Assembly: GCA_030432595.1 (NCBI GenBank)
Contig: JAUIGU010000007.1
Location: forward strand, 62,001-126,000
Direction of reading: 5' to 3'
From: Phycisphaerae bacterium
GTDB taxonomy: Bacteria; Planctomycetota; Phycisphaerae; Phycisphaerales; Phycisphaeraceae
Length of the DNA: 64,000 nucleotides
Part shown: piece by piece, positions 1 to 64,000 of the stretch
Numbering within the stretch: position 1 is the stretch's first letter
How the letters are laid out: every line of letters begins with the position of its first letter
Made by a program: the position numbers and the translations under genes
Notes under the pieces: generated by a model
Told to the model about the DNA's origin: nothing
Databases searched by the model: none
The model's input: the letters and a program-made list of their open reading frames with translations, nothing else

Positions 1-1134
1 CCCTACTGCTGGTTCACGCTCGACCGCATCGGCATGATCGACAAGATGAACGCCGCGGGGTTCATCAAGAAGTACAGCGTGCAGTTCGCGTCGATGAGCG
101 GGCGGATCAGCACGCCGTTCTATTTCGAAGACCACTTCGATCACCCTTCGTCACAGACGTGGCAGGTGACACGCAGCGTCTGGGACCGGATGATGCTCGA
201 CAACGCCGCCGAGTTGGGCGCGACGGTGTTCGAAGACACGCGGGCCAAGTCGCTGGTGTTCAGCGATGACGGTGCCAACCGGGTCGTCGGCGTCGTCGCC
301 GAACGCGAAGGCGAAGAGACCCGATTCGAAGCCCCCCTCACGATCGACTGCACCGGCCGAGACGGCTTCGCGATCAACAAACTCGGTTGGCGCAACCGGG
401 ACCCGCAGCTGGGCAAGACCGCGGCGTGGACGTACTACCGCGGTGGTAAACGCGGGACAGGCCGCGACGAGGGGGCCACCACCGTGGCGTACCTGCCCGA
501 GAAGGGTTGGTTCTGGCACATCCCGCTGCCCGACGACGTGATCAGCGTCGGGATCACGGCCGAGTCGTCGTACCTGTTCCGGGACGGCCGAGATATGCAC
601 ACGATCTTCGCGCGCGAGATCGGGCTCAACGCCTGGATGGCCGACGTCATGGCCCCGGCCGAGCAGTTCGGCGAGTTCTGGGTCACCGGCGACTACTCGT
701 ACCGCTCGAAGCACGCAGCGATGGACGGGCTGGTCCTTGCCGGGGACGCGTTCGCGTTCCTGGACCCGGTGTTTTCGTCGGGCGCGTTCCTCGCGCTCAA
801 GAGCGGCGAGATGGTCGCCGACGCCGTCCACGCCGCGCTCGAAGCTGGAGACACCGCGGCGGCCCGTTTCGGGGTGTATGCCGAAGAGCTGTGCGCCGGG
901 ATCGAAGCGATGCGCCGGCTGGTTTACGCGTTCTACGACGAGGGGTTCAAGTTCGGGCTGTTGCTGGACAAACACCCGCACCTGCGTCCGGCGTTGACCG
1001 ACTGCCTCATAGGGAATGTGGACCGCGACTTCGAACCGCTCTTTGACGCCGTCGCCGAATTCGCGGAGGTCCCGGGACCGCTGCCTTACGGCCGACCGTT
1101 GGCGACCGCCGACTCGCCGTCCGCCCCCGCTTGA
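1..1134 (+). CDS. FAD-dependent oxidoreductase, halogenase/geranylgeranyl-reductase type (5' truncated)
   Basis: The reading frame is open from base 1, so the start and the N-terminal FAD-binding GxGxxG motif lie outside the window; an internal ATG at 34 is probably not the start. About 377 residues are visible. Near visible residues 247-262 the motif AGDAFAFLDPVFSSG matches the C-terminal flavin-contact signature of the tryptophan halogenase / geranylgeranyl reductase superfamily (GDA-x-x-F-x-DP-x-x-S-x-G). Family members reduce or halogenate hydrophobic or carrier-bound substrates; I cannot tell which here, because the diagnostic halogenase WxWxIP motif is not evident in the visible part. 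The stop overlaps the region of the downstream glycosyltransferase start, suggesting an operon with the following genes. Confidence 0.8.
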   Translation, partial: PYCWFTLDRIGMIDKMNAAGFIKKYSVQFASMSGRISTPFYFEDHFDHPSSQTWQVTRSVWDRMMLDNAAELGATVFEDTRAKSLVFSDDGANRVVGVVAEREGEETRFEAPLTIDCTGRDGFAINKLGWRNRDPQLGKTAAWTYYRGGKRGTGRDEGATTVAYLPEKGWFWHIPLPDDVISVGITAESSYLFRDGRDMHTIFAREIGLNAWMADVMAPAEQFGEFWVTGDYSYRSKHAAMDGLVLAGDAFAFLDPVFSSGAFLALKSGEMVADAVHAALEAGDTAAARFGVYAEELCAGIEAMRRLVYAFYDEGFKFGLLLDKHPHLRPALTDCLIGNVDRDFEPLFDAVAEFAEVPGPLPYGRPLATADSPSAPA

Positions 1135-1157
1135 ACCGGCTAGATGCCCTCACGCCT

Positions 1158-2558
1158 ATGCGTATCGTTCAACTCACGCCCGGCACCGGCAACTTCCATT
1201 GCGGTGGTTGCCTGCGCGACGAGGCGTTGATCAAGGCGCTGCGTCAGCGAAACCACGACGCGGTGATGCTCCCGCTTTATCTGCCCACGGTGCTCGACTC
1301 GGACCACCGCAACGATGATTCCACAGCGCCTTCCGGAAGTGCGGCCGAGGTGCCGGTGTTTTTTGGCGGCGTCAACGTTTATCTCCAACAGAAGTCCGGG
1401 CTGTTCCGGCATACGCCCCGCTGGTTCGATCGGTTCTGGGACAACCGCTGGCTGCTGAAGAAGGCGGCCGCGCGTTCCGGTATGACGCGCGCCCGAGACC
1501 TGGGTGAGATGACGGTCTCCATGCTTCAAGGAAGGCACGGCCGGCAAGTCAAAGAGCTGGACCGTTTGCTGGACTGGCTGGAGAATCAGGGCAAGCCCGA
1601 CGTGGTCTGCATCTCGAACGCGCTGTTGCTGGGCATGGCCGGCAGTATCCAGGATCGTCTGGGCGTTCCCGTGGTCGGCACGCTCCAGGGCGAGGACGGG
1701 TTTCTCGACAGCCTTCCGGAGCCGTGGCGGCAAGATGCGTGGGCACTGGTCGCGGAGTCCGCCCGGAAGACCGACGCATTGATCGCGGTGAGCCCGTACT
1801 ACGGCAAGATCATGTCGGACCGGCTCGGACTTTCATTGGACGCCATCGACGTGGTTCAGAACGGCATCGACGCCTCCGACATGCCCGCGGAACGCCGCCA
1901 CGAGCAGACCGGGCTCACCCTCGGATACCTCGCACGCCTCTGCGAAGTCAAAGGGCTGCGGATGCTGGTGGAAGCGTTCATCCGGCTCAAACAGCGGCCA
2001 GAACTAAACGACTTGCGGCTCCTGGCGGTGGGCGCGGCGACCGCGTCGGACGAACCGCTCATTGACGAATTGAAGCAACGTCTCGCCGACGCGGGACATG
2101 AAGACGACGTCGAGTTCAGACGCAACGTCGGGCGGGCCGAGAAGATCGCGGCGCTACGCGAGATGTCCGTCCTCTCTGTCCCGGCCGAGTACGGCGAGGC
2201 GTTCGGGCTATACGTGGTCGAGGCGATGGCGTGCGGCGTTCCGGTGGTGCAGCCGGACCACGCGGCGTTCCCCGACCTGATCTCCGCCACGGGTGGCGGC
2301 ATCCTGTATCGTTGCGGCGACGTGGCGTCGTTGACCGACCAACTCGACGGGTTGTTGCGCGACGCCGAACGACGGACGGCCCTGGGGACTGCGGGCGCTC
2401 GGTCGGTGCGTGAACGCTTCTCGCATCACAACATGGCCGAGGGCATCGAGCGTGTGCTTCAACGCACGATTGCCACGGCCAAAAACCGTGGCAAAACGGA
2501 TTCAACGACCAAGTCCGCTCGGTCGAACGCGCTCTCGCTGGCGGAGGGCGTCGCTTGA
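1158..2558 (+). CDS. Glycosyltransferase family 4 (GT-B fold)
   Basis: A predicted cytosolic retaining glycosyltransferase of 466 residues that moves a sugar from a nucleotide-sugar donor. The N-terminus has the usual GT4 glycine-rich start (GTGNFHCGGCLRD). The C-terminal donor-binding half holds the E-x7-E signature EAFGLYVVE near residue 345, followed by ACGVPVV. I chose the ATG at 1158, which directly precedes the conserved first strand MRIVQLTPG. A TTG at 1131 overlapping the previous stop would add nine residues. The stop TGA overlaps the TTG start of the thioesterase. Its position between a flavoprotein and acyl-processing enzymes suggests glycosylation of a lipid or secondary product (inference); acceptor unknown. 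Confidence 0.88.
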   Translation: MRIVQLTPGTGNFHCGGCLRDEALIKALRQRNHDAVMLPLYLPTVLDSDHRNDDSTAPSGSAAEVPVFFGGVNVYLQQKSGLFRHTPRWFDRFWDNRWLLKKAAARSGMTRARDLGEMTVSMLQGRHGRQVKELDRLLDWLENQGKPDVVCISNALLLGMAGSIQDRLGVPVVGTLQGEDGFLDSLPEPWRQDAWALVAESARKTDALIAVSPYYGKIMSDRLGLSLDAIDVVQNGIDASDMPAERRHEQTGLTLGYLARLCEVKGLRMLVEAFIRLKQRPELNDLRLLAVGAATASDEPLIDELKQRLADAGHEDDVEFRRNVGRAEKIAALREMSVLSVPAEYGEAFGLYVVEAMACGVPVVQPDHAAFPDLISATGGGILYRCGDVASLTDQLDGLLRDAERRTALGTAGARSVRERFSHHNMAEGIERVLQRTIATAKNRGKTDSTTKSARSNALSLAEGVA

Positions 2559-2989
2559 GCACGGCGTTTCGCTACACGCGCACGGTGGCGTTTGCCGAGA
2601 CCGACATGGCCGGCATCGTGCACTTCTCGAATTATTTCCGGTTTATGGAAGAGGCGGAGCACGCCTTTCTGCAGAAGCTCGGCCACTCTGTGCACGCGGA
2701 GGGGCCGGACGGGTTGGTGTGTTTCCCGCGCGTCGAAGCAGGTTGCTCATACTTGGGCCCGTTGCGCTTCGAACAGCAATTCTCCGTCGGCGTGTTGGTC
2801 ACCGAGGTTCGTCCAAAAAGCGTGAGTTACCGCATGCCGATTGAGGACGCCGACGGCACGCCCGTCGCCGAGGGGAAGATCACGGCCGTCTGTGCGACCC
2901 GCGACCAACCCGACTCGAAACTCCGCGCGATCCCGATCCCCGAACCGCTCGCCCGCGCCTTCGCCGAAGCCCTGACCGCCGCCGAATAA
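2555..2989 (+). CDS. Acyl-CoA thioesterase, 4-hydroxybenzoyl-CoA thioesterase (hotdog) family
   Basis: A 144-residue single hotdog domain that would hydrolyse an acyl-CoA or acyl-carrier thioester. The segment AETDMAGIVHFSNYFRF near residues 14-30 aligns with the 4HBT/YbgC active-site helix region; Asp17 sits where the catalytic aspartate of the 4-hydroxybenzoyl-CoA thioesterase family lies. The length is typical. The start is TTG at 2555, overlapping the TGA stop of the glycosyltransferase, which implies translational coupling. In this operon it may release the acyl product made by enzymes encoded upstream of the window (inference). Confidence 0.87.
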   Translation: MSTAFRYTRTVAFAETDMAGIVHFSNYFRFMEEAEHAFLQKLGHSVHAEGPDGLVCFPRVEAGCSYLGPLRFEQQFSVGVLVTEVRPKSVSYRMPIEDADGTPVAEGKITAVCATRDQPDSKLRAIPIPEPLARAFAEALTAAE

Positions 2990-3026
2990 ACAACCGCCGA
3001 CCGAACCGACCCACAGGAATCACGAC

Positions 3027-3578
3027 ATGCCGCAAGCCTGGCTGCTCTTCGCACTGATGACCGTCCTGTTCTGGGGGCTGTACGGCGTGCTGCTGCACGG
3101 CGGGCAGCTCGGGATGGGCGACCCGGTCAACGGCCGTTACAAAGCGTTTCTCTGGGTGGGCGTCGCGTATTTCCTGGCGGCGGTGCTTGCGCCCCTGATC
3201 ATGCTGATCGTCACCGGATCGGACTGGCGGATGCCGGGGCGCGGCGTCGGCCTCTCGCTCCTGGCGGGCCTGGTTGGCGCAATCGGCGCGTTCGGCGTGT
3301 TGCTTGCGTTCGGCGCCAAAGGGTCGCCGGCCGTGGTCATGTCGATCGTGTTCGCCGGGGCGCCGATCGTCAACGCCCTCGTGGCCATGGCGTGGCACCC
3401 GCCCGCGGGCGGATGGTCGGCGATCCGCTGGCCCTTCGTGCTGGGCATCGTGCTCGCGGCGTGCGGCGGAACCCTGGTCACGCTGTACAAACCGACGCCC
3501 GGCGGCACGAAAAAACCCGCCGCCACGGCGCCGACGGACGCAGCAAACGCCGCCGCGCCGACACCGCCGTCGGCCTGA
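3027..3578 (+). CDS. Small EamA/DMT-like integral membrane protein
   Basis: A 183-residue protein with about five hydrophobic segments (roughly residues 4-22, 41-65, 76-98, 103-122 and 132-152) and a short Ala/Pro/Thr-rich cytosolic tail. The first segment (LLFALMTVLFWGLYGVLLH) and the AIGAFGVLLAFGAKG region resemble half of a drug/metabolite transporter, which normally has ten helices in two EamA repeats; this would be one repeat and would need to dimerise. The ATG at 3027 is preceded by a purine-rich ACAGGAATC. Function is unproven; transport of a small metabolite is a family-based guess. Confidence 0.7.
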   Translation: MPQAWLLFALMTVLFWGLYGVLLHGGQLGMGDPVNGRYKAFLWVGVAYFLAAVLAPLIMLIVTGSDWRMPGRGVGLSLLAGLVGAIGAFGVLLAFGAKGSPAVVMSIVFAGAPIVNALVAMAWHPPAGGWSAIRWPFVLGIVLAACGGTLVTLYKPTPGGTKKPAATAPTDAANAAAPTPPSA

Positions 3579-3621
3579 GCGGTTTGGTCCTGCAACCTCG
3601 GAAGACTTCAGCGGAGTTCAT

Positions 3622-4908
3622 GTGTTGCGCCAGGACGCCGACCAACTACGCAAACTCCGCGACCTGATCGGGTGTTTGCGCGACAGCAATGCCTTTTACG
3701 GGCCACGCCTCAAGTCCGCCGGGCTCGACGAAAACCTCGACCGCCTGGAACGCTTCAGCGCCGAACTGCCGGTCACAACCAAGACCCAACTCGTCGAAGA
3801 TCAAGAAGCAAACCCGCCCTTCGGCACCAACCTGACCTTTCCCCCGGACGCGTATACCCGGTTCCACCAGACCAGCGGCACGACCGGTCGCCCCCTTCGT
3901 TGGCTCGATACCGAAGAGAGCTGGCGGGCGATGCTCGACTGCTGGCAAACCGTTCTGCGTGCCGCGGGCGTCGGTGCCGGCGACCGGGCGCTGTTTGCGT
4001 TTTCTTTCGGCCCGTTCCTGGGTTTCTGGACGGCGTTCGAGGCGGCGACGGCGTCGAGCGTGCTGTGCCTGCCCGGCGGCGGGATGACCAGCCTTCAGCG
4101 CCTTCACCTGCTCGTGGACAACGAAATGACGGTGCTTTTCTGTACGCCGACGTACGCGCTCCGGCTCGCCGACGTCGCGCGTGAGAACCAGATCGACCTG
4201 GGCCAAAGCAGTGTGCGCCGCATCATCGTCGCGGGTGAAGCGGGGGGCAGCGTTCCGGAAACCCGCGTGCGGATCGAACGCGCCTGGCCAGGCGCGGCCG
4301 TGTTTGACCACCACGGCATGACCGAGGTCGGCCCGGTGACGTTTGAGAACCCGACGACCCCCGGGTTTTTGCACGTGATCGACGAGGCGTATCTGACGGA
4401 AGTCGTCGATCCGGAGACTCTCGAACCCGTGCCCGACGGGCAGGTCGGCGAGTTGTTGTTGACGACCTTGCGGCGGACCGGGATGCCGCTGCTGCGCTAC
4501 CGGACCGGGGACCTGGTACGACGATCGACTTGTTCGGCGGAACAGCTTGGCCGAGGCGAAACGGCGCTGGAAGGCGGGATCCTGGGACGCTGCGACGACA
4601 TGCTCGTGATTCGCGGAAACAACGTCTATCCCTCGGCGATCGATGCCATCATCTGGCAGGCCCAGGGCGTCGCGGAATACCGCGTCGACATTCACAAACA
4701 GGCGGACGCCATGCCGAAACTGGCGGTTTCGGTCGAACGCGACGCATCGGTCGACGACGTGCGCGCCCTTGCCGACCGCGTGGCGCGACGCATCGAGTCG
4801 TTCCTGCCTATGCGTGTGCCGGTCGAGGTGGTGGAGCCCGGCACGCTGCCGCGTTTTGAAATGAAGGCGCAACGGTGGAAGATTCACGACCATGACCGAA
4901 CAGAATGA
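3622..4908 (+). CDS. Phenylacetate-CoA ligase-like AMP-dependent acyl-adenylating enzyme
   Basis: A 428-residue adenylate-forming enzyme of the PaaK/CapK type, predicted to activate a carboxylic acid with ATP and load it on CoA or a carrier. Visible core motifs are the P-loop-like HQTSGTTGRP near residue 83, HGMTEVGP near 231 and YRTGDL near 293; the C-terminal lid ends in the family-typical FEMKAQRWKI. I chose GTG 3622 because GCGGAG lies just upstream and the helix typical of the family begins there; the frame is open further upstream but runs through the preceding gene. The last 17 bases overlap the ABC ATPase gene. Substrate not predictable by eye. Confidence 0.83.
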   Translation: MLRQDADQLRKLRDLIGCLRDSNAFYGPRLKSAGLDENLDRLERFSAELPVTTKTQLVEDQEANPPFGTNLTFPPDAYTRFHQTSGTTGRPLRWLDTEESWRAMLDCWQTVLRAAGVGAGDRALFAFSFGPFLGFWTAFEAATASSVLCLPGGGMTSLQRLHLLVDNEMTVLFCTPTYALRLADVARENQIDLGQSSVRRIIVAGEAGGSVPETRVRIERAWPGAAVFDHHGMTEVGPVTFENPTTPGFLHVIDEAYLTEVVDPETLEPVPDGQVGELLLTTLRRTGMPLLRYRTGDLVRRSTCSAEQLGRGETALEGGILGRCDDMLVIRGNNVYPSAIDAIIWQAQGVAEYRVDIHKQADAMPKLAVSVERDASVDDVRALADRVARRIESFLPMRVPVEVVEPGTLPRFEMKAQRWKIHDHDRTE

Positions 4909-5611
4909 CATCGAAACCCCGGACGCTAACCTGGTCGAACTCGTCGGCGTGACCAAAGCCTACGGTGACGAACCGGTGCTGCGCGGGTGTGACCTGCGTG
5001 TGGCACCTGGCGACTCGCTGGCCATCACGGGGCCCTCGGGTTGCGGCAAGACGACGCTGCTGAACCTCATCGGGGCCATGGACCGGGCCGACGACGGCCG
5101 GGTGCTCGTGGCGGGGCGCGATGTCGGCGCGTTGAATGAGCGGGAAGGCGCCGCTATGCGACGCGACCGACTCGGGTTTGTGTTTCAACATCACCACTTG
5201 CTGCCACAGTGCACGGCACTCGAGAATGTCTTGCTTCCCGTGCTGGCGGGGCGCAACCGCGTCCCCCAAGAGGTAACCGAACGGGCCAGGGCGTTGCTCG
5301 TGACCGTCGGACTGGAAGGGCGCGAACACCATCGGCCCGGGGAGTTGTCGGGCGGGCAGCGACAGCGTGTCGCCGTGGTTCGTGCGCTGATCAACGAACC
5401 GGATCTGCTCCTGGCGGACGAACCTACGGGCTCACTGGATGAGTCCGCGGCCGAGCATCTGGTCGAGCTTCTGCTGGACTTCAACCGGCAGCGCGGCCTG
5501 ACGCTCATGGTCGTGACGCACGACCCGGTGGTGGCTGGATTGATGCGGCGGCAACTCGCGCTGCGCGCCGGTCGGCTCCATGAACCCACCGCCGGCGGAG
5601 TCGAACGTTGA
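4892..5611 (+). CDS. ABC transporter ATP-binding protein, LolD/MacB type
   Basis: A 239-residue ATPase with all nucleotide-binding motifs: Walker A GPSGCGKTT near residues 46-54, signature LSGGQRQR near 152, Walker B LLLADEPTG near 172-180 and switch histidine in VTHD near 209. Length and sequence fit the LolD/MacB/FtsE subgroup, which works with FtsX-fold permeases in lipoprotein release, peptide export or envelope stress response. The start overlaps the acyl ligase by 17 bases, and the TGA stop overlaps the TTG start of the permease, so the two transporter subunits are surely co-translated. Confidence 0.93.
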   Translation: MTEQNDIETPDANLVELVGVTKAYGDEPVLRGCDLRVAPGDSLAITGPSGCGKTTLLNLIGAMDRADDGRVLVAGRDVGALNEREGAAMRRDRLGFVFQHHHLLPQCTALENVLLPVLAGRNRVPQEVTERARALLVTVGLEGREHHRPGELSGGQRQRVAVVRALINEPDLLLADEPTGSLDESAAEHLVELLLDFNRQRGLTLMVVTHDPVVAGLMRRQLALRAGRLHEPTAGGVER

Positions 5612-8600
5612 CGTTCTGGCGATTGATCCTCCGGAGTTTCTGGTTTGACCGCCGCCAGAACTTTGTCGCGGCGTTGGCCATGTCCGTGGCGGCGGCGGCC
5701 ATCGTCGGGGCCGGCCTGATCGGTTCGAGCGTGCGCGGCAGTCTCGACGCCATCGCCGGCCAACGCCTCGGTGATGTCGGGTCTGCCGTCGCGACGCAGG
5801 ACCGCATGATGACCGCGGCGCTGGCCGAGCGGCTGTCGAACGACCTCGGCGTGGCCACCGCGGCGGTACTCTCGGTTCAGGGCGTCGTCGCGCGGCCCGA
5901 CGGCAGCGCACGAGCCAACGCCGTGCAGGTTCTGGGCATCGATGACGCCTTCTGGGCGCTGTCGCCGTCGCGACAGGCTTTCGGGATCCCGGACGGGCAG
6001 GCGATACTGAATGCGCCGCTGGCGCGACAGCTTGGCGTTGGCGACGATGCTGCTTCGGCCGGTGAGGACGTCATCCTTCGTTTGACCGAGCCGTCGGTCC
6101 TGCCGTCAGGCACCCCGCTGGCCGGTGGCGGGGCCGACGCCGGGGTCACGGCACGGGTCACGGTGGCGGCGCCGCCGGTGGCCGACGCCGACTTCGGCCG
6201 GTTCAGCCTCCGCGCCGAGCAGCAGGCGCCGATGACCATCTTTGTGCCCCGCAGTTGGCTGGCGGAGCGGCTCGATCTTGCCGGGCGGGCCAACCTGCTG
6301 TTGATTGCCCGCTCGGCGTCGGCGATGGACGCCGAGGCGGCGATCGCTCGGCAGTGGCAACTCGCCGACGGCGAACTTGAGTGGCGTGAAACCCCGACCG
6401 GCCATGAGTTGGCCACGCGTCGCGTCTTCCTGGACCACGGCATCGGCGAAGCCGTCGACGGCGAAGGCGTCCTGACCTATCTCGCCAACGAGGTCCGGCA
6501 CGGCGAACGGGTCACGCCCTATTCCATGATCTCCGGGTTGTCTCCGACGTTGTTGAAACAACTCGGGGTTGACGGGCTGGCCGACGACGAAATCATCATC
6601 AACGACTGGCTCGCCGACGACCTCGCGGTTCAGCCCGGCGATGCGGTCTCCGTGACTTATTACGTGATCGACGAAGACCGCCAACTGGTCGAGCAGACCA
6701 CGGCCTTGAAGGTGCGAAGTGTCGTGCCGATCCAGGGCCTGGCCGCAGACCAGACGTTGACGCCGGATTTCCCGGGCCTGGCCGACGCCGACAGTTACCG
6801 TGATTGGGATGCCGGCCCGGGGATCGATCGCACGCGGATCCGAAACGAAGACGAGGACTACTGGGATCAATACCGGGCGACCCCCAAAGCGTTCGTCACC
6901 CTGGCGACCGCGCAGACGCTCTGGTCCAACCGGTTCGGCGACCTCACGCAGGTCCGGTTCTCAACACACGCATCAAGCCATGAGGAACCAAGTGAGACGC
7001 GCATTTCCAACGTGGACGAACAAACCATCCGGACATCGCTGGACCCGCAGACGTTCGGCCTGACCGCCCAGCCCGTATCGGACTGGGCCAACGCGGCCGC
7101 AGGCGGAACGGTGGACTTCGGCCAACTGTTCACGGGTTTGAGCCTGTTCATCATTGTTGCCGCCTTGCTTTTGGCCGGGTTGCTTCAAGTGTTCGCGGTG
7201 GAGCAGCGGTCGGGGCAGCTCGGCGTGCTGCTCGCGTCGGGGTGGTCGACCCGACGGGTGCGATGGATGCTCATGCTGGAAGGCGCCGTCATGGCGGCGG
7301 CGGGGTGCGTGCTCGGTGCCGTGCTCGGCGTGTTCTACGCACGCCTTGTGCTGTGGGCGCTGAACGCACCGTGGGCCGGTGCCGTGGCGTCCGTTGGGCT
7401 TGCTTATCACGGCAGCGCGTCGGCCGTTCTGCTCGGCGGATTCGCCGCCTGGGGCATGTCGGTGCTCACCCTGGCGCTCACGACGTGGAAGACGACACGG
7501 CGAACCGTGACCGGTTTGCTGTCGGCAGACTTCGGCAGTGCGCCGATATCGAAAGCGGGCTCGCGTTGGCCTTTGGCCCTGACGATCCTCTGCATGTGCG
7601 CGGCCGTTGCTCTTTTTGCGTTCGGATCAGGAGACGACCCGCCCTCCGAGGCGGGCCGGTTCTTCGGCATCGGCGCGCTCCTGCTCACGGGCCTAGTGTC
7701 GGCGGTTTGGGCATGGCTACGCGTTTTTCAAACGCGCGGCCCGCAACATTCGGCCGGCTTCACGAGCCGGGCGGGCCTGGCGTTTCAACAGTTGCGGCGC
7801 CGGGCCGGTCGTAGCCTGACGACGCTTGCGCTGGTCGCGTCGAGCGTGTTCATTGTGACCGCCGTGTCGCTGTTCCGCCTCCAGGTTCCCGACGATCCGA
7901 CCGTCCGGGCCTCGGGCACCGGGGGGTTCACGTTGCTCGCGGAATCCACACTCCCGATCCCGCATGACCTCAACGCCGAGCAGGGTCGGGAACAGCTTGG
8001 CTTGGACGCGGAGACCATGGACGGCGTGCGGGTGTTGCCGGTGCGGGTTCACGGCGGCGATGACGCGAGTTGCCTGAACCTGAACCTCGCCCCCGAACCA
8101 CGGCTGCTCGGCGTTGACGCGGCAGCGCTGGCCGAGCGGGAGTCGTTCACGTTCACCCAGGGCAACGGTTGGGGCGAGCTTCAACACCACGCGCGTGGCG
8201 GTGTCGTCCCCGCGGTCGCCGATCAGAGCACGGCGCAGTGGGCCCTGAAAATGTCGATCGGCGACCGACTCACGTACACGAACGAACGCGGCGAGCCGTT
8301 CGAGGTCGAACTCGTCGGGATGCTGCGCGGGTCGATCCTTCAAGGTGCCCTGCTGGTTGCCGACGACCAGCTTCACCGAGAGTTCCCCGGTTTACCCGGG
8401 CAACGAATGATGCTCATCGACACCCCGCGCGACCGCGCACAAGCCGTCCGCGAAGAACTCTCCGTCGTGCTCCAGGACTACGGCGTCGAGATCACCCCGA
8501 CCCTGGAACGCCTCGCCGCGTTCAACCGGGTTCAAAACACCTACCTGGCCATGTTCCAAACCCTCGGTGCGCTCGGGGTCGGTCTGGGCAGCTTCGGCCT

Positions 8601-8925
8601 GGGTGTGGTCGTGCTGCGAAACCTGCTGGAACGCCGGGCCGAGTTCGCCACCATGCGGGCCACGGGCTGGAATGTTTCCGCGATCCGGCGACTCCTCTGG
8701 CGCGAGCATCTCGCCCTGATGGGCTTGGGTCTGCTCGCCGGCTGGTTGGCGTCACTGATCGCGGTCGCGCCGGCGGTGATTCAGCGTGGCTTTACCGGCT
8801 GGGGATCGCTCGCACTCGTGCTTGCGTTATCCGCCGCGGTCGGTGTCTTAAGTATCGGGTTGGTCCTCGCGTTGAAGACGCGTGATATTCGATCCGAAAA
8901 CCTATCGTTGGCGGCTCGTGTTTGA
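5608..8925 (+). CDS. ABC transporter permease, FtsX/MacB-like, very long
   Basis: A 1105-residue membrane protein that pairs with the ATPase immediately upstream. It starts with a hydrophobic anchor (about residues 18-40), followed by a roughly 450-residue extracytoplasmic region. A first FtsX core lies near residues 505-625 (AVEQRSGQLGVLLASGWSTR coupling loop), and a second at about 975-1090 (ERRAEFATMRATGWN loop), with more helices between them near 650-710. This double layout is that of the type-VII ABC permeases with two FtsX cores. TTG 5608 overlaps the previous stop. It may export or extract from the membrane the product of the upstream enzymes (inference). Only six bases separate its stop from the convergent gene downstream. 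Confidence 0.87.
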   Translation: MTFWRLILRSFWFDRRQNFVAALAMSVAAAAIVGAGLIGSSVRGSLDAIAGQRLGDVGSAVATQDRMMTAALAERLSNDLGVATAAVLSVQGVVARPDGSARANAVQVLGIDDAFWALSPSRQAFGIPDGQAILNAPLARQLGVGDDAASAGEDVILRLTEPSVLPSGTPLAGGGADAGVTARVTVAAPPVADADFGRFSLRAEQQAPMTIFVPRSWLAERLDLAGRANLLLIARSASAMDAEAAIARQWQLADGELEWRETPTGHELATRRVFLDHGIGEAVDGEGVLTYLANEVRHGERVTPYSMISGLSPTLLKQLGVDGLADDEIIINDWLADDLAVQPGDAVSVTYYVIDEDRQLVEQTTALKVRSVVPIQGLAADQTLTPDFPGLADADSYRDWDAGPGIDRTRIRNEDEDYWDQYRATPKAFVTLATAQTLWSNRFGDLTQVRFSTHASSHEEPSETRISNVDEQTIRTSLDPQTFGLTAQPVSDWANAAAGGTVDFGQLFTGLSLFIIVAALLLAGLLQVFAVEQRSGQLGVLLASGWSTRRVRWMLMLEGAVMAAAGCVLGAVLGVFYARLVLWALNAPWAGAVASVGLAYHGSASAVLLGGFAAWGMSVLTLALTTWKTTRRTVTGLLSADFGSAPISKAGSRWPLALTILCMCAAVALFAFGSGDDPPSEAGRFFGIGALLLTGLVSAVWAWLRVFQTRGPQHSAGFTSRAGLAFQQLRRRAGRSLTTLALVASSVFIVTAVSLFRLQVPDDPTVRASGTGGFTLLAESTLPIPHDLNAEQGREQLGLDAETMDGVRVLPVRVHGGDDASCLNLNLAPEPRLLGVDAAALAERESFTFTQGNGWGELQHHARGGVVPAVADQSTAQWALKMSIGDRLTYTNERGEPFEVELVGMLRGSILQGALLVADDQLHREFPGLPGQRMMLIDTPRDRAQAVREELSVVLQDYGVEITPTLERLAAFNRVQNTYLAMFQTLGALGVGLGSFGLGVVVLRNLLERRAEFATMRATGWNVSAIRRLLWREHLALMGLGLLAGWLASLIAVAPAVIQRGFTGWGSLALVLALSAAVGVLSIGLVLALKTRDIRSENLSLAARV

Positions 8926-8931
8926 TGAAGC

Positions 8932-11136
8932 TCAATGGGAGGCGGGACGACGCCGCGTTCGGCAACCGAACCACATCGCGCCGGCCACCGCAACGACGCC
9001 GGCCGGCTCCGGCAACACGCGCTCGTCGAAAATCGCCGACGATTGCTGCCCCCAGTTCTGCAGGACGCGGTCAAGTTCGGCCTGATCCACCAGGCCGTAG
9101 GGCTTGTCGTTGTTCCACCCGTTGGGCAGGCCGGTCGCCGCGACGTCTCGGCCCCAGTTCTGCAAGACATTGTCCAGGTCGCCCTGCTCGACCAGGCCGT
9201 TGGCGTTGTAATCGCCGGCCAGGTAGAAGACGCGGTCCAGTGCCGCGCTGACTTCCGGCAGCGCCGCGAACAACGCCGCCTCACCATAGAGGTATTCCAT
9301 CAGCGCCATCGTTGAGAGCGACGTGTTCCAGAAATCCACGAACGCGCGGGTGGAGTCGGGTTCGGGCTCACCCGTGGTCCAGTACGCGATGTCGGATAAG
9401 CCGAGCGGGCCTTCGAGGTCAGCTTCGAGCAGCGTGCGCAGCGCCGCGTCGGCGGCGGCCTCGTCGCCCAGCAACACCTCGGTCACCGCCCAGGGCATGA
9501 ACAGGTCAGGGTTGCCGAAATCCTGGTAGGCGCTGTACTGCTCGTAGTCGCCGAAGCCGTTCGCACCGGCATCGGGCTGGAGCAGTTCGGCGCGGCCGAT
9601 GGAGGCGAAGAAGTCGGCCACGTCGCGCTGGTACTTCTCGGCGTTCACATTGGGGTTCGTCCGCAGCGAGGGGACCGGGTAGGTGTCTTCGCCGCGGTCG
9701 CTGGTGTCGACAAACATCGGCAACAGCCACTGCACGAACGCCGGGCGGAACTGTTCAAACGAGCTCACGACGTGCCGGTTGGTCGGGTCGACGAGGTGGT
9801 CCTGCGTGCGGAAGACCGCGGAGTTCCACTGCGTCTCGATCGGGACGTGGTGGTCGTCGCTGAGGTGTGCCGCGAGCGAGATGACCCACGGCTCACCGCT
9901 GTAGCTGTCGTAGGTGCCATCGGTCAGGCCCTGCCCCTCAACATAGGCGAACTTCCAGCCGCGCGTCCCGCCTTCCTGGTCGTTGAACGGTTCAAAGTTG
10001 AAACGGTTCTGCACCTGGTCGACGGCGTCCGCCACCGCGGGCGACACGCCGGGTGCGTTCTTGTACTGATGCAGCGCGAGCGCCATAAACGCGGCGTCGA
10101 TGCTCGACTCCTCGTTGCCGCCGCCGCCGGTCGGCTGGAGCGTGGTCCAGTCGGTGTAGCGGTACGGCAGGTACATCGATTGGTCAAGCATCTGGTTCAG
10201 CGAACCGACGAGGTTCGTGACGTGCTGGTCGGCTTCGGACTGGGTCACCCAGCCGCGCTGGACCGCGCCGGGCAGCATCTTGAGCACGGCGCTGGACGTG
10301 TTCATCGCCCCGCCGAAACCCGACGTGTTGTGCAGCGGGATCATCCCCGTGTCGCGGTTGCGCGAACCCCATAGCCCGTTCCACTGACGAAACGCGAGCC
10401 GTTCGGCAACGGTACGGATGGGCGCGGTCTGCACATCGACGGGCCCGCCGGGCTCGATGAACGCGGCGTCGTCGATGATCACCGAGCCCTGAACGGTCTG
10501 GCCGCCGGTCGGGGTCACGACGTAGCTGAACCGGCTGGCCTGCGAGAGGTCCGGGCTGCCGACAACTGACCAACCCGGCGTCGACAGATCCAGCGGCGCC
10601 GCAAAGTGCTGCCACTGATTGCCCGCCTGGATGGTCTGCGTCCACGAAGCGCGGTGTGCGTTGCTGTCGCGGTAGTCCTTGACCTCGAAGCGCAAATCGA
10701 ACGCCGTGCCGGTGTCGTTGCGCAGGTAGAACTCGGCGGTCTCGAAGGCCGAGATGTCGCGGCGGTGCGTCGCGGCGGGGGTGCCGGCCGTCGGCGCGAG
10801 CGTGGTCTGGATGAACCCGATCTGTCCCGGCGCGATGCCAGGCGTGGTCAGCAAAAAAGCGCCGCCGCCCGACCGTGCGTCTGAGGTCGCGTTCAGCGAG
10901 AGATTGAACTGCGCCCCGGGCTGACCGCCGTAGCGGTTGAGCAGGCCGTCCGAAGTTTCTCCGTCCCAGAACGGTACGATCGACAGGTCATTGGAGCCTG
11001 ATGCCTGCATGGAAACCGACAACGCAACGCCCGCAGCAAGCGCAGCCCGCCGGCCCGGAGCACACCATGACACAAAACAACCCAAGGCCGGTCTTTCGCT
11101 CCTTTCCTGGTTCTCCCGGAACACCCAGACCCGCAC
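8932..11136 (-). CDS. Secreted glucoamylase-like (alpha/alpha) glycosidase candidate with CBM-like N-terminus, dockerin-like doublet and PEP-CTERM tail
   Basis: About 734 residues if the GTG at 11136 is used; internal GTG/TTG starts closer to the hydrophobic signal (AALAAGVALSVSMQASG) are equally possible. After the signal peptide comes a beta-rich domain ending GSVIIDDAAFIE, typical of CBM-like jelly rolls. A helix-rich region of about 400 residues with the motif TYDSYSGEPW recalls the TWDGYSEH motif of its GH144-like neighbour. The C-terminus carries a calcium-loop doublet (GDYNANGLVEQGDLDNVLQNWG and a second copy about 40 residues on), then LPEPAG, a hydrophobic stretch and Arg-rich end. 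It lies 24 bases downstream of the GH144-like gene, so probably co-transcribed. Substrate unknown. Confidence 0.75.
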   Translation of the reverse strand: MRVWVFRENQERSERPALGCFVSWCAPGRRAALAAGVALSVSMQASGSNDLSIVPFWDGETSDGLLNRYGGQPGAQFNLSLNATSDARSGGGAFLLTTPGIAPGQIGFIQTTLAPTAGTPAATHRRDISAFETAEFYLRNDTGTAFDLRFEVKDYRDSNAHRASWTQTIQAGNQWQHFAAPLDLSTPGWSVVGSPDLSQASRFSYVVTPTGGQTVQGSVIIDDAAFIEPGGPVDVQTAPIRTVAERLAFRQWNGLWGSRNRDTGMIPLHNTSGFGGAMNTSSAVLKMLPGAVQRGWVTQSEADQHVTNLVGSLNQMLDQSMYLPYRYTDWTTLQPTGGGGNEESSIDAAFMALALHQYKNAPGVSPAVADAVDQVQNRFNFEPFNDQEGGTRGWKFAYVEGQGLTDGTYDSYSGEPWVISLAAHLSDDHHVPIETQWNSAVFRTQDHLVDPTNRHVVSSFEQFRPAFVQWLLPMFVDTSDRGEDTYPVPSLRTNPNVNAEKYQRDVADFFASIGRAELLQPDAGANGFGDYEQYSAYQDFGNPDLFMPWAVTEVLLGDEAAADAALRTLLEADLEGPLGLSDIAYWTTGEPEPDSTRAFVDFWNTSLSTMALMEYLYGEAALFAALPEVSAALDRVFYLAGDYNANGLVEQGDLDNVLQNWGRDVAATGLPNGWNNDKPYGLVDQAELDRVLQNWGQQSSAIFDERVLPEPAGVVAVAGAMWFGCRTRRRPASH

Positions 11137-11160
11137 GAAACAATCGACGCCCCGCCAATT

Positions 11161-13098
11161 CTACTCCATCAAGACCAGCCAGCCCAACTCAATTGACCGG
11201 CCGGATGCGCGGCGGCGCCAGTTCCGTTTGATCACCGCCGGCCCGGACACGGTGCCTTCGAGCACCGACAGCGATCCGCGGGTCAACAACGCCGGCTCAG
11301 GCGTCAACCCGAGCGTCGCCCACGGCAGCGTGACTTCGAGTTCATACCCCGCCTGGTCTCGGATGATCTTCGTCGTGTAGCCGTTCTGGCGGCGCATCAC
11401 TTCGCCGTTCGTCTTGGGCGGGGTGAAGCGGAAGCGATAATCGACGTGGTCCGCCACGGACTCGCCCGGGTCGAGGTAGACCTCGACGAAGCTGTCCTGA
11501 TTGGAAGTGTTGCCGTTCGCATCATTGTCGGGCTTCGGCTCTTCTTGAACCCGTACGCGCAGGTGCAACGCGTCTTCGGTCCACAACGCGGCGAACCGCG
11601 CGCTCGGCTCGCCGCCGCCGTCCGGCTCGGCCAACGGGTTCGCCGACGCGATGGACTGCCAGTCCGCATCCTCCCACCCGACCGCCATGCGCCGGACTTT
11701 CGCCATCGGTTCGCCCCGCCAACCGCCCGCGACCACTTCCGCGGGAACCGCTTCGGCGCCGAACAAGGAACTCATCCGATCATCGCCGCCCTCGTCGGGC
11801 GCGAGTGGACGGAAGCCCGCCGCATCCATCCCCTTCCGGATCTCCGGGTTGGCCATGAACCACTTCCACGGCCCGCCCGAGCGGAGGTTTTCGACCATCA
11901 CCACGCCGATACCCTTGTCGATGCCGATCACGTCCGAGGCGTACCAGCCGGTCTGCGGGTTGAAGGCGTCGACGAAGCCGTAACGCTTCCACGCCCGTTG
12001 GCCGTACGTGTCGCGGATGTAACTCAGCGTCTCCATCACCTCGTCGGGCATGAACACGATGCCGCCGATCGGGCCGCACGGCACGACCGTGCCGTCGATG
12101 TTGTCCGTCGCGGGCGGCCCGCCCCACGCGGTGTACCCGCCGACGAAGTCCGACGCGGTGATGCCCCAGAGCTGCGGACTGTAGTGCGGGTAGCGCCGAC
12201 TGAGTTCCTCGGTACACATGCGGTAGTGGGCGCGCGTCGCCAGCACCGAGTTGTGCCAGTAGTCCGCGACATCGTCCCGCAGGCCGCGCAGGTCCAGAAA
12301 CGCATGCGAGAATTGATGCGTGAACATCGGCGGGCAGCCCAGGAACGTCATGCCGTCGTAGATGATCGCCGGCTCACGCGCCCAGACCCGCCACGTCTCC
12401 GGCGGCACCGGGTGCGTCGGCGAACCCAACGCCATGATCTGCAAGGCTAGGTGCTCGCTGTACCCGTCCCACGTCGCGTGCAGGAAGCCCCGCTCGGGGG
12501 ACCAGCCCATGCTGAACACGCCGCGGTCGTTGAGCATCCACGGGAAGTCCACGCGCTCGTAGATCTTCGTCGCCAGCTCGGCCGCCTCGGTGTCGGCGTA
12601 ATACTGCCGGACGGTGAGCACGCCCGACAACAGCAACGCCGTGTCGATGGACGACAACTCGCAGTTCCACACCCGTTGCCCGGTCTCGTGGTGCACGAAG
12701 TGGTAGTACCACCCGCGCTCGTGCGGCATCTTTTCCCAGAGAAACCGCAGCGTGTTCAGAACCCGCTCGTAGGCCTGGCCGTCTTCGAGGTAGCCTCGCT
12801 CTTCGGCGATGCACATCGCGGTGAGCCCGAACCCAGTCGCGGCAATGCTCGCCACCTCGAACTGCCCGCTGCCGTCCGCCGGCGCCCGGTCCGCGACCAG
12901 GCCGGTCTGCGGGTGGCCCTGCTCCCAGAAGAACAGGACCGCGGCGCGCTGAATGTCGTCGAGGAGCGGGTCGTCGGCGATCTCGGCGCTGTCGTGATTG
13001 GTCAACGGACTCGCCGATTCGGCAGCACGGGCAACCGCGAGACTGGCCCAGATCGACATCACAGCCACGGACCATACAAAACGCGGATTCGTATTCAT
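11161..13098 (-). CDS. Secreted GH144-like glucan hydrolase (glucoamylase_2 family) with C-terminal CBM9-like domain
   Basis: A 645-residue secreted enzyme. Residues 1-27 form a signal peptide (SVAVMSIWASLAVARAAES). The region at about 45-450 matches the bacterial glucoamylase_2/GH144 family: MPHERGWYYHFVH, NCELSSIDTALLLSGVL, ATWDGYSEHLALQIM and YGFVDAFNPQTGWY. Characterised GH144 enzymes cleave beta-1,2-glucan; other members are uncharacterised, so that substrate is inference. Residues about 460-645 look like a CBM9-type beta-sandwich (AALWTEDALHLRVRV, DSFVEVYLDPGE, YELEVTLPW). It is the first gene of a pair with the second secreted glycosidase candidate. A TATATA stretch lies just upstream of the ATG. 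Confidence 0.83.
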   Translation of the reverse strand: MNTNPRFVWSVAVMSIWASLAVARAAESASPLTNHDSAEIADDPLLDDIQRAAVLFFWEQGHPQTGLVADRAPADGSGQFEVASIAATGFGLTAMCIAEERGYLEDGQAYERVLNTLRFLWEKMPHERGWYYHFVHHETGQRVWNCELSSIDTALLLSGVLTVRQYYADTEAAELATKIYERVDFPWMLNDRGVFSMGWSPERGFLHATWDGYSEHLALQIMALGSPTHPVPPETWRVWAREPAIIYDGMTFLGCPPMFTHQFSHAFLDLRGLRDDVADYWHNSVLATRAHYRMCTEELSRRYPHYSPQLWGITASDFVGGYTAWGGPPATDNIDGTVVPCGPIGGIVFMPDEVMETLSYIRDTYGQRAWKRYGFVDAFNPQTGWYASDVIGIDKGIGVVMVENLRSGGPWKWFMANPEIRKGMDAAGFRPLAPDEGGDDRMSSLFGAEAVPAEVVAGGWRGEPMAKVRRMAVGWEDADWQSIASANPLAEPDGGGEPSARFAALWTEDALHLRVRVQEEPKPDNDANGNTSNQDSFVEVYLDPGESVADHVDYRFRFTPPKTNGEVMRRQNGYTTKIIRDQAGYELEVTLPWATLGLTPEPALLTRGSLSVLEGTVSGPAVIKRNWRRRASGRSIELGWLVLME

Positions 13099-13193
13099 GA
13101 CACTATATAAATCGGCTGTCTGTGCCTCGGAGCGATAGCAACGTCAGTTACCGGTGGTTGGGCGGTACGGCCGAACGTTGATGCACGCTGATA

Positions 13194-14048
13194 TCAGGCA
13201 CCGGGAATATTGCGTTGGGCGTTAATCACATTGCCTTTCGGATGCCCCCACACCCACCACGGGCCGTTACCCAACGAGTCGAGTGGTATCGGGCTGCCAT
13301 CGAAACTCTTGTATTCCCGGACCTGAAGATACGCGGAATGCCCGTCCAGGAAGCTAAAGTTCATACCTCCCTCGCCGCCGTGTCGCAGCGCTTCTTGGCC
13401 AGCAAAAAGGTCCGACGATGGCGGAAGGTCCTGATCAATCGCGACAACCGTTTCGGTAGGTATCGGTAGATTGCTAACCTTGTATCGCAAGAGCCCCCTC
13501 AGAGCATCTGGGTTGGCCGGGGTCGGCTCTTCGCCCAAGTAATCATTCAATTTGTAATCGGTGTAGTGAGCCTCGCCGTCGAACGTGGCGTTTCCGCTGT
13601 CATCGATCACCGCTCGGTAATACCCCCGCATCGGCCCCGGGAACCCGGACGGGTGCGTGTCATAGACCTCGCCGTTCGACCCCGTCCGCTCGGCATCGGG
13701 ACACCGATACACATCCAGCGATTGCACGTAGTCCCACAAGATCGGGATTTGCAAGCCTTGCGTATTGAATTGCAGCGGGAAGAATATCTGAGCGCCGGAC
13801 GCGGCTTTAAAGTCGGCACCACGCGGCAGCTGTTCTTCAAAATCGTTCGCATAGAACTGGCTGCCGATCGCGATCTGACGAAGGTGCTGAAGACACATGG
13901 ATTGCCGAGCTGCGCCGCGCGCGGCACCCAGCGCCGGCAGAAGGATGCCGATCAGGAGGGCAATAATCGAGATGACCACCAGCAATTCAATCAGTGTAAA
14001 TCCACCCGGCGAGAAGCTGTACGAGCGGCGGGGGTTGGAGAGTTTCAC
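13194..14048 (-). CDS. Type IV pilin-like prepilin, DUF1559-like planctomycete protein
   Basis: About 284 residues from GTG 14048. Class III signal: positively charged leader ending in GG before [24 protein letters not shown], with cleavage expected between Gly16 and Phe17 and the conserved Glu at mature position 5. The rest has the planctomycete layout: [18 protein letters not shown] after the helix, and near the end the [19 protein letters not shown] motif seen in DUF1559-type proteins (family knowledge). An ATG at 14138 that overlaps the stop of the upstream gene would add 30 residues; I prefer the GTG because a GAGG lies five bases upstream and the leader length is then normal. Likely a surface or secretion pseudopilin; exact role unknown. 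Confidence 0.87.
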
Positions 14049-14134
14049 GGGAACCTCGATCCATGCAGAGAGAAGGGGGAAGAGTCGTTCACAAACGCCT
14101 GCGAAGCCCGCTGGGGCATCGCAGGCCGTAGGGT

Positions 14135-15181
14135 TCATGCCGTGCGGCGACGAGCCACCAGACCAAGCGCCGCAACGAACCCGAGCGCGGCCGGCTCGGG
14201 CACGGAGGAGCCGGAGAAGTCCGGGGCCGAAGTGCTGCCCCAGTTCAACAGGACGCCGTCGAGTTCATTCTGATCGACCAGACCGTCGAACGCGCCGCCG
14301 CCGGGGAAGTTGATCCAGGCGGTCACATCGGAGACATCGGTATCACCCCAATTGGACAGGACAAAGTCCAGGTCGGTCTGCTCAACCTGACCGCCATCGT
14401 CGTAGTCGCCTTCGATCGCGCCGGTCAAAAGCGGCGTAATGCTGAAGTTGGAGTAAACCGCGGAAACGGTGTTGTCGATGGCGAACAGGATATCCGGCGG
14501 GAACTGGCCGTAGACCCCCAACTGGCTGTCGGGGATGACGCCGTTTTCGAGGTTGCCGAAATCCAGGACGCCGCTCGAAACGTCGTCGATGAAATACTCC
14601 ACGGTGGCGGGGACGCTTCCGCCCGCGCCGTCTCCGGGGGTGTAGAGGACACGCATATTGACGGTCTCGCCATCGTTGTAGGTTCGGCCGTCAAACTCAA
14701 GGCCGTTCCCGGAACCGTCGTTGGTCGAACTGACGCCCGGGAATCCGCCCCCGAATGCTGCGATTTCGCCGGTGCCGGTCTTGACGATGAATTGCATCGT
14801 GCCGCCGATGAAAGTCTCGAGATAGATGCCCGCTTCTTTCGCGGGAGTCTGCTCAACCGCGGTCAGGTTGACGTCAACGCTGAAGTCGAAGCCTTCTGCC
14901 GTGACAAACTTCCGAGGATTCACGTTGTCTTCCGAGAGCCAGGCGACGTGACGGTTCGTGAAGTTTCCGCCTTGGCCGTCATCGACGAAATCGGATTCGG
15001 TGATCGACAAGCTGGACAGGTCATTGTCTACAATGGTGAGCGTGGTGCCGGGGAAGTCGTTGAAGAGACGTTCCTGCAAAACCAGGCTGTTGATGTCGCT
15101 GATCGCAGCGCTGGCCAGCGAAGCGGGCGCGAGTGCCGCGGCGGTGAGCAAGGCTTGGGTGGTGAGACGGGTCGGTTTCAT
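14135..15181 (-). CDS. Secreted PEP-CTERM protein with dockerin-like doublet
   Basis: A 348-residue protein with an N-terminal signal peptide (about residues 1-25, [16 protein letters not shown]). Residues 30-245 form a beta-rich domain resembling lectin/laminin-G-like sandwiches (weak call). The end carries two calcium-loop-like repeats ([22 protein letters not shown] and [16 protein letters not shown]), then SVPEPA, a hydrophobic helix and RRR, the PEP-CTERM layout recognised by an exosortase; no exosortase gene is in the window. A strong Shine-Dalgarno AGGAGG (15191-15196) precedes the ATG. It is first in line after lacI and overlaps the region of the prepilin gene. Function unknown; surface carbohydrate binding is plausible. 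Confidence 0.82.
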
Positions 15182-15190
15182 GAGCAGGTT

Positions 15191-15196
15191 CCTCCT
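15191..15196 (-). promoter_or_regulatory. Strong Shine-Dalgarno site of the PEP-CTERM gene
   Basis: On the minus strand the sequence is AGGAGG, nine bases before the ATG at 15181. Most genes in this window have weak or no such site, so this fixes the start and suggests high expression. Confidence 0.7.
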
Positions 15197-15246
15197 AGGG
15201 TGAAATCAAGTGTGGGTGCGAAAACAAAGGGACTCATGGGAAACAT

Positions 15247-16353
15247 TCAGTAGGCGGCGGCGGATGCGGGCGGGCGGGTGCACGCAGGGCAGCCGCAGGA
15301 GCTACGGCAGATCAGGGACGTGGGCATGACGCGGTCGTGGCATGCCAAGGGCCCGGTCGGCACGCCGGCTTCGATCAGTTCGATGGCGACGCGGGCGGAC
15401 TCGGCGCCCATCTCGCGTAGCGGCGCCCGGACGGTGCTCAGGCCGTAGTGGTCGGCGGCGGGCAGGTCGTCGAAGCCCATCACGGCGACGTCGTCCGGGA
15501 CACGCCGGCCCAACTCGCGCAGGGCCTGCATGGCACCCAGCGCCATGGAGTCGTTGGCGGCGAAGATCGCGTCGGGCATCTCGCCGGTCGCGACGGCTCG
15601 GTGGACGGCGTCGTACCCGGTGTCCTCGAAGAAGTTGCCTTCCCAGAAGCGCACGTCGCCGCGGTCGATGCCGGCGCGGTCAAGCGCCCGGCGGGCACCC
15701 GCGGCGCGTTCCACGGCGTCGGAGTTGTTGGGTGCGCCGTCGAGGATGGCGAGCCGCCGCCGGCCGTGTTCCAACAGATGGGTCACCGCGTCGTCGGCGC
15801 CCTGCTCGTTGGCCATGCGGACCATGTGCCGGTCCTTGCGGCGTTCCGCGGGACCGGCGACGAGGACCACCGGAATCGACTCTTGCGTGAGGTCGCCCAA
15901 CGCGTCCGACGATTGGCGGATGTTCAAGACGATCAGGCCGTCCACCCGGCCGCCGGAGAGGTACTCGGCGATGAGGTCGGGCTCGTCCTCGGCGTCGAGG
16001 GCGAAGGCGACCATGAGGTGCCGACCGCTCTGCCGGGCCGCGTGGTTGATGCCGACGAGGACCTCGCGGAAGAAGTCGTTGTCGATGTTGGGGAAGACGA
16101 CGCCGATGTTGTCGGTGCGCTGGCGGACGAGGGCCCGGGCGGCGGCGTTGGCGCGGTAGCCGAGCGTCTTGGCGGCGGCGTTGACCTTGCGGCGGGCGGT
16201 GTCGCTGACGTTGGGCCGGCCGTTCAGAACCCGTGACACGGTCGCAACCGAGAGCCCGGTCTGACGCGAGACATCGGTCAGGGTCGCGGCCCGGCTCGGT
16301 GAAGCACCGTGCGCGGCGGGTGAGGCATCAAGCTGTGACGGGGCGAGGGCCAT
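15247..16353 (-). CDS. LacI/GalR-family transcriptional regulator
   Basis: A 368-residue repressor. The helix-turn-helix lies at about residues 24-70 (TLTDVSRQTGLSVATVSRVLNG, then the hinge YRANAAARAL), followed by a periplasmic-binding-protein-like sensor (NIGVVFPNIDNDFF ... VMGFDDLPAADHYGLSTV). A sugar or sugar-phosphate effector is expected from the family. The C-terminus is odd: ICRSSCGCPAC holds four cysteines in a tight C-x3-C-x-C-x2-C pattern. Upstream sits a near-consensus promoter with a palindromic LacI-type operator over the predicted start site, so it likely represses itself. It precedes the secreted glycosidase genes on the same strand, which are its probable targets (inference). 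Confidence 0.92.
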   Translation of the reverse strand: MALAPSQLDASPAAHGASPSRAATLTDVSRQTGLSVATVSRVLNGRPNVSDTARRKVNAAAKTLGYRANAAARALVRQRTDNIGVVFPNIDNDFFREVLVGINHAARQSGRHLMVAFALDAEDEPDLIAEYLSGGRVDGLIVLNIRQSSDALGDLTQESIPVVLVAGPAERRKDRHMVRMANEQGADDAVTHLLEHGRRRLAILDGAPNNSDAVERAAGARRALDRAGIDRGDVRFWEGNFFEDTGYDAVHRAVATGEMPDAIFAANDSMALGAMQALRELGRRVPDDVAVMGFDDLPAADHYGLSTVRAPLREMGAESARVAIELIEAGVPTGPLACHDRVMPTSLICRSSCGCPACTRPPASAAAY

Positions 16354-16457
16354 GGCGGCAACCGGGAGGGTCGAGTGACCGGCGTTGACGGGCTGGATTC
16401 GAAGCGGATCGAACCAGACTTGGAAACCGTGAAATCCAGACGCGGTCCGAAGGGCTG

Positions 16458-16471
16458 TGGAAACGTTTCCA
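16458..16471. promoter_or_regulatory. Palindromic LacI-family operator
   Basis: TGGAAACGTTTCCA is a perfect 14-bp palindrome with the central CG typical of LacI/GalR/CcpA operators, and fits the catabolite-responsive pattern TGNAANCGNWNNCA. It covers the predicted transcription start of the lacI promoter, the classic position for autorepression. I noticed no second copy elsewhere in the window. Confidence 0.8.
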
Positions 16472-16476
16472 TCCGA

Positions 16477-16504
16477 ATTGTATCAGAACCTTGCAAGGAC
16501 TCAA
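16477..16504 (-). promoter_or_regulatory. Predicted sigma-70 promoter of the LacI-family gene
   Basis: On the minus strand: -35 TTGAGT (16504-16499), 16-base spacer, -10 TACAAT (16482-16477). Transcription would start near 16470, inside the operator palindrome, leaving a leader of about 117 bases before the ATG. Confidence 0.6.
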
Positions 16505-16583
16505 GCCCTTTTCACCATCCTCAAACACTTAGCAAGTCGCGCATACAAATGCTCTGCCCGGGTCTGGACGGGCAAACTTCCGT

Positions 16584-17633
16584 TCAATCCCCTAACACGT
16601 AGCCGAAGATCAGCGGGGCCACGATCGTCGCATCGCTGGCGATCATGTATTTCGGGGTCTCCACGTCGAGCTTGCCCCAGGTGATCTTCTCGTTGGGGAC
16701 CGCCCCGCTGTAGCCGCCGTAGCTGGTGTCGGCGTCGCTGATCTGGCAAAAGTAGCCCCAGTACGGCGTGTCGGTCCACTTGAGGTCCTGCCGCATCATG
16801 GGCACGGCGCAGATCGGGAAGTCGCCCGCGATGCCGCCGCCGATCTGGAAGAAGCCCGGGGCGGGGACTTTCTCGCCACCGCCTTGCGTCTGTTCTCGGT
16901 ACCACCGGGCCAGGTGCGCGAGTTGCTCGGTGCCGGTCCGGAGGCAGGTGTGGTTGTAGACGTTCTCGGTCATCGCCCACGCGGTGAAGATGTTGCCGAT
17001 GGTCGAGTCTTCCCAGCCGGGCGTGTAGACCGGGATGCCCATCTCCTTGGCCGCGAGCAGCCACGAATCATCGGCGGGGGCCTGGAAGTGCTCGGCCAAG
17101 TCAGGCTGATCGAGCACCTCGTAGAAAAACTCGAACGGGAAGAAGCGCTCTTCGGTCTTGAGCGTGCGTTCCCAGATGCTGCGCAGCCGGCCCTCGACGT
17201 GGCGCATCACGTCTTCGGGGATGCAGGTATCGGTAACGCGATTGAAACCCTGATCGTAAAGCTGCTTCTCGTCCTGCGCGGTGAGCGCACGCCAGTTAGG
17301 GCAGTGCTCATACTCGTTGGCTGAGAGCAGGGTGAAGACGTCCTCTTCGAGGTTTGCGCCGGTGCAGCACACGGCGTGGACCTTGCCGGCCCGGATCATG
17401 CGCGACAGAACCCGGCCGAGCCGGGCGGTGCTCATCGCGCCGGCGAGCGTGACCATCATCTTCCCGCCCGTGTCGAGGTGAGCCTCGTACCCCTTCGCCG
17501 CGGCGACGACCTCGCGGCTGTTGAAGTGCAGGTAGTGGTACTCCATGAACGCGCGGAGTTGACCCGTGCCGGTCTGGAAGCCAGGGGCGGCGGTGGCGGG
17601 CGCGACAGCGGGCGTGGCGGAAGAATCGGTCAA
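16584..17633 (-). CDS. Deoxyhypusine synthase family protein
   Basis: About 349 residues from the TTG at 17633; AGAGGAA lies upstream at fair spacing. The frame stays open to 17735, but that extension is low-complexity. Family motifs are clear: KMMVTLAGAMSTARLG, AVCCTGANLEEDV, GIPVYTPGWEDSTIGN, GFFQIGGGIAGDFPICAV, SDADTSYGGYSGA and a C-terminal WGKLD segment where the eukaryotic enzyme carries its catalytic lysine. In eukaryotes and archaea the enzyme transfers the aminobutyl group of spermidine to eIF5A/aIF5A. Bacteria lack eIF5A, and bacterial homologues are thought to act in polyamine metabolism such as homospermidine synthesis, so the substrate here is uncertain. Divergent from the MATE gene. 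Confidence 0.87.
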   Translation of the reverse strand: MTDSSATPAVAPATAAPGFQTGTGQLRAFMEYHYLHFNSREVVAAAKGYEAHLDTGGKMMVTLAGAMSTARLGRVLSRMIRAGKVHAVCCTGANLEEDVFTLLSANEYEHCPNWRALTAQDEKQLYDQGFNRVTDTCIPEDVMRHVEGRLRSIWERTLKTEERFFPFEFFYEVLDQPDLAEHFQAPADDSWLLAAKEMGIPVYTPGWEDSTIGNIFTAWAMTENVYNHTCLRTGTEQLAHLARWYREQTQGGGEKVPAPGFFQIGGGIAGDFPICAVPMMRQDLKWTDTPYWGYFCQISDADTSYGGYSGAVPNEKITWGKLDVETPKYMIASDATIVAPLIFGYVLGD

Positions 17634-17863
17634 CGCAGCGTTTCCTCTTGGCCGGTGATCGGCGGGCGGGTGTGTTTGCCTTTGCTGTAGAGCAGCCGGG
17701 CGAACCGCGGCGGCGCAAGCTGCAAAGGGTATCAAAACGGCCCCTCAGCGCCGTCAATCGGACACCAATCAACCATGAGTCGATTCTGTAGGTTTGCCGG
17801 TTTGTGTGGAGCCACATCGGGGTTATAACGCCGGCCCGGCATCCCCCGCGGAAACGCCCCGTC

Positions 17864-19354
17864 GTGCCTGACCAGTCCACAACATCCCAGCCCGTCGAAA
17901 CGCGACCCGGAGTCCCGCCCGAGTTTGGTCGGCCGCTGCCGTGGACGCTCGTGCTGCTCGCCGGGCCGATCATCGCCACGATGGTGTCGCGGACGGCGAT
18001 GGGCATCGTCGACTTCGTCATGGTCTCACAACTGGGCACCGAGGCTCAAGCCGCGATCGTGCCGGCGGGCATCACGCTGTTCACGGTTATCGCGTTTGGC
18101 ATGGGCGTGATGACGGCGGTCAACACTCTGGTCGCCCAGCACGCCGGGCGGGACGAGCCACACCAGTGCGCGTCGTACACCTGGCAGGGGTTGTGGCTGT
18201 CGGCTGTCTTGGGCGTCGGGTCTTTGGTGCTCTGGCCGGCGGTTCCCTGGCTGTTTGAGGTGTCGGGTCACGAGCCGAGCGTCGCGGCGCTGGAGGTCGT
18301 GTACGTGCAGATCGGGCTGCTGGGCATCGGCCCGATCCTCGCGGCGATGGCGGTGGCGAACTTCTTCAACGGCATTCACCGGCCCATGATCGGGCTTTGG
18401 GCAACGCTCATCAGCAACGCCTTCAATGTCGTCGCGAACTACGCGCTCATCTTCGGCGGCTTCGGGTTCCCGGCGATGGGCGTCGAGGGCGCGGCCTGGG
18501 CCACGACGCTCGCGTCCGTTGTGAACCTGCTGGCTTTGGTGCTGTGGTGGGTTCGGCCCGCGATGCACCGGACCTATGACGTTTGGCGCCAGTGGCGGTT
18601 TCACGCCAAACGGATGCGCCGCACGCTGCGGCTGGGCCTGCCCGCGGGTTTTCACTTCGCGGCCGACATCGCGACCTTTGCCGCGTTCACGCTCTGGCTC
18701 ATCGGGCGCTTCGGCACGACCGAGTTGGCAGCGCACAACATCGCGCTCAAGTTTTTCGAGGTCGCGATCATTCCGTGCGCGGGCATGGGCGTGGCGGTCG
18801 CGTCGGCCGTGGGCCGCAGCATCGGCCAAAAGCGCCTCGACCGGGCGCGGCGCTTCGCGCACTGGGGAAACGGCATGGGCCTGCTCTACCTGATCGCCTT
18901 GTCGGGGGTGTACCTCGTCGTCGACAAGGCCTTGATCGGGCTGCTCACCGACGACGGCGCGGTGGCGACGCGGGCTTGGCATCTGCTGTGCGTGGCGATG
19001 CTCTTCCAGTGCTTCGACTGCACACAGATGATTTACGCGAACGCGTTGCGTGGCGCGGGCGACACGCTCTGGCCGGCGATCGTCACGCCGATCGCGGCGC
19101 TCAGCCTCATGCTCGGCGGGGGTTATGGGCTGGCGGTGTGGTGGCCTGCGGGCGGCGCGATCGGGCCCTGGCTGGCGTTGACGGTGTACGTCTTGGTGTT
19201 GTCGGTCTGCTTCGTTTTGCGCTTTACCCACGGCCCGTGGGAGACCATGGACGCGACCGGTGCCGCGAGACCTGGCGCCGCAGCGGACGACGCGGGAGCA
19301 TCCCCACCTCCACATATGGATCCCGAGTCACAGCGCACCTGTTCGGCGACTTAA
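17864..19354 (+). CDS. MATE family multidrug/toxin efflux transporter
   Basis: About 496 residues from GTG 17864 (an upstream GTG at 17804 would add 20). Around twelve hydrophobic helices in two repeats. The first repeat opens LLAGPIIATMVSRTAMGIVDFVMVS and continues AFGMGVMTAVNTLVAQHAGR, the NorM-like pattern of a Na+ or H+-coupled antiporter. An Ala/Asp/Pro-rich cytosolic tail ends the protein. Likely exports cationic drugs or metabolites. The stop is 15 bases from the convergent dapB stop; no obvious terminator hairpin lies between. Confidence 0.9.
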   Translation: MPDQSTTSQPVETRPGVPPEFGRPLPWTLVLLAGPIIATMVSRTAMGIVDFVMVSQLGTEAQAAIVPAGITLFTVIAFGMGVMTAVNTLVAQHAGRDEPHQCASYTWQGLWLSAVLGVGSLVLWPAVPWLFEVSGHEPSVAALEVVYVQIGLLGIGPILAAMAVANFFNGIHRPMIGLWATLISNAFNVVANYALIFGGFGFPAMGVEGAAWATTLASVVNLLALVLWWVRPAMHRTYDVWRQWRFHAKRMRRTLRLGLPAGFHFAADIATFAAFTLWLIGRFGTTELAAHNIALKFFEVAIIPCAGMGVAVASAVGRSIGQKRLDRARRFAHWGNGMGLLYLIALSGVYLVVDKALIGLLTDDGAVATRAWHLLCVAMLFQCFDCTQMIYANALRGAGDTLWPAIVTPIAALSLMLGGGYGLAVWWPAGGAIGPWLALTVYVLVLSVCFVLRFTHGPWETMDATGAARPGAAADDAGASPPPHMDPESQRTCSAT

Positions 19355-19369
19355 CGCCAACGCTGCGTG

Positions 19370-20101
19370 TCACAACCCCAGTACGTCGGCCATCGTGTAC
19401 CGCCCCGCCGGCTTGGACGCGAGCCACTGCGCTGCCCGCAACGCCCCGGCGGCGTAGCTGTCACGGCTGGTCGAGACGTGCCGCAGTTCGAGTCGTTCGC
19501 CCGGCGCGGCGAGGTAGACCGTGTGCTCGCCGGGGTGGTCGCCGATGCGGACGGACTGCACGGTGATGTCCCGGGGCTGACGCAGCGCGTCGTGGCCGTG
19601 ACGCGCAAGCTTGATGTGATCGCGCGACCGGCCCGCCGCGTCGGCGAGCGTGTTCGCCAGAGCCAGTGCCGTGCCGGACGGGGCGTCCTGTTTGTAACGG
19701 TGATGGGCTTCCATGACTTCCAAGTCCCACCCTTCGCCCAGCAACCCGACGGCCTGCGCGGCGAGATGGTGCAACACGTTGACCACCAGCGAGAAGTTCG
19801 AGGCGGGCAGGATCGCGATTTGTTTCGCCGCCGCGTCGATCTCCGCTTCATGGTCCGCGGACAAACCGGTCGTCCCGAGGACCAGGGGCACGCCCGCTTC
19901 GACCACCGACGCCAACACCACCGGCAGCGCATCGGGCACCGAGAAGTCAATCACCACGTCCACCCCGCCGAGCGCCCCGGCCGCGATCGGCTTATCGACA
20001 TCGAACGACGCGGCCACCGACAGTCCGTCGTCGGCCTCGGCCAGAGCGACGAGGCGTTGCCCCATCCGACCCCGGGCCCCGTGGATCGCAAGGCGGGTCA
20101 T
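19370..20101 (-). CDS. dapB: 4-hydroxy-tetrahydrodipicolinate reductase
   Basis: A 243-residue enzyme of the diaminopimelate/lysine pathway that reduces 4-hydroxy-tetrahydrodipicolinate with NAD(P)H. The Rossmann loop is GARGRMG at residues 8-14, DFSVPDA and LGTTGL follow, and the catalytic segment EAHHRYKQDAPSGTA carries the family His-His, Lys and PSGT residues. The ATG at 20101 has GGAG ten bases upstream; the open frame upstream to 20257 is not needed and would run into the divergent gene. Length is normal for DapB. Presence supports a diaminopimelate-based lysine or peptidoglycan route. Confidence 0.95.
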   Translation of the reverse strand: MTRLAIHGARGRMGQRLVALAEADDGLSVAASFDVDKPIAAGALGGVDVVIDFSVPDALPVVLASVVEAGVPLVLGTTGLSADHEAEIDAAAKQIAILPASNFSLVVNVLHHLAAQAVGLLGEGWDLEVMEAHHRYKQDAPSGTALALANTLADAAGRSRDHIKLARHGHDALRQPRDITVQSVRIGDHPGEHTVYLAAPGERLELRHVSTSRDSYAAGALRAAQWLASKPAGRYTMADVLGL

Positions 20102-20250
20102 GGCTGAACATCTCCGGAGGTGAAACGTCTCTTTTCGGGCGGCGTCCCGACCGGGTGGGGTCTGGTAAGCCCCGGTGGGCATACGGTACACTCCGGGGTC
20201 CGGCCGGATTACGGGCCGAGTCCGATTTGAACGCTCCATGAGGTGACGCC

Positions 20251-21711
20251 TTGGCACTGTTCGGCAAAAGCAAATCCAGCTCCGGCGGCGGCGACGGGTT
20301 CAAACGCGACCCCCGGAAGGCCCGCAAGTTCTTCGAGCACGCCCAGACCGTCGCCGACTCCAAGCAGTACGACTACGCCATCGAGCTGTACATCAACGGC
20401 CTGCGGCACCTGCCCGACGCGATGGACAAGCACGAAGCCCTGCTCGAGGTCGCCAAACGCCGCAAGGTCGCCGGCGGGAAGGCCGGCCGGGCCAAGAAGC
20501 TCGGCAGCGAGACCATCGACCAGATGCTCCACGCCGAGAAAGTCTGGGCGATGGACTTCACCATCCCCAAGCTGGCGTACGAGGTGATGCGACACGCCGC
20601 CGAGGCGGACCAGGAGGAGGGCAACGAGGACTACAGCCTCGGCGAAGTCGCGTTCTGGATCGGTGAGATGGCGTCCGACTTCAACGCCGCGGCCAAGAAA
20701 CCCGACAAGAAGCTCTACCTCGCCATCCGTGACCGCTTCTCCGAAATCGGCAGGCACGACAAGGCGGTCGAAGTTCACCGCCGCGCCATCGCGCTGGACC
20801 CCAAGGACCAGAGCCTGATCGACCAGCTCAAAGACCTCGAAGCGCTCAAATACACGATGGACCGCAAGGAAGCGAAGTCCTCCCTGGACAACCTCAAGGG
20901 CTCCGAGGAACAGGCGCGCATCCAGGCCGAGCTCGATACCTCCGGCACGCAGAATGAACGCCTCATCGCCGCCGCCCGTGCCGCCTACGACGAAGACCCC
21001 GAAGACCTCGACAAGCTCGGCAAGCTCGTCGACGCCCTGGTCCGCACCGCCGAGGACGAGCACGAAAACGAGGCCGTCGAACTGCTCAACACCGCGCACC
21101 AAGCCAGCGGTCAGTATCGGTATAAGTCGCGGGCCGGCGACATCAAGATGAAGCAGCTCACCCGCGCGGTCCGCAACTACAAGCAGTTCGTGGATGCGGC
21201 GCCCGAAGACGAAGAGTTCCGCTCGAAATACAACGCCGCGGTCAAGGAACGCCTCGACTTCGAGCTCGCGGAGTACCAGGACCGCGTCAAGAACTACCCG
21301 ACCGACCTGCGGCTGAAGTACGAGTTCGGCCGTCGGCTCTTCCAGGCGGGCTTGACCGACGAGGCCATCGGCATGCTCCAGCAGTCGACCCGCGAGCCCA
21401 AGAGCCGGTCCGCATCGCACCTCATGCTCGGCAAAGCCTTCATTGTGAAGGAGTGGGTCGACGAAGCCATCTCCACCCTCGAGGAAGGCTTCAACGCCCA
21501 CGAAGTCAAGGACGACCCCGTCGGCAAAGAGATGCGGTACGACCTGATGACCGCGTACAAGAACCGCGGCACCGAGAAGGGCGACGCGCAGGACCTGGAG
21601 ACGGCCCAGCAGCACGCCTCCGCCCTGCTCCAGGCCGACATCAATTACAAGGACATCCGTGAGCAGGTCGAGGCCATCCGCAACGCACGCAAAACCCTCG
21701 AAGGCGGCTGA
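20251..21711 (+). CDS. TPR-repeat protein, predicted cytosolic
   Basis: A 486-residue, highly charged, helix-rich protein without signal peptide or membrane segment. It opens with MALFGKSKSSSGGGDG, followed by TPR-like helical pairs at about residues 22-55, 150-200, 235-300 and 345-400 (for example YDYAIELYINGLRHLP and HDKAVEVHRRAIALDP). TTG 20251 is preceded by GAGGTGA five bases away, a good ribosome site. The TPR suggests a scaffold for protein interactions; no catalytic motif is seen. Divergent from dapB, and only three bases separate its stop from kdsB, so the two are probably co-transcribed. Confidence 0.78.
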   Translation: MALFGKSKSSSGGGDGFKRDPRKARKFFEHAQTVADSKQYDYAIELYINGLRHLPDAMDKHEALLEVAKRRKVAGGKAGRAKKLGSETIDQMLHAEKVWAMDFTIPKLAYEVMRHAAEADQEEGNEDYSLGEVAFWIGEMASDFNAAAKKPDKKLYLAIRDRFSEIGRHDKAVEVHRRAIALDPKDQSLIDQLKDLEALKYTMDRKEAKSSLDNLKGSEEQARIQAELDTSGTQNERLIAAARAAYDEDPEDLDKLGKLVDALVRTAEDEHENEAVELLNTAHQASGQYRYKSRAGDIKMKQLTRAVRNYKQFVDAAPEDEEFRSKYNAAVKERLDFELAEYQDRVKNYPTDLRLKYEFGRRLFQAGLTDEAIGMLQQSTREPKSRSASHLMLGKAFIVKEWVDEAISTLEEGFNAHEVKDDPVGKEMRYDLMTAYKNRGTEKGDAQDLETAQQHASALLQADINYKDIREQVEAIRNARKTLEGG

Positions 21712-21714
21712 GCG

Positions 21715-22458
21715 TTGACCGCGCTGGCCGTCATCCCGGCGCGCTTCGCGTCGACCCGCTTCCCCGGCAAGCCGCTGGCCGACCGCACGGGCAAGCCCCT
21801 CATCCAGCATGTGGTCGAGCGCGTCCGGCAAGCCCAACGCGTTAGCCGCGTGGTCGTCGCCACCGACGATGGGCGCATCCGCGACGCCGTCGAAGCGTTC
21901 GGCGGCGAGGCCGTGATGACCGGCGAGCACCCCAACGGCTCGTCACGCATCGCCGAGGCCGTCGAAACCATCGGGGACGCGTCCGAACTGGTCGTCAACG
22001 TCCAGGGCGACGAACCCGAGGTGCCGGCCCACACGATCGACGCGTTGATCGACGGGTTGGCGGGCGACGCCGACGCCCAGATGGCGACGCTCGCCTCGCC
22101 GTTCGACCCCGACGAAGACCCGACCAACCCCAACGTGGTCAAGCTGGTCGTGGACCGCCACGACCGGGCCCTGTATTTCTCGAGGTCGCGGATTCCCTAC
22201 GACCGCGACGCGGAATTACTCGGCACCCGCCCCGCCGTCACGCTCTACAAACACCCGGGGCTCTACGCCTACCGCCGAAGCTTCCTGAAGCTATATCGGA
22301 GCCTCGCGCCGACACCGCTCGAACAGGCCGAAAAACTCGAACAACTCCGCGTGCTCGAGCACGGCTACGCGATCAAGATCGTCCACGCCCCCGCACCCCA
22401 CCCGGGCATCGACACGCCCGAACAGTACGACGCGTTCGTGCAACGCGTTCTTCCCTGA
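21715..22458 (+). CDS. kdsB: 3-deoxy-manno-octulosonate cytidylyltransferase
   Basis: A 247-residue enzyme that makes CMP-Kdo for lipopolysaccharide inner core. Motifs fit KdsB closely: AVIPARFASTRFPGKPLAD, VVVATDD, VNVQGDEPEV, YFSRSRIPYDR, HPGLYAYRR and LEQAEKLEQLRVLEHG. Length is that of E. coli KdsB. The start is TTG 21715 right after the TPR gene stop. It indicates an outer membrane with Kdo-containing lipopolysaccharide; the other Kdo genes are not in this window. Confidence 0.94.
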   Translation: MTALAVIPARFASTRFPGKPLADRTGKPLIQHVVERVRQAQRVSRVVVATDDGRIRDAVEAFGGEAVMTGEHPNGSSRIAEAVETIGDASELVVNVQGDEPEVPAHTIDALIDGLAGDADAQMATLASPFDPDEDPTNPNVVKLVVDRHDRALYFSRSRIPYDRDAELLGTRPAVTLYKHPGLYAYRRSFLKLYRSLAPTPLEQAEKLEQLRVLEHGYAIKIVHAPAPHPGIDTPEQYDAFVQRVLP

Positions 22459-22486
22459 CGCCGAACGTGATATCAAAAGCGATGGG

Positions 22487-23914
22487 TCAGCGCCCGAGGC
22501 AGACCATCAACGTCCGCCAGAGGATGTAGAGATCCATCTTCCACGAGACGTTTTCGACGTACTCGATGTCGTACTGGATCCACTCCTGGAAGTCCTTGCC
22601 CTTCTCGCGGGAGCGCTTGACCTGCCAGAGGCCGGTGACGCCGGGGCGGACGGAGAGACGCGCTTCACGCCACGCCGGACAAAACTGATTTTCTTTGTAC
22701 GGACTGGGGCGTGGCCCGACGATGGACATGTGCCCGAAGAGCACGTTCCAGAACTGGGGCAGCTCGTCCAGGTTCGTCTTGCGGAGGATGTGCCCGACCC
22801 TGGTGATCCGCGGGTCGTCGTCCATGAAGAACTGCGGCCCGTCGGCCATGTTGGCGTTCTCGGCGATGAGCTTCTGCTTGATCTCTTCCGCGTTGTTGTA
22901 CATCGTGCGGAACTTCCAGCACTTGAACTCCTTGCCGCCCATCGACTCGCGGACGTGGCCGAAAAGGAACGGGCGCCCGTCTTCGATGAAGATCGCCAGC
23001 ATGATCAACGGGTACAGCGGCAGGGTCAGCAGACCGAACACCAGCGTGAACGCTAGGTCGAACCCTCGTTTCAGGCCACGTTGAAACGTCGACAACGCGC
23101 GCGTGCGCACCGGGCCGACCAGCACGTCCGTCGGCTCGATGTTGTTCCATTCGAGGCGATCCACGCTTGGCCGAGCCTCAGGCGCATCCCAGAGCACGGC
23201 GGGGCCAACCACCGACGCGACGCCGTCCAGCCGACGCCCGCTGCCGACCCAGACCGGCCCGACGAAGCGCGTGCCGTTTGCGGGCTCGGCCGTGGCGTCC
23301 GCCCAGGCCTGGTCCGGCCAGCGCGCGGCGCGGGCGATCGTCGCGTCCGGTCGCTTCCAGATCGAGACGAGCTCGCGGACGAACTCCATGACTTCCTGCT
23401 CGTCGCCGGCGTCGAAGACGTGCCCCTTGACCGACATCGTCGTGCGGTGGTTCGGGTCGATCGCGTGCCGGAGGTTTTTCCATCCGCTGCGCGGGTCCCG
23501 GGCCTGCTGCCAGGCGATGGCCAGGTCCCGGTTGGCGGTCAACGCGACCCGCCCCAGCCGCCAGTCGGACGCGCCGTAGACGCGCTCGAACTTCACGAAG
23601 CGGTCTTGCCGGTCGGTGATGACGCGTTCCCGGTAGCCTTGATCGCGGGTGTTGTGAAGACGGACGAAGAGAATCCGCGGCTTGAGCCAGGAGAGCGTAT
23701 CGACGATCTGCTGCAGCCGGAAGATCGAAAGGCAGTGCCGGTCGGCCAGCAGATACAACTCCGCGTCGCCAGCCAGATCGACGGCCTGGCCCTGGCGGAC
23801 CACCTGGACGCCGCGGGCCGCCCAGAAGCGGTCGTGAAGCTGCAACGCGTCCAGCCCCCACAGCGTGTGGGCGCGGATCGAATCGACCGCCGGCTCCTTG
23901 ACATTGCTGATCAT
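22487..23914 (-). CDS. Polyprenyl-phosphate sugar-1-phosphate transferase with hexapeptide-like N-terminal part
   Basis: A 475-residue protein. The C-terminal 200 residues are a bacterial sugar transferase (WcaJ/WbaP core): basic FKRGFDLA-type entry, membrane-associated helix near 290-315, then KFRTM, LRKTNLDELPQFWNVL, GPRP and GVTGLWQV. This enzyme starts glycan repeat assembly on undecaprenyl phosphate. The first 270 residues lack the usual four transmembrane helices of WcaJ/WbaP. Instead they form a soluble part that includes a short left-handed-helix-like stretch (GTRFVGPVWVGSGRRLDGVASVVGPAVL), typical of tails on nucleotidyltransferases. First enzyme of the exopolysaccharide pathway here; it lies at the end of a minus-strand gene series. 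Confidence 0.85.
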   Translation of the reverse strand: MISNVKEPAVDSIRAHTLWGLDALQLHDRFWAARGVQVVRQGQAVDLAGDAELYLLADRHCLSIFRLQQIVDTLSWLKPRILFVRLHNTRDQGYRERVITDRQDRFVKFERVYGASDWRLGRVALTANRDLAIAWQQARDPRSGWKNLRHAIDPNHRTTMSVKGHVFDAGDEQEVMEFVRELVSIWKRPDATIARAARWPDQAWADATAEPANGTRFVGPVWVGSGRRLDGVASVVGPAVLWDAPEARPSVDRLEWNNIEPTDVLVGPVRTRALSTFQRGLKRGFDLAFTLVFGLLTLPLYPLIMLAIFIEDGRPFLFGHVRESMGGKEFKCWKFRTMYNNAEEIKQKLIAENANMADGPQFFMDDDPRITRVGHILRKTNLDELPQFWNVLFGHMSIVGPRPSPYKENQFCPAWREARLSVRPGVTGLWQVKRSREKGKDFQEWIQYDIEYVENVSWKMDLYILWRTLMVCLGR

Positions 23915-23988
23915 CTCGGCCCTGAGTTTATCGGCCTTTCGCGGACCGTCCTAGTCGAAATCAGCGAGAAAAACACGATCCAAGCCGG

Positions 23989-26367
23989 TCAAAACTGGCC
24001 GTTGGTCCCCGAACCCGCACCGGCGGTCGCCATCGCCCGCCCGTTGCTGGGCCGCAGGGCCGCCGCGGGGGCGTAGGTGGCCACCGCCGACCCGAGTGGG
24101 CCGAAGCGGGCCGCCGCCGCGGGATCGACCTGAACGTTCCCCACGCCGCGCCGGTCCTGGGAGACCATCGAGCCGTAGGACGATTCGCCCAGGTCGGCGT
24201 CCAGGGCGTGGTTGAAGACCGTGCCGACCACGCGGGCCCCGACGCTCTGGAGGTGCTCCAGGGAACGGGCCGCAACGCTGCGCGAGTCGCCGCGCGAGAC
24301 GATCAGGACGGTGCCGTCCGCCTCGGCCCCGGCGATCGAGGCTTCCAGCGACCCGAGCACCGGGCCGGTGTCGATCAACACGATGTCAAACGCCTCACGG
24401 GCCGCGGCCAGCATCCGCCGCAGCGACTTGGGCGACAGCAGGCCGGCGTCCTCGGGACGGGCGGCACCCACGGGCAGCACAAACAAATGCGGGATGCCCG
24501 TCTCCGCGATGCACTCCTCGATGTCCGCGCCGTTGCACACCTCGAGCACGCCCAACGACGCATCGGAGCGCCGGCGGGAGAGTTTGTCCGATTCTTCGCG
24601 CGAGACCACGCCCAACTCCACCAACGCGTCCATCAGGTTGATGCCCTTGCGGATCGCGAGCTTCTCGGCTTCGTTGAGGTCGTCGGCGGAAACACGCCCG
24701 TCCTCACGGATCACCTCGTCCAACGGTTTGTTCACCACCGCGCCCAGGCGACGGGTCAGCCCGGCCCCGACGATGTCGCCATCGATCAGAAGCACCTTGT
24801 TGCCCGACGCGGCGAACGAGAGCCCCAACGCCACGGTCAGCGACGACTTGCCCGAGCCCGCCGCCGGCCCCGTCACCGAGAACACTCGGTGGTTCGGCCC
24901 AGAGATCTGCAGCAGCGTCCGGATGTGGTTGACCGCGTGGGCGGCGCGTTCGGCCTGATCGGGGTCGGCCAGATCGTCCGGGAGCGACGGCAACGCGCCC
25001 AGCAGCCGGACATCGCGCAGACCGTTCTTCGCGTCCGCGGCGTGCCGCAAACGCGAGTCGAGCAGGCCCACCAACACGACCAGCCCCAGGCCCATCCCGC
25101 TGCCAGCCATGAAGCCCAGCACGGCGAGCTGGAACCGCTTCTTCCCGTTGTGCGGTTCGCTCGGGGCGTTGGCGTACTGGGCCACCTCGACGCGGTTCTT
25201 CAGGGCGTCGCCCTCGATCTTGGCTTTGTACTCCTCGTTCTCCAAAACCTCGATGCGTTCCGACACGGTTTTGAGCTGGAGCTCGTACGGCGCGATCGCG
25301 TTGAGTTGCTGGTCCTTGGCGTCGATCTCGGCGGAGAGGTCGGCGGCCTGCTTGAGCAGTTCTTTTTCCGCGCGTTGCAGGCTGGCCAATTCGCCGTGTG
25401 CGTAGGACGGGCTGTCGCCGTTTTTGAGTTCTTGAATATGTCGCTGCAGACGCGACTTCAGCGAATTGATCTGGACACGGAGTTTTTCGACCTCGCGATA
25501 ACGGTCGCCGTAACCCAGCGACTTGTACTGATCGATGCCGGCTTCGAGTTCTGCGATGTCGGCTTCGATCTGAAGCACGATCGGGTCCTGGAACTCTTCG
25601 AGGCCTTGTCGCGCGGCTTGGCCGGGCGTGTAATAGCTCAAGGCGGTCTGCGTCGCACGCAGCTCCTTGTTGACCCCGATCAATTCGTCGTTGAGGGCCG
25701 CGAGGCGCTCGGTGAAGATGTTCCGGTCGGTCGCGAGCCGGGCGTTGATCTGCTGGGTGTATTGGGCTTCCTGCTGGCGGAGTTTAAGCAGCTCCGACTT
25801 GATGCCCGCCATCTTGTTCTCGGTGCGCTCGGCCTCGAGTTGACGGAACAGGTTCTGGTACGCGAACAGCGCCGCGTTGACGCCGGCCTCGGCCACCAGC
25901 GGGTCGTCGTGCGTGAACCCGACCACGATGTTGTAGTCGTTGGCCGACGAGAGCTCCGCCTCAATCGAACGGGCAAAGGCGATGTCGTTCATCGGCTCGG
26001 CGCCGCTCTGGCTGATCGCCTGCTTCCAGGTGTCGGTGGCCAACGCCCGCTCGGCGACGGCTCGCGACATGATCAGGTTGATCTGGTTCTTCAGGTAGGA
26101 CTGGAAGTAGGCGGGCGTTCGGGTGCCCGGCGTGTTGACAATGGATTCGACCTCCGGGTTCACCACGACCAGCCCCTGCCCCTGGTACTCGGGTTTCTGG
26201 CTGAAGTACCCGACCACGGCGGCCGCCGAGCCCAGCACCACCGCCAACAGGATGGCCCAGTGCAGCCGGCCCCGGAAGAGCGCGATGATCGCTTCGCGTC
26301 GCCTGCGGGCTTCTTCCTCGGCACTGGCGAACTCGAGGGCGGATTGGGCGTTGGGGTCCGAGCTCAT
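23989..26367 (-). CDS. Polysaccharide co-polymerase / BY-kinase fusion (Wzz-Wzc-like)
   Basis: A 792-residue inner-membrane protein controlling exopolysaccharide chain length and export. A first membrane helix at about 35-55 precedes a Wzz domain with long coiled coils at 165-385, then a second helix near 407-430. The cytosolic P-loop ATPase has Walker A GPAAGSGKSS near 499-508, Walker A' KVLLIDGD and Walker B IVLIDTGP. About 60 residues rich in charged helices are inserted between A' and B. The C-terminal tail has only a couple of tyrosines rather than the tyrosine cluster of Wzc/CpsD, so autophosphorylation may differ. ATG 26367 begins MSSDPNAQS; a frame extension to 26487 is unlikely. Confidence 0.87.
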   Translation of the reverse strand: MSSDPNAQSALEFASAEEEARRRREAIIALFRGRLHWAILLAVVLGSAAAVVGYFSQKPEYQGQGLVVVNPEVESIVNTPGTRTPAYFQSYLKNQINLIMSRAVAERALATDTWKQAISQSGAEPMNDIAFARSIEAELSSANDYNIVVGFTHDDPLVAEAGVNAALFAYQNLFRQLEAERTENKMAGIKSELLKLRQQEAQYTQQINARLATDRNIFTERLAALNDELIGVNKELRATQTALSYYTPGQAARQGLEEFQDPIVLQIEADIAELEAGIDQYKSLGYGDRYREVEKLRVQINSLKSRLQRHIQELKNGDSPSYAHGELASLQRAEKELLKQAADLSAEIDAKDQQLNAIAPYELQLKTVSERIEVLENEEYKAKIEGDALKNRVEVAQYANAPSEPHNGKKRFQLAVLGFMAGSGMGLGLVVLVGLLDSRLRHAADAKNGLRDVRLLGALPSLPDDLADPDQAERAAHAVNHIRTLLQISGPNHRVFSVTGPAAGSGKSSLTVALGLSFAASGNKVLLIDGDIVGAGLTRRLGAVVNKPLDEVIREDGRVSADDLNEAEKLAIRKGINLMDALVELGVVSREESDKLSRRRSDASLGVLEVCNGADIEECIAETGIPHLFVLPVGAARPEDAGLLSPKSLRRMLAAAREAFDIVLIDTGPVLGSLEASIAGAEADGTVLIVSRGDSRSVAARSLEHLQSVGARVVGTVFNHALDADLGESSYGSMVSQDRRGVGNVQVDPAAAARFGPLGSAVATYAPAAALRPSNGRAMATAGAGSGTNGQF

Positions 26368-26697
26368 ATCGTTTTCGCTCCCGTGGGACGCCCACCTTCG
26401 CGGCGTCCGGCATCTCGGGTCTCTCGCCGGCCCGGCCTCCACCAGCCTTGGACCGCGGCGGGTCGTCTTTACGCGTCTTCGGGCCACACGGATCGCAGGT
26501 CCTGGTGGTTACCGGCCGTGCCGTCGGTGCAGGGCCGTTCCGATACACACCGACATCATGTTTTTCGGTCCAATGGCGCTCCCGATTGACCACCAACCGT
26601 GCCCCTGGCCACGAACGCATTATAAGCCCGAACGGACCTTGATCGCCCCCGAACCTTCGTTGATGCTACCGATCGTCGTACAGCACGACATTGGGGC
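26368..26697. other. 330-bp gene-free leader region of the co-polymerase gene
   Basis: No convincing protein or structural RNA gene is visible between the co-polymerase start and the end of the nucleotidyltransferase-like gene. The only regulatory-looking element is a TATAAT on the minus strand at 26624-26619. If used, it would give a leader of about 245 bases, long enough to hold a regulatory structure, but I see no recognisable riboswitch. Confidence 0.5.
26619..26624 (-). promoter_or_regulatory. Possible -10 element for the co-polymerase gene
   Basis: Perfect TATAAT on the minus strand about 250 bases upstream of the ATG at 26367. No good -35 hexamer is found at 15-18 bases, so this is only a tentative promoter. 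Confidence 0.35.
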
Positions 26698-27642
26698 TCA
26701 GAAGACCCGCCCCATCACGACCCGATCGACCCGGCGTTCGCCGCGGCCGACGACCGCTCCGGGACAGACCACGCTGCGGACGATCACCGCGCCGGCCTGG
26801 ATCCGGGCCCCGGCCAGGACCACCGAGTCGTGAATGATGGCCGTCTCGTCGATCACGGCCCCGCCCTCAATCACCTGGAAACTGGCCTGCCAGTCCTCCG
26901 CGAACGGGCTGTCGTCGATCAACCGGCCGCCGCGCTGGTGGTAATAGGTGCGCAGCGTCTCGAGGTAGCCCGACAGGGTCCGGAGGGAGCGGGTGGTCGG
27001 TCGCGGCGTGCGGGCGACGTGAACGCGGTGCTGCTTGGCGATCTGCGGCAGGGCCTGTTCATTGAGATCGACGAACCCCACAGGGTTGATCTCCCGCAGA
27101 CACCCGCAGCGGATGAGCATCACGCCGCTGGGCGAGCCGTGTCGGTCACAGATCAGCGTGATATCGGCGTCGTCGGGCGCGTGTTCAGCCAGGGTCTCGG
27201 CCACCGATTGGAACGGCAACTGGGACGCGTGGATCACGAGCAGCCGGGAGTCGTCCGGGTATTCACGGGCCAGATCGTGGAGAAGCCCGCCGGTCCCGCG
27301 ATAGGCGGAAGGGTCGCGCTCGATCCGCATGGCCAATGCCCCGTCCGCGTCGCACGCCTCGTCGATCTGGGCCGACTGATCGACCATCACCCGCACGGGC
27401 AGGGACGCGCGACCCGCGCGTTCCGCTACGCCTTGCAACTGCTCGCACCACGCGTGGAGCACGGTCCGATCCGGCTCGATCGGCATCTCCAGAGGGCTGC
27501 GCCCGGTCGACTTTCGCAGTTGATTGGCGCGGACCGAGCCGGCCAGCATGACCACCGATTCCAAGCCGCGCAGCGGCGCACCGACGCCGCGCGATGCGGA
27601 TCGTGAGCCCAAGGCGTCCTGGCCGGTGCTTTGTAGTCTCAT
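26698..27642 (-). CDS. Degenerate NDP-sugar nucleotidyltransferase-like protein with hexapeptide tail
   Basis: About 314 residues from ATG 27642 (GTG at 27660 possible). The fold order is that of sugar-1-phosphate nucleotidyltransferases: an N-terminal strand and loop ESVVMLAGSVRANQLR, a central GT-A-like region (DADITLICDRHGSPSG), and a C-terminal left-handed-helix tail (GGAVIDETAIIHDSVVLAGA). However, the active loop GxGxRLxPLT and the following KP of the family are not recognisable. It may therefore have a changed or lost transferase activity. It sits between the WecG/TagA-type transferase and the co-polymerase in a same-strand exopolysaccharide cluster. Confidence 0.65.
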   Translation of the reverse strand: MRLQSTGQDALGSRSASRGVGAPLRGLESVVMLAGSVRANQLRKSTGRSPLEMPIEPDRTVLHAWCEQLQGVAERAGRASLPVRVMVDQSAQIDEACDADGALAMRIERDPSAYRGTGGLLHDLAREYPDDSRLLVIHASQLPFQSVAETLAEHAPDDADITLICDRHGSPSGVMLIRCGCLREINPVGFVDLNEQALPQIAKQHRVHVARTPRPTTRSLRTLSGYLETLRTYYHQRGGRLIDDSPFAEDWQASFQVIEGGAVIDETAIIHDSVVLAGARIQAGAVIVRSVVCPGAVVGRGERRVDRVVMGRVF

Positions 27643-27700
27643 TCCCTCAACAACCCCCACTGGTCGCCGACCCTTCGAGTGTCACCGTTCCTTACATCGG

Positions 27701-28555
27701 TCAGGTGACGGGTCCGGCTTTCTCTCCGTCGCGAGGCCCTCTCAGCCGCATTATAACGGCCCGCGTCAGAAACCGGCATGCAAACGGGAAGCCTTCGAGC
27801 AGATACCGGCGGGCCAGCCGACCGGGCTCCTGGGCCAGCCGGTGCATCCACTCCAACCCCGTTTTCTGCATCCAGAGCGGGGCCCGGACGACGTCGCCAC
27901 AGATAAAGCTGAGCGTGATCCCCACGCCAACCCACCAGGCGTCCGACAGGATGCCTTCGTCGCGGAGGTCGCGGATGAGGCGCTCCTGCTTCGGTGACCC
28001 CAGGGCTACAAACACCAGGTCCGCCCCGCTGTCCTCCAGCACCCGGCGGATGGCGTCCATCTGCTCGGGGTGGCGTTCAAAGCCCTTTGGCGGGCAGTGC
28101 GTGCCCGCGATCCGCAGACGCGGGTGTTCCTCGGACAGGACGGCCGCCGCCGCCTCAGCAACGCCGTCGTTGCCGCCGAGCAGAAACACGCTCCGCCCTT
28201 GCCGCGCCGCCTCCTCGGCCAGAACCGGCGCCATCGTCGATCCCGCGACCCGTTCGGGCAGGGGCGTACGGGCCAGGCGACTGGCCCAGACCAGCGGCAT
28301 CCCGTCGGCGACCACGAGCGAGGCCTCGTCAAGCATCGACCGAAACTCGGGGTCAAGGCCCGCCCGGCGCAGGTGATCCAGATTCGAAGTCACGACCCAG
28401 CCACCCCGTCCCGCGTCCAACGCCTCGAACACGCGCTGGACGGTCTCTTCTTGCGTCAGGGCGTCAAACGGGACGCCGTACAACCGGACCCGCGGATCGA
28501 CCGTCAGGGCTTCAGACTCGGGCTGGGGGGTCGGCAAGGCGGTGAGACTGTACAT
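27701..28555 (-). CDS. WecG/TagA/CpsF family glycosyltransferase
   Basis: A 284-residue GT26 enzyme. Family motifs: VVTSNLDHLRRA (substrate loop, Asp as proposed base), VADGMPLVWASRL, FLLGGNDGVAE, and VALGSPKQERLI near residue 200. These enzymes add N-acetylmannosamine(uronate) or related sugars to lipid-linked intermediates at the inner membrane face, for enterobacterial common antigen or teichoic acid linkage units. In this cluster it should extend the lipid-linked repeat started by the sugar transferase at 22487-23914. The C-terminus (LEGFPFACRFLTRAVIMRLRG) fits membrane association. Confidence 0.92.
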   Translation of the reverse strand: MYSLTALPTPQPESEALTVDPRVRLYGVPFDALTQEETVQRVFEALDAGRGGWVVTSNLDHLRRAGLDPEFRSMLDEASLVVADGMPLVWASRLARTPLPERVAGSTMAPVLAEEAARQGRSVFLLGGNDGVAEAAAAVLSEEHPRLRIAGTHCPPKGFERHPEQMDAIRRVLEDSGADLVFVALGSPKQERLIRDLRDEGILSDAWWVGVGITLSFICGDVVRAPLWMQKTGLEWMHRLAQEPGRLARRYLLEGFPFACRFLTRAVIMRLRGPRDGEKAGPVT

Positions 28556-28656
28556 CGTCTGAAATCCGGATCAGGCGGCCTGGGCACGCAAGCAGTAATC
28601 GGGCCGTTCCGGCCGAATGACCATCAACGTTCATCGGTCGATCCCGCCCGGCTCAT

Positions 28657-29973
28657 TCAAACCCCGGCGGTTTCTCGCCGGGTCGCCCGGCCGTAGCAAA
28701 ACAAGCCCAGAATCGCCAGGGCGGAAGGTTCGGGGATGACGGAAATGGCGCCGCTGCTGAGAAGCCCGCCGTACCAGACGTGGGCCATCAGTTCGTAGCC
28801 GTTGCCGTTGGGGTGGATGCCGTCGCGGTAGTCCAGGCCGCCGTTGAAATTCACCTGATCGCTGTCGCCGTCCTGGTCGGGATCGACGCCGAACAGACCC
28901 TGGTTCCAGCGCAGGTCGTTGGCGGTGAGCGCCGCGTCGTAGAACGCCCCGGAGGCCTCGTCAAACCGCAGGAACCAGTCGGCGTAGTCGGGGCCGTTCA
29001 GGTCGGCCTCATCGACCAGTTGCCCGCCCACCGTCTGGCTCTGCTCGTTGAACACGCCCCCGCTGCCGTACGGCTGATCGACCACGCCGTCGTTGCGGAA
29101 TTGTTGCAGGTCGTACGCGGGGTCGGTCAAGTCGATGGTGAAGAAATCAACCACGGTGATCGCCTTGCGCATGTTCAACGACAGCGAAGCGACCACGGCG
29201 TCGATCGCGTTGTTGTACGCGAGGACGTTATTGAACACCGTGTCGTTGATGTTGTCGGTGTTGGGCGCACCGCGCCCCTCGGTCCGGGAATCGACGCCGC
29301 GCGGAATGATCTTGGCGAGCAGGATGTCGGTGTCGTCCGCCGCGCCTGTCAACAGTCCGGCCGACGTCAGATCCGACTCCAACCCGGTCAACAACCGGTA
29401 GAGCTGGCTGTCCGCGGCGTTGTCGCTGTACGAGCCGGGGTTGGGCGTGACGGCCAGCGAGCTGGGCCCCATGTCGTTGGTGCCGATGTGAAGCAGCACC
29501 GCGTCGGGACCCTTGCCCTGCGAGGCCAGCGTCGGGATCAGGCCGCCCGCGTTGGCGAACGCCGCATCCGCAATGTCGTCGCCGTCCTCATCGTTGCGCA
29601 GGCTCCACAGCAGCGAGCCTCGGTCGGTGGCGCCCAGTCGATCCGCGCTGGCCCCCGGGATGCCGTAGAACGGGTCGCTGCCGTTGAGTTCGCGGACGGG
29701 CGAAGGGTCAAAAGACCACGTCGGCGGACGGGTGTACTGATCCGTCATCGAGCCGACAAACTCGTAGTCGATGTCGTTGGCCGAAAGCAGGTCGCCAAGC
29801 GGCCCGCGGTAGCCGTACTGGAACTCGGCCCCCCAGCCCCACGTGATCGAATCGCCCAGCGGCAGGATGCGGAGCGGGTCTGCCCCCGACGCCACCGACA
29901 CCGAGACCGCCAGGCCCGCCGCGGCGACCGGTCGCGCGAGGCGGAGTCGGATTCGTGATGAAAACTGCCTCAC
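28657..29973 (-). CDS. Secreted SGNH/GDSL hydrolase with PEP-CTERM tail
   Basis: About 438 residues from GTG 29973, chosen because AAGG lies ten bases upstream and a signal peptide (ARPVAAAGLAVSVSVASGA) follows directly. Catalytic blocks of SGNH esterases are present: GDS in ILPLGDSITWG at residues 40-42, HIGTNDMG (block III), and DGIHPNGNGY near the end (block V Asp and His). The last residues, VIPEPSALAILGLFCYGRATRR, give a PEP-CTERM sorting tail; there is no dockerin-like doublet here, unlike the other three such proteins. Embedded in the exopolysaccharide cluster, it may deacylate a surface glycan (inference). Confidence 0.85.
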   Translation of the reverse strand: MRQFSSRIRLRLARPVAAAGLAVSVSVASGADPLRILPLGDSITWGWGAEFQYGYRGPLGDLLSANDIDYEFVGSMTDQYTRPPTWSFDPSPVRELNGSDPFYGIPGASADRLGATDRGSLLWSLRNDEDGDDIADAAFANAGGLIPTLASQGKGPDAVLLHIGTNDMGPSSLAVTPNPGSYSDNAADSQLYRLLTGLESDLTSAGLLTGAADDTDILLAKIIPRGVDSRTEGRGAPNTDNINDTVFNNVLAYNNAIDAVVASLSLNMRKAITVVDFFTIDLTDPAYDLQQFRNDGVVDQPYGSGGVFNEQSQTVGGQLVDEADLNGPDYADWFLRFDEASGAFYDAALTANDLRWNQGLFGVDPDQDGDSDQVNFNGGLDYRDGIHPNGNGYELMAHVWYGGLLSSGAISVIPEPSALAILGLFCYGRATRRETAGV

Positions 29974-30132
29974 GTTGGAATGACCTTTCTGCTCGCTTGC
30001 GGGAAAGCATAGCCCCTGAACACAACGGCCCGCTCGTCGAGCGGCGTCACGCGCCAAAACGATAAAAACTATCTGCCGCCGGGCAAACGAACACCCGTCG
30101 CCCCACAAAGAAATGGACCGTCTGTAACGGTT

Positions 30133-31179
30133 TTACGCCCCGCGTGGCGTCGGGGCCGGGGTGTTTTCCACGGCCGAGGCGTCGGCACCCGCAGCGTCGG
30201 CGTTGCCCGCGACATGTGTCCCCCGCCCGACGCCCGCCGCGGCGACGCCCAGGGCGCACAGCACCGCGTAGCCGATCACCGACCAGGCCACGTCCCGCAG
30301 CCGCAGCAAGAGCGCCACGAGCACGCCCAGCTCCCAGCTCATCCCCATCGCCTCGAACGTCTGTCCGAACGCGGCCTCCCAAAGCCCCGCCCCGTTGAGC
30401 GAGATGGGCAGCAGCGTGATGATCAACACCATCGGCACGCAGACCGAAACCGCCCACAGCCCCTCGTGCCGCCCCACCGCCTCGGCCGCAATGGTCGTGC
30501 CCACGATGCAGAGCACATAAAACAGCACCGAGAGCACCAACGCCACGACGAGTTCACGCGGGTACTGCCGATACTCCCACAACGAGTCCTGAAAATCATG
30601 AACCTTGGTTAGCGCTTTCTTGGCCGGCCCGATGTGCCCGAGCCAACGGTCCAACAAACGGGTGATCCGTCGGCTGATGACCACGACCATCACGGTCAAT
30701 GCGAACGTCAGCCCCAGGCCGACCCCCACGACCAACTCTGTGTGCGGCCAGAGCGCGGGCGCTTCGACCAGTGACACCACGGCCAGAACGATCAGCACCG
30801 CCAGCCCGGTAAACCGTTCGGCCACGATGGACCCGTACGCAAGGTGCCCGTCTCTGCATTTGCGCCGTAGCATCTCGGCGCGCACGACATCGCCGCCGGA
30901 ACTGGTCGGCAGGAGGTTGTTGTAAAACTGTCCCGCGACGTACATGCCAAAGAGGGGTTTGAACCCCACATCAACGCCACGGACCGCCAACAGGCGTTGC
31001 CACTTCCAAACGCTGACGGCGACCAGCGCCGGTGCCGACAACGCGAGCATGGCGACCCAGAACGGGCTCACGCCGGTGACCTTGCCCAGCACCAGTGACC
31101 AGTCCGTGGTCCAGATCACATACATCACCAGCAGCGCGCTGACGAGGGCCATGGGCAGCTTTTTGATCGCTCTCTTCAT
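30133..31179 (-). CDS. Lysylphosphatidylglycerol-synthase-type flippase-like membrane protein (UPF0104/YbhN-like)
   Basis: A 348-residue polytopic membrane protein with about eight helices. The signature GMYVAGQFYNNLLPTSSGGDVVRAEMLRR near residues 75-105 and the later LPISLNGAGLWEAAF are typical of the LPG synthase transmembrane domain family, whose stand-alone members sit in lipid and glycan export clusters. There is no C-terminal aminoacyl-transfer domain, only an Ala-rich tail, so lysyl-PG synthesis is not expected. The ATG at 31179 overlaps the stop of the acyltransferase (ATGA), implying coupling. A role in moving a lipid-linked glycan is inference. Confidence 0.85.
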   Translation of the reverse strand: MKRAIKKLPMALVSALLVMYVIWTTDWSLVLGKVTGVSPFWVAMLALSAPALVAVSVWKWQRLLAVRGVDVGFKPLFGMYVAGQFYNNLLPTSSGGDVVRAEMLRRKCRDGHLAYGSIVAERFTGLAVLIVLAVVSLVEAPALWPHTELVVGVGLGLTFALTVMVVVISRRITRLLDRWLGHIGPAKKALTKVHDFQDSLWEYRQYPRELVVALVLSVLFYVLCIVGTTIAAEAVGRHEGLWAVSVCVPMVLIITLLPISLNGAGLWEAAFGQTFEAMGMSWELGVLVALLLRLRDVAWSVIGYAVLCALGVAAAGVGRGTHVAGNADAAGADASAVENTPAPTPRGA

Positions 31180-31976
31180 GACCTCAGGCCCACCGGCCGG
31201 GCGGGGATCCCTTGGGCGATGGCGAAAGGCGGGATATCCCGCGTCACCACGGCCCCGGCCCCGATCACGGCGCCCGTGCCGATACGGACACCGTCCATGA
31301 CCCGCACGCCGACCCCCAGCCACACGTCGTCACCGATCACGATCGGGCCGCGCGTGACCGTCGGCTGGTCCATCATCGGCGTACCGCTGCGTTCGATCCC
31401 GTGGCGCGAGCCCCCGAAATAGCATTGCGGGCCGGTCATAACGTCTCGACCGAACTCGACCCCGCCGGTCCCGACGATCTGGCTGTGTGTCCCGATAACG
31501 CAGTGGTCGCCGATGTCCAGCGTCCCCCGCTTGACCTGAACCACGCAGAACCGCCCGACCAGCACGTCCGCCCCGATGCTGAAACCTTCGGGGTCTGCGC
31601 CCCGCGCGCACAGCAGGACGTTGTCGTCGATCGCAGTCCGGTCCCCCAGCGACATCTTCCCGGGGTGACGCAGCGACACCGCGACCCCCCACTTGAGGTT
31701 CGCCCCGGCCCGATTCAGCAGGCGGCCATAAAGCTTCCGCCGCAACCAGTACCCGGCCGCCCCGGTCCGCCCACGGCTCACCGCCTGGATCAAGTCGTAA
31801 CGCAGCCACGACCACAGCCCGGCCTCTCCGACAAAAAACCGGTTGTAAAGCTCGACCGGGCCCGCGTCGTCGTCACGCAGTTGGTCCATCATCAGGGGCT
31901 TCTCGTCGGGCGTGATCACGGCCTCATGCGCCGCGCCCTCCGCCTCGCTCGAAACCATCTGCGATGCACCCATCAT
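31176..31976 (-). CDS. Hexapeptide-repeat acyltransferase (WbbJ/maltose O-acetyltransferase-like)
   Basis: A 266-residue left-handed beta-helix acyltransferase. The repeats run from about residue 110 to 255, with the CoA-binding region IVIGDDVWLGVGVRVMDGV, then GAVIGAGAVVTRDIPPFAIAQGIPARPVG, the typical xylose/WbbJ-type C-terminus. A putative active-site His lies in the GGSRHG loop. It probably acetylates a sugar of the surface polysaccharide. The roughly 100-residue N-terminus is helical and not part of the core fold. Translationally coupled to the flippase-like gene downstream. Confidence 0.87.
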   Translation of the reverse strand: MMGASQMVSSEAEGAAHEAVITPDEKPLMMDQLRDDDAGPVELYNRFFVGEAGLWSWLRYDLIQAVSRGRTGAAGYWLRRKLYGRLLNRAGANLKWGVAVSLRHPGKMSLGDRTAIDDNVLLCARGADPEGFSIGADVLVGRFCVVQVKRGTLDIGDHCVIGTHSQIVGTGGVEFGRDVMTGPQCYFGGSRHGIERSGTPMMDQPTVTRGPIVIGDDVWLGVGVRVMDGVRIGTGAVIGAGAVVTRDIPPFAIAQGIPARPVGLRS

Positions 31977-32106
31977 TGAACCTCATATCGGCCATTCGGA
32001 TCGCCCATCGTAGCGTAGCCGCACCGACAGACTGGCCCGGGCAACGCCCCGACTGATATGAACTCAAGATGGACGGCACCCACCCGCCTCAAACGCCCGC
32101 TTTGGC

Positions 32107-32754
32107 TTACATCCCCGCCGCGGCCGCCATCCGCACCAGATCAGCGAGCGAACTGGCCCCCATCTTCTCCATCACGTGGGCCCGGTGGACCTCGACCGTC
32201 TTGTGCGAAAGCCCCAGTTCCGAGGCGATCTGCTTGTTGAGCTTGCCCACCACGACCATCGACATGACCTCGCTCTCGCGCGGCGTCAGCCGGGACATGC
32301 GCTGACGGATGGTTTCGAGGTGCTGCTCGACAATGCGCTGGTCCTGGTCACGGGCCAAGGCGTCCCGAACGCGGTCGAGCAACGCCTGATCGGAGAAAGG
32401 TTTCTCGATGAAATCGACGCAGCCGGTCTTGAACGCTTTCACCGCAGCCGTCACGTCGCCGTGTCCGGTGATCATGATGATCGGGATCCGGCATTCCATC
32501 GCACGCAGCTTCTCGGCCAACTCCAGCCCCGACATGCCCGGCAGGCGCAGGTCCGCCACCAGACACCCCGCGACGGGGCCCGCTTCGAGACGCGCCAGAA
32601 AATCGTCGGCGCAGCCGAACGCCTCGACCGCCTGTTCCACCGACTCGATCAGCCAGCACAAAGAGTCCCGAACGTCCGGGTCGTCATCCACGACGTAAAC
32701 CACGGGTTGCAGCGATTCGGTCGAATCCAAAACAAGCTCTTGCGTGTCAAGCAT
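32107..32754 (-). CDS. Response regulator, FixJ/NarL-like (REC plus LuxR HTH)
   Basis: A 215-residue transcription factor. The receiver domain spans about residues 17-130, with acidic pocket VVDDD, phospho-acceptor Asp68 in VADLRLPGMSG, Thr/Ser in MITGHGD and Lys in EKPFSD. The LuxR-type helix-turn-helix spans about 150-210 (LTPRESEVMSMVVVGKLNKQIASELGLSHKTVEVHRAHVMEKMG). This is the FixJ/TtrR subfamily layout. The sensor kinase just upstream on the same strand is its likely partner. Target genes unknown. Confidence 0.93.
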   Translation of the reverse strand: MLDTQELVLDSTESLQPVVYVVDDDPDVRDSLCWLIESVEQAVEAFGCADDFLARLEAGPVAGCLVADLRLPGMSGLELAEKLRAMECRIPIIMITGHGDVTAAVKAFKTGCVDFIEKPFSDQALLDRVRDALARDQDQRIVEQHLETIRQRMSRLTPRESEVMSMVVVGKLNKQIASELGLSHKTVEVHRAHVMEKMGASSLADLVRMAAAAGM

Positions 32755-32862
32755 GATGTCGCCCTCCCCGATTCACTCTCGAACCAGAATATCGAAGACC
32801 TCGCCAAGCAGAACCCCGATTGTAATCCACGATTCGGGATTCGCACGAACTCACGCTAGGGG

Positions 32863-34977
32863 TTATCCCGTGGATGCGTTCGATGATTTACCCGCAGACT
32901 CGTCAGCAACAGTTGGAAGTTCGGCGCACGGCGGCAGGGTCAGGTGCATGGTGACGCCGCCGAGGACATTTCGGGCGGCCCACAACCGGCCCCCGTGCGC
33001 CTCGGCGATCGATTGACTGATGGTCAGGCCCAAACCCATGCCTTCCGACTTGGTCGTGAAGAACGGGTCGAACAACTGACGGAGCTGCTCGTCGTCAAGC
33101 CCGTGCCCGCGATCTTCGACAGAAAGCCGAACCGAGTTGTCTTGGTCCGTCGATGTCGAAAGCTTCACCATCCGCCGTTCCGCCGGTTGTTCGGCGACCG
33201 CGTCGATCGCGTTGCGCAGCAGGTTCAGGATGACCTGCTGGATCTGGATGCGATCGACACGGCAACACGGGGACGGCTCCGACAGGTCCGTCGCCAACTC
33301 CACGCTCTGGGCCCGGACGTCGGCGCTGTTGAGTTCGATCACCTCGTTGACGAGCGTGTTCAGGTCGGTGTCGATGCTGTCCGTGGTTCGCCGATCGACA
33401 AAACTGCGGAGCCGGCGGATCATCTGTCCGGCACGCGTTGATTGGTCCGAGATGCGCTGGAGGACGTTCCGGGCCGTCTCGATGTCGACCGTTTGGTTTT
33501 TGAACCGCACGAGTGCGCCGGCGGCGTAGTTGCTGATGGCGGCGAGCGGCTGGTTGAGTTCATGCGCGAGGCCGGACGCCAGCTCGCCCATCATGGTCAG
33601 GCGGATCGAGTGCGCGAGCTCATCCCGGTGCAGCCGCGCCATCTGCTCGTCGTGCCGTCGCCGGGTCACGTCACGCTGGACCGAGACCCAGTGCGTCACA
33701 CGCCCGTCGGGTTGACGAACCGGAGCGATGTTCCACTCGACCCGGTAGGGCGTGCCGTCTTTGCGGTAGTTGACGGTCTCCGCCTCGTGCGACGTGCCCT
33801 GGACAAGGCTCTTTCGTAAGGCCTTCAGCACGTTCTGATCCGTCGATGGCCCCTGCAACACACGGGGTGTCAGACCTTCGATCTCTTCAGCGGCATACCC
33901 AGTCAATTCGGTGAAGGCCGGATTGACGTAGACGATCTTCGGGCCGGGCGGTTCGACCTGGGCGTCCGTAATCACGACGGCTTCCTGGACCTCATTGACC
34001 GCGGCCTGCACGAGGCGAAGGCGCTGTTCCGCTTCCCGGCGGATGGTGATGTCGCGGGTCACCACCACCAACTCCTGTTCGTCCGGGTTCATGCGGCGGC
34101 TGGCCGACTCGACCCAGCGGTAGGTCCCGGCCCGAGTCAGAAACCGGTAGACGCGGTGCACCTCGCGTTTTGAATCGGACATGATCTCGGGCCGCGCCGA
34201 GATCACCGTGTCCCGGTCGTCGGGATGCACGAACTCGCGGGGCAGACGACCGATGATCTCGTCCGGCTCCCAGCCCAGTTCCCGGGTGATCGCCGGCGAG
34301 ACGTACAGGAAACGCCCGTCCAGTGAATGGCGCGAGATGATGTCGATCGCGTTTTCGGCGAGCACCCGGAACCGCGCTTCGGACTCGCGCAGCGCTGTCG
34401 TGCGTTCCTCGACCCGCTGTTCCAACCGGGTATTGAGGGTTCGCAGTTCCTGGAGCAACTGCGTGTTGACGATCGCGGCGGCGATGTGGTTGGCGACGAT
34501 CTGGAGGTGGTCGAGGTCGCGTTCCGTGAACGCGTAGGTGTCGTCGATGCTGAAAAGACCGACGACGCCGACGACGCGGTCGGCCACGAGCATCGGAACG
34601 CCGCAGAACGAGCGGAACTTGAACGCGTCCGGGTTCGCGCGGTACTTCTCGGCCGTGATCGGGTCGGAGGCGACGTCGCAGATGTTTACGCCCCGCCGGC
34701 TCCCGATCATGATCGCGGCGATGCCCTCGTCGGCAGGCATCTTGGTGTTGAGCTTCGGCCCCGGGATGCCGCGCGAGGCGATCAGGTGCAGCTCGCCGTT
34801 TTCCAGAAGCCGCGCGACGGACGCGTCGGCCGAAAAACCCTGGCAGAGTTGGGCGACGATGTCGGCTGCCATGTCGTTCAACGACCGCGCACCGATCGGG
34901 TCCGCGGTGGCTTTGGCGATCAGGGCCAGCCGGCGGTCGAGGAACTCCGAGTCATTCCGGGGGTATCGGGTCGGCAT
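32863..34977 (-). CDS. Hybrid-sensing histidine kinase: GAF-PAS-PAS-HisKA-HATPase
   Basis: A 704-residue soluble sensor kinase. Order: GAF (about 15-160, VVGVVGLFSIDDTYAF), a short coiled coil, PAS (about 195-320, with PAC VESASRRMN), PAS (about 325-445, YVNPAFTELTGYAAEEIEG), HisKA with the phospho-acceptor His near 470 (ASGLAHELNQPLAAISNYA), and HATPase (about 570-690, RGHGLDDEQLRQLF, SEGMGLGLTIS). The kinase core is of the FixL/TodS type. No transmembrane helix is seen, so the signal is intracellular, perhaps redox or a small ligand. It precedes the FixJ-like regulator by 108 bases. Confidence 0.93.
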   Translation of the reverse strand: MPTRYPRNDSEFLDRRLALIAKATADPIGARSLNDMAADIVAQLCQGFSADASVARLLENGELHLIASRGIPGPKLNTKMPADEGIAAIMIGSRRGVNICDVASDPITAEKYRANPDAFKFRSFCGVPMLVADRVVGVVGLFSIDDTYAFTERDLDHLQIVANHIAAAIVNTQLLQELRTLNTRLEQRVEERTTALRESEARFRVLAENAIDIISRHSLDGRFLYVSPAITRELGWEPDEIIGRLPREFVHPDDRDTVISARPEIMSDSKREVHRVYRFLTRAGTYRWVESASRRMNPDEQELVVVTRDITIRREAEQRLRLVQAAVNEVQEAVVITDAQVEPPGPKIVYVNPAFTELTGYAAEEIEGLTPRVLQGPSTDQNVLKALRKSLVQGTSHEAETVNYRKDGTPYRVEWNIAPVRQPDGRVTHWVSVQRDVTRRRHDEQMARLHRDELAHSIRLTMMGELASGLAHELNQPLAAISNYAAGALVRFKNQTVDIETARNVLQRISDQSTRAGQMIRRLRSFVDRRTTDSIDTDLNTLVNEVIELNSADVRAQSVELATDLSEPSPCCRVDRIQIQQVILNLLRNAIDAVAEQPAERRMVKLSTSTDQDNSVRLSVEDRGHGLDDEQLRQLFDPFFTTKSEGMGLGLTISQSIAEAHGGRLWAARNVLGGVTMHLTLPPCAELPTVADESAGKSSNASTG

Positions 34978-35004
34978 CGCTCACACCACGAACCGGATTG
35001 TATT

Positions 35005-35844
35005 TCACGCCGAACGCATCGCATCAACAATCTTCCGCACCCGCGCCGCATCCACCGGTGCATCGACGCAACCGCCCTGCTTGCATGCCGTGCCCACGAT
35101 CCATCCGTCGGCGTGGGGCGCGAGCGCGGTCACCGTCTCGGCCGTAACCCCGCTGCCGACCAGCACGGGCGCAGCCCCCACCGCCGCTTTGACCTCGGCG
35201 AGCCGGTCCACGTCCGTCGGCCGGCCCGTCCCTTCGCCCGAGACGATCACGGCGTCCGCGCCGGCCCGCGACACCAGGTCCGCCGCCTCGGCCCGGACCG
35301 GACGGTCCGCCAGGGGCGCCGCGTGCTTGACGCGGACATCCGCGAACACCGCAACATGGCTCAGCCCCAGCGATGCCCGCAAACGCATGACTTCCGCCGC
35401 CCGGCCTTCGATCACCCCCTGATCCGTGACGTACGTCCCGACCAACACGTTCACGCGAATGAACGATCCGCCCACCGCCGCCGCCACTGCGAGTGCAGCC
35501 GCAGCGTCGTTCCGCAACACGTTGATCCCCAGCGGCAGGTCCACCGCATCCCGCACCCGCAACGCCGCGGCGGTCATGTGGGCCACGGTCTCCGCCGGCA
35601 CCGGTCCGCCGAAAAAAGGCACGTCCCCGAAGTTCTCCAGCATCAGGCCGTCCACCCCGCCCTCGGCCAAGGCCCGCGCGTCGGCGACCGCACGGCCCAA
35701 CACCCCGTCCGGCCAGACGCCGTCGGAACCCGCTCGATACCCAGGCGACCCCGGCAGCGGCGCCAGATGCACCATGCCGATCACCGGACGCGCGACACCG
35801 CGCCAGGACGGGACGCGCTCGAGAATCGTTTCGGGCCACGGCAT
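35005..35844 (-). CDS. BtpA/SgcQ family TIM-barrel protein
   Basis: A 279-residue single-domain protein matching the BtpA family: GMVHLAPLPGSPGY near residue 25, LAEGGVDGLMLENFGDVPF, LPLGINVLRNDAAAALA, FIRVNVLVG and ADAVIVSGEGTGRPT. BtpA was named for a role in photosystem I accumulation in cyanobacteria, but most members occur in non-photosynthetic organisms and SgcQ sits in a sugar operon, so the real activity is unknown. The nearby genes give no clear pathway. Its start faces the divergent MBL hydrolase gene across a 264-base intergenic region. Confidence 0.88.
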   Translation of the reverse strand: MPWPETILERVPSWRGVARPVIGMVHLAPLPGSPGYRAGSDGVWPDGVLGRAVADARALAEGGVDGLMLENFGDVPFFGGPVPAETVAHMTAAALRVRDAVDLPLGINVLRNDAAAALAVAAAVGGSFIRVNVLVGTYVTDQGVIEGRAAEVMRLRASLGLSHVAVFADVRVKHAAPLADRPVRAEAADLVSRAGADAVIVSGEGTGRPTDVDRLAEVKAAVGAAPVLVGSGVTAETVTALAPHADGWIVGTACKQGGCVDAPVDAARVRKIVDAMRSA

Positions 35845-35868
35845 CCCCGAAAGCTACCACGCCCCGGG

Positions 35869-35897
35869 TTGCTCGACCACGCCCGACCCGGGATAAT
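35869..35897 (+). promoter_or_regulatory. Predicted sigma-70 promoter for the MBL hydrolase operon
   Basis: TTGCTC (35869-35874), 17-base spacer, GATAAT (35892-35897). Transcription would begin near 35904, giving a leader of about 205 bases before the ATG at 36109. Confidence 0.5.
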
Positions 35898-35904
35898 CCT
35901 CCTC

Positions 35905-35922
35905 CCACGCCGCGTGGCGTGG
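35905..35922 (+). repeat. Hairpin at the predicted 5' end of the MBL hydrolase mRNA
   Basis: CCACGCC, loop GCGT, GGCGTGG: a perfect 7-bp stem with a 4-base loop, beginning at the predicted transcription start. It could protect the mRNA 5' end or act as a regulatory structure; nothing more can be said from sequence. Confidence 0.5.
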
Positions 35923-36108
35923 TCAAGGTTGGTCGGGTTCGGGCCTCGATAAACGGTTCGAGCCAGTCGGCGTGCGGCCCGAACAGAGCGCACACCGCGG
36001 GTGCGAACCCCGCAACGACCGATTCGCCCTTTCGGGTTCGGCGTCGAATACGCAGCGGTCGCCCGCCCCGTCCCTTTCCGCCACCGACCGCTGACGCTCA
36101 AGCCGCAC

Positions 36109-37035
36109 ATGCTCCCCAAAGAACCCGCCAGACGACCGCAACTGGGCTTCCTCTACATCCCGCCGTTCCGCCTGCAGGGCCTGTCGATCGCCGGCGAAGA
36201 GACGGTCGTCCACGTCCCGGAGCTGGACCTGTGCTTTGACATCGGCCTGTGCCCCAAAGCCGTGCTGCCCGCGCCGATCGTCGCGCTAACGCACGGGCAC
36301 ATGGACCACGTCGCCGGCATCGCGTACTACTTCTCGCAGCGCCCCTTCCAAGGCATGACGCCCGGCACGGTGATCTGCCACCCCGAACTCGAAAAGCCGC
36401 TCCACAACCTCATGGAAGCCTGGGTCGATATCGAGCGGCAACGCACCAAATACAACCTCGTCCCCCTCGCGCCCGGCGAACAGTACGAGATTAAGAACAA
36501 CCACCACCTCAAAGCGTTCGAAGCGATCCACACCGTGCCCGCCCTGGGGTACACCGTCCTGGAAAAACGGACCCGGCTCAAAGAAGAGTTCGTCGGACTG
36601 ACCCAGGAGCAGATCGTCGAACACAAAAAAGCCGGCAAAGAGATTGTCGACACATTCCACATCCCGCTGATCACCTTCACCGGCGACACGGCCTGGGGCG
36701 ACCACCTCACGACCGACGATGTCCTCCAGAGTAAGGTGCTGATCACCGAATGCACCTTCATGGAACCCGGACACCGCAAACGCGCGGGTATCGGGAAGCA
36801 CCTTCACCTGGATCACATCCTCGATCTGCTCGAAGCGAGCTCCGACGAGACGCACATCGTGCTGACACACCTTTCGCGGCGGACGCACATGGGCCAGGTC
36901 CGCAAGACCCTCGACCGCCACGTCCCCGAGCGGTTCCGGCACCGGCTGCTGGTGCTGATGGATTCGCGCGGCAACCGCGCCCGCTACGAGCAGCAGCTCG
37001 CCGAAGCCGAGGCGAACCAGGTCGGCAACGACTGA
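36109..37035 (+). CDS. MBL-fold metallo-hydrolase, RNase Z-like
   Basis: A 308-residue metallo-beta-lactamase-fold enzyme. The metal motif THGHMDHVAG gives His62, His64, Asp66 and His67; further ligands are expected in TFTGDTAWGD and at the C-terminal LTHLSRR. The DIGLCPKAVL start region and the GKHLHLDHILDLL segment resemble RNase Z/ElaC-like proteins, although a clear tRNase Z exosite is not visible. ATG 36109 opens the conserved region; a GTG at 36001 would extend it without support. The stop overlaps the rsmJ start (TGATG). Confidence 0.83.
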   Translation: MLPKEPARRPQLGFLYIPPFRLQGLSIAGEETVVHVPELDLCFDIGLCPKAVLPAPIVALTHGHMDHVAGIAYYFSQRPFQGMTPGTVICHPELEKPLHNLMEAWVDIERQRTKYNLVPLAPGEQYEIKNNHHLKAFEAIHTVPALGYTVLEKRTRLKEEFVGLTQEQIVEHKKAGKEIVDTFHIPLITFTGDTAWGDHLTTDDVLQSKVLITECTFMEPGHRKRAGIGKHLHLDHILDLLEASSDETHIVLTHLSRRTHMGQVRKTLDRHVPERFRHRLLVLMDSRGNRARYEQQLAEAEANQVGND

Positions 37036-37820
37036 TGGCCCGCGCCACCGTCGCCGTTGCCTTCGACCAGCCCGCCCGGCGAAACGACGCCGAAGCCCTC
37101 GCCGAACGTCTCGAGCTTCCGCTGGCCACACGCTTCCGCGACCCGCACGACCTGCACCTGACCCTGGCCAAGAGCGACCGGCTCGAGCTGCGCGTCAACG
37201 CACCCGATCACCCGCTCGCCGGCGGGCACCCCGTGGTCGCCGACCCGCTCGCGCTCGACACCACCTCACCCGCGGGGCGGAAGCTCAACCAGCCCCTGTT
37301 CAAAGCGGTGGGGGTGCGCAAAGGCAACCCGTTCCGACCGGCGGTGCTCGACGCCACCGCGGGCCTGGGCGAAGACACGTGGCTGCTCGCCGCGGCCGGC
37401 TGCAAAGTCATCGCGCTGGAACGCCACCCCGTCGTTCACGCCCTGCTCGATGACGCGCTGCGCCGCGCCGCGGAAGAACACCCCGACATCGCTTCGCGTA
37501 TCGAACTTCGTCTCGGCAATCTCGCACTCGGCACGAACCCCGTACCCCGTACCCCATACCCCGAAGCCGACACGATCTACCTCGACCCCATGTTCCCGCC
37601 GGGCCGAAAAACCGTCGAGAAAAAACCGATGCGCGTGCTGCGTTGGCTCGTCGGCGACGACGCCGATGCCGACGCACTCCTCGCGGCCGCGCTCGACCGC
37701 AAACCGCATCGGGTCGTCGTCAAACGCCCCCGCCACGCGGAACCGCTCGCCGGACCCGAACCTTCCCACACGCACGATGCCGGCAAAGCGCTAAGGTTTG
37801 ATGTTTATGTCCATGCTTGA
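37035..37820 (+). CDS. rsmJ: 16S rRNA (guanine-1516-N2)-methyltransferase
   Basis: A 261-residue Rossmann-fold SAM methyltransferase matching E. coli RsmJ along the whole length: AdoMet loop LDATAGLGEDTWLLAAAGC with Asp106, ALERHPVVHALLDDALRRA, YLDPMFP, KKPMRVLRWLVGDDADAD, and VVVKRPRHAEPLA. RsmJ methylates G1516 of 16S rRNA. ATG 37035 overlaps the previous stop. The gene carries a short 7-bp tandem repeat. The gene downstream starts on the stop of this one. Confidence 0.88.
   Translation: MARATVAVAFDQPARRNDAEALAERLELPLATRFRDPHDLHLTLAKSDRLELRVNAPDHPLAGGHPVVADPLALDTTSPAGRKLNQPLFKAVGVRKGNPFRPAVLDATAGLGEDTWLLAAAGCKVIALERHPVVHALLDDALRRAAEEHPDIASRIELRLGNLALGTNPVPRTPYPEADTIYLDPMFPPGRKTVEKKPMRVLRWLVGDDADADALLAAALDRKPHRVVVKRPRHAEPLAGPEPSHTHDAGKALRFDVYVHA
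37538..37565 (+). repeat. 7-bp tandem repeat inside rsmJ
   Basis: Four units of 7 bp: CCCCGTA twice, then CCCCATA and CCCCGAA. They encode the linker NPVPRTPYPEA just before the YLDPMFP motif. Gain or loss of one unit would shift the frame. Confidence 0.6.
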
Positions 37821-38512
37821 CCCTCGCAATCTGGTCCAAAACATTCCCGCGTTTTCTGAATCCGAGTCGAACTTTACCGCAGATTGTTCGTAGTCATCGC
37901 ATGCTCTGGTTCCTTGTCCTTCCGTTCCTTCTCACTGTGGGGTTCATCACATTCACAGTTGTCACGGCTTCGGTTTTTCTGCCGAAATGGCCGTGGTGGC
38001 ATCGTCGAGACTGGGGACGTATCCGTGCCTGCGTGTTGTGCAGCATTTTGGGTTTCGTTTTATTCATCCCCACCTGCATCGGTGTAACTGCAGCCATCCA
38101 TCCGTTGCGCTTCGGCACTTTTACCTATGAGACTGCGTCAGACGTCGGTGATTCGAAAGTCAGCAACTATCTTCCGCCCGAAGCGCGAGAGATCACGGTC
38201 CGTACTGGAGTCAATGGTCATGTCGCCACCTACCGCGTCGATCGTCAAGACCTTGAGAAGCACATTGAAACCCTCTGGAAGATCGCACGCCCGGACGCAA
38301 TCGACTTGGCTGAAACCGGCGAACTAAGCCGCGTTGATCTGTCCGGATTCGATCTTCAGCTGCCCGGCGAACTCGGACCGCTCTCGCTACCCAGCCCAGG
38401 CCCAGAGCCCATGCACGTCTATACCAGTCCGTTCGCACCAAACGGCGCCGGGTGCTTTTATTACCTTGAACCCGAAGGCGATCGCGTCTTACACCGCGTG
38501 GGCTACTGGTAG
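37817..38512 (+). CDS. Unrecognised membrane protein
   Basis: A 231-residue protein I do not recognise. Two hydrophobic helices (about residues 30-55, MLWFLVLPFLLTVGFITFTVV, and 70-93, ACVLCSILGFVLFIPTCIGV) are followed by a roughly 130-residue soluble region ending in FYYLEPEGDRVLHRVGYW. TTG 37817 overlaps the rsmJ stop; an ATG at 37901 would give a shorter protein starting at the first helix. Its codon use and GC content look lower than neighbouring genes, which may mean recent acquisition or weak constraint. Convergent with the aminopeptidase gene. Confidence 0.6.
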   Translation: MTLAIWSKTFPRFLNPSRTLPQIVRSHRMLWFLVLPFLLTVGFITFTVVTASVFLPKWPWWHRRDWGRIRACVLCSILGFVLFIPTCIGVTAAIHPLRFGTFTYETASDVGDSKVSNYLPPEAREITVRTGVNGHVATYRVDRQDLEKHIETLWKIARPDAIDLAETGELSRVDLSGFDLQLPGELGPLSLPSPGPEPMHVYTSPFAPNGAGCFYYLEPEGDRVLHRVGYW

Positions 38513-38541
38513 ATCACCTCCGGTTTCTACGCCAGCGCACG

Positions 38542-39663
38542 TTACTTCAGCGCGTCCGGATTTAAACCCTTCAATTCTTCGACCACGAACACTCCGTCTT
38601 TGCGGATCACCGTGTCGTCGAACACGATCTCGCCTCCGCCGTAATCGTCGCGCTGGATGAGCACGAGGTCCCAGTGGATGTCGCTCTTGTTGCCGTTGCT
38701 GGCCTCGTCGTAGCACCGGCCGGGCGTGAAGTGCAGCGAACCGGCGATCTTTTCGTCGAAGAGGATGTCTTTCATCGGTTCGCGGATGAACGGGTTGAAG
38801 CCGATCGCGAACTCGCCGACGTAGCGGGCGCCCTCGTCGGTGTCGAACACGCCGGCGAGGTGTTCGGCGCCCTGGTCCGCGTCGAAATCGACGATCCGGC
38901 CTTTCTCGAACGTCAGCCGGACGTTTTCAAACGACCGGCCCATGTGCAGCGTCGGCGTGTTGAAGTGGATCACGCCCTCGACGCTGTCGCGAACGGGCGC
39001 GGTGAAGCACTCGCCGTCGGGGATGTTGCGGTCGCCGCTGCACACGATCGCGGGGATGTCTTTGATGCTGAACCGCAGGTCGGTGTCGCCCGGGCCCTTG
39101 AGGTGGACGCGGTCGGTGCGGTTCATCAGGTCGCACAGCGGCTCGCTGGCCTTCGCCATCCTGGCGTAGTCGAGCGTGCAGACGTCGAAGTAGAAGTCTT
39201 CGAACGCTTCGGTCGCCATGCCCGCGAGCTGGGCCATGCTCGGCGTCGGCCAGCGCAGGACGCACCAGCGCGTGTGGTTGACGCGGCGTTCCCCGTGAAC
39301 GGGCGTGGCGTACCGGCGGGAGTACGCCTGGACCTGCGCGTCGGGCAGGCCGGACATCTCCGAGACGTTGTGGCTGCCGCGCATCCCCAGGTAGCAGTCC
39401 ATCCGCTCCATACGGTTGAGGTCGTAGGCGGACCAGGCGTCGAGCTGGTCCGGGTCGGCGTCGGCGACCAACGCGCGCTGAACCAGCCCATTGCGCAGCG
39501 CGACGTGCGGGTGCCCGCCGACGCTGCGGACCTCGGCGATCAGGGCCGTGAGCATCTCGGCGGGGATGTCGAACGCCTCGATGAGGATGTGCTCGCCGGC
39601 GGCGAGCCGGGTCGAGTGACCGATGAGCGTGCGGGCGAGCTTGGCGAAACGCGGGTCGTTCAT
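38542..39663 (-). CDS. M29-family metallo-aminopeptidase
   Basis: A 373-residue enzyme of the thermophilic aminopeptidase (AmpS/PepS, M29) family: N-terminal half with AGEHILIEAFDIP, C-terminal catalytic half with NIPDGECFTAPVRDSVEG, FDADQGAEHL, GEFAIGFNPFIREPM, GSLHFTPGRCYDEASNGNKSDIHWDLVL. The glutamates, histidines, aspartate and NKSDIHWD metal-site motif are present. It would release N-terminal residues from peptides in the cytosol. The ATG overlaps the TGA-region of secDF by four bases, so it is translated after secDF. Confidence 0.93.
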   Translation of the reverse strand: MNDPRFAKLARTLIGHSTRLAAGEHILIEAFDIPAEMLTALIAEVRSVGGHPHVALRNGLVQRALVADADPDQLDAWSAYDLNRMERMDCYLGMRGSHNVSEMSGLPDAQVQAYSRRYATPVHGERRVNHTRWCVLRWPTPSMAQLAGMATEAFEDFYFDVCTLDYARMAKASEPLCDLMNRTDRVHLKGPGDTDLRFSIKDIPAIVCSGDRNIPDGECFTAPVRDSVEGVIHFNTPTLHMGRSFENVRLTFEKGRIVDFDADQGAEHLAGVFDTDEGARYVGEFAIGFNPFIREPMKDILFDEKIAGSLHFTPGRCYDEASNGNKSDIHWDLVLIQRDDYGGGEIVFDDTVIRKDGVFVVEELKGLNPDALK

Positions 39664-42600
39664 GGCGTGGGCTCGGCCCGGGCGGCGACGGGTTCGGGGA
39701 GTTCATCGTCGGCCGTGGCCTTCTCGCTGACCGCCGGCGCCGTCTTGGCGGGTTTGCTCGGCGGCTGACGCTTCCCGAGGACCAGCAGCGGCGCCGCGAT
39801 GGCAAACGAGGAATAGGTGCCCACGAACACGCCGATCATCATCGTGAACGCGAATCCGTGCACGCCCGGCCCACCGAACAGGTAGAGCACGAGCACCGCG
39901 ATGAGCGTCGTGCCCGAAGTCAAAACGGTGCGGCTGATCGTCTGGTTGATCGAGTTGTTGATGATCTCGGCCGTGGGCTCGGGCAGACGGCCCTTGTTCT
40001 CACGGATGCGGTCGAACACGATGATGGTGTCGTTCAGCGAGTAGCCGATCAGGGTCAGGACCGCGGCCACAATCGCGAGATTGACCTTGAAGTCGTCCAG
40101 CAAGAGCGCGTGGCCCATGCCCGAGTCGTAAAGCCAGTTGCAGATCGCGAGCAGGCCCACCGCCGCCGCCACGTCGTGCATCAGCGCGACAATCGCCGCC
40201 GCCCCGTAGCGGAAGCTGCCGAACCGCAGCGCGATGTACGCGACCACGACCAGCATCGACAGCAGCATCGCAACGATCGCCCGCTGTTGCATCGTGCCGG
40301 ACACCTGGCTGGAGAAATTACTCACCGAATCCAGCGACGTGTCCTGCTGCAACGCTTCTTTGACGAGCTGCCACTGCGTGTCGGCCAGGCCGCCGGCGAC
40401 GCCGAACTGGTCGGGGTCGTCGACGTAGTTCGTCGATTCGTCCTCGGCGGCGACGACGACGCGGCCGTAGGTGGTTTCACCCGCGTCGTTGGAACCCGCC
40501 ACGTCCAGCCCGATGACTTCGACGTTGCGGTAGCCCAGATCGGCGTAGTCGGGCTGGTTCTGCATGCGGTCGATACGGCTGCGGATGTCCTCGACCGAGG
40601 CGGGCGGGTTGAGCTCGTCCAGGACGATCGCCACGCCGCCGCGGAACTCGCCGAGGTCGCCCGACGCGAGCGGGTCGCCGATCACCTTGCCCAGGTCGGC
40701 CGAGTTGATGCGTTCGACCAGGCCGGCGGCGGCGGAGAGGTCCAGGTCTTCGCCGCGGAACCCGATGGGCCGCGTCGTGTCCAGCAGGTCACCGAACGCG
40801 TCTTTGACGGCCTGCGACACTGCGTCGGCGTCTTCGATCAGCGTCGCGACGCTGAAGCCGGTCGCGCCGTTGTCGGTGACCTCGCCGACCGTGACCACCG
40901 TCGCGTCCGCCAGGTGTGACCAGTCGATGTCGTCGGCGTCCTGCGTCGGCGACTGGGCGTACGCCTCGAGACGGTCACGGGCGGCCTCGAGCGACAGCGT
41001 CTGCCCGTCCGCAAAGCTGAACGTGACCTCCGTGCCCGAGCGGAACTCGATGTCCAGCAGGTCTTCACCGCGCTCGTAGATCATGAAACCGCCGGCCACG
41101 ATGATGACCAGACTCAGCGGGATGAAGAACTTCCGCAGCGCGAACCAGTTGATGCTTGGCTCGAGCAGCCGCTCGACCGCGGGCACGGCCGTCGGCAACA
41201 TGGGAAGCCGCTTGGCGTTGCCGTACGCCAGGGCCAGATCGATCAGCACGCGCGAGCCGAACAGCGTCGTGAACAGCGTCGCGACGATGCCGATGGACAA
41301 CACGACAGCGAAGCCCTTGATCTCACTGGTCGCGGTGTAATACAGGACCAGACACGTCAGCAGCGTCGTGATGTTCGCGTCAAGAATGGAGGACAGCGCC
41401 TTGCCGAAGCCGACGCGGACGGCGGTCTTGAGGTCGTTGACCCCGGCCCGGACTTCTTCACGGATGCGCTCGAAGATCAGGACGTTGGCGTCGACCGCCA
41501 TGCCGATGGTCAGCACCAGGCCCGCGATGCCCGGCAGCGTAAACGTCGCCGAGGTCAGCGACATGACGCCCAGGATGATGAGCATGTTGCCCGCGAGCGC
41601 GACCACCGCGACCAGGCCGGCCCCGAAGTAGTACACGACCATGAACGCCGCGACGGTGCACACCGCGATCACCGACGCGCTGACGCCGGCCTTGAGGTTG
41701 TCCTGACCCAGTTGCGGCCCGGTCGTCTTGATCGAGATCGGGTCGTAAGACAGCGTCGAGCTCAGCGACCCCGCCTTGAGCGTCTGCACGAGTGCCCGAG
41801 CTTCCGGGGCGCTGAAACGCCCGGTGATCTGGCCGCGGCTGCCGATGCGGTCGAGCAGGTTCGGCGAGGACATCACCTTGCCGTCGAGCACGATCGCCAT
41901 CGGCTTGCCCACGTTGGGCCCGGTCATCGCCCCCATCAGGGCTCCGCCCGACGGATCGAGCGTGAAACCCACCGAAGGCAGGCCCTGCTGGTCGGGCTGC
42001 ACGACCGCGCCGGCCAACTCCCACTGCTCCTGATCGGTGAGCGACAGGTCGGGCGTGTTGGCGAGCAGGACGTAGTAGCTCCCGCCATAGTGCTGACCGA
42101 CGACGTTGAGCTGCTGAGCAAAGACCTGCCCGGTGGTCGTCGGGTCGTCTTCCACAATCGCCCGGAAGCGCGGCGAGTCCAGGTAGTCCGCGAGCGACTC
42201 GACCTCGAACCAGCGCCACGGCTCGGACCGGCCGGCCTTGGGGCCCTGCTCACGCAGGCGGTCGATATAGCGCTGCGCATCAACGGGCCGCTCGCCGGGC
42301 GTCGCGGCGATGCGGAACTCCAGCACGCCCGCCCCGCGCAGCATGCGGATCAGGTCGTTGGGGTCATCGAGCTGGCCCTTGTCTTTTTCGTAGACCTTCC
42401 ACGCGGCCGCCGCGGTTTCGATCGCGTCGGCGCGGGCGGGGTGGGTCTCTTTCAGTTCAAGCAGCGCCCGAGCACGCGGAGAGGCTGCGCCGGCCTTGCC
42501 CGTCTCGTCGGACAGCTCGATCACCCGGGCGAACTCCGCCTTGGTCAGGTTGTTGGCCAGCAGTTCGCCCAGCCCCGTCTCGAATGCGTCCCGCGCGTTG

Positions 42601-43217
42601 AGCGCCTCGACGGTGACGCGGTCCAGGTCGCCGCGCAACGATTCGAGTTGTTCGGCTTCCGCCTCGCTCGGCTCGCCCTCGACGTTGTCCGCGACGGACT
42701 GGTACGCCTCCAACGCCTCGCGGTACACCTCCGTCGCCGCGTCCTGACGGTCCGCCAGGACGCTCAGCCGGTCGAGTTCCTCGGCGATCTGCGGGTGCGT
42801 CTCTTTGATTTCGGCCAGCCGGGCCAGGCGCAACTCGCCCGGGCGGGCCAAGGCGGCACTGATCTGCTGGGCCGGCAGGTTTTCCGCGACGAGCGCTTTG
42901 ACGGCCTTTTCGTAGGCCTCGCGCTTCTCCGCGACCTCCGGCGGCGCGAGCGCCATCTGCACCGACAGGCGGTCGCCCACCTCGGCCCGCCAGACCAGGT
43001 TCATGATGCCCGCCGGGTCTACGCGATCCTTGAGGATCTCGATCGTCTGCTCGATGGCGGTCTCGGCGTTCTGCCCGTCGGGCACCTGCACGGCGTAGGT
43101 CAGCGTCGTGCCGCCCGCCAGGTCGATGCCGGGGTTCAGTCCCTTGAGCCAGAGCATCGCGCCGCAGCCCAACACCACGACCATCAGCAGCAACGGTTTC
43201 CAGATGGGATACTTCAT
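39660..43217 (-). CDS. secDF: Protein translocase SecD-SecF fusion
   Basis: An 1185-residue fused SecD and SecF, proton-motive-force-driven helper of Sec export. SecD: first helix at 7-25, GIDLAGGTTLTY, ILKDRVDPAGI, and C-terminal helices from about 510 (FERIREEVRAG, SILDANITTLLTCLVLYYT). SecF begins near 700 (FFIPLSLVIIVAGGFMIYERG), then YSLNDTIIVFDRIREN and NQTISRTVLTSGTTL. About 195 residues, largely helical (residues 92-287), are inserted between the P1 base and the GVLEFRI strand, which makes this SecD unusually long. yajC lies upstream, and the aminopeptidase overlaps by four bases. Confidence 0.95.
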   Translation of the reverse strand: MKYPIWKPLLLMVVVLGCGAMLWLKGLNPGIDLAGGTTLTYAVQVPDGQNAETAIEQTIEILKDRVDPAGIMNLVWRAEVGDRLSVQMALAPPEVAEKREAYEKAVKALVAENLPAQQISAALARPGELRLARLAEIKETHPQIAEELDRLSVLADRQDAATEVYREALEAYQSVADNVEGEPSEAEAEQLESLRGDLDRVTVEALNARDAFETGLGELLANNLTKAEFARVIELSDETGKAGAASPRARALLELKETHPARADAIETAAAAWKVYEKDKGQLDDPNDLIRMLRGAGVLEFRIAATPGERPVDAQRYIDRLREQGPKAGRSEPWRWFEVESLADYLDSPRFRAIVEDDPTTTGQVFAQQLNVVGQHYGGSYYVLLANTPDLSLTDQEQWELAGAVVQPDQQGLPSVGFTLDPSGGALMGAMTGPNVGKPMAIVLDGKVMSSPNLLDRIGSRGQITGRFSAPEARALVQTLKAGSLSSTLSYDPISIKTTGPQLGQDNLKAGVSASVIAVCTVAAFMVVYYFGAGLVAVVALAGNMLIILGVMSLTSATFTLPGIAGLVLTIGMAVDANVLIFERIREEVRAGVNDLKTAVRVGFGKALSSILDANITTLLTCLVLYYTATSEIKGFAVVLSIGIVATLFTTLFGSRVLIDLALAYGNAKRLPMLPTAVPAVERLLEPSINWFALRKFFIPLSLVIIVAGGFMIYERGEDLLDIEFRSGTEVTFSFADGQTLSLEAARDRLEAYAQSPTQDADDIDWSHLADATVVTVGEVTDNGATGFSVATLIEDADAVSQAVKDAFGDLLDTTRPIGFRGEDLDLSAAAGLVERINSADLGKVIGDPLASGDLGEFRGGVAIVLDELNPPASVEDIRSRIDRMQNQPDYADLGYRNVEVIGLDVAGSNDAGETTYGRVVVAAEDESTNYVDDPDQFGVAGGLADTQWQLVKEALQQDTSLDSVSNFSSQVSGTMQQRAIVAMLLSMLVVVAYIALRFGSFRYGAAAIVALMHDVAAAVGLLAICNWLYDSGMGHALLLDDFKVNLAIVAAVLTLIGYSLNDTIIVFDRIRENKGRLPEPTAEIINNSINQTISRTVLTSGTTLIAVLVLYLFGGPGVHGFAFTMMIGVFVGTYSSFAIAAPLLVLGKRQPPSKPAKTAPAVSEKATADDELPEPVAARAEPTP

Positions 43218-43223
43218 TTCAAG

Positions 43224-43251
43224 AGCCAGGGGTCAGTAGCCAGGAGTCAGT
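43224..43251. repeat. 14-bp tandem repeat before secDF
   Basis: Two adjacent near-identical units: AGCCAGGGGTCAGT and AGCCAGGAGTCAGT (one mismatch). The second copy forms the left arm of the inverted repeat at 43232-43336. Confidence 0.7.
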
Positions 43252-43336
43252 AGAAAAACGATGAGCGGGCAGTATGTCGGTACAGGAAGTCAGCGGCCAG
43301 TGCCTGTCGATTGGCTTCTGACTCCTGGCTACTGAC
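43232..43336. repeat. 19-bp perfect inverted repeat between yajC and secDF
   Basis: GTCAGTAGCCAGGAGTCAG at 43232-43250 is exactly inverted at 43318-43336, with 67 bases between. In RNA it can form one long hairpin. It lies two bases after the yajC stop and 14 bases before the secDF start. It could be a transcription attenuator, a mobile repeat remnant or an RNase stabiliser. Confidence 0.75.
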
Positions 43337-43338
43337 TT

Positions 43339-43782
43339 CTAGTCTTCGATCACCGCCGCGATCGCGCTCTTGGCGAAACGGATGCGCGTGTTGCTGTTCT
43401 CGTCGACTTTGACAACGACCTCGTGGTCGCGGACGTCCGTGATCGTGCCCAGCACGCCGCCGGCGGTCTGCACCTTCTTGCCCTTCGTGAGCGCGTTGAT
43501 CATCGCTTCCTTGCGCTTCTTTTCTTTTCGGCCGGAGCTGATCGAGAACACGATCATCAGCACCATGAAGCCCAGCAGCAGCAGCATGAACGGTCCGTCG
43601 AACAGCCCGGGTGCCTGTGGGGCCGTGTTCCCGGTCGGCGTGCCGTCGGACTGCACCAGGGGCTGGGCTTCGTTGTCGGCGGAAGGCGGCGGCGACACGT
43701 CGGCGCCGGGAGGGGCGGACACCTCGCCGGCGGGCGCGGCGTCCTGGGCCAGGAACGGCATGACAAGGGGCAGGTCGGGCAT
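43339..43782 (-). CDS. yajC: Preprotein translocase subunit YajC
   Basis: A 147-residue single-helix membrane protein. Residues 1-60 are an Ala/Pro-rich extension, longer than usual; the helix FMLLLLGFMVLMIVFSISS is at about 65-83, followed by the basic RKEKKRKEAMINALTKGKKV and the conserved GTITDVRDHEVVVKV, IRFAKSAIAAVIE. YajC joins SecDF in the holotranslocon, and secDF is the next gene on this strand. Genes read tgt, yajC, secDF, a common bacterial order. Confidence 0.93.
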   Translation of the reverse strand: MPDLPLVMPFLAQDAAPAGEVSAPPGADVSPPPSADNEAQPLVQSDGTPTGNTAPQAPGLFDGPFMLLLLGFMVLMIVFSISSGRKEKKRKEAMINALTKGKKVQTAGGVLGTITDVRDHEVVVKVDENSNTRIRFAKSAIAAVIED

Positions 43783-43836
43783 GGGGTACCGTGATCGGGG
43801 ACAGCGGACAACGGGCTCGGCCGGCCGGAGACCGGT

Positions 43837-45105
43837 TCACGCGAACCCGCCGGGGCACGCAGCCGGCCAACGCTCGGCCAGCGCGAGCCACGCATCATCC
43901 CGGATCGCGGTGCGGATGTCCAACATGAGGCGCTGGTACAGCCGCTGGTTGTGCAGGCTGACCAGGATCGGCCCGAGCATCTCGTCCGCCATGAACAGGT
44001 GCCGCAGGTACGCCCGGGAGAACCCGCCCACGCAGGCCACGCAGTCGCAGCCGGCCTCGATGGGGGCCGGGTCGTCGCGGTGCGTCGCGTTTTTGAGACG
44101 GATCGACCCGTCGGGCAGGAACGCGAACCCGTTGCGGCCGTTGCGGCTGGGCAGGACGCAGTCGAACATGTCCACCCCGGCGCGGACGGCGGTCACGAGG
44201 TCCGCCGGGTAGCCCACGCCCATGAGGTAGCGCGGCCGGTCGTCTGGGAGCAACGGGGCCGTGTGCTCAACCACGGACTTGATTTCGTCGGGCCCCTCGC
44301 CGACCGCGACCCCGCCGATCGCGTAGCCCGGCAGGTCGTGGGCGCAGACCGCCTCGACGCAGGCCGTCCGCTGGTCCAGGTCCGTGCCGCCCTGCACGAT
44401 GCCGAACAGGGCCTGGTCGGCGTCGCGCCCAGAGCCGCGGTGGTATTTCACGCAGGCGTCGAGCCAGCGCAGCGTGCGCTCGTTCGCGACCTTGACGCGC
44501 TCGCGGTACGCCACGGAGTCCGGCCCCGCGTTCTCATGCGAGGCTTCGTTCGTCGTCTTAAGCCCCGCATGTAAATGCGGGGCCCGCGTCGATACGTTGC
44601 TGCCAAACTGTTTCGCGCGCTGCTGCTGGTGGTCGTTGAGCGTCGCGGCCGGCGGGCAGTCATCAAACGCCATGATGATGTCGCTGCCCAGCTCGTGTTG
44701 CACCTGCATCGAGCGCTGCGGCGTCAGCTCGATGGTCGATCCGTCGAGGTGGCTCTTGAACGACACGCCGTCGTCGTTGATGCGGTTGATGTCGCCCAGC
44801 GAGAACACCTGAAACCCGCCCGAGTCGGTCAGGATCGGTTTGTCCCACCGCATGAACACGTGCAGCCCGCCCAGCTCGGCGATGAGTTCACTGCCGGGCC
44901 GAAGCATGAGGTGGTAGGTGTTCCCCAGCAGGATTTGCGCCCCCGTGTCCGCGACCTGGCCGGGCAGCAACCCCTTCACCGTCGCCTGCGTCCCGACCGG
45001 CATGAACGCGGGCGTCTCGAAGCTGCCGTGCGGCGTGTGGACGGTGCCGAGGCGGGCGTTGGAGCAGGCGTCGGTTTTCAGGAGCTTGTACGTCAGCGCA
45101 GGCAT
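43837..45105 (-). CDS. tgt: tRNA-guanine transglycosylase
   Basis: A 422-residue enzyme that exchanges guanine-34 for preQ1 in queuosine biosynthesis. Motifs: TDSGGFQVFSL, AFDDCPP, the nucleophile region DMFDCVLPSRNGRNG, and the zinc site CDCVACVGGFSRAYLRHLF with a later LHN. About 40 residues longer than typical bacterial Tgt: the extra loop (about 163-199) follows AFDDCPPAATLND and precedes YRERVKVANERTLRWLD. Much of it is encoded by two palindromic units. The frame is intact, so the protein is probably functional, with a surface loop. ATG 45105 begins the conserved strand. Confidence 0.93.
   Translation of the reverse strand: MPALTYKLLKTDACSNARLGTVHTPHGSFETPAFMPVGTQATVKGLLPGQVADTGAQILLGNTYHLMLRPGSELIAELGGLHVFMRWDKPILTDSGGFQVFSLGDINRINDDGVSFKSHLDGSTIELTPQRSMQVQHELGSDIIMAFDDCPPAATLNDHQQQRAKQFGSNVSTRAPHLHAGLKTTNEASHENAGPDSVAYRERVKVANERTLRWLDACVKYHRGSGRDADQALFGIVQGGTDLDQRTACVEAVCAHDLPGYAIGGVAVGEGPDEIKSVVEHTAPLLPDDRPRYLMGVGYPADLVTAVRAGVDMFDCVLPSRNGRNGFAFLPDGSIRLKNATHRDDPAPIEAGCDCVACVGGFSRAYLRHLFMADEMLGPILVSLHNQRLYQRLMLDIRTAIRDDAWLALAERWPAACPGGFA
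44523..44583. repeat. Two related 22-bp palindromic units inside tgt
   Basis: Unit A (44562-44583): GCCCCGCAT, loop GTAA, ATGCGGGGC, a perfect 9-bp stem. Unit B (44523-44544): GCCCCGCGT, loop TCTC, ATGCGAGGC, same 9-4-9 layout with two stem mismatches. Starts are 39 bases apart, i.e. 13 codons, so the frame is kept. They encode the middle of the extra Tgt loop. Unit layout resembles short palindromic repeats that invade genes, such as REP or Rickettsia palindromic elements. Confidence 0.8.
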
Positions 45106-45126
45106 AAAAGCAGTAGAACAGAAAAC

Positions 45127-45199
45127 CAGTAGAGCAGTAAATCAAGACATCAGCTTTTCTTGCTGATCTGCTGCTCTACTGCTTTCTTGATTTGCTGCT
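45127..45199. repeat. Nested imperfect inverted repeats between tgt and the rhomboid gene
   Basis: CAGTAGAGCAG at 45127-45137 is exactly inverted at 45171-45181 (CTGCTCTACTG). AGCAGTAAATCAAGA at 45134-45148 is inverted at 45185-45199 with one mismatch. The arms overlap, so alternative hairpins are possible. AT-richer than the surroundings, 22 bases upstream of the tgt start and just after the rhomboid stop. Confidence 0.65.
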
Positions 45200-45205
45200 T
45201 TACCC

Positions 45206-46123
45206 CTACCCCGCCTGCCGCTTCTGATCCGTGTCCCGGCTGAGCGTCTTCTTTTCCTTCGCGGTCAGCGACTGCAGGCCGTGTTGCTGGACCTTCGCCA
45301 GGATGCGGTCGACCTCGGCGGCGTGGTTCTGGTCGGCTTTGACCCGCTTCTCGTAACGCCCCTTCGTCCAGCCGTCCTGGATCGCCTGCGGGTTCATGCG
45401 GTCGGCGAAGTTGAGCCAGCCCGGCTGCTTGATCAGCACGAACCCCAGCAGCGCCCCGCCGAGGTGCGCGGCTTCGCCGCCAGCGTTGGGTGTGCCGGCC
45501 AGCAGCGAGAAGAACGAGATCGCCAGAAACAACACCGCCATCGTCCGCAGCGTCATCGGGATCGGCGGGAACAACAACTGCACCCGGTGGTGGGGAAACA
45601 GCGTGGCCGCCCCGACCAGGATCCCGAAGACCGCCCCCGACGCACCGATCAGCGCCGTCCCCGCACCGATGTAGAGCAGCCCCGGCACGTAGAACAACGC
45701 GGTCATCACCAAAGCGCCGCACGCGCCGCACAACAGGTAGAACGCCAGGAACCGTTTGCTGCCCCACCACGATTCGAGCATCGGTCCGAAGAAATAAAGC
45801 CCGATCAGGTTAAACAACAGGTGGAAGAGCCCGCCGTGCAGGAACTGGTACGTGAAGAACCGCCAGAACTGAAACCCGTAGATGCCCTGCTCGACGTTGA
45901 AGTTGCCCCAGTAGAAAGGCGACGCCCAGCCGGGCACGCGGGCACCGGTGGTCAGGATGAAGTCGATGATCGAAACGGCGAAGTTGACCAGCAACAGAAT
46001 GTTGACCATCGACCAGCCGCGGAACCCCGCCCCGCCGATGCGAAAGCCGCCGCCACCACCGTCGCCGCCGCAGCTGTAACGCCGGCTCTCTTCACGCAGG
46101 TAGTCCCGATTCTCAAACGCCAT
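45206..46123 (-). CDS. Rhomboid family intramembrane serine protease
   Basis: A 305-residue protease with six or so helices. Catalytic dyad: Ser162 in GASGAVFG and His219 in GGEAAHLGGALLG; oxyanion and structural residues in HGGLFHLLFN (His96, His101, Asn105), the family pattern. A Gly-rich loop (about residues 17-35) precedes the first helix. The last 70 residues are a charged cytosolic tail. It would cleave single-span membrane proteins. Its 5' end overlaps the Nudix gene by 11 bases. Confidence 0.93.
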   Translation of the reverse strand: MAFENRDYLREESRRYSCGGDGGGGGFRIGGAGFRGWSMVNILLLVNFAVSIIDFILTTGARVPGWASPFYWGNFNVEQGIYGFQFWRFFTYQFLHGGLFHLLFNLIGLYFFGPMLESWWGSKRFLAFYLLCGACGALVMTALFYVPGLLYIGAGTALIGASGAVFGILVGAATLFPHHRVQLLFPPIPMTLRTMAVLFLAISFFSLLAGTPNAGGEAAHLGGALLGFVLIKQPGWLNFADRMNPQAIQDGWTKGRYEKRVKADQNHAAEVDRILAKVQQHGLQSLTAKEKKTLSRDTDQKRQAG

Positions 46124-46703
46124 GCCGCTGGTCTCCGAAGCCGAACGCCGCGTACCACATCAGGGCCGCGAGGGTCTTCGCGTCGCCCATCTGGCCGTCC
46201 TTCACCATCTGCATCGTCTGATCCCAGCTACGGACTTCAGGCACGATCCGTTCGGTTTCGTCCAGCGACTGCTGCGTCTGCGTCAGGCCTGTCGCCACGA
46301 ACGCGTGCATCCGCTCGGTCGTGAAGCCCGGCGACGCCCAGAACGCCGTCATCGGCTCGATCCGCGACGCCCGATAGCCGGTCTCTTCCTCCAACTCCCG
46401 GCCCGCACAATCCGCAGGGTCCTCACCATCCTCCAGCGTGCCCGCGGGAAGCTCCCACAACGTCTGCTTGACCGCGAACCGCTCGTTGCGGATCAGCACC
46501 ACCCCCGGAAGCTGAGATGGATTCAGGCCTTCGGCCGCGGGGTCGCCCGGCTGGATCAGCGGCAGGATCACCACGGCGTCGGCGACCTCGGCGATCTCCC
46601 GCCGCAGCGTGCCGCCGCCCCGCTTTGGCAGCGGCTTAACCCGGAGGTTGACGCGGACGCCCTCGTGGATCAGTTCGGTGTCCGGATGCAGGCCGTACGA
46701 CAT
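46113..46703 (-). CDS. Nudix hydrolase, ADP-ribose pyrophosphatase-like
   Basis: A 196-residue enzyme with a complete Nudix box at residues 88-110: GTLEDGEDPADCAGRELEEETGY fits G-x5-E-x7-R-E-U-x-E-E-x-G-U. The preceding WELPAG and following SPGFTTERMHAFVA match the ADP-ribose/NudF-like group, which hydrolyses ADP-sugars. Overlaps the rhomboid gene by 11 bases, so likely co-expressed. Confidence 0.92.
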   Translation of the reverse strand: MSYGLHPDTELIHEGVRVNLRVKPLPKRGGGTLRREIAEVADAVVILPLIQPGDPAAEGLNPSQLPGVVLIRNERFAVKQTLWELPAGTLEDGEDPADCAGRELEEETGYRASRIEPMTAFWASPGFTTERMHAFVATGLTQTQQSLDETERIVPEVRSWDQTMQMVKDGQMGDAKTLAALMWYAAFGFGDQRHGV

Positions 46704-46726
46704 GCCCGCATCCTAGCCCGCCGAAC

Positions 46727-48925
46727 TCAGACCAACCGGCGACGCGTCATCCCTAGCAGTGCAAACACCAGAAGCCCCGCCGCCGGCTCGGGCACGCTCG
46801 ACGCACCGAAGTCCGGCGCCGACGTGTCGCCCCAGTTGCTCAGCACCAGATCCAACTCGGTCTGCTCAACCTGACCGCCGATGTCGCCGCCGGGCAGGCC
46901 CGCGAAGTTGACCCAGCCGGTCACGTCGGAGATGTCGGTGTCGCCCCAGTTGGAGAGGACGAAGTCCAGGTCGCCCTGCTCGACCTGGCCGGAGTTGTTG
47001 TAGTCGCCTTCCACCGCGGCCGCGGACGACAGCGCACCGACGGCGAAGAGCGAGGCGTGGTTGAGCACCGCCCAGACGTGGTCGTTGGTGGTGTCCAGAC
47101 CGTAGGTTCCCAGGTCGCCGCTCCCTAGCGTGCCGCCGTTGAGGAAGTCCTCGTAGGAACCGTCGAAGAAGGTCGGGGTGCCGCCGGCGTTGCCGTCCAC
47201 GGCGTTGACCCACTCCTGCCCGGTGGTGTCGAACCAGAGCAGCATCAGGTCGTCCTCGGTCGCGCCGCCGGGCACGGACCCGGGGGCGTAGGTCAGTTGC
47301 AGGACGAACGTGTCATCGACCGAGGCGCTGAAGACCAGGTCCACCGGCACGCCGACGAGGTCGGCGCTGCTGCCGGGGTCGGGGTTGCTGGAGAGCTGCA
47401 GGGAGACCTGCTGGTTCTTGGAGCTGGTGCCGTCGATCAACGTGGCGGCGACGTCGAAGTTGTTGACGCCGATGCGCTCGTTGAAGGACCCGCCGGGCGA
47501 GAAGTTCCCGAAGTCAGTGCTGGCGTTGACGTGGGTGTAGGTCAGGTTCCAGACCTGGTTGGGGACGGACTCGTCCTTGTTGTCCAGGAAGACTTCGAGG
47601 TCGACGAACTCGTTGATGACGTAGGCGGCCTGCTCAAACGAGGCGATATGGAGCCCGGTGTGCGTGCCCGAGAGCTGGCCAAACCGTTTGAAGACGACGT
47701 TGGCGGTGATGGTGTCGCCGTCGAGCAGGCGGGTGTCGGCGGCCCAGGCGCTGACCTCGAACGGCCCGGAGGTGGTCGCGCCACCGGTGGCCTTGACCGC
47801 GGCACGGAACCCGTTGGCGGGGGCGGCGGCGTTGCTGAGCGTCACGTCTTCGAAGTTGTTGACATCGACGCTGGCGAAGTTGCCGGAGAGCAGTTCGGGC
47901 TCGAAGAGGTTGACGCGAAGGGTGGAGACGTTGTCGGGATCGCTCGGGTCGCCGTCGTTGATCAGGCGGACGTCGCTCTCGTAACTGCCGGTGGGCAGCG
48001 AGCGGTCGATGCTGGCGATATCGGGTTTGAACGTCGATTGGCCGGCCGCGATGAACTCGCCGTTGACCACGCTGGGGCCGGCGGTGAGGTCGCCGCCGGG
48101 CTCGATCTCGATCGAGAGGGTCGTGTCGGTTGCCGCGCCGTTAGTCACCTCGATCCCGCGGGTGTGCGTGCCGACGCCGCGGAGGCTGTTGCTGTTGAAG
48201 ATGGAGCCGGTGGCGTCGGTGCCCTGGTTCACGGAGATGTACAGCTCGTCGGGGCCGTTGCCCGTGCTGCCGTCCACCGAGAAGTTGTCGATCGCAAACT
48301 CGGCCGGTTCGAATGTGTTGTCCAGCGAGTACAGGTCGATGTAGATGTAATCGATGTCGATGAACTGCCCGCCGTCCAGATTTTCATAATCGTCAAACAA
48401 GAAAGACGTATCGAGGTAAACCGTCCCCGAGTAGCCGTCGAACCCGCCGAGCCCGGTGAAGACGTTGTCCAGGGTTTCGGAGTAGTAGGTGCCCCGACCC
48501 TCCGAGTCGTAGACCTCGACGTCGAGGTAGTCCTGCGAGTTGAACGGGGCACCGCCGATGGAGTTCGCGAAATTGAAACTGATGCTTTGGACGCCGCCGA
48601 TTCCATCCAGGTAGAAGTCCAGCGCGCCGCCGTTGGGGTTGCCCCAGAGCGCATCGCCGTCGATATCCGGCGAGTTGCTCGCGACCTGATACTGGCTGTC
48701 GAAGAAGATCTGGTTGCCGGTGTAGTTGTCGAGCGACACGCCGTCGGGCGTGCTGAAGTAGTCGCCGTCCAACATCCCGGTCGGCGACGCCGGCCAGTTG
48801 AACCCGTCGCCGGTGGGCCCGGAGGTGAAAGTGTAGATCTGGGCCGTCGCCGGCGAGCCGACCCAAGCCACCAAGCCTGCCAACGCAAGAACCGTCAGCG
48901 TCGAACGAAAGGTACGGGTTGCCAT
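46727..48925 (-). CDS. Large secreted PEP-CTERM protein with dockerin-like doublet
   Basis: A 732-residue protein from ATG 48925 (GGAG eight bases upstream). Signal peptide at 1-29 (VLALAGLVAWVGSPATAQ). Residues 30-230 resemble a DUF4465-like beta domain (SGTVYLDTSFLFDDYENL, FAIDNFSVDG), a weak call. The middle 400 residues are beta-rich without a domain I recognise. The end carries [22 protein letters not shown] and GQVEQTELDLVLSNWG, then SSVPEPAA, a hydrophobic stretch and RRR. This tail is nearly the same as that of the 14135-15181 protein, so the two are paralogues there. Likely exported and anchored by an exosortase encoded elsewhere. Confidence 0.82.
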   Translation of the reverse strand: MATRTFRSTLTVLALAGLVAWVGSPATAQIYTFTSGPTGDGFNWPASPTGMLDGDYFSTPDGVSLDNYTGNQIFFDSQYQVASNSPDIDGDALWGNPNGGALDFYLDGIGGVQSISFNFANSIGGAPFNSQDYLDVEVYDSEGRGTYYSETLDNVFTGLGGFDGYSGTVYLDTSFLFDDYENLDGGQFIDIDYIYIDLYSLDNTFEPAEFAIDNFSVDGSTGNGPDELYISVNQGTDATGSIFNSNSLRGVGTHTRGIEVTNGAATDTTLSIEIEPGGDLTAGPSVVNGEFIAAGQSTFKPDIASIDRSLPTGSYESDVRLINDGDPSDPDNVSTLRVNLFEPELLSGNFASVDVNNFEDVTLSNAAAPANGFRAAVKATGGATTSGPFEVSAWAADTRLLDGDTITANVVFKRFGQLSGTHTGLHIASFEQAAYVINEFVDLEVFLDNKDESVPNQVWNLTYTHVNASTDFGNFSPGGSFNERIGVNNFDVAATLIDGTSSKNQQVSLQLSSNPDPGSSADLVGVPVDLVFSASVDDTFVLQLTYAPGSVPGGATEDDLMLLWFDTTGQEWVNAVDGNAGGTPTFFDGSYEDFLNGGTLGSGDLGTYGLDTTNDHVWAVLNHASLFAVGALSSAAAVEGDYNNSGQVEQGDLDFVLSNWGDTDISDVTGWVNFAGLPGGDIGGQVEQTELDLVLSNWGDTSAPDFGASSVPEPAAGLLVFALLGMTRRRLV

Positions 48926-49149
48926 GTCTTCTTCTCCAGAAATGGGGAGCGGTCCCACGAATCCTGTTGAACCGAGAATCCACCGGATAGCGATAGCTTA
49001 CCCCGGATATCACCAAGCGCAAGCCCCGTTGCCGGCTTTTTCCTTCATCATCAGAGCACACACGCTCCCACGATCAGTGGATCAGCCGGCGCACAACTCC
49101 GACGACGCAAGTCTCCCAGGTTCACACCCGGTGCCCCGTGGCGTGTTGC

Positions 49150-51435
49150 TCACCACGGCACGCGTAAAGCCAGCGTGAACTGCTGGTCGGTCTGGTCGCT
49201 GCCGACGCGGGCGTCGTAGTCGAACCTTAGGGAAAACCGCCGGTTGAAGTCTGCGGTCAAACCCACGCCCAGCAAGGCCGCGTCGGCGTCGGCCTCGGCA
49301 CCGGTGATCCGGACCGGGGCCCCCACGCCGGCGGCCAGGAAGCGCGCGTCGAACTGGGCCTCGTGGTCCAGCCACTCGTGCTGCCAGCCGCCGCGCACCT
49401 CCGGCGTCAGCAGCGTCGAGTCCATCTGGAACGTCTTGAACAGCCGCGCCCCCAGCGTGGTGTAGAGCGCCTCGTAGCTGCCCTCGGACACGAACAGGTT
49501 CAGTGCCCCGGCGCCGGTCTCGGAATAACCGTCCGTCCGGCTGCGGAAGTACTCGATCGTGCCGAACGGCTCGAGCTTGAAGTCGCCGTCGAGGTCGAAG
49601 CGGTACGTCGCGGTGCCGTCGATGGAGAACGTGCCGCCGTCGAAGTCCGCCGACGCGACGCGGTCCGGCAGCGTCCCGACCGAGACGACGCGGCTGGTGT
49701 CGTAGCTGTCGAACGCGTAGCCGATGCTTGCGTTGAACCGCCACTGATCCACGAGCCAGGCGGTGTAGGCCGCGATGTTCAGGGTGTCGATGTCGCCGTC
49801 GGCGCTGAAGTCGTCGACGTCGTAAGAGCCCGTGGTGTAGCCGGCACTGACACCGAACAGCCAATCGCCGCTGAGCAGGAAGTCGAACCCGCCGACCAGG
49901 CCGTAGTAGTCGTAATCCACGCCCGCGGACGAGCCGTCGCCGTCCACGTCGCCCTCGCCGCCGAGAACATCGACCCAGAACCCAGGGGCGAAGGTGTCGA
50001 ACGCGTTGGGTTGCCCCGGCTGGCTGAGCGCCGCCGCGGACAGCAGCGACAGGTCGTGCGTCAGCCCGCCGTAGGACGCGAGCTGCGGCGTGGGCAGCAC
50101 GTCACCCTGCGCCATCACGACGTGCATCATCCGGCTGCGGCGTTCCAGCCCGCGCCCGAAGCCCCGGCTGGCCTGCGTGGCGACCCGGGCCGGCGCGGTC
50201 TGGGACTCGCCGGACATCGATGTGAACGCGGCGCGGAGGTCGTCGTCGCTCAACGTGTTCAGCTCGCCGTCGATGAACAACGCGTCGGTGCCGGTCCCCG
50301 CCGCGGCCCCCGCGACCTCCCAGATGAACGCGACGTTGCGCTGGTTGCCCGTCTCGGCGACGCCGGAAAACCCGGTGCCGTTGCGGGTCAGCGTGACGGT
50401 GATGTTGTTGGGGTCGCTGGTGTCGAGCGTCGCGTCCAGGAATGGGAAGTCGTTGGTGACGGTCGCGAAGTTGGCACCGTTGTTGATGGTGCCGCCGGCG
50501 GTGACCACGGTGAACGAGACCTGGTTGGGGAAGACCTCGAGCGTCTCGGTGACGGCGAGGTTGGCCCCAGCGGCGACGTTGACGTCGCCGTTGACCACGA
50601 TGGTGCCGGCGCTGCCGCGCGGGTCGACCGTGACGTCCGTGGTCGAGCCGGCGTTGGCGTTGTAGTTGCCGGTGATGCTGAACGGGAAGAAGGAGCGGGT
50701 CGAGGCGATGGTCCCGCTGTTGTTGACGTTGCCGTCGAGCGTGCCGAACGCGTTTTCGAGCGAGCCGCCCGCAGCGATGGTCGTGTTCGCCTCGATCACG
50801 CCGGAGAAAAACTGACCCGAAGCGTTGGTGAGGATGCGGAAGCCGTTGTCAAACTCGGCAAACCCATCGACCAGCCACACGGCGTCGCCTTGGATGCGTA
50901 GCTCCTCGACGTTGCCGATGAGGTTGAGCGAGAGGAAGGCGTCGTCGTCCGGGTCCGTGCCGTCGAGCACGAGCACGTCGTCGCCGAAGCCGAGATTGAT
51001 GATGCTCTGCAGGTCGGCCTGAAATTCGCTGCGGGCAAAGACACTGTCGGACAGCAGCACGACCTGGTCATCGCCGCCGGTGATGGCGCTGCCGCTGAGC
51101 GTGATGTTGCCGAAGAGGTTGTTGATGTTGCGGAAGCTGATGGAGTTCGGGCCGGTGCCGACGGACGTATCGAACTCGATGTTGCCCCGGATCAAGCCGT
51201 TGTTCACCAGCGTCACGTCGCCGCGGTAAAGCACGAACGGGCGGATGACGCCGGTGGGGTCGATGGTGACGTCCGTGTTGTCGATGACCCCGCCGTCATC
51301 GATCGTGGTGGTGACTGTGGTCGGGGTGTTGATCACCGTCTGCGCGTCCACCGGAACCGTGAAACTCGCGGCGAACGCCGACACCCCGGCGGAAACGACG
51401 AAGGTGCGGGGATTCGGCTTAGACAAGCGTGGCAT
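49150..51435 (-). CDS. Type V autotransporter with outer-membrane beta-barrel
   Basis: A 761-residue protein. Signal peptide at 1-31 (VSAGVSAFAASFTVPVDA). The passenger (about 32-455) has repeating beta-helix-like strands rich in Asn, Gly, Thr and Asp (IDDGGVIDNTDVTIDP, NNGLIRGNIEF, GNITLSGSAITGG). The barrel (about 480-761) alternates polar and aromatic residues, with FWVDVLGGEG at its start, repeated Y-x-Y strands and a terminal aromatic: the last residue is Trp (ALRVPW), the signal recognised by the BAM complex. Implies surface display of the passenger. Function unknown. Confidence 0.85.
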   Translation of the reverse strand: MPRLSKPNPRTFVVSAGVSAFAASFTVPVDAQTVINTPTTVTTTIDDGGVIDNTDVTIDPTGVIRPFVLYRGDVTLVNNGLIRGNIEFDTSVGTGPNSISFRNINNLFGNITLSGSAITGGDDQVVLLSDSVFARSEFQADLQSIINLGFGDDVLVLDGTDPDDDAFLSLNLIGNVEELRIQGDAVWLVDGFAEFDNGFRILTNASGQFFSGVIEANTTIAAGGSLENAFGTLDGNVNNSGTIASTRSFFPFSITGNYNANAGSTTDVTVDPRGSAGTIVVNGDVNVAAGANLAVTETLEVFPNQVSFTVVTAGGTINNGANFATVTNDFPFLDATLDTSDPNNITVTLTRNGTGFSGVAETGNQRNVAFIWEVAGAAAGTGTDALFIDGELNTLSDDDLRAAFTSMSGESQTAPARVATQASRGFGRGLERRSRMMHVVMAQGDVLPTPQLASYGGLTHDLSLLSAAALSQPGQPNAFDTFAPGFWVDVLGGEGDVDGDGSSAGVDYDYYGLVGGFDFLLSGDWLFGVSAGYTTGSYDVDDFSADGDIDTLNIAAYTAWLVDQWRFNASIGYAFDSYDTSRVVSVGTLPDRVASADFDGGTFSIDGTATYRFDLDGDFKLEPFGTIEYFRSRTDGYSETGAGALNLFVSEGSYEALYTTLGARLFKTFQMDSTLLTPEVRGGWQHEWLDHEAQFDARFLAAGVGAPVRITGAEADADAALLGVGLTADFNRRFSLRFDYDARVGSDQTDQQFTLALRVPW

Positions 51436-51510
51436 GGCGTGGTTCTCGAAAGCGTTGGAGGGGGGCCCGGACCGAGCCCCACATCCTAACCGCTCCCAAC
51501 GCCCCTTGAC

Positions 51511-52587
51511 TTATGCGGACGCAAGACTCGGCGGGACATATGTGCTCCGCACGCTGCCGCCGGGGGCCGTGCTGCTCTTGTGATCGCACGGGTGGGCCTC
51601 ACCGCCCAGACCGAAGTCGTCGGCGTAGAGTTCGCGGACCGCGTTCAGCACGTCGTCCGGCAGCGGCCGGCCGTCGCACGCCGCGGCGTAGTCCCGCAGG
51701 TCCTCGGCGTTGACGATGTTGGGCTCGATGCTGCACACCGCCGGCTGGCACGCCAGCCAACGCATCGCGAACTGACGCACGCTCATGCCCATCGGCTCGG
51801 CGAAGCGCTCGCGGACGATGCGGTTCTTCTGCAGCCCGTACACCAGCCACGCCCGGTCGCGGTACTTGCGGTGGTCGTGCGCGGCGAACTTGTGGTCCGG
51901 CGAGGAGAACTCCTCGTCGAGCATGCCCGAGTTGGTCGGCACGCGCACCAAGACGCCGCCGCGACCCAGCCGCTCCGCCGTCTCGCCGAACTCCCGGCCG
52001 GGGTCGTGCTCGTACAGGTTGTAGACCGTCTGCACCGTCGCCGCGCCGTGCTCAAGGAACGCCGCGTGCCCCTCCTCGCGCCAGCCGATCGCCGGGCCCA
52101 GCGCGACGCCCCAGTGTCGAATCTTCCCCTCGTCTTTCAAGGCCTCGAGCGTGGCGAACACGTCGTCGGCAAACTGCGGCAGCTTGATGTTGTGCGCCTG
52201 ATAAAGGTCGATCACGTCCACGCCCATCCGCCGCAGCGACTGCTCCAGCTCGAAGCGGATGGCTTGGGGCGAGAAGTCCTGCTTGCGTTCGCGGTGGCCG
52301 CCCTCTTCGCCGGGGTCGGAATAGAAGTCGTAGCCGAACTTCGTCGACAGCACGATGTTGTCCCGGCCGGCGTACGCGAGCGTGGCCTTCATCAACGCCT
52401 CGGCCCGGCCGTTGCCGTACGCGGGCGCGGTGTCGAAGAAGTTGCAGCCCAGATCGACGGCCTCGTTCTGCAGCGCAACCGCCTGCTCGTCGGTGAAGTC
52501 GCCCCACCAGTTCGTGCCGAACGTGAAGTTGCCGAAGCCGAACAGCGAGACGCTGAGGTCGGTGCCGGGGATATTTCGGAGTTTCAT
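51511..52587 (-). CDS. Aldo/keto reductase family oxidoreductase
   Basis: A 358-residue NAD(P)H-dependent TIM-barrel. Motifs: SLFGFGNFTFG near the N-terminus, NFFDTAPAYGNGRAEALM with the catalytic Asp and Tyr, LSTKFGYDF (Lys), IDLYQAHNIKLP (His) and the cofactor site SIEPNIVNAEDL. It would reduce a carbonyl or oxidise an alcohol; the substrate is unclear, and the sequence also resembles aldo/keto reductases of the sugar-dehydrogenase-like subgroup. ATG 52587 preferred over GTG 52593. A small gap of 52 bases separates it from the TPR gene upstream. Confidence 0.92.
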   Translation of the reverse strand: MKLRNIPGTDLSVSLFGFGNFTFGTNWWGDFTDEQAVALQNEAVDLGCNFFDTAPAYGNGRAEALMKATLAYAGRDNIVLSTKFGYDFYSDPGEEGGHRERKQDFSPQAIRFELEQSLRRMGVDVIDLYQAHNIKLPQFADDVFATLEALKDEGKIRHWGVALGPAIGWREEGHAAFLEHGAATVQTVYNLYEHDPGREFGETAERLGRGGVLVRVPTNSGMLDEEFSSPDHKFAAHDHRKYRDRAWLVYGLQKNRIVRERFAEPMGMSVRQFAMRWLACQPAVCSIEPNIVNAEDLRDYAAACDGRPLPDDVLNAVRELYADDFGLGGEAHPCDHKSSTAPGGSVRSTYVPPSLASA

Positions 52588-52639
52588 GTCCACATTTTTG
52601 GCCGCCCGCCGACGCGCGTCAAATCACCGGGCGTGTGGC

Positions 52640-55561
52640 TCAGCCCCCACGTGCATCCACCGACAGGCGTTCGAACCGCGCCTTGAACGCCGGGCCGCCC
52701 AGGTCGGGGTGCGATGCTTCGAGCTGCCGGATGCGCAGCGGCACCTTCTCCGGCTCGATGCCCAGCGCCACGTTGAGCGCCAGCCGCCTCAGCCAGGCGT
52801 TCCAGTAGCTCTCGGAGTACGGCGGGCGCAGCCCGGTGATGATGCGGTCGAACAGCGGGATCGCCGCCCGAGCCATAGCGTCGTCCTTGAGGCGATAGCG
52901 AGTGCTGACCGCCTCCCGCCGCTCCTCGACGCCAAGGGCGTAGTACGTCTCGCCCGCCGACTCGAGCACCGCCAGGTCGTCCCCGAACGTGTCGAGGATG
53001 TTCCGGGACTTGAGGAACTGCAGCGCGTCCGCCGGCCGCCCCGCCAGCCGCAGCGACTTCACGTACGGCAGGTCGTAGGCCAGCTTCGTGGCGGGGTCGA
53101 AGCCCTGCGTGTCGGCCCAATCCACCAGCAGCTTGGCGAGCGTCGAGGTCACCGCGGCGAGCGTGGCGGCCTCGTCGCGCCGCGGTTGCGCCTCCGTGCC
53201 CGGCAGGTCGCGGGCCTGCGCACGCAGCGTGTTGATCCGCGCCTCGAGGCCGCTCAACACCCCGCCGATCACGCCCGCCGCCGACTCGGGGTAGGCCTGC
53301 ATCATCCGCTGCGCCTCGGCGGACGCGTCGTTGAACCGCCCCGCCTCCACCAGCGAAACGATCCGGGCGCTCAGAACCTGCTGCCGGGCCTGGTCGTACG
53401 CGGTGCCTTCGCTCAGTTCCCGCTCCGCCTCGTCAAGACGTTCCAGCGCCGCGTCCGCTTGGCCCGCGTCCAGCTCGATCGCCGCCAGCGCCAGCAGCGC
53501 CGCCGACGCCGTGTTGCGGGCCTGGGCCTCGGCGGCGGCGTCCCCGGCGTTGCGCCGCGCGGCCGTCGCCTCGGCCCGGAGCTGCTCGGCCGCGGCGGCG
53601 GCCACCCGGCGCTTCGCGTCGCGCTGGTTCCGCCCGGTCTGCGGGTCCGTGGCGTCGGCGTCCGTCAGCTCGTAGTCCCGCCGGAGGTTGAACAGCCGCA
53701 ACGCCTGCGCCTCGAAATACTGCGGGTGATCGAACGGCACGCGCGCGTACTCCTGCGCCGCCCGCTCGTGCATCCCCTGCGCCTGAAACACCCGGAAGGC
53801 GTAGAACAGCCGGTGCTTCCCCGCCGTGTCCGTGTCGTCGTACCGCTTGAACAACACGTCCATCGCGTCCTGGTACAGCCCCGGCGTCGCCGGGTGTTCC
53901 GGGGCCTGCTGGACCAACACCGTCGCGTAGTCCGCCGCGTAACGGACCGCCTCCTCGGCCGTCGGTTGCCCGGGGTATCGCTCGGCCACCTCCAACCAGC
54001 GCCGCACCGCGTCGATCAATGTCGCGACGTCGTTCTGATTGAGCAGCACCTGCGACAACGCAAGGTTGAACAGCCCCGACGCCCGCACGTCGTCGGGCAA
54101 TTCAGCGCCCGTCAGTGTCTGGTTCACCCGCACGGCCCAGGACAACTGCTTCTGCGCTTCGTCTTGATCCTCATCGACAAAAAGCGCCCGCTGCCCGTTC
54201 TCCCGCGCGACCTGCCCGACGCCCATGCGCACCGGCGTGGGCAGCCCGGCAACATCCTGGCCGACCTCCAACGCGTCCGTCCACCGCCGGTAGATCATCG
54301 CGCGCATCGCCGGCGCGTCGCCGCCGAGCTGATCCAACAACTCGAAATACACCCGGTACGCGTTGTTGACGCCGTCGGGTGAATCGCCGGCGCGCGCCTT
54401 GCGCGTGATGAACTGCGCGTCCGTGACCAGCAATCGGAACAGCGGGCTCTCCCGGGCGAGTTCGTGTTGGGCGGCGCTGTCCAGCGTCTCGAGTGCCTCG
54501 CCGTGCTTCCCGGCCTCCCGCAGCGCCGCGGCCTTGCCCAGCCAGGCGGTCAGGCCCGCCAACCCCGTATCCCCCGAGGCGGCCACGCCGTCGAGGTAGT
54601 CATCGACCCCGTCGTCGGGTCGGCCCATGGCGACGAGTACGCGCCCCAAGCGCGAGCGCACCGCCCACTCGGCCGGTCCCGGGTCGCCGGCGAGCAGAGT
54701 CTCGAGCCTTTCCGCCGCGCCCTGCAAAAGCCGCTGCCGTTCCGACGCCGCGTCGCCGCGCTGGCCCGGCAGCGCCGGCGTCGACTGCCCCAGGCCCCGG
54801 TAATACGGCGCGTCGTCGGGAAGGGTCGCGACCACATGCATCGCCATCGCCGCGTAAAACGGGATGCGCTGCTGACCGTAGTCTTCGACCAATCGGTAGT
54901 ACACCTGGCTCGCCTGGTCCGCCTGGCGTGCGTCGGGGTTCTGCCCGTAGAAACGCTGCGCGTCGAAGACGAGCGTTTCCGCCTCGGCCGTCAGGCGCAA
55001 CGCTTCGGCCGGCGCCGCCTCCAACGCTTCGCGCTGCCGGCGTGACACGAACCCGAACTCGGCGAACTCGGCAGCGGCATCGCGTTGGCCGCGCAACAGG
55101 TCCGCCAGCAACATCTCCGCCAGATCGGTCTTCCAGATCGCCCGCTCGCGGCGGTCGGCCAGCGCCGGGTCGTTGGCCAGGCCGCGTTGCGCTTCCAGCA
55201 ATCCTGCGAACGCCTCTTCGACCTGCGGTTGCAAGGCGGTCGCCGTTTCGCCGTCGCCCACATCGACCGCCCCTTGGAATTCGTCCCGCAGCGTGTTGAA
55301 GCGCAGCCGCGCGTAGGCAACCCCGATGCGCATCCGTTCTGCGGGGTCGTCCGGCGGGTTCACCTCGATCAGCCGGTTCAGCAGCGTGTCCATCCCGCGC
55401 TTGGACAGCTCGTCGATCAACGCGCCGTCCTGCGCTTCGAGCTGGGCCCGCGATTCCGGCACCGAGCAAACCAGGGCAACGCACACGAAAACCAGGAATC
55501 GCAAACGCGCAAACCCGCTCCCGCGCTCAACCCCGAGATGAACTGAGAACCTCGGGCTCAC
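52640..55561 (-). CDS. Large secreted TPR-like helical-repeat protein of the ExbBD/VWA operon
   Basis: About 973 residues from GTG 55561, which overlaps the TGA of the second exbD gene (GTGA). Signal peptide at about 16-40 (LRFLVFVCVALVCSVPESRA). The whole body is helix pairs with Ala and Leu at TPR-like spacing (for example EEAFAGLLEAQRGLANDPAL, AALLALAAIELDAGQADAALERL). No enzymatic motif seen. It is the last gene of the VWA-ExbB-ExbD block and is expected in the periplasm, where it could bind partner proteins or the outer membrane. Function not known. Confidence 0.8.
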   Translation of the reverse strand: MSPRFSVHLGVERGSGFARLRFLVFVCVALVCSVPESRAQLEAQDGALIDELSKRGMDTLLNRLIEVNPPDDPAERMRIGVAYARLRFNTLRDEFQGAVDVGDGETATALQPQVEEAFAGLLEAQRGLANDPALADRRERAIWKTDLAEMLLADLLRGQRDAAAEFAEFGFVSRRQREALEAAPAEALRLTAEAETLVFDAQRFYGQNPDARQADQASQVYYRLVEDYGQQRIPFYAAMAMHVVATLPDDAPYYRGLGQSTPALPGQRGDAASERQRLLQGAAERLETLLAGDPGPAEWAVRSRLGRVLVAMGRPDDGVDDYLDGVAASGDTGLAGLTAWLGKAAALREAGKHGEALETLDSAAQHELARESPLFRLLVTDAQFITRKARAGDSPDGVNNAYRVYFELLDQLGGDAPAMRAMIYRRWTDALEVGQDVAGLPTPVRMGVGQVARENGQRALFVDEDQDEAQKQLSWAVRVNQTLTGAELPDDVRASGLFNLALSQVLLNQNDVATLIDAVRRWLEVAERYPGQPTAEEAVRYAADYATVLVQQAPEHPATPGLYQDAMDVLFKRYDDTDTAGKHRLFYAFRVFQAQGMHERAAQEYARVPFDHPQYFEAQALRLFNLRRDYELTDADATDPQTGRNQRDAKRRVAAAAAEQLRAEATAARRNAGDAAAEAQARNTASAALLALAAIELDAGQADAALERLDEAERELSEGTAYDQARQQVLSARIVSLVEAGRFNDASAEAQRMMQAYPESAAGVIGGVLSGLEARINTLRAQARDLPGTEAQPRRDEAATLAAVTSTLAKLLVDWADTQGFDPATKLAYDLPYVKSLRLAGRPADALQFLKSRNILDTFGDDLAVLESAGETYYALGVEERREAVSTRYRLKDDAMARAAIPLFDRIITGLRPPYSESYWNAWLRRLALNVALGIEPEKVPLRIRQLEASHPDLGGPAFKARFERLSVDARGG

Positions 55562-56103
55562 ACGTCCCCCCGCGGTTTGGCGAAACTGACGTTCGTGTAT
55601 TTCGCCGCGATGCACGCGTTGAACGCGTCGACCACGTGCTGCCAACGCACGCTCGGCCCCGGCTGGATGATGATCGGGTTGTCCGGCTCGAACAGCCCGT
55701 CGAGCTGCCCGGCGTCGGGATCGAAACGGTTCGCCGCGAGGTCGGCCTTCAACTCCGCGAACGTCGTGTACGCCACGCTGCCCCGCTGGATCGTCACCTG
55801 CGTGTCGTCCACCGTGCCCGCGGTCAGCATCAGCTCGATCTTCTGCGGCGGCAGCGCCGTGGTTTCCTGTGGCCGGCCGCTTCCCTGCGGCAACGTCGCG
55901 ACCAGCACGCCCTCGTCCACGCGGAAGTTCGACGTGATCACAAAATAGATCAGCAGCAGAAAGATCACGTCGATCATCGCCGTCAGGTTTAGTTGCCCGA
56001 CGACCGTGGAACGGCCACGCTTCTTCCGCAGCGGCGTGTGGTGCACCGTCTCGGTCAGCGTCTCGTCGTGCGTCGTGGTCGGCGTCTCGGCCAAGCCGTT
56101 CAC
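55558..56103 (-). CDS. ExbD/TolR family protein (second copy)
   Basis: A 181-residue protein. N-terminal cytosolic segment of about 35 basic residues, then the single helix near 40-62 with the proton-path Asp45 in LTAMIDVIFLLLIYFVI, then a periplasmic domain. It differs from the first copy by a longer N-terminus. In TolR/ExbD the Asp is required for proton use. Overlaps the first exbD by four bases (ATGA) and is overlapped by the large TPR gene. Confidence 0.9.
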   Translation of the reverse strand: MNGLAETPTTTHDETLTETVHHTPLRKKRGRSTVVGQLNLTAMIDVIFLLLIYFVITSNFRVDEGVLVATLPQGSGRPQETTALPPQKIELMLTAGTVDDTQVTIQRGSVAYTTFAELKADLAANRFDPDAGQLDGLFEPDNPIIIQPGPSVRWQHVVDAFNACIAAKYTNVSFAKPRGDV

Positions 56104-56582
56104 TCCTCGGGCATCAGGGCCACCAGGTTCACCACCCCCACGCCCGCGGCGGTGATCGCGTCCATCACCGGCTGGACCTGGCCGTAGTACAGCGCCGCGT
56201 CGCCGCGCAGCAACACCTCGACCTCCGGGTTCTTCTTCACCTCGGCTTCGAGCGCGGCGGTGAGGCGGTCCAGCTCGTCCAGCCCGAACCGCGCGCCCGA
56301 GCCGAGCTGCACGAACTGCGCCTGCCCGGGGTGGTCCAGCGGGTTCTCGAGCCGGGCCTCGCCGGTGAACGACGCGGGCGCGATGCTGACCACGACCTTC
56401 TCGACCTCGCCCAGGTCCCGCGTGCGCGGCTCGGTGAGGTTGGGCACGACCATCGGCACCGACTCGCTGGCCACGATGTTGCTCACCAGCATGAAGAACA
56501 CGATCAGGAGGAACGTGACGTCGATCAACGGCGTCATGTTCATCTCCGGCTTGACCGTGCCGCGCTGGAAAACCTTGGACAT
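56100..56582 (-). CDS. ExbD/TolR family protein (first copy)
   Basis: A 160-residue protein: cytosolic tip, a membrane helix at about 15-37 with the conserved Asp21 in MTPLIDVTFLLIVFF, and a periplasmic domain ending in the DAITAAGVGVVNLVALMP-type ExbD motif. Two non-identical ExbD subunits could form a heterodimer within the ExbB pentamer, as ExbD dimers do in the family. The gene follows the TolQ/ExbB gene after a 134-base gap holding a palindromic repeat. Confidence 0.92.
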   Translation of the reverse strand: MSKVFQRGTVKPEMNMTPLIDVTFLLIVFFMLVSNIVASESVPMVVPNLTEPRTRDLGEVEKVVVSIAPASFTGEARLENPLDHPGQAQFVQLGSGARFGLDELDRLTAALEAEVKKNPEVEVLLRGDAALYYGQVQPVMDAITAAGVGVVNLVALMPEE

Positions 56583-56635
56583 GGGGGTTTCAGGGTTCGG
56601 GGAACAGGGATCGGGGACCAGTTCGTGCGGGGTGC

Positions 56636-56655
56636 CACGGTCGCTTGCGACCGTG
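56636..56655. repeat. Palindromic repeat, family B copy 1
   Basis: CACGGTCGC, loop TT, GCGACCGTG: a perfect 9-bp stem, flanked by GTGC and CCG. A related copy lies at 62532-62551 (24 of 27 bases shared over GTGCCACG...GTGCCG). Lies between the ExbB and ExbD genes. Confidence 0.7.
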
Positions 56656-56716
56656 CCGCGTGATCAATACGGCAACACAAGCACGGACCGAAAAACCGTA
56701 GCACGCCGATTACCGC

Positions 56717-57517
56717 TCACGCGTCCGGCTTGGGCGTCGGGCGTTCGCTACGGCCGGACTTTTCGCGCTTCTTGCCCGAGGGCTTGAACGTGCGGATCAG
56801 ATCTTCGGCTTCGAGCAGCGCCTCGCTGGTCAGCGCGTCCACCTTGTTGCGGACCAGCGCGTAGCCCGCCAGCGCGGGGATCGCGACGACCAGGCCCCAC
56901 AGCGTGGTCACCAGCGCGGTCGAGATGCCGGCCGCGAGGTCCTTGGGGTCGGGGTTGCCGCCCGCGGAGACCAGCGCCTGGAACGCGACGATCATGCCGT
57001 ACACCGTGCCGAACAGCCCCATCATCGGCGCGATGTTGCCCAGCACGTTCAGCAGCTCGATCGGCCGGAGCATGCGGGTCGTCTCCGCGTCGCCGGCCTC
57101 TTCGACGGCGCGTTCCATCGCCCCGTACCCGTTGGGCGCCTCGTTGAGCGCGGCTCCGGTGACCTGCCCCAGGAAGCTGGGGTCGCTGTTGGCAAAGTCG
57201 ATCGCGTCACGGTACTTCTTCTGGGCGAGCAATTCCTCGATCTCCTCGCGGGTCTCCTCGGGCATGATCGTGGATCGGCGGTGCAGCATTGCGAACCGGA
57301 TCGTCAGTGTCACGCTCACCACCGACAACAGGATCAGCACCCAGATAAAGACCAGGCCCGGCAGGTTGTTGGACCAGAAGAACATCTGGAAGAAGGACTG
57401 GCTGTCGCCGTCGCTCTGCGCCAGCGCCGGCGAGGCCGCGACACTCAAGGCGGCCGCGGCCGGGAGGAGCCGGGCGATCCGGTGGACGGAGGGTTGCATC
57501 ATGCGTCGGTCTTTCAT
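56717..57517 (-). CDS. MotA/TolQ/ExbB proton channel family protein
   Basis: A 266-residue protein. An N-terminal signal-like segment (about 8-33, ARLLPAAAALSVAASPALAQ) precedes three membrane helices: near 47-70, then two long ones near 150-180 (LGNIAPMMGLFGTVYGMIVAF) and 195-220 (ALVTTLWGLVVAIPALAGYALV), the family core. Such channel proteins assemble as pentamers around ExbD/TolR dimers and turn the proton motive force into movement. It is preceded by the TPR gene and followed by two exbD genes. Confidence 0.93.
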   Translation of the reverse strand: MKDRRMMQPSVHRIARLLPAAAALSVAASPALAQSDGDSQSFFQMFFWSNNLPGLVFIWVLILLSVVSVTLTIRFAMLHRRSTIMPEETREEIEELLAQKKYRDAIDFANSDPSFLGQVTGAALNEAPNGYGAMERAVEEAGDAETTRMLRPIELLNVLGNIAPMMGLFGTVYGMIVAFQALVSAGGNPDPKDLAAGISTALVTTLWGLVVAIPALAGYALVRNKVDALTSEALLEAEDLIRTFKPSGKKREKSGRSERPTPKPDA

Positions 57518-57535
57518 GCGGTGGGGCGCCCGGGG

Positions 57536-58672
57536 TCAGCGGGCGATCAGGTCGAGGTAGCGCTGGTGGTACGCGGGTTCGTCGTCGGGGTCGAGCAGCA
57601 GGCCGGCTTCCTCGAACAGCTTTGCGGCGACGGCGGGCTCGCCGACCTTGCGGTGGATGTACGCCGTCTCCAAGAGGGAGGGCCCGAGGTAAGCGCTGCT
57701 CGAGCGGGCCATTGCCACGACCCGCATGAACCCCAGCCCCGCGTCGAGGTAGGCGTCGCGGCGGTCGGTGTCCTCAGCCAGCCCGAGCTGCGCGACGGCC
57801 CGCAGGTACAGCCGCTGCTGAAGCCGGCCCGGGTCGTTGCGCAGCTCGCTGTCGATCAGTGTGATCGCTTCGCGGAACCGCCCGGCCCGCAGCAGGTTCA
57901 CCGACGCCTCGTCGGAGTTCCGCAGTGTCGCGGGCAGCACGACCAGCGAGTCTTCCGCCGCAACCGATTCGGGATTCAGCAGCCCGGTCGGGTCGGCCGG
58001 CGGGGTGCTTGTTGGCGGCGCGGCCGTATCGTTCTCGTCGTTCGTGCCTCCGCGGGCCTCGTTGGCGGTCAACTCGGTCAGCATCGCCTCGACCGCGGCC
58101 CGCGCGGCGTCGGAGGTGTTTCGGCTGCGGGCCGCGCGGCGCAGCAGCGCCAACGCGTTCTCCCGGGCCGGGCCTTCGAGCGTCGTGGCGCTGACGATCC
58201 GGAGGTTGTTCAGGAAGTACGGGTCCGGGTCCGTGCCGACCAGGTCGATGAACGCCGACACCGCCTCGGCCCCGCGCCCCGCCGCGTCGCAGGCCTGGGT
58301 CAATCGCCACGCCGCGAACTGACGCACCCAGCCGGCGTCCTTGCCCGCCGCGCGGAACACCTCACGCAGCAGCGGGACCGCCTCCGCCCATTTGCCCTGC
58401 TCCAGCAACCCCACGGCCCGGGCGTACTCGGGGTGGGCGTCGATCTGGAGCCCGCCGATCTCCGACAGCGCCGTCGCCGACTCGGCACCGTTGGGCGCGA
58501 GGTACGTGATTTTCCCGCCCTGCACCCCCAGCACCTCGATGCCCGGCAGCGGGATGCCCTGGAGCGTGATCTCGTCGGCATGTGCCGGCTGCACCAATAT
58601 CGAAGCCATGACCGCCATCGCCGCCACGCGCTCAAGCCATTTCCTGATCGGGCGAGTCAGCGCCTTCATCAT
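57536..58672 (-). CDS. Secreted TPR-like protein of the ExbBD/VWA operon
   Basis: A 378-residue protein with a signal peptide (about 12-32, LERVAAMAVMASILVQPAHA). After it comes a short beta segment (ITLQGIPLPGIEVLGVQGGKITY) and then TPR-like helix pairs (ALGLLEQG-like EYARAVGLLEQGKWAEAVPLLREVF, ALALLRRAARSR, AVAQLGLAEDTDRRDAYLDAGLGF). Predicted periplasmic. It overlaps the VWA gene upstream by four bases and precedes the ExbB gene by 18, so it is part of the same operon. Exact role unknown; likely a scaffold between VWA proteins and the motor (inference). Confidence 0.8.
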   Translation of the reverse strand: MMKALTRPIRKWLERVAAMAVMASILVQPAHADEITLQGIPLPGIEVLGVQGGKITYLAPNGAESATALSEIGGLQIDAHPEYARAVGLLEQGKWAEAVPLLREVFRAAGKDAGWVRQFAAWRLTQACDAAGRGAEAVSAFIDLVGTDPDPYFLNNLRIVSATTLEGPARENALALLRRAARSRNTSDAARAAVEAMLTELTANEARGGTNDENDTAAPPTSTPPADPTGLLNPESVAAEDSLVVLPATLRNSDEASVNLLRAGRFREAITLIDSELRNDPGRLQQRLYLRAVAQLGLAEDTDRRDAYLDAGLGFMRVVAMARSSSAYLGPSLLETAYIHRKVGEPAVAAKLFEEAGLLLDPDDEPAYHQRYLDLIAR

Positions 58673-59703
58673 TCAAGCCCCAGTTCACGCGGACTGACAA
58701 AGCGGTACTTCCCGCCGGACTGCTCGGCGATCAATTCCAGCGTCCCTTTGCGCCCGGCCTCCATAAAAGGGTCAGGGTAGAGGAACTGGATGGTGTTGAT
58801 CTTGGTGCTCTCGTTGTTGGTCTGCTGAATTGCGCGGAGCAGGCGGTCCTGATCGATCTGATACGCGCCCTCGCCGAGGATGTTGTCCGAGAGCAGGTAA
58901 ACCAGTTGGGGCGAGTACGACAGCACCTTGTTGAGCGCGGGGATCGGGTTGCCCGAACCGAGCGCGAAGACGTTCTTGGAGTCGATGTCGATCCACTCGA
59001 TGACTTCTTTTTTGTGCGCGGCGGTGGCGGGCCGGAGGCGACCGGGGGGGACCTCCACGAATTCGCGGCCCTCGAAGTTGCCGTAAAAAACGATGGTGAA
59101 GCGCTGCTGCTCGGAAAGCTTGCGGATCGAGCTCTTCAGTTCGTCAAGCACAAACGGAAGCGTGTCGACCAGCGAGCCGGAGCAATCGATGAGGAAAGCG
59201 ATGTTGCGGGCGTTGCCGCCACGGCTGCCCATGAAGCTGGACTGGAGCTGCGGCCCGGCCATGGTCGCGCCAAAAGGCGTGGTCGCCGGGCCGGCCAGGC
59301 CGACGAGCTGCGGCGACAAGTCGATCGTCTCGGCGGGGTCGGGCTGGGGCGTGGGCGTCGGCACGGGAGCCGGCGTCTGGGCGGCCTGCACGATCTGGAC
59401 CTGCGCCTCCTGCAACAGCGGCGCTTCGGGCGTGGGCGACAACTCAAGAACGGGAACCACATCTTCCTCGTCCGTGGTCGCCGCCACGACCGTCCAGACC
59501 GCGAACACGGCGACCAGCACCGCCCCGGCATGGAGCAGCAACGAGATGCCCCACGGCAGCAAGAGGTTCAGCGTTGCGTTCACCTCGTCGGCGACGGTCT
59601 GCCGACGCACATCCGGCACGTCGGTGAACACCGGCGGCTCGTCGGCCACAGGCGTCGGGAACGCGTCGTCGGGCGCAGCGGGTTCGGGGGGCTCTGCGGG
59701 CAT
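58669..59703 (-). CDS. VWA protein with TonB-like membrane anchor (second)
   Basis: A 344-residue protein. Cytosolic Pro-rich N-terminus, one helix at about 48-75 (LLLPWGISLLLHAGAVLVAV) with Ser54-x3-His58, the same spacing as the Ser16/His20 pair that TonB needs to contact ExbBD. A Pro-rich linker (about 105-125, TPAPVPTPTPQPDP) follows, then a VWA domain from about 165 with MIDAS residues Asp173, Ser175, Ser177 (FLIDCSGSLVDT) and a later Asp in LLSDN. No TonB C-terminal domain. The VWA domain should sit in the periplasm and bind a protein through a metal ion (inference). Confidence 0.8.
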   Translation of the reverse strand: MPAEPPEPAAPDDAFPTPVADEPPVFTDVPDVRRQTVADEVNATLNLLLPWGISLLLHAGAVLVAVFAVWTVVAATTDEEDVVPVLELSPTPEAPLLQEAQVQIVQAAQTPAPVPTPTPQPDPAETIDLSPQLVGLAGPATTPFGATMAGPQLQSSFMGSRGGNARNIAFLIDCSGSLVDTLPFVLDELKSSIRKLSEQQRFTIVFYGNFEGREFVEVPPGRLRPATAAHKKEVIEWIDIDSKNVFALGSGNPIPALNKVLSYSPQLVYLLSDNILGEGAYQIDQDRLLRAIQQTNNESTKINTIQFLYPDPFMEAGRKGTLELIAEQSGGKYRFVSPRELGLE

Positions 59704-59837
59704 GGGGCCGACCGTGGAACGGGAAAGCAGGACCGGCCCGGCACTGAACCCTGACCGACCAGTTACACCTGTGAGAATTTAGGCGAAAACAACCCTTCGC
59801 GCGGGTCTGAGCGGGCGTCACCCCGTTTCGCGTGCCT

Positions 59838-61172
59838 TCACGGCGACGTAAGCGGCCCCGGGCGGATCTGGTCGATACCGACGAAGCGGTGCTGCCCGCC
59901 GGTGAGCGTGGCCAGCAGTTCGAGCGTGCCCATCCGGCCGGGCGCGGCGGTGGGGTCGGGGTCGATGAACTGCACGGTGTGGAAGCGCGACGACTGCTTA
60001 AGCCGCTTGATCAGGTCGACCAGGCGGCGGCGGTCGCCGTCGGGGTCGTGCAGGCCCGTGATGCCGTCCGAAAGGAGGAACACCGTGTCCGGCTCGTAAG
60101 ACAGCGCGTGAGCCAGCGCCCGCACCGCGTCGGTCCGCCCCGCCGCGTGGACGTTCTGCAGGGCCGGGTCCAGCCACGCCGCCGTGCGTTCGGTGGACAC
60201 GGGGTCGGCGGGTTGCAGCCCCATCGGCGGCGCCTCGAACACGTTGTCTCCCGCGAAGAAGACCACCGCGTAAGCCTGCTCCGGCTCCAGCGTCAGCACC
60301 GACCGCCGGACCTCTTCAATCGCGAAGGGCAGCGTGTCGATCAGCGAGCCCGACGCATCGATGAGATACACGCTCCGCTGTCCCGCGGGCATGCCGAAGA
60401 ACGCACCAGGCGCGGCCACGCTCGGGCTCGGGTTCGGGGTCGTGTTCGTTGCGACAGGTTCACGTTCGGCAGGCACCGCAATTTCTTCGGGCACGTCGAT
60501 TTCGACCAGCGGTTGCGACGGCTCGACCTGCACCTGGCCGGTCATGAGTGCCGCCTGCTCGTCGTGATGCGGGTCCGACCATTCAATGCCGTGATCCGAC
60601 TCGCTGCCGGGTTCAATGAAGACGGCGTCGTCATGCGTCGCCCCAACTTCCATCACGGCCGCGTCGCCCTCGGGCGGCACCTCGAACGTCACTTCATCGA
60701 ACACGCGATCTTCTTTGCCGGTCTCGGGCAGCGTCACGACCCGCGAAATCACCTCGGGCCTCAAATCGCTCTGGGACGGTGACGACGTCGTCTCCAGTGC
60801 ATTCCCGTCTTGCGCGGTTCGCGAAACCGGGGCGACGGTTTCGACCCCGGACGTTGCGTCGTCGGCAAGATTCATTTCTGCTGCGGCTGGCTCAGGTTGC
60901 TCGACCGGCGTTCGACTTTCTCGTGCAATCTGCGCCGAGGGAATCGCTGGCGCAACCCGATCTCCGGGCTCATCCCGAACCGCCAGCGTCGCCGCCATTC
61001 CCGCGGGCTCGGGCGCATCCCACGCCACGGGATCAACCGGCCCCTGCCCCGCCCGCCCGATCGCCCACCACACCACCGCCACCGCCGCGCCAACCAGCAC
61101 CACGTGGACCGCCGCCGCCAGCCACAGGCCCCAGCCGGCGTTGGCCGACCCGCCCGCCGGGGGCTTGGCCAT
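59838..61172 (-). CDS. VWA protein with TonB-like membrane anchor (first)
   Basis: A 444-residue protein from ATG 61172 (AGGA eight bases upstream). One N-terminal helix at about 14-38 (GLWLAAAVHVVLVGAAVAVVW) with His23 in the position of TonB His20, but Ala19 where TonB has Ser. A long acidic, Pro/Glu-rich linker of about 220 residues follows. The VWA domain begins near 265, with MIDAS Asp272, Ser274, Ser276 (IDASGSLIDT) and LLSDG. It shares layout and C-terminal motif (GRMGTLELLATLTGGQHRFV) with the next gene, so the two are ancient duplicates. First gene of the seven-gene operon. Confidence 0.8.
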   Translation of the reverse strand: MAKPPAGGSANAGWGLWLAAAVHVVLVGAAVAVVWWAIGRAGQGPVDPVAWDAPEPAGMAATLAVRDEPGDRVAPAIPSAQIARESRTPVEQPEPAAAEMNLADDATSGVETVAPVSRTAQDGNALETTSSPSQSDLRPEVISRVVTLPETGKEDRVFDEVTFEVPPEGDAAVMEVGATHDDAVFIEPGSESDHGIEWSDPHHDEQAALMTGQVQVEPSQPLVEIDVPEEIAVPAEREPVATNTTPNPSPSVAAPGAFFGMPAGQRSVYLIDASGSLIDTLPFAIEEVRRSVLTLEPEQAYAVVFFAGDNVFEAPPMGLQPADPVSTERTAAWLDPALQNVHAAGRTDAVRALAHALSYEPDTVFLLSDGITGLHDPDGDRRRLVDLIKRLKQSSRFHTVQFIDPDPTAAPGRMGTLELLATLTGGQHRFVGIDQIRPGPLTSP

Positions 61173-61190
61173 CTCTGCGTCCTGTCGGCG

Positions 61191-61219
61191 TTGCTTCACG
61201 GCCGTCGTACTCCCATAAT
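61191..61219 (+). promoter_or_regulatory. Predicted sigma-70 promoter for the Gfo/Idh/MocA gene
   Basis: TTGCTT (61191-61196), 17-base spacer, CATAAT (61214-61219), in the divergent region between the VWA operon and the oxidoreductase. It would give a leader of about 186 bases before ATG 61412. Confidence 0.5.
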
Positions 61220-61411
61220 GCCGCCCCGTTCCGATGGGCCTCGGTCCGGCCATCCTTCGGCCGGCGCGGGCACCGCGCGTCCGGTCGCCCGGCCCCGTCC
61301 CTACATCGGACAACCCGCTCGGCCCCCTTCATTCCGGCCAATCCGGCCGCGTTTCGTCCCCGCCACGACTCCCCCGAACCTCACAGCCCGCAAAACCCCC
61401 GGCCTCCACCC

Positions 61412-62497
61412 ATGCCCAGCCCCTCCGCCAACCCGGTCCGCGTCGCCCTCATCGGTGCCGGCGACATCTCAGAACAGCACCTCACCGCCCTGGCCAAGAT
61501 CGACGGCGCGACCGTCGTCGGCCTCGCCGACATCAACGAACCCGGCATGCACGCCCGCGCCGAAGCACACGGCATCTCGCGCGACCAGTGCTTCACCGAC
61601 GCCCAGAAAATGCTCGACGCCGTCAAACCCGACGCCGTCTCCGTCTGCACCCCCAACGCGCTGCACGGCCCCAACACCCTCGCCGCGCTCGAGGCCGGCG
61701 CCCACGTCATCGTCGAAAAGCCCATGGCCATGAACGCCGTCGAAGCCAAGGCCATGATCGACACCGCCAAAAAGAACGACCGCAAGCTCGTCATCGGCTT
61801 CCAGTTCCGCTACGACCCGCGCACCGCGTTTGTCGTCGCCCAGCGCGAGGCCGGCGTCCTGGGCGACCTGCGCTTCGGGCGCGTCTGGGCGCTGCGGCGC
61901 CGCGGCATCCCCAACTGGGGCGTCTTCGGCCGCAAGGACCTCCAGGGCGGCGGCCCCATGATCGACATCGGCGTCCACTCCCTCGAAGCGTGCCACTACG
62001 CCATGGGCGCCCCCAAACCCGTCGCCGCCGTCGGCATGACCGACACCTACCTGGGCAACCGCGAGGACGCCACGAAGATCGAAAACATGTGGCCCAACTG
62101 GGACTGGAAGACCTACACCGTCGAAGACCTCGCCATCGGCCACATCCGTTTTGACAATGGCGCGGTCATCCACATCGAGTCGTCCTTCGCCGCCCACCAC
62201 GAACACACCACCACCACCATGGACTTCCAGCTCATGGGCACCAAGGGCGGCGTGAAGTGGGCCGACCCGCAACTGTTCACCGACCTCAACGGCTACATGC
62301 TCGACGCGCGGCCCGCGTATATCCGCAAGTTCCAGTGGAACGACTACTTCGTCGCCAAGCTCACCAACTTCATCCACCACGTCCGCGACGACCAGCCCAC
62401 CAACGCCCCGGCCCAGCACGGCCTCATGGTCCAACAGATGCTCGACGCCATCTACCAGAGCGCCGACAATGGCGGCGCAGAAATCGCGATCGACTGA
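61412..62497 (+). CDS. Gfo/Idh/MocA family oxidoreductase
   Basis: A 361-residue NAD(P)-dependent sugar or inositol dehydrogenase-type enzyme. Rossmann motif VALIGAGDISEQH at residues 11-23, and the EKP motif (VEKPMAMN at 101-108), whose Lys is catalytic. The C-terminal half has GGGPMIDIGVHSLEACHYAMG, the substrate-domain motif with Asp and His. The sequence IENMWPNWDWKTYTVEDLAIGHIRF is characteristic of planctomycete members. Substrate unknown. Start is ATG 61412 with weak ribosome site. Followed by a palindromic repeat and the alpha/beta hydrolase gene. Confidence 0.92.
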   Translation: MPSPSANPVRVALIGAGDISEQHLTALAKIDGATVVGLADINEPGMHARAEAHGISRDQCFTDAQKMLDAVKPDAVSVCTPNALHGPNTLAALEAGAHVIVEKPMAMNAVEAKAMIDTAKKNDRKLVIGFQFRYDPRTAFVVAQREAGVLGDLRFGRVWALRRRGIPNWGVFGRKDLQGGGPMIDIGVHSLEACHYAMGAPKPVAAVGMTDTYLGNREDATKIENMWPNWDWKTYTVEDLAIGHIRFDNGAVIHIESSFAAHHEHTTTTMDFQLMGTKGGVKWADPQLFTDLNGYMLDARPAYIRKFQWNDYFVAKLTNFIHHVRDDQPTNAPAQHGLMVQQMLDAIYQSADNGGAEIAID

Positions 62498-62531
62498 TCA
62501 GCAACGACCACGCCTCCTTGTGTATGCGTGC

Positions 62532-62551
62532 CACGACCGCTCGCGACCGTG
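62532..62551. repeat. Palindromic repeat, family B copy 2
   Basis: CACGACCGC, loop TC, GCGACCGTG: 9-4-9-like stem with two mismatches. It matches the copy at 56636-56655 over GTGCCACG.....GACCGTGCCG with three differences in 27 bases. Intergenic, between the oxidoreductase and hydrolase genes. Confidence 0.65.
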
Positions 62552-62579
62552 CCGAGGTTGTGGCGCGTAACATCCTGCG

Positions 62580-63650
62580 ATGTTTACGCCTCGAAATCGA
62601 CCGCTTGCGCCGCGATTCATCACGATTGTTCTCACCCTGATCGTCTCGTCGGTCACCCACGCCGAACCGCATACGTTCGACGCCCACGACACCCCCTTCC
62701 CCGACACTACCGCCCCGCCTTGGACCGAACAGGGCCGCGCGATGGAGCTACGCGTCGCCTGGGCACCCCAGCCGTTCTCCGTCACCGTCGGTGAGCCCGG
62801 CGCCCTGCCCGGCAACACCACGCCGGTCGCCTTCCCCTCGCCGCGCCCGTCGGGCCAACGTTTCCGGGACGTCGTCGCCGTGGAGTGGTTCCCGGCCCAG
62901 CCGCCGCCCGACGCCGCGATCGCGGACGGCGCGCATGACACAACCCGCCCCGCCGTCGTCCTGGTCCACACCCTCCACCCCGCGATGCCCCTGGCCCGGG
63001 CGCTCGCCGGCACCGTCGCGCGCGGCAACGTCCACGCCTTCGTCATTCAGCTCCCCGGCTACGGCCAGCGCCGCGCCCGCCACGACCGCTGGGCCGGCAT
63101 CGAGGCGATCGTCCACGCGGCCCAGGGCGTCGCCGACGTCCGCCGCGCCTGCGACGCCGTCGCAGCCCTGCCCGGCATCGACCCCGACCGCATCGTCCTC
63201 CAGGGCTCGTCGCTCGGCTCGTTCCCCGCCGCCATGGCCGCCGGCCTGCACGCCCGCCACCGCAACGTCGTCCTCTTCCTCGGCGGCGGACAACTCCTCG
63301 ACGTCCTCGAAACCGGCCACCAAGACACCGCCCGACTCCGCGAATCGCTCGACCGCCACGGCGTCGACGCCGACCGCCGCCGCGAACTGCTCGCCCACCT
63401 CGACCCCCTCTTCGTCGCCCACCAGCTCGACCCGCAACACACCTGGCTCTTCACCGCCGACGGCGACACCGTCGTCCCCCCCAACAGCGCCAAAGCGCTC
63501 GCCGACGCCGTCGGCCTCGACGACGAGCACCACCGCATCATCACCGGCAACCACTACACCGCCACCCTCGCCCTGCCCGCGATCGCGGCCTTCCTGATCG
63601 AACGCGCGAACGAGCCACTTGAACCGGTCGAACATACCATCGCGCCGTAA
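62580..63650 (+). CDS. Secreted alpha/beta-hydrolase fold protein
   Basis: A 356-residue protein with an N-terminal signal peptide (about 10-28, APRFITIVLTLIVSSVTHA). The alpha/beta-hydrolase nucleophile elbow is GSSLG at residues 209-213 with Ser211, preceded by DPDRIVLQ. The other triad members are the Asp of TADGDTVVPP near 300 and His of TGNHYT near 328. Likely a periplasmic esterase, lipase or peptidase; substrate unknown. ATG 62580 lies just after the palindromic repeat. Confidence 0.85.
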   Translation: MFTPRNRPLAPRFITIVLTLIVSSVTHAEPHTFDAHDTPFPDTTAPPWTEQGRAMELRVAWAPQPFSVTVGEPGALPGNTTPVAFPSPRPSGQRFRDVVAVEWFPAQPPPDAAIADGAHDTTRPAVVLVHTLHPAMPLARALAGTVARGNVHAFVIQLPGYGQRRARHDRWAGIEAIVHAAQGVADVRRACDAVAALPGIDPDRIVLQGSSLGSFPAAMAAGLHARHRNVVLFLGGGQLLDVLETGHQDTARLRESLDRHGVDADRRRELLAHLDPLFVAHQLDPQHTWLFTADGDTVVPPNSAKALADAVGLDDEHHRIITGNHYTATLALPAIAAFLIERANEPLEPVEHTIAP

Positions 63651-63685
63651 CCGCAACGTTTCCCCGCCACCTCTATCATCCGCCC

Positions 63686-64000
63686 GTGCCTGCTCCGAGC
63701 GTCATCACCATCGGGAACTTCGACGGCGTCCACCTCGGGCACCGCGCGATCCTGCGTCACTGCCGGCAACTGAGTCATCAACACGCAGATCACCCCCCCG
63801 GCCCGCTGCGCGTCATCGCCGTGACCTTCGACCGGCCGCCGATCGCCGTGTTGCGCCCCGGGATGGAGCCGCCGCTGATCGACGACCGCGCGTCGCACAC
63901 CGCGCAGCTCCGGGACGCCGGCGCGGACGAGGTTGTGTACCTCGAAGCGACGCGTGCGTTGCTGGGTCTGTCCGCCGAGGCGTTCGTGGAGATGCTCGTC
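63686..64000 (+). CDS. ribF: Bifunctional riboflavin kinase/FAD synthetase, N-terminal part (3' truncated)
   Basis: The first 105 residues from GTG 63686 run to the window end. The FAD-synthetase nucleotidyltransferase motif TIGNFDGVHLGHRAIL (GxFDGxHxGH) is clear near residue 8, followed by VIAVTFDRPP and the VVYLEATRALLGLSAEAFVE segment. RibF phosphorylates riboflavin and adenylates FMN to FAD. The kinase domain lies beyond the window. Confidence 0.93.
   Translation, partial: MPAPSVITIGNFDGVHLGHRAILRHCRQLSHQHADHPPGPLRVIAVTFDRPPIAVLRPGMEPPLIDDRASHTAQLRDAGADEVVYLEATRALLGLSAEAFVEMLV

Follow-up and report, generated by a model that had tools for sequence, protein, structure and literature searches.

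An ExbB/ExbD locus encoding VWA proteins on TonB-like membrane anchors in a Phycisphaerae bacterium

Results

Organization of the locus

The window, a 64,000-nucleotide stretch of contig JAUIGU010000007.1 (positions 62,001–126,000) from a Phycisphaerae bacterium, carries seven genes in succession on the minus strand between positions 61172 and 52640, in the order VWA1, VWA2, TPRs, ExbB, ExbD1, ExbD2 and TPRL. The genes share a strand and overlap in part by four bases, as the original prediction stated; the overlap occurs in three adjacent pairs, one of them ExbD2 and TPRL, and the remaining gaps measure 134, 18 and 134 bases. A promoter and terminator scan of the locus returned one promoter-like site (0.5 in shuffled sequences) and five terminator-like sites (6.6 in shuffled sequences), and was uninformative. 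The host genome comprises 4.39 Mb in 73 contigs and is 99% complete.

VWA1 (59838..61172, 444 aa), the candidate second transducer, consists of a single N-terminal membrane helix, a long Pro-rich and acidic linker and a VWA domain. The Pfam scan returned no VWA match for this protein, and we read it as a VWA protein because of its likeness to VWA2, to which it is 41% identical across VWA2 residues 136–337 (E 4.4e-35). VWA2 (58669..59703, 344 aa), the putative main transducer, was assigned from Pfam, alignments, an AF2 model and Foldseek, its Pfam VWA_3 match (E 2e-5) falling slightly under the family cut-off. Neither protein gave a Pfam match to a TonB or TolA C-terminal domain, in line with what had been predicted.

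The small TPR protein, TPRs (57536..58672, 378 aa), was recognized by a Pfam TPR match; its N terminus resembles a signal peptide by eye. It is followed by an ExbB/TolQ-like channel protein (56717..57517, 266 aa; Pfam MotA_ExbB, E 1e-28) and by ExbD1 (56100..56582, 160 aa) and ExbD2 (55558..56103, 181 aa), the two Pfam ExbD matches having E values of 3e-19 and 6e-17. A PDB sequence search with ExbD2 yielded no match. The large TPR protein TPRL (52640..55561, 973 aa counted from the GTG at 55561) was assigned from Pfam TPR matches and an AF2 model, and its N terminus also looks like a signal peptide by eye. An aldo/keto reductase gene (Pfam; 51511..52593, minus strand) lies 46 bases downstream of TPRL.

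Membrane anchor of the VWA proteins

Both VWA helices had been predicted to carry a His placed like TonB His20, one of them with Ser at −4, and the alignments agree: Ser54 and His58 of VWA2 align with Ser16/His20 of TonB and Ser18/His22 of TolA, and the VWA1 helix has His at residue 23 with Ala, not Ser, at −4. Among 90 distinct motor-linked VWA ORFs, 89 contain His within the membrane helix and 80 have Ser at −4, with one ORF (L116) scored as His with Ala at −4, its helix having been mis-picked by hydropathy; the row of L116 in alignment A2 holds both Ser and His. The His is missing from one motor-linked ORF, a short copy (L114) whose N terminus resembles that of a lipoprotein. When a single rule was applied to all ORFs, S-x3-H was found in 103 of 116 VWA ORFs, whereas 338 other ORFs that contain a membrane segment (hydropathy at least 1.7, duplicates kept, the 338 including spurious reading frames) yielded it once; any His occurred in 53 of these 338 background ORFs with a strong membrane segment. 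These anchor counts, for the 90- and 116-ORF sets and for the lone VWA proteins described below, cover VWA ORFs of at least 250 aa.

In alignment A2, Ser54 and His58 are invariant across all 46 rows, and the next-best helix columns vary. The His is likewise invariant in alignment A1 (30 family rows), where Ser is replaced by Ala in four rows; the VWA1 relative at locus L074 has no His at the corresponding place. A TonB-like anchor on motor-linked VWA proteins is strongly supported at the sequence level.

The resemblance is confined to the Ser-His half of the SHLS motif. At the positions that we take to correspond to TonB Leu27 and Ser31, VWA2 carries Ala65 and Val69, and neither Leu nor Ser is conserved at those columns of A2. 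The membrane helices of VWA1 and VWA2 contain no Asp or Glu. The segment that follows the VWA2 helix, P-VLELS-P, is conserved and flanked by Pro, fits the D-box (motor box) pattern published for vWA transducers inexactly and is not modeled as a strand by AF2.

Motor residues of ExbB and ExbD

Alignment with E. coli ExbB paired Ser65 with Ser34, Thr171 with Thr148, Thr205 with Thr181 and Pro214 with Pro190. Ser65, Thr171 and Thr205 are each kept in 82 of 82 ExbB sequences and Pro214 in 79 of 82, while the equivalents of Trp38 (Val69 here; mainly Ile, Val or Leu among relatives) and Glu176 (Thr200 here) are not kept. A cryo-EM report on the E. coli Ton system describes contacts of TonB Ser16/His20 with ExbB Ser34/Trp38, and of Trp38 with Pro190 (PMC12215075). 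Both ExbD proteins retain the proton-path Asp, as had been claimed: Asp21 of ExbD1 (75 of 75 sequences) and Asp45 of ExbD2 (77 of 77) align with ExbD Asp25 and TolR Asp23. Together with the anchor counts, these residues support the originally proposed pairing of a proton motor with TonB-like anchored VWA proteins.

Predicted VWA tip, linkers and TPR solenoids

The AF2 model of VWA2, built from the 46-row alignment (mean pLDDT 78), predicts a helix at residues 37–77 and a single α/β VWA domain at residues 156–344, separated by a linker of ~75 low-confidence residues (about 80–155). The linker of VWA1 is longer, roughly 245 residues by eye. In Foldseek, the best PDB matches to VWA2 were the VWA domains 9c4f and 6fpy (E ~1e-10), and the solved structures closest to its tip were VWA domains of inter-alpha-inhibitor and related proteins.

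The claim of an intact MIDAS held in part. The first motif, DxSGS, is present in VWA2, although its frequency in A2 is biased, that alignment having been drawn from the genome-contig scan that used a DASGS pattern. A later site, presumed to be that of the MIDAS Thr, is Ser in 37 and Thr in 5 of the 46 relatives. In the window VWA2 Gly replaces the usual Ser/Thr, so its MIDAS is intact at the first motif only. TPRL is predicted by AF2 to be an almost wholly helical solenoid (mean pLDDT 90), and a fold search with it returned TPR solenoids of many kinds at low TM scores.

Conservation and gene order

A VWA2 relative occurs in 48 of 51 genomes of the host's family, including all 33 good ones. We compared 35 family neighborhoods taken from the 48 genomes with a VWA2 match. 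In 33 of them, ExbB is preceded by a VWA gene on its own strand, a linkage that exceeds chance, and the order VWA–(TPRs)–ExbB–ExbD–ExbD–TPRL is found in 31, with TPRL partly cut in some. Two further motor-linked loci have their order interrupted by a contig end. Locus L074, which shows no motor, ends with its contig, and locus L053 has a VWA pair followed by 7.4 kb that reach the end of the contig without a motor match. TPRs was not found at 10 of the 33 motor-linked family loci. An aldo/keto reductase lies within 7.5 kb of ExbB at 18 of the 35, some loci being cut before they reach that gene.

A scan of genome contigs gave 53 Planctomycetota loci; after eight duplicates were set aside, VWA stood beside ExbB in 37 and not in 8. 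In the phylum sample, the motor was present at 10 of 20 loci. Nine sampled loci lie outside the class; one has the motor, and the eight other VWA relatives have no ExbB model match in their flanks, five of these lone proteins carrying S-x3-H in the helix. The VWA gene is upstream of ExbB at every motor-linked locus compared. Gene order is conserved across the family and class, and its persistence beyond close relatives had been named in advance as a check on the prediction. No VWA match of any kind was found in 70 of 393 phylum genomes.

The host encodes a second motor system on contig C11 (locus L058). It comprises ExbB, a single ExbD, a TPR protein and a VWA protein of 662 aa, which likewise has an S-x3-H helix. 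Relatives of this VWA protein occur in 30 of 51 family genomes and 19 of the 33 good ones at E ≤1e-20, and in 26 of 51 at E ≤1e-80; the weaker of these matches may represent ordinary VWA proteins.

Two transducers per motor

Tandem VWA pairs are present at 10 of the 35 family loci and at four of six hand-picked further loci. In a tree of VWA proteins from the 35 family loci and six hand-picked genome-contig loci, whose bootstrap is not fully settled, the upstream copies do not form one clade: the upstream label requires eight changes, all eight forced by well-supported branches. At L051, L053, L068 and L117, the two members of each pair are supported sisters in the tree. From the scattered upstream copies and these locus-wise sister pairs, the VWA pair therefore seems to have arisen several times, a pattern in the sequences that gene conversion could mimic. 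The window VWA1 belongs to a five-genome clade (100/99) in which the Ser is present in none and the His in four of five. A literature search, with preprints and most subscription papers outside its scope, found no report of tandem SHLS-type VWA transducers on one motor.

TonB, receptors and TolB in the family and phylum

Across the 33 good family genomes, we counted TonB_C in 12 and TonB-dependent receptors in 12, with both in 9 and neither in 18. The host genome gave no match to TonB_C and none to the receptor model PF00593. TolB_N was matched in none of the 51 family genomes, while the E. coli, Caulobacter and Bacteroides controls were all positive. Across the phylum, TolB_N was matched in 8 of 393 genomes, all weakly (22–28 bits), and four of these eight also have VWA matches. 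At four TolB_N places (L215–L218), no ExbB or ExbD model match lay within about 10 kb on either side. OmpA-domain proteins were present in all 51 family genomes; one such host protein has the appearance, by eye, of a Pal-like lipoprotein.

Since VWA2 relatives are universal in the good genomes, TonB is patchy and TolB is missing, the distribution fits an envelope housekeeping role and argues against service to known receptors. Large-substrate uptake, suggested in the original prediction, is weakened by the 18 VWA2-bearing good genomes that lack both TonB_C and receptors; a receptor of a different type could still mediate uptake.

Discussion

Proposed mechanism

The best reading of the locus is a proton-driven envelope force machine, which we regard as likely. 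Specifically, we think it probable that a proton motor formed by ExbB with ExbD1 and ExbD2 drives one or two TonB-like, VWA-tipped transducers for mechanical work in the envelope. The motor would be of the ExbB/ExbD (5:2) type, powered by the proton motive force, with ExbD1 and ExbD2 pairing as its dimer. Each transducer would use the His, usually together with the Ser, to dock its lone membrane helix against the outer face of an ExbB subunit, and its disordered linker would span the periplasm. The VWA domain would take the place of the TonB or TolA C-terminal domain and grip a partner in the periplasm or outer membrane, the simplest candidates being the TPR proteins encoded at the locus or something bound to them; by pulling on this partner, the motor would perform mechanical work across the envelope. 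In favor of this mechanism are the conserved gene order, the helix Ser/His with its low background, the retained ExbB and ExbD residues, the VWA fold and published AF3 models of related systems. Counting against it are the missing equivalents of ExbB Trp38 and Glu176, the Ala in place of Ser in VWA1 and in four A1 rows, the lack of the His in the VWA1 relative at L074, the imperfect D-box match and the VWA pair at L053 with no motor match.

Ton and Tol are the textbook proton-driven force transducers, and the same kind of motor appears here with a VWA tip instead. With its named residues and compact operon, the locus lends itself to the study of coupling between the inner and outer membranes and lets one ask if a single motor can drive two rods.

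Alternative explanations

A Tol-like role for the VWA motor is possible. In its full form, this idea makes the motor a replacement for Tol-Pal that tethers the outer membrane and draws it in at division in TolB-less planctomycetes, the VWA head and TPR solenoid standing in for the TolA tip, TolB and CpoB. It would account for the VWA2 relative in every good family genome, for the lack of TolB_N from the family and its near absence from the phylum despite positive controls, and for the ubiquitous OmpA-domain proteins with a Pal-like lipoprotein in the host. The Pfam scan of eight locus proteins, however, revealed no OmpA, Pal, TolB or division gene. A Tol role is not proven, because the 70 phylum genomes without a VWA match presumably divide all the same and because VWA matches occur in four of the eight TolB_N-positive genomes; on balance, we hold this replacement to be rather unlikely. 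A still more specific version, in which Phycisphaerae replaced TolA and TolB with a motor that pulls VWA heads against TPR solenoids for tethering and invagination, and repeatedly gained a second, diverged transducer that gives two outputs, seems unlikely to us.

An adhesion or gliding machine like Myxococcus AglRQS-Glt, with a TolQ-like subunit, two TolR-like subunits, a TPR protein and VWA as the adhesive part, has two points in its favor. AglR, AglQ and AglS have the same one-plus-two make-up and the TPR protein GltC is among their partners (PMC3169522), and a gliding role has been proposed for vWA transducers (Williams-Jones et al, 2025; PMC12204202). Weighed against the lack of any recognizable adhesin or outer-membrane protein among the eight locus proteins in the Pfam scan, we consider such a machine decidedly unlikely.

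VWA and TPR pairs are also known from MoxR/Bat operons, which speaks for anchored periplasmic chaperones or assembly factors, with ExbB/ExbD driving something else and the adjacency due to co-regulation. The eight VWA relatives outside the class without a flanking ExbB match point the same way. Yet the near-invariant helix His, the usual Ser and the invariant ExbB Ser argue against this explanation, and five of the eight lone proteins keep S-x3-H, like a TonB encoded apart from its motor; we regard it as very improbable. A VWA protein that serves conventional TonB-dependent receptors as their TonB, with its tip swapped and a role in nutrient uptake, would explain the TonB-like anchor and motor, but this reading is scarcely tenable for a host with no TonB_C or receptor match, in a family where 18 of the 33 VWA2-bearing good genomes have neither and 9 of the 12 receptor-bearing ones have TonB_C too.

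Comparison with known systems

Several known classes were considered and rejected. A plain TonB operon does not fit a host without TonB_C or TonB-dependent-receptor matches, and canonical Tol does not fit the absence of TolB_N from the 51 family genomes and its weak matches in the phylum. Zorya defence was set aside after a scan of the six proteins from VWA2 to TPRL, in which ExbB matched ZorA weakly (E 3e-4) and none matched ZorB. The TPH-vWA class shares with our locus a membrane-tethered vWA protein adjoining a TolQ-like gene (PMC12204202, Fig. 4c–d); that class has a helix Asp and no TolR, whereas here the helix lacks an acidic residue and two ExbDs are present, which excluded it. The TPH class mostly occurs in pairs, unlike the SHLS class (PMC12204202). 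The main text of PMC10632474, on P. limnophila transposon data, makes no mention of ExbB, ExbD, TonB, Tol or Willebrand.

With E. coli TonB-ExbBD and TolQRA, the locus shares the ExbB Ser, pore Thr and Pro, the ExbD Asp and the transducer Ser/His. It differs in having two ExbDs, in lacking the TonB/TolA C-terminal domain, receptors and TolB, and in not keeping ExbB Trp38 and Glu176. Myxococcus AglRQS also combines one TolQ-like with two TolR-like subunits and a TPR partner; output here, unlike in AglRQS, would pass through TonB-like VWA rods.

The closest description, and the only one of such a gene set recognized in our literature search, is that of Williams-Jones et al (June 2025; PMC12204202). 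They reported vWA force transducers tethered to the membrane, whose genes adjoin those for TPR, TolQ-like and two different TolR-like proteins, reported a His contact of the transducer, named Planctomycetes among the hosts and, in AF3 models of related systems, placed the transducer helix at the corresponding site on the motor. The original prediction that the system is undescribed thus fails in outline, since the transducer class, its neighbors and the His contact are covered there. Shared features (Fig. 4a of that work) are the Ser/His N-terminal helix in VWA2 (His only in VWA1), the vWA tip and the disordered linker, given as about 100 residues in the published class, which the VWA2 and VWA1 linkers fit, as well as TPR, TolQ-like and two different TolR-like neighbors in a planctomycete host. 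The second host system, L058, with its VWA gene last, stands nearer the published order but has only one ExbD. At the present locus, VWA comes first, whereas the published transducer gene is often downstream of the motor; VWA2 is modeled with one VWA domain, not with the two Rossmann folds of a YfbK-like tip; the Ser-His half alone is present, where many published members have the full SHLS motif; and at some loci a single motor comes with two transducers, unlike the published description. Found in a family without TolB, the locus is accordingly a distinct version of the published vWA-transducer idea, with VWA first, one VWA domain, Ser-His only and sometimes two rods.

ExbB residues, neighbouring genes and phylum distribution

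In the ExbB of the window cluster (window 56717-57517), Val69 occupies the position at which E. coli ExbB has its TonB-contacting Trp, and this Trp is not conserved. A different Trp, lying six residues N-terminal to the invariant ExbB Ser (Trp59 in the window), is present in 61 of 82 ExbB sequences.

Downstream of the cluster, an aldo/keto reductase gene (window 51511-52593) is a conserved neighbour, found at 18 of the 35 family loci, with no obvious connection to envelope force. Judged by eye, one of the two proteins adjoining the cluster (window 46727-51435) carries a PEP-CTERM-like tail at its end, and a 761-aa protein in this interval looks like an autotransporter-type surface protein.

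Weak TolB_N matches occurred in eight phylum genomes. Four of these (G087, G139, G208 and G220) belong to a single family, f43, and none of the four was among the phylum genomes with a VWA match, whereas VWA matches were present in all four remaining genomes (G135, G155, G336 and G410).

VWA genes beyond the window cluster

The host genome contains a further motor-VWA system besides the window cluster, on contig C11 (L058, 3608-9648), comprising ExbB, ExbD, a TPR protein of 881 aa and a VWA protein. The VWA protein is 662 aa long and carries an S-x3-H helix of its own. An additional VWA copy on one MAG contig (L114, 487-1284) lacks the helix His and has a lipoprotein-like N terminus.

At L053, two tandem VWA genes both have intact anchors, and no motor match was detected in the 7.4 kb downstream of the pair, up to the contig end. 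VWA proteins at five loci from sampled genomes outside the class (L171, L173, L175, L178 and L179) carry S-x3-H helices, with no motor match in the fetched flanks of their genes. In this the five VWA genes resemble a TonB gene encoded apart from exbBD.
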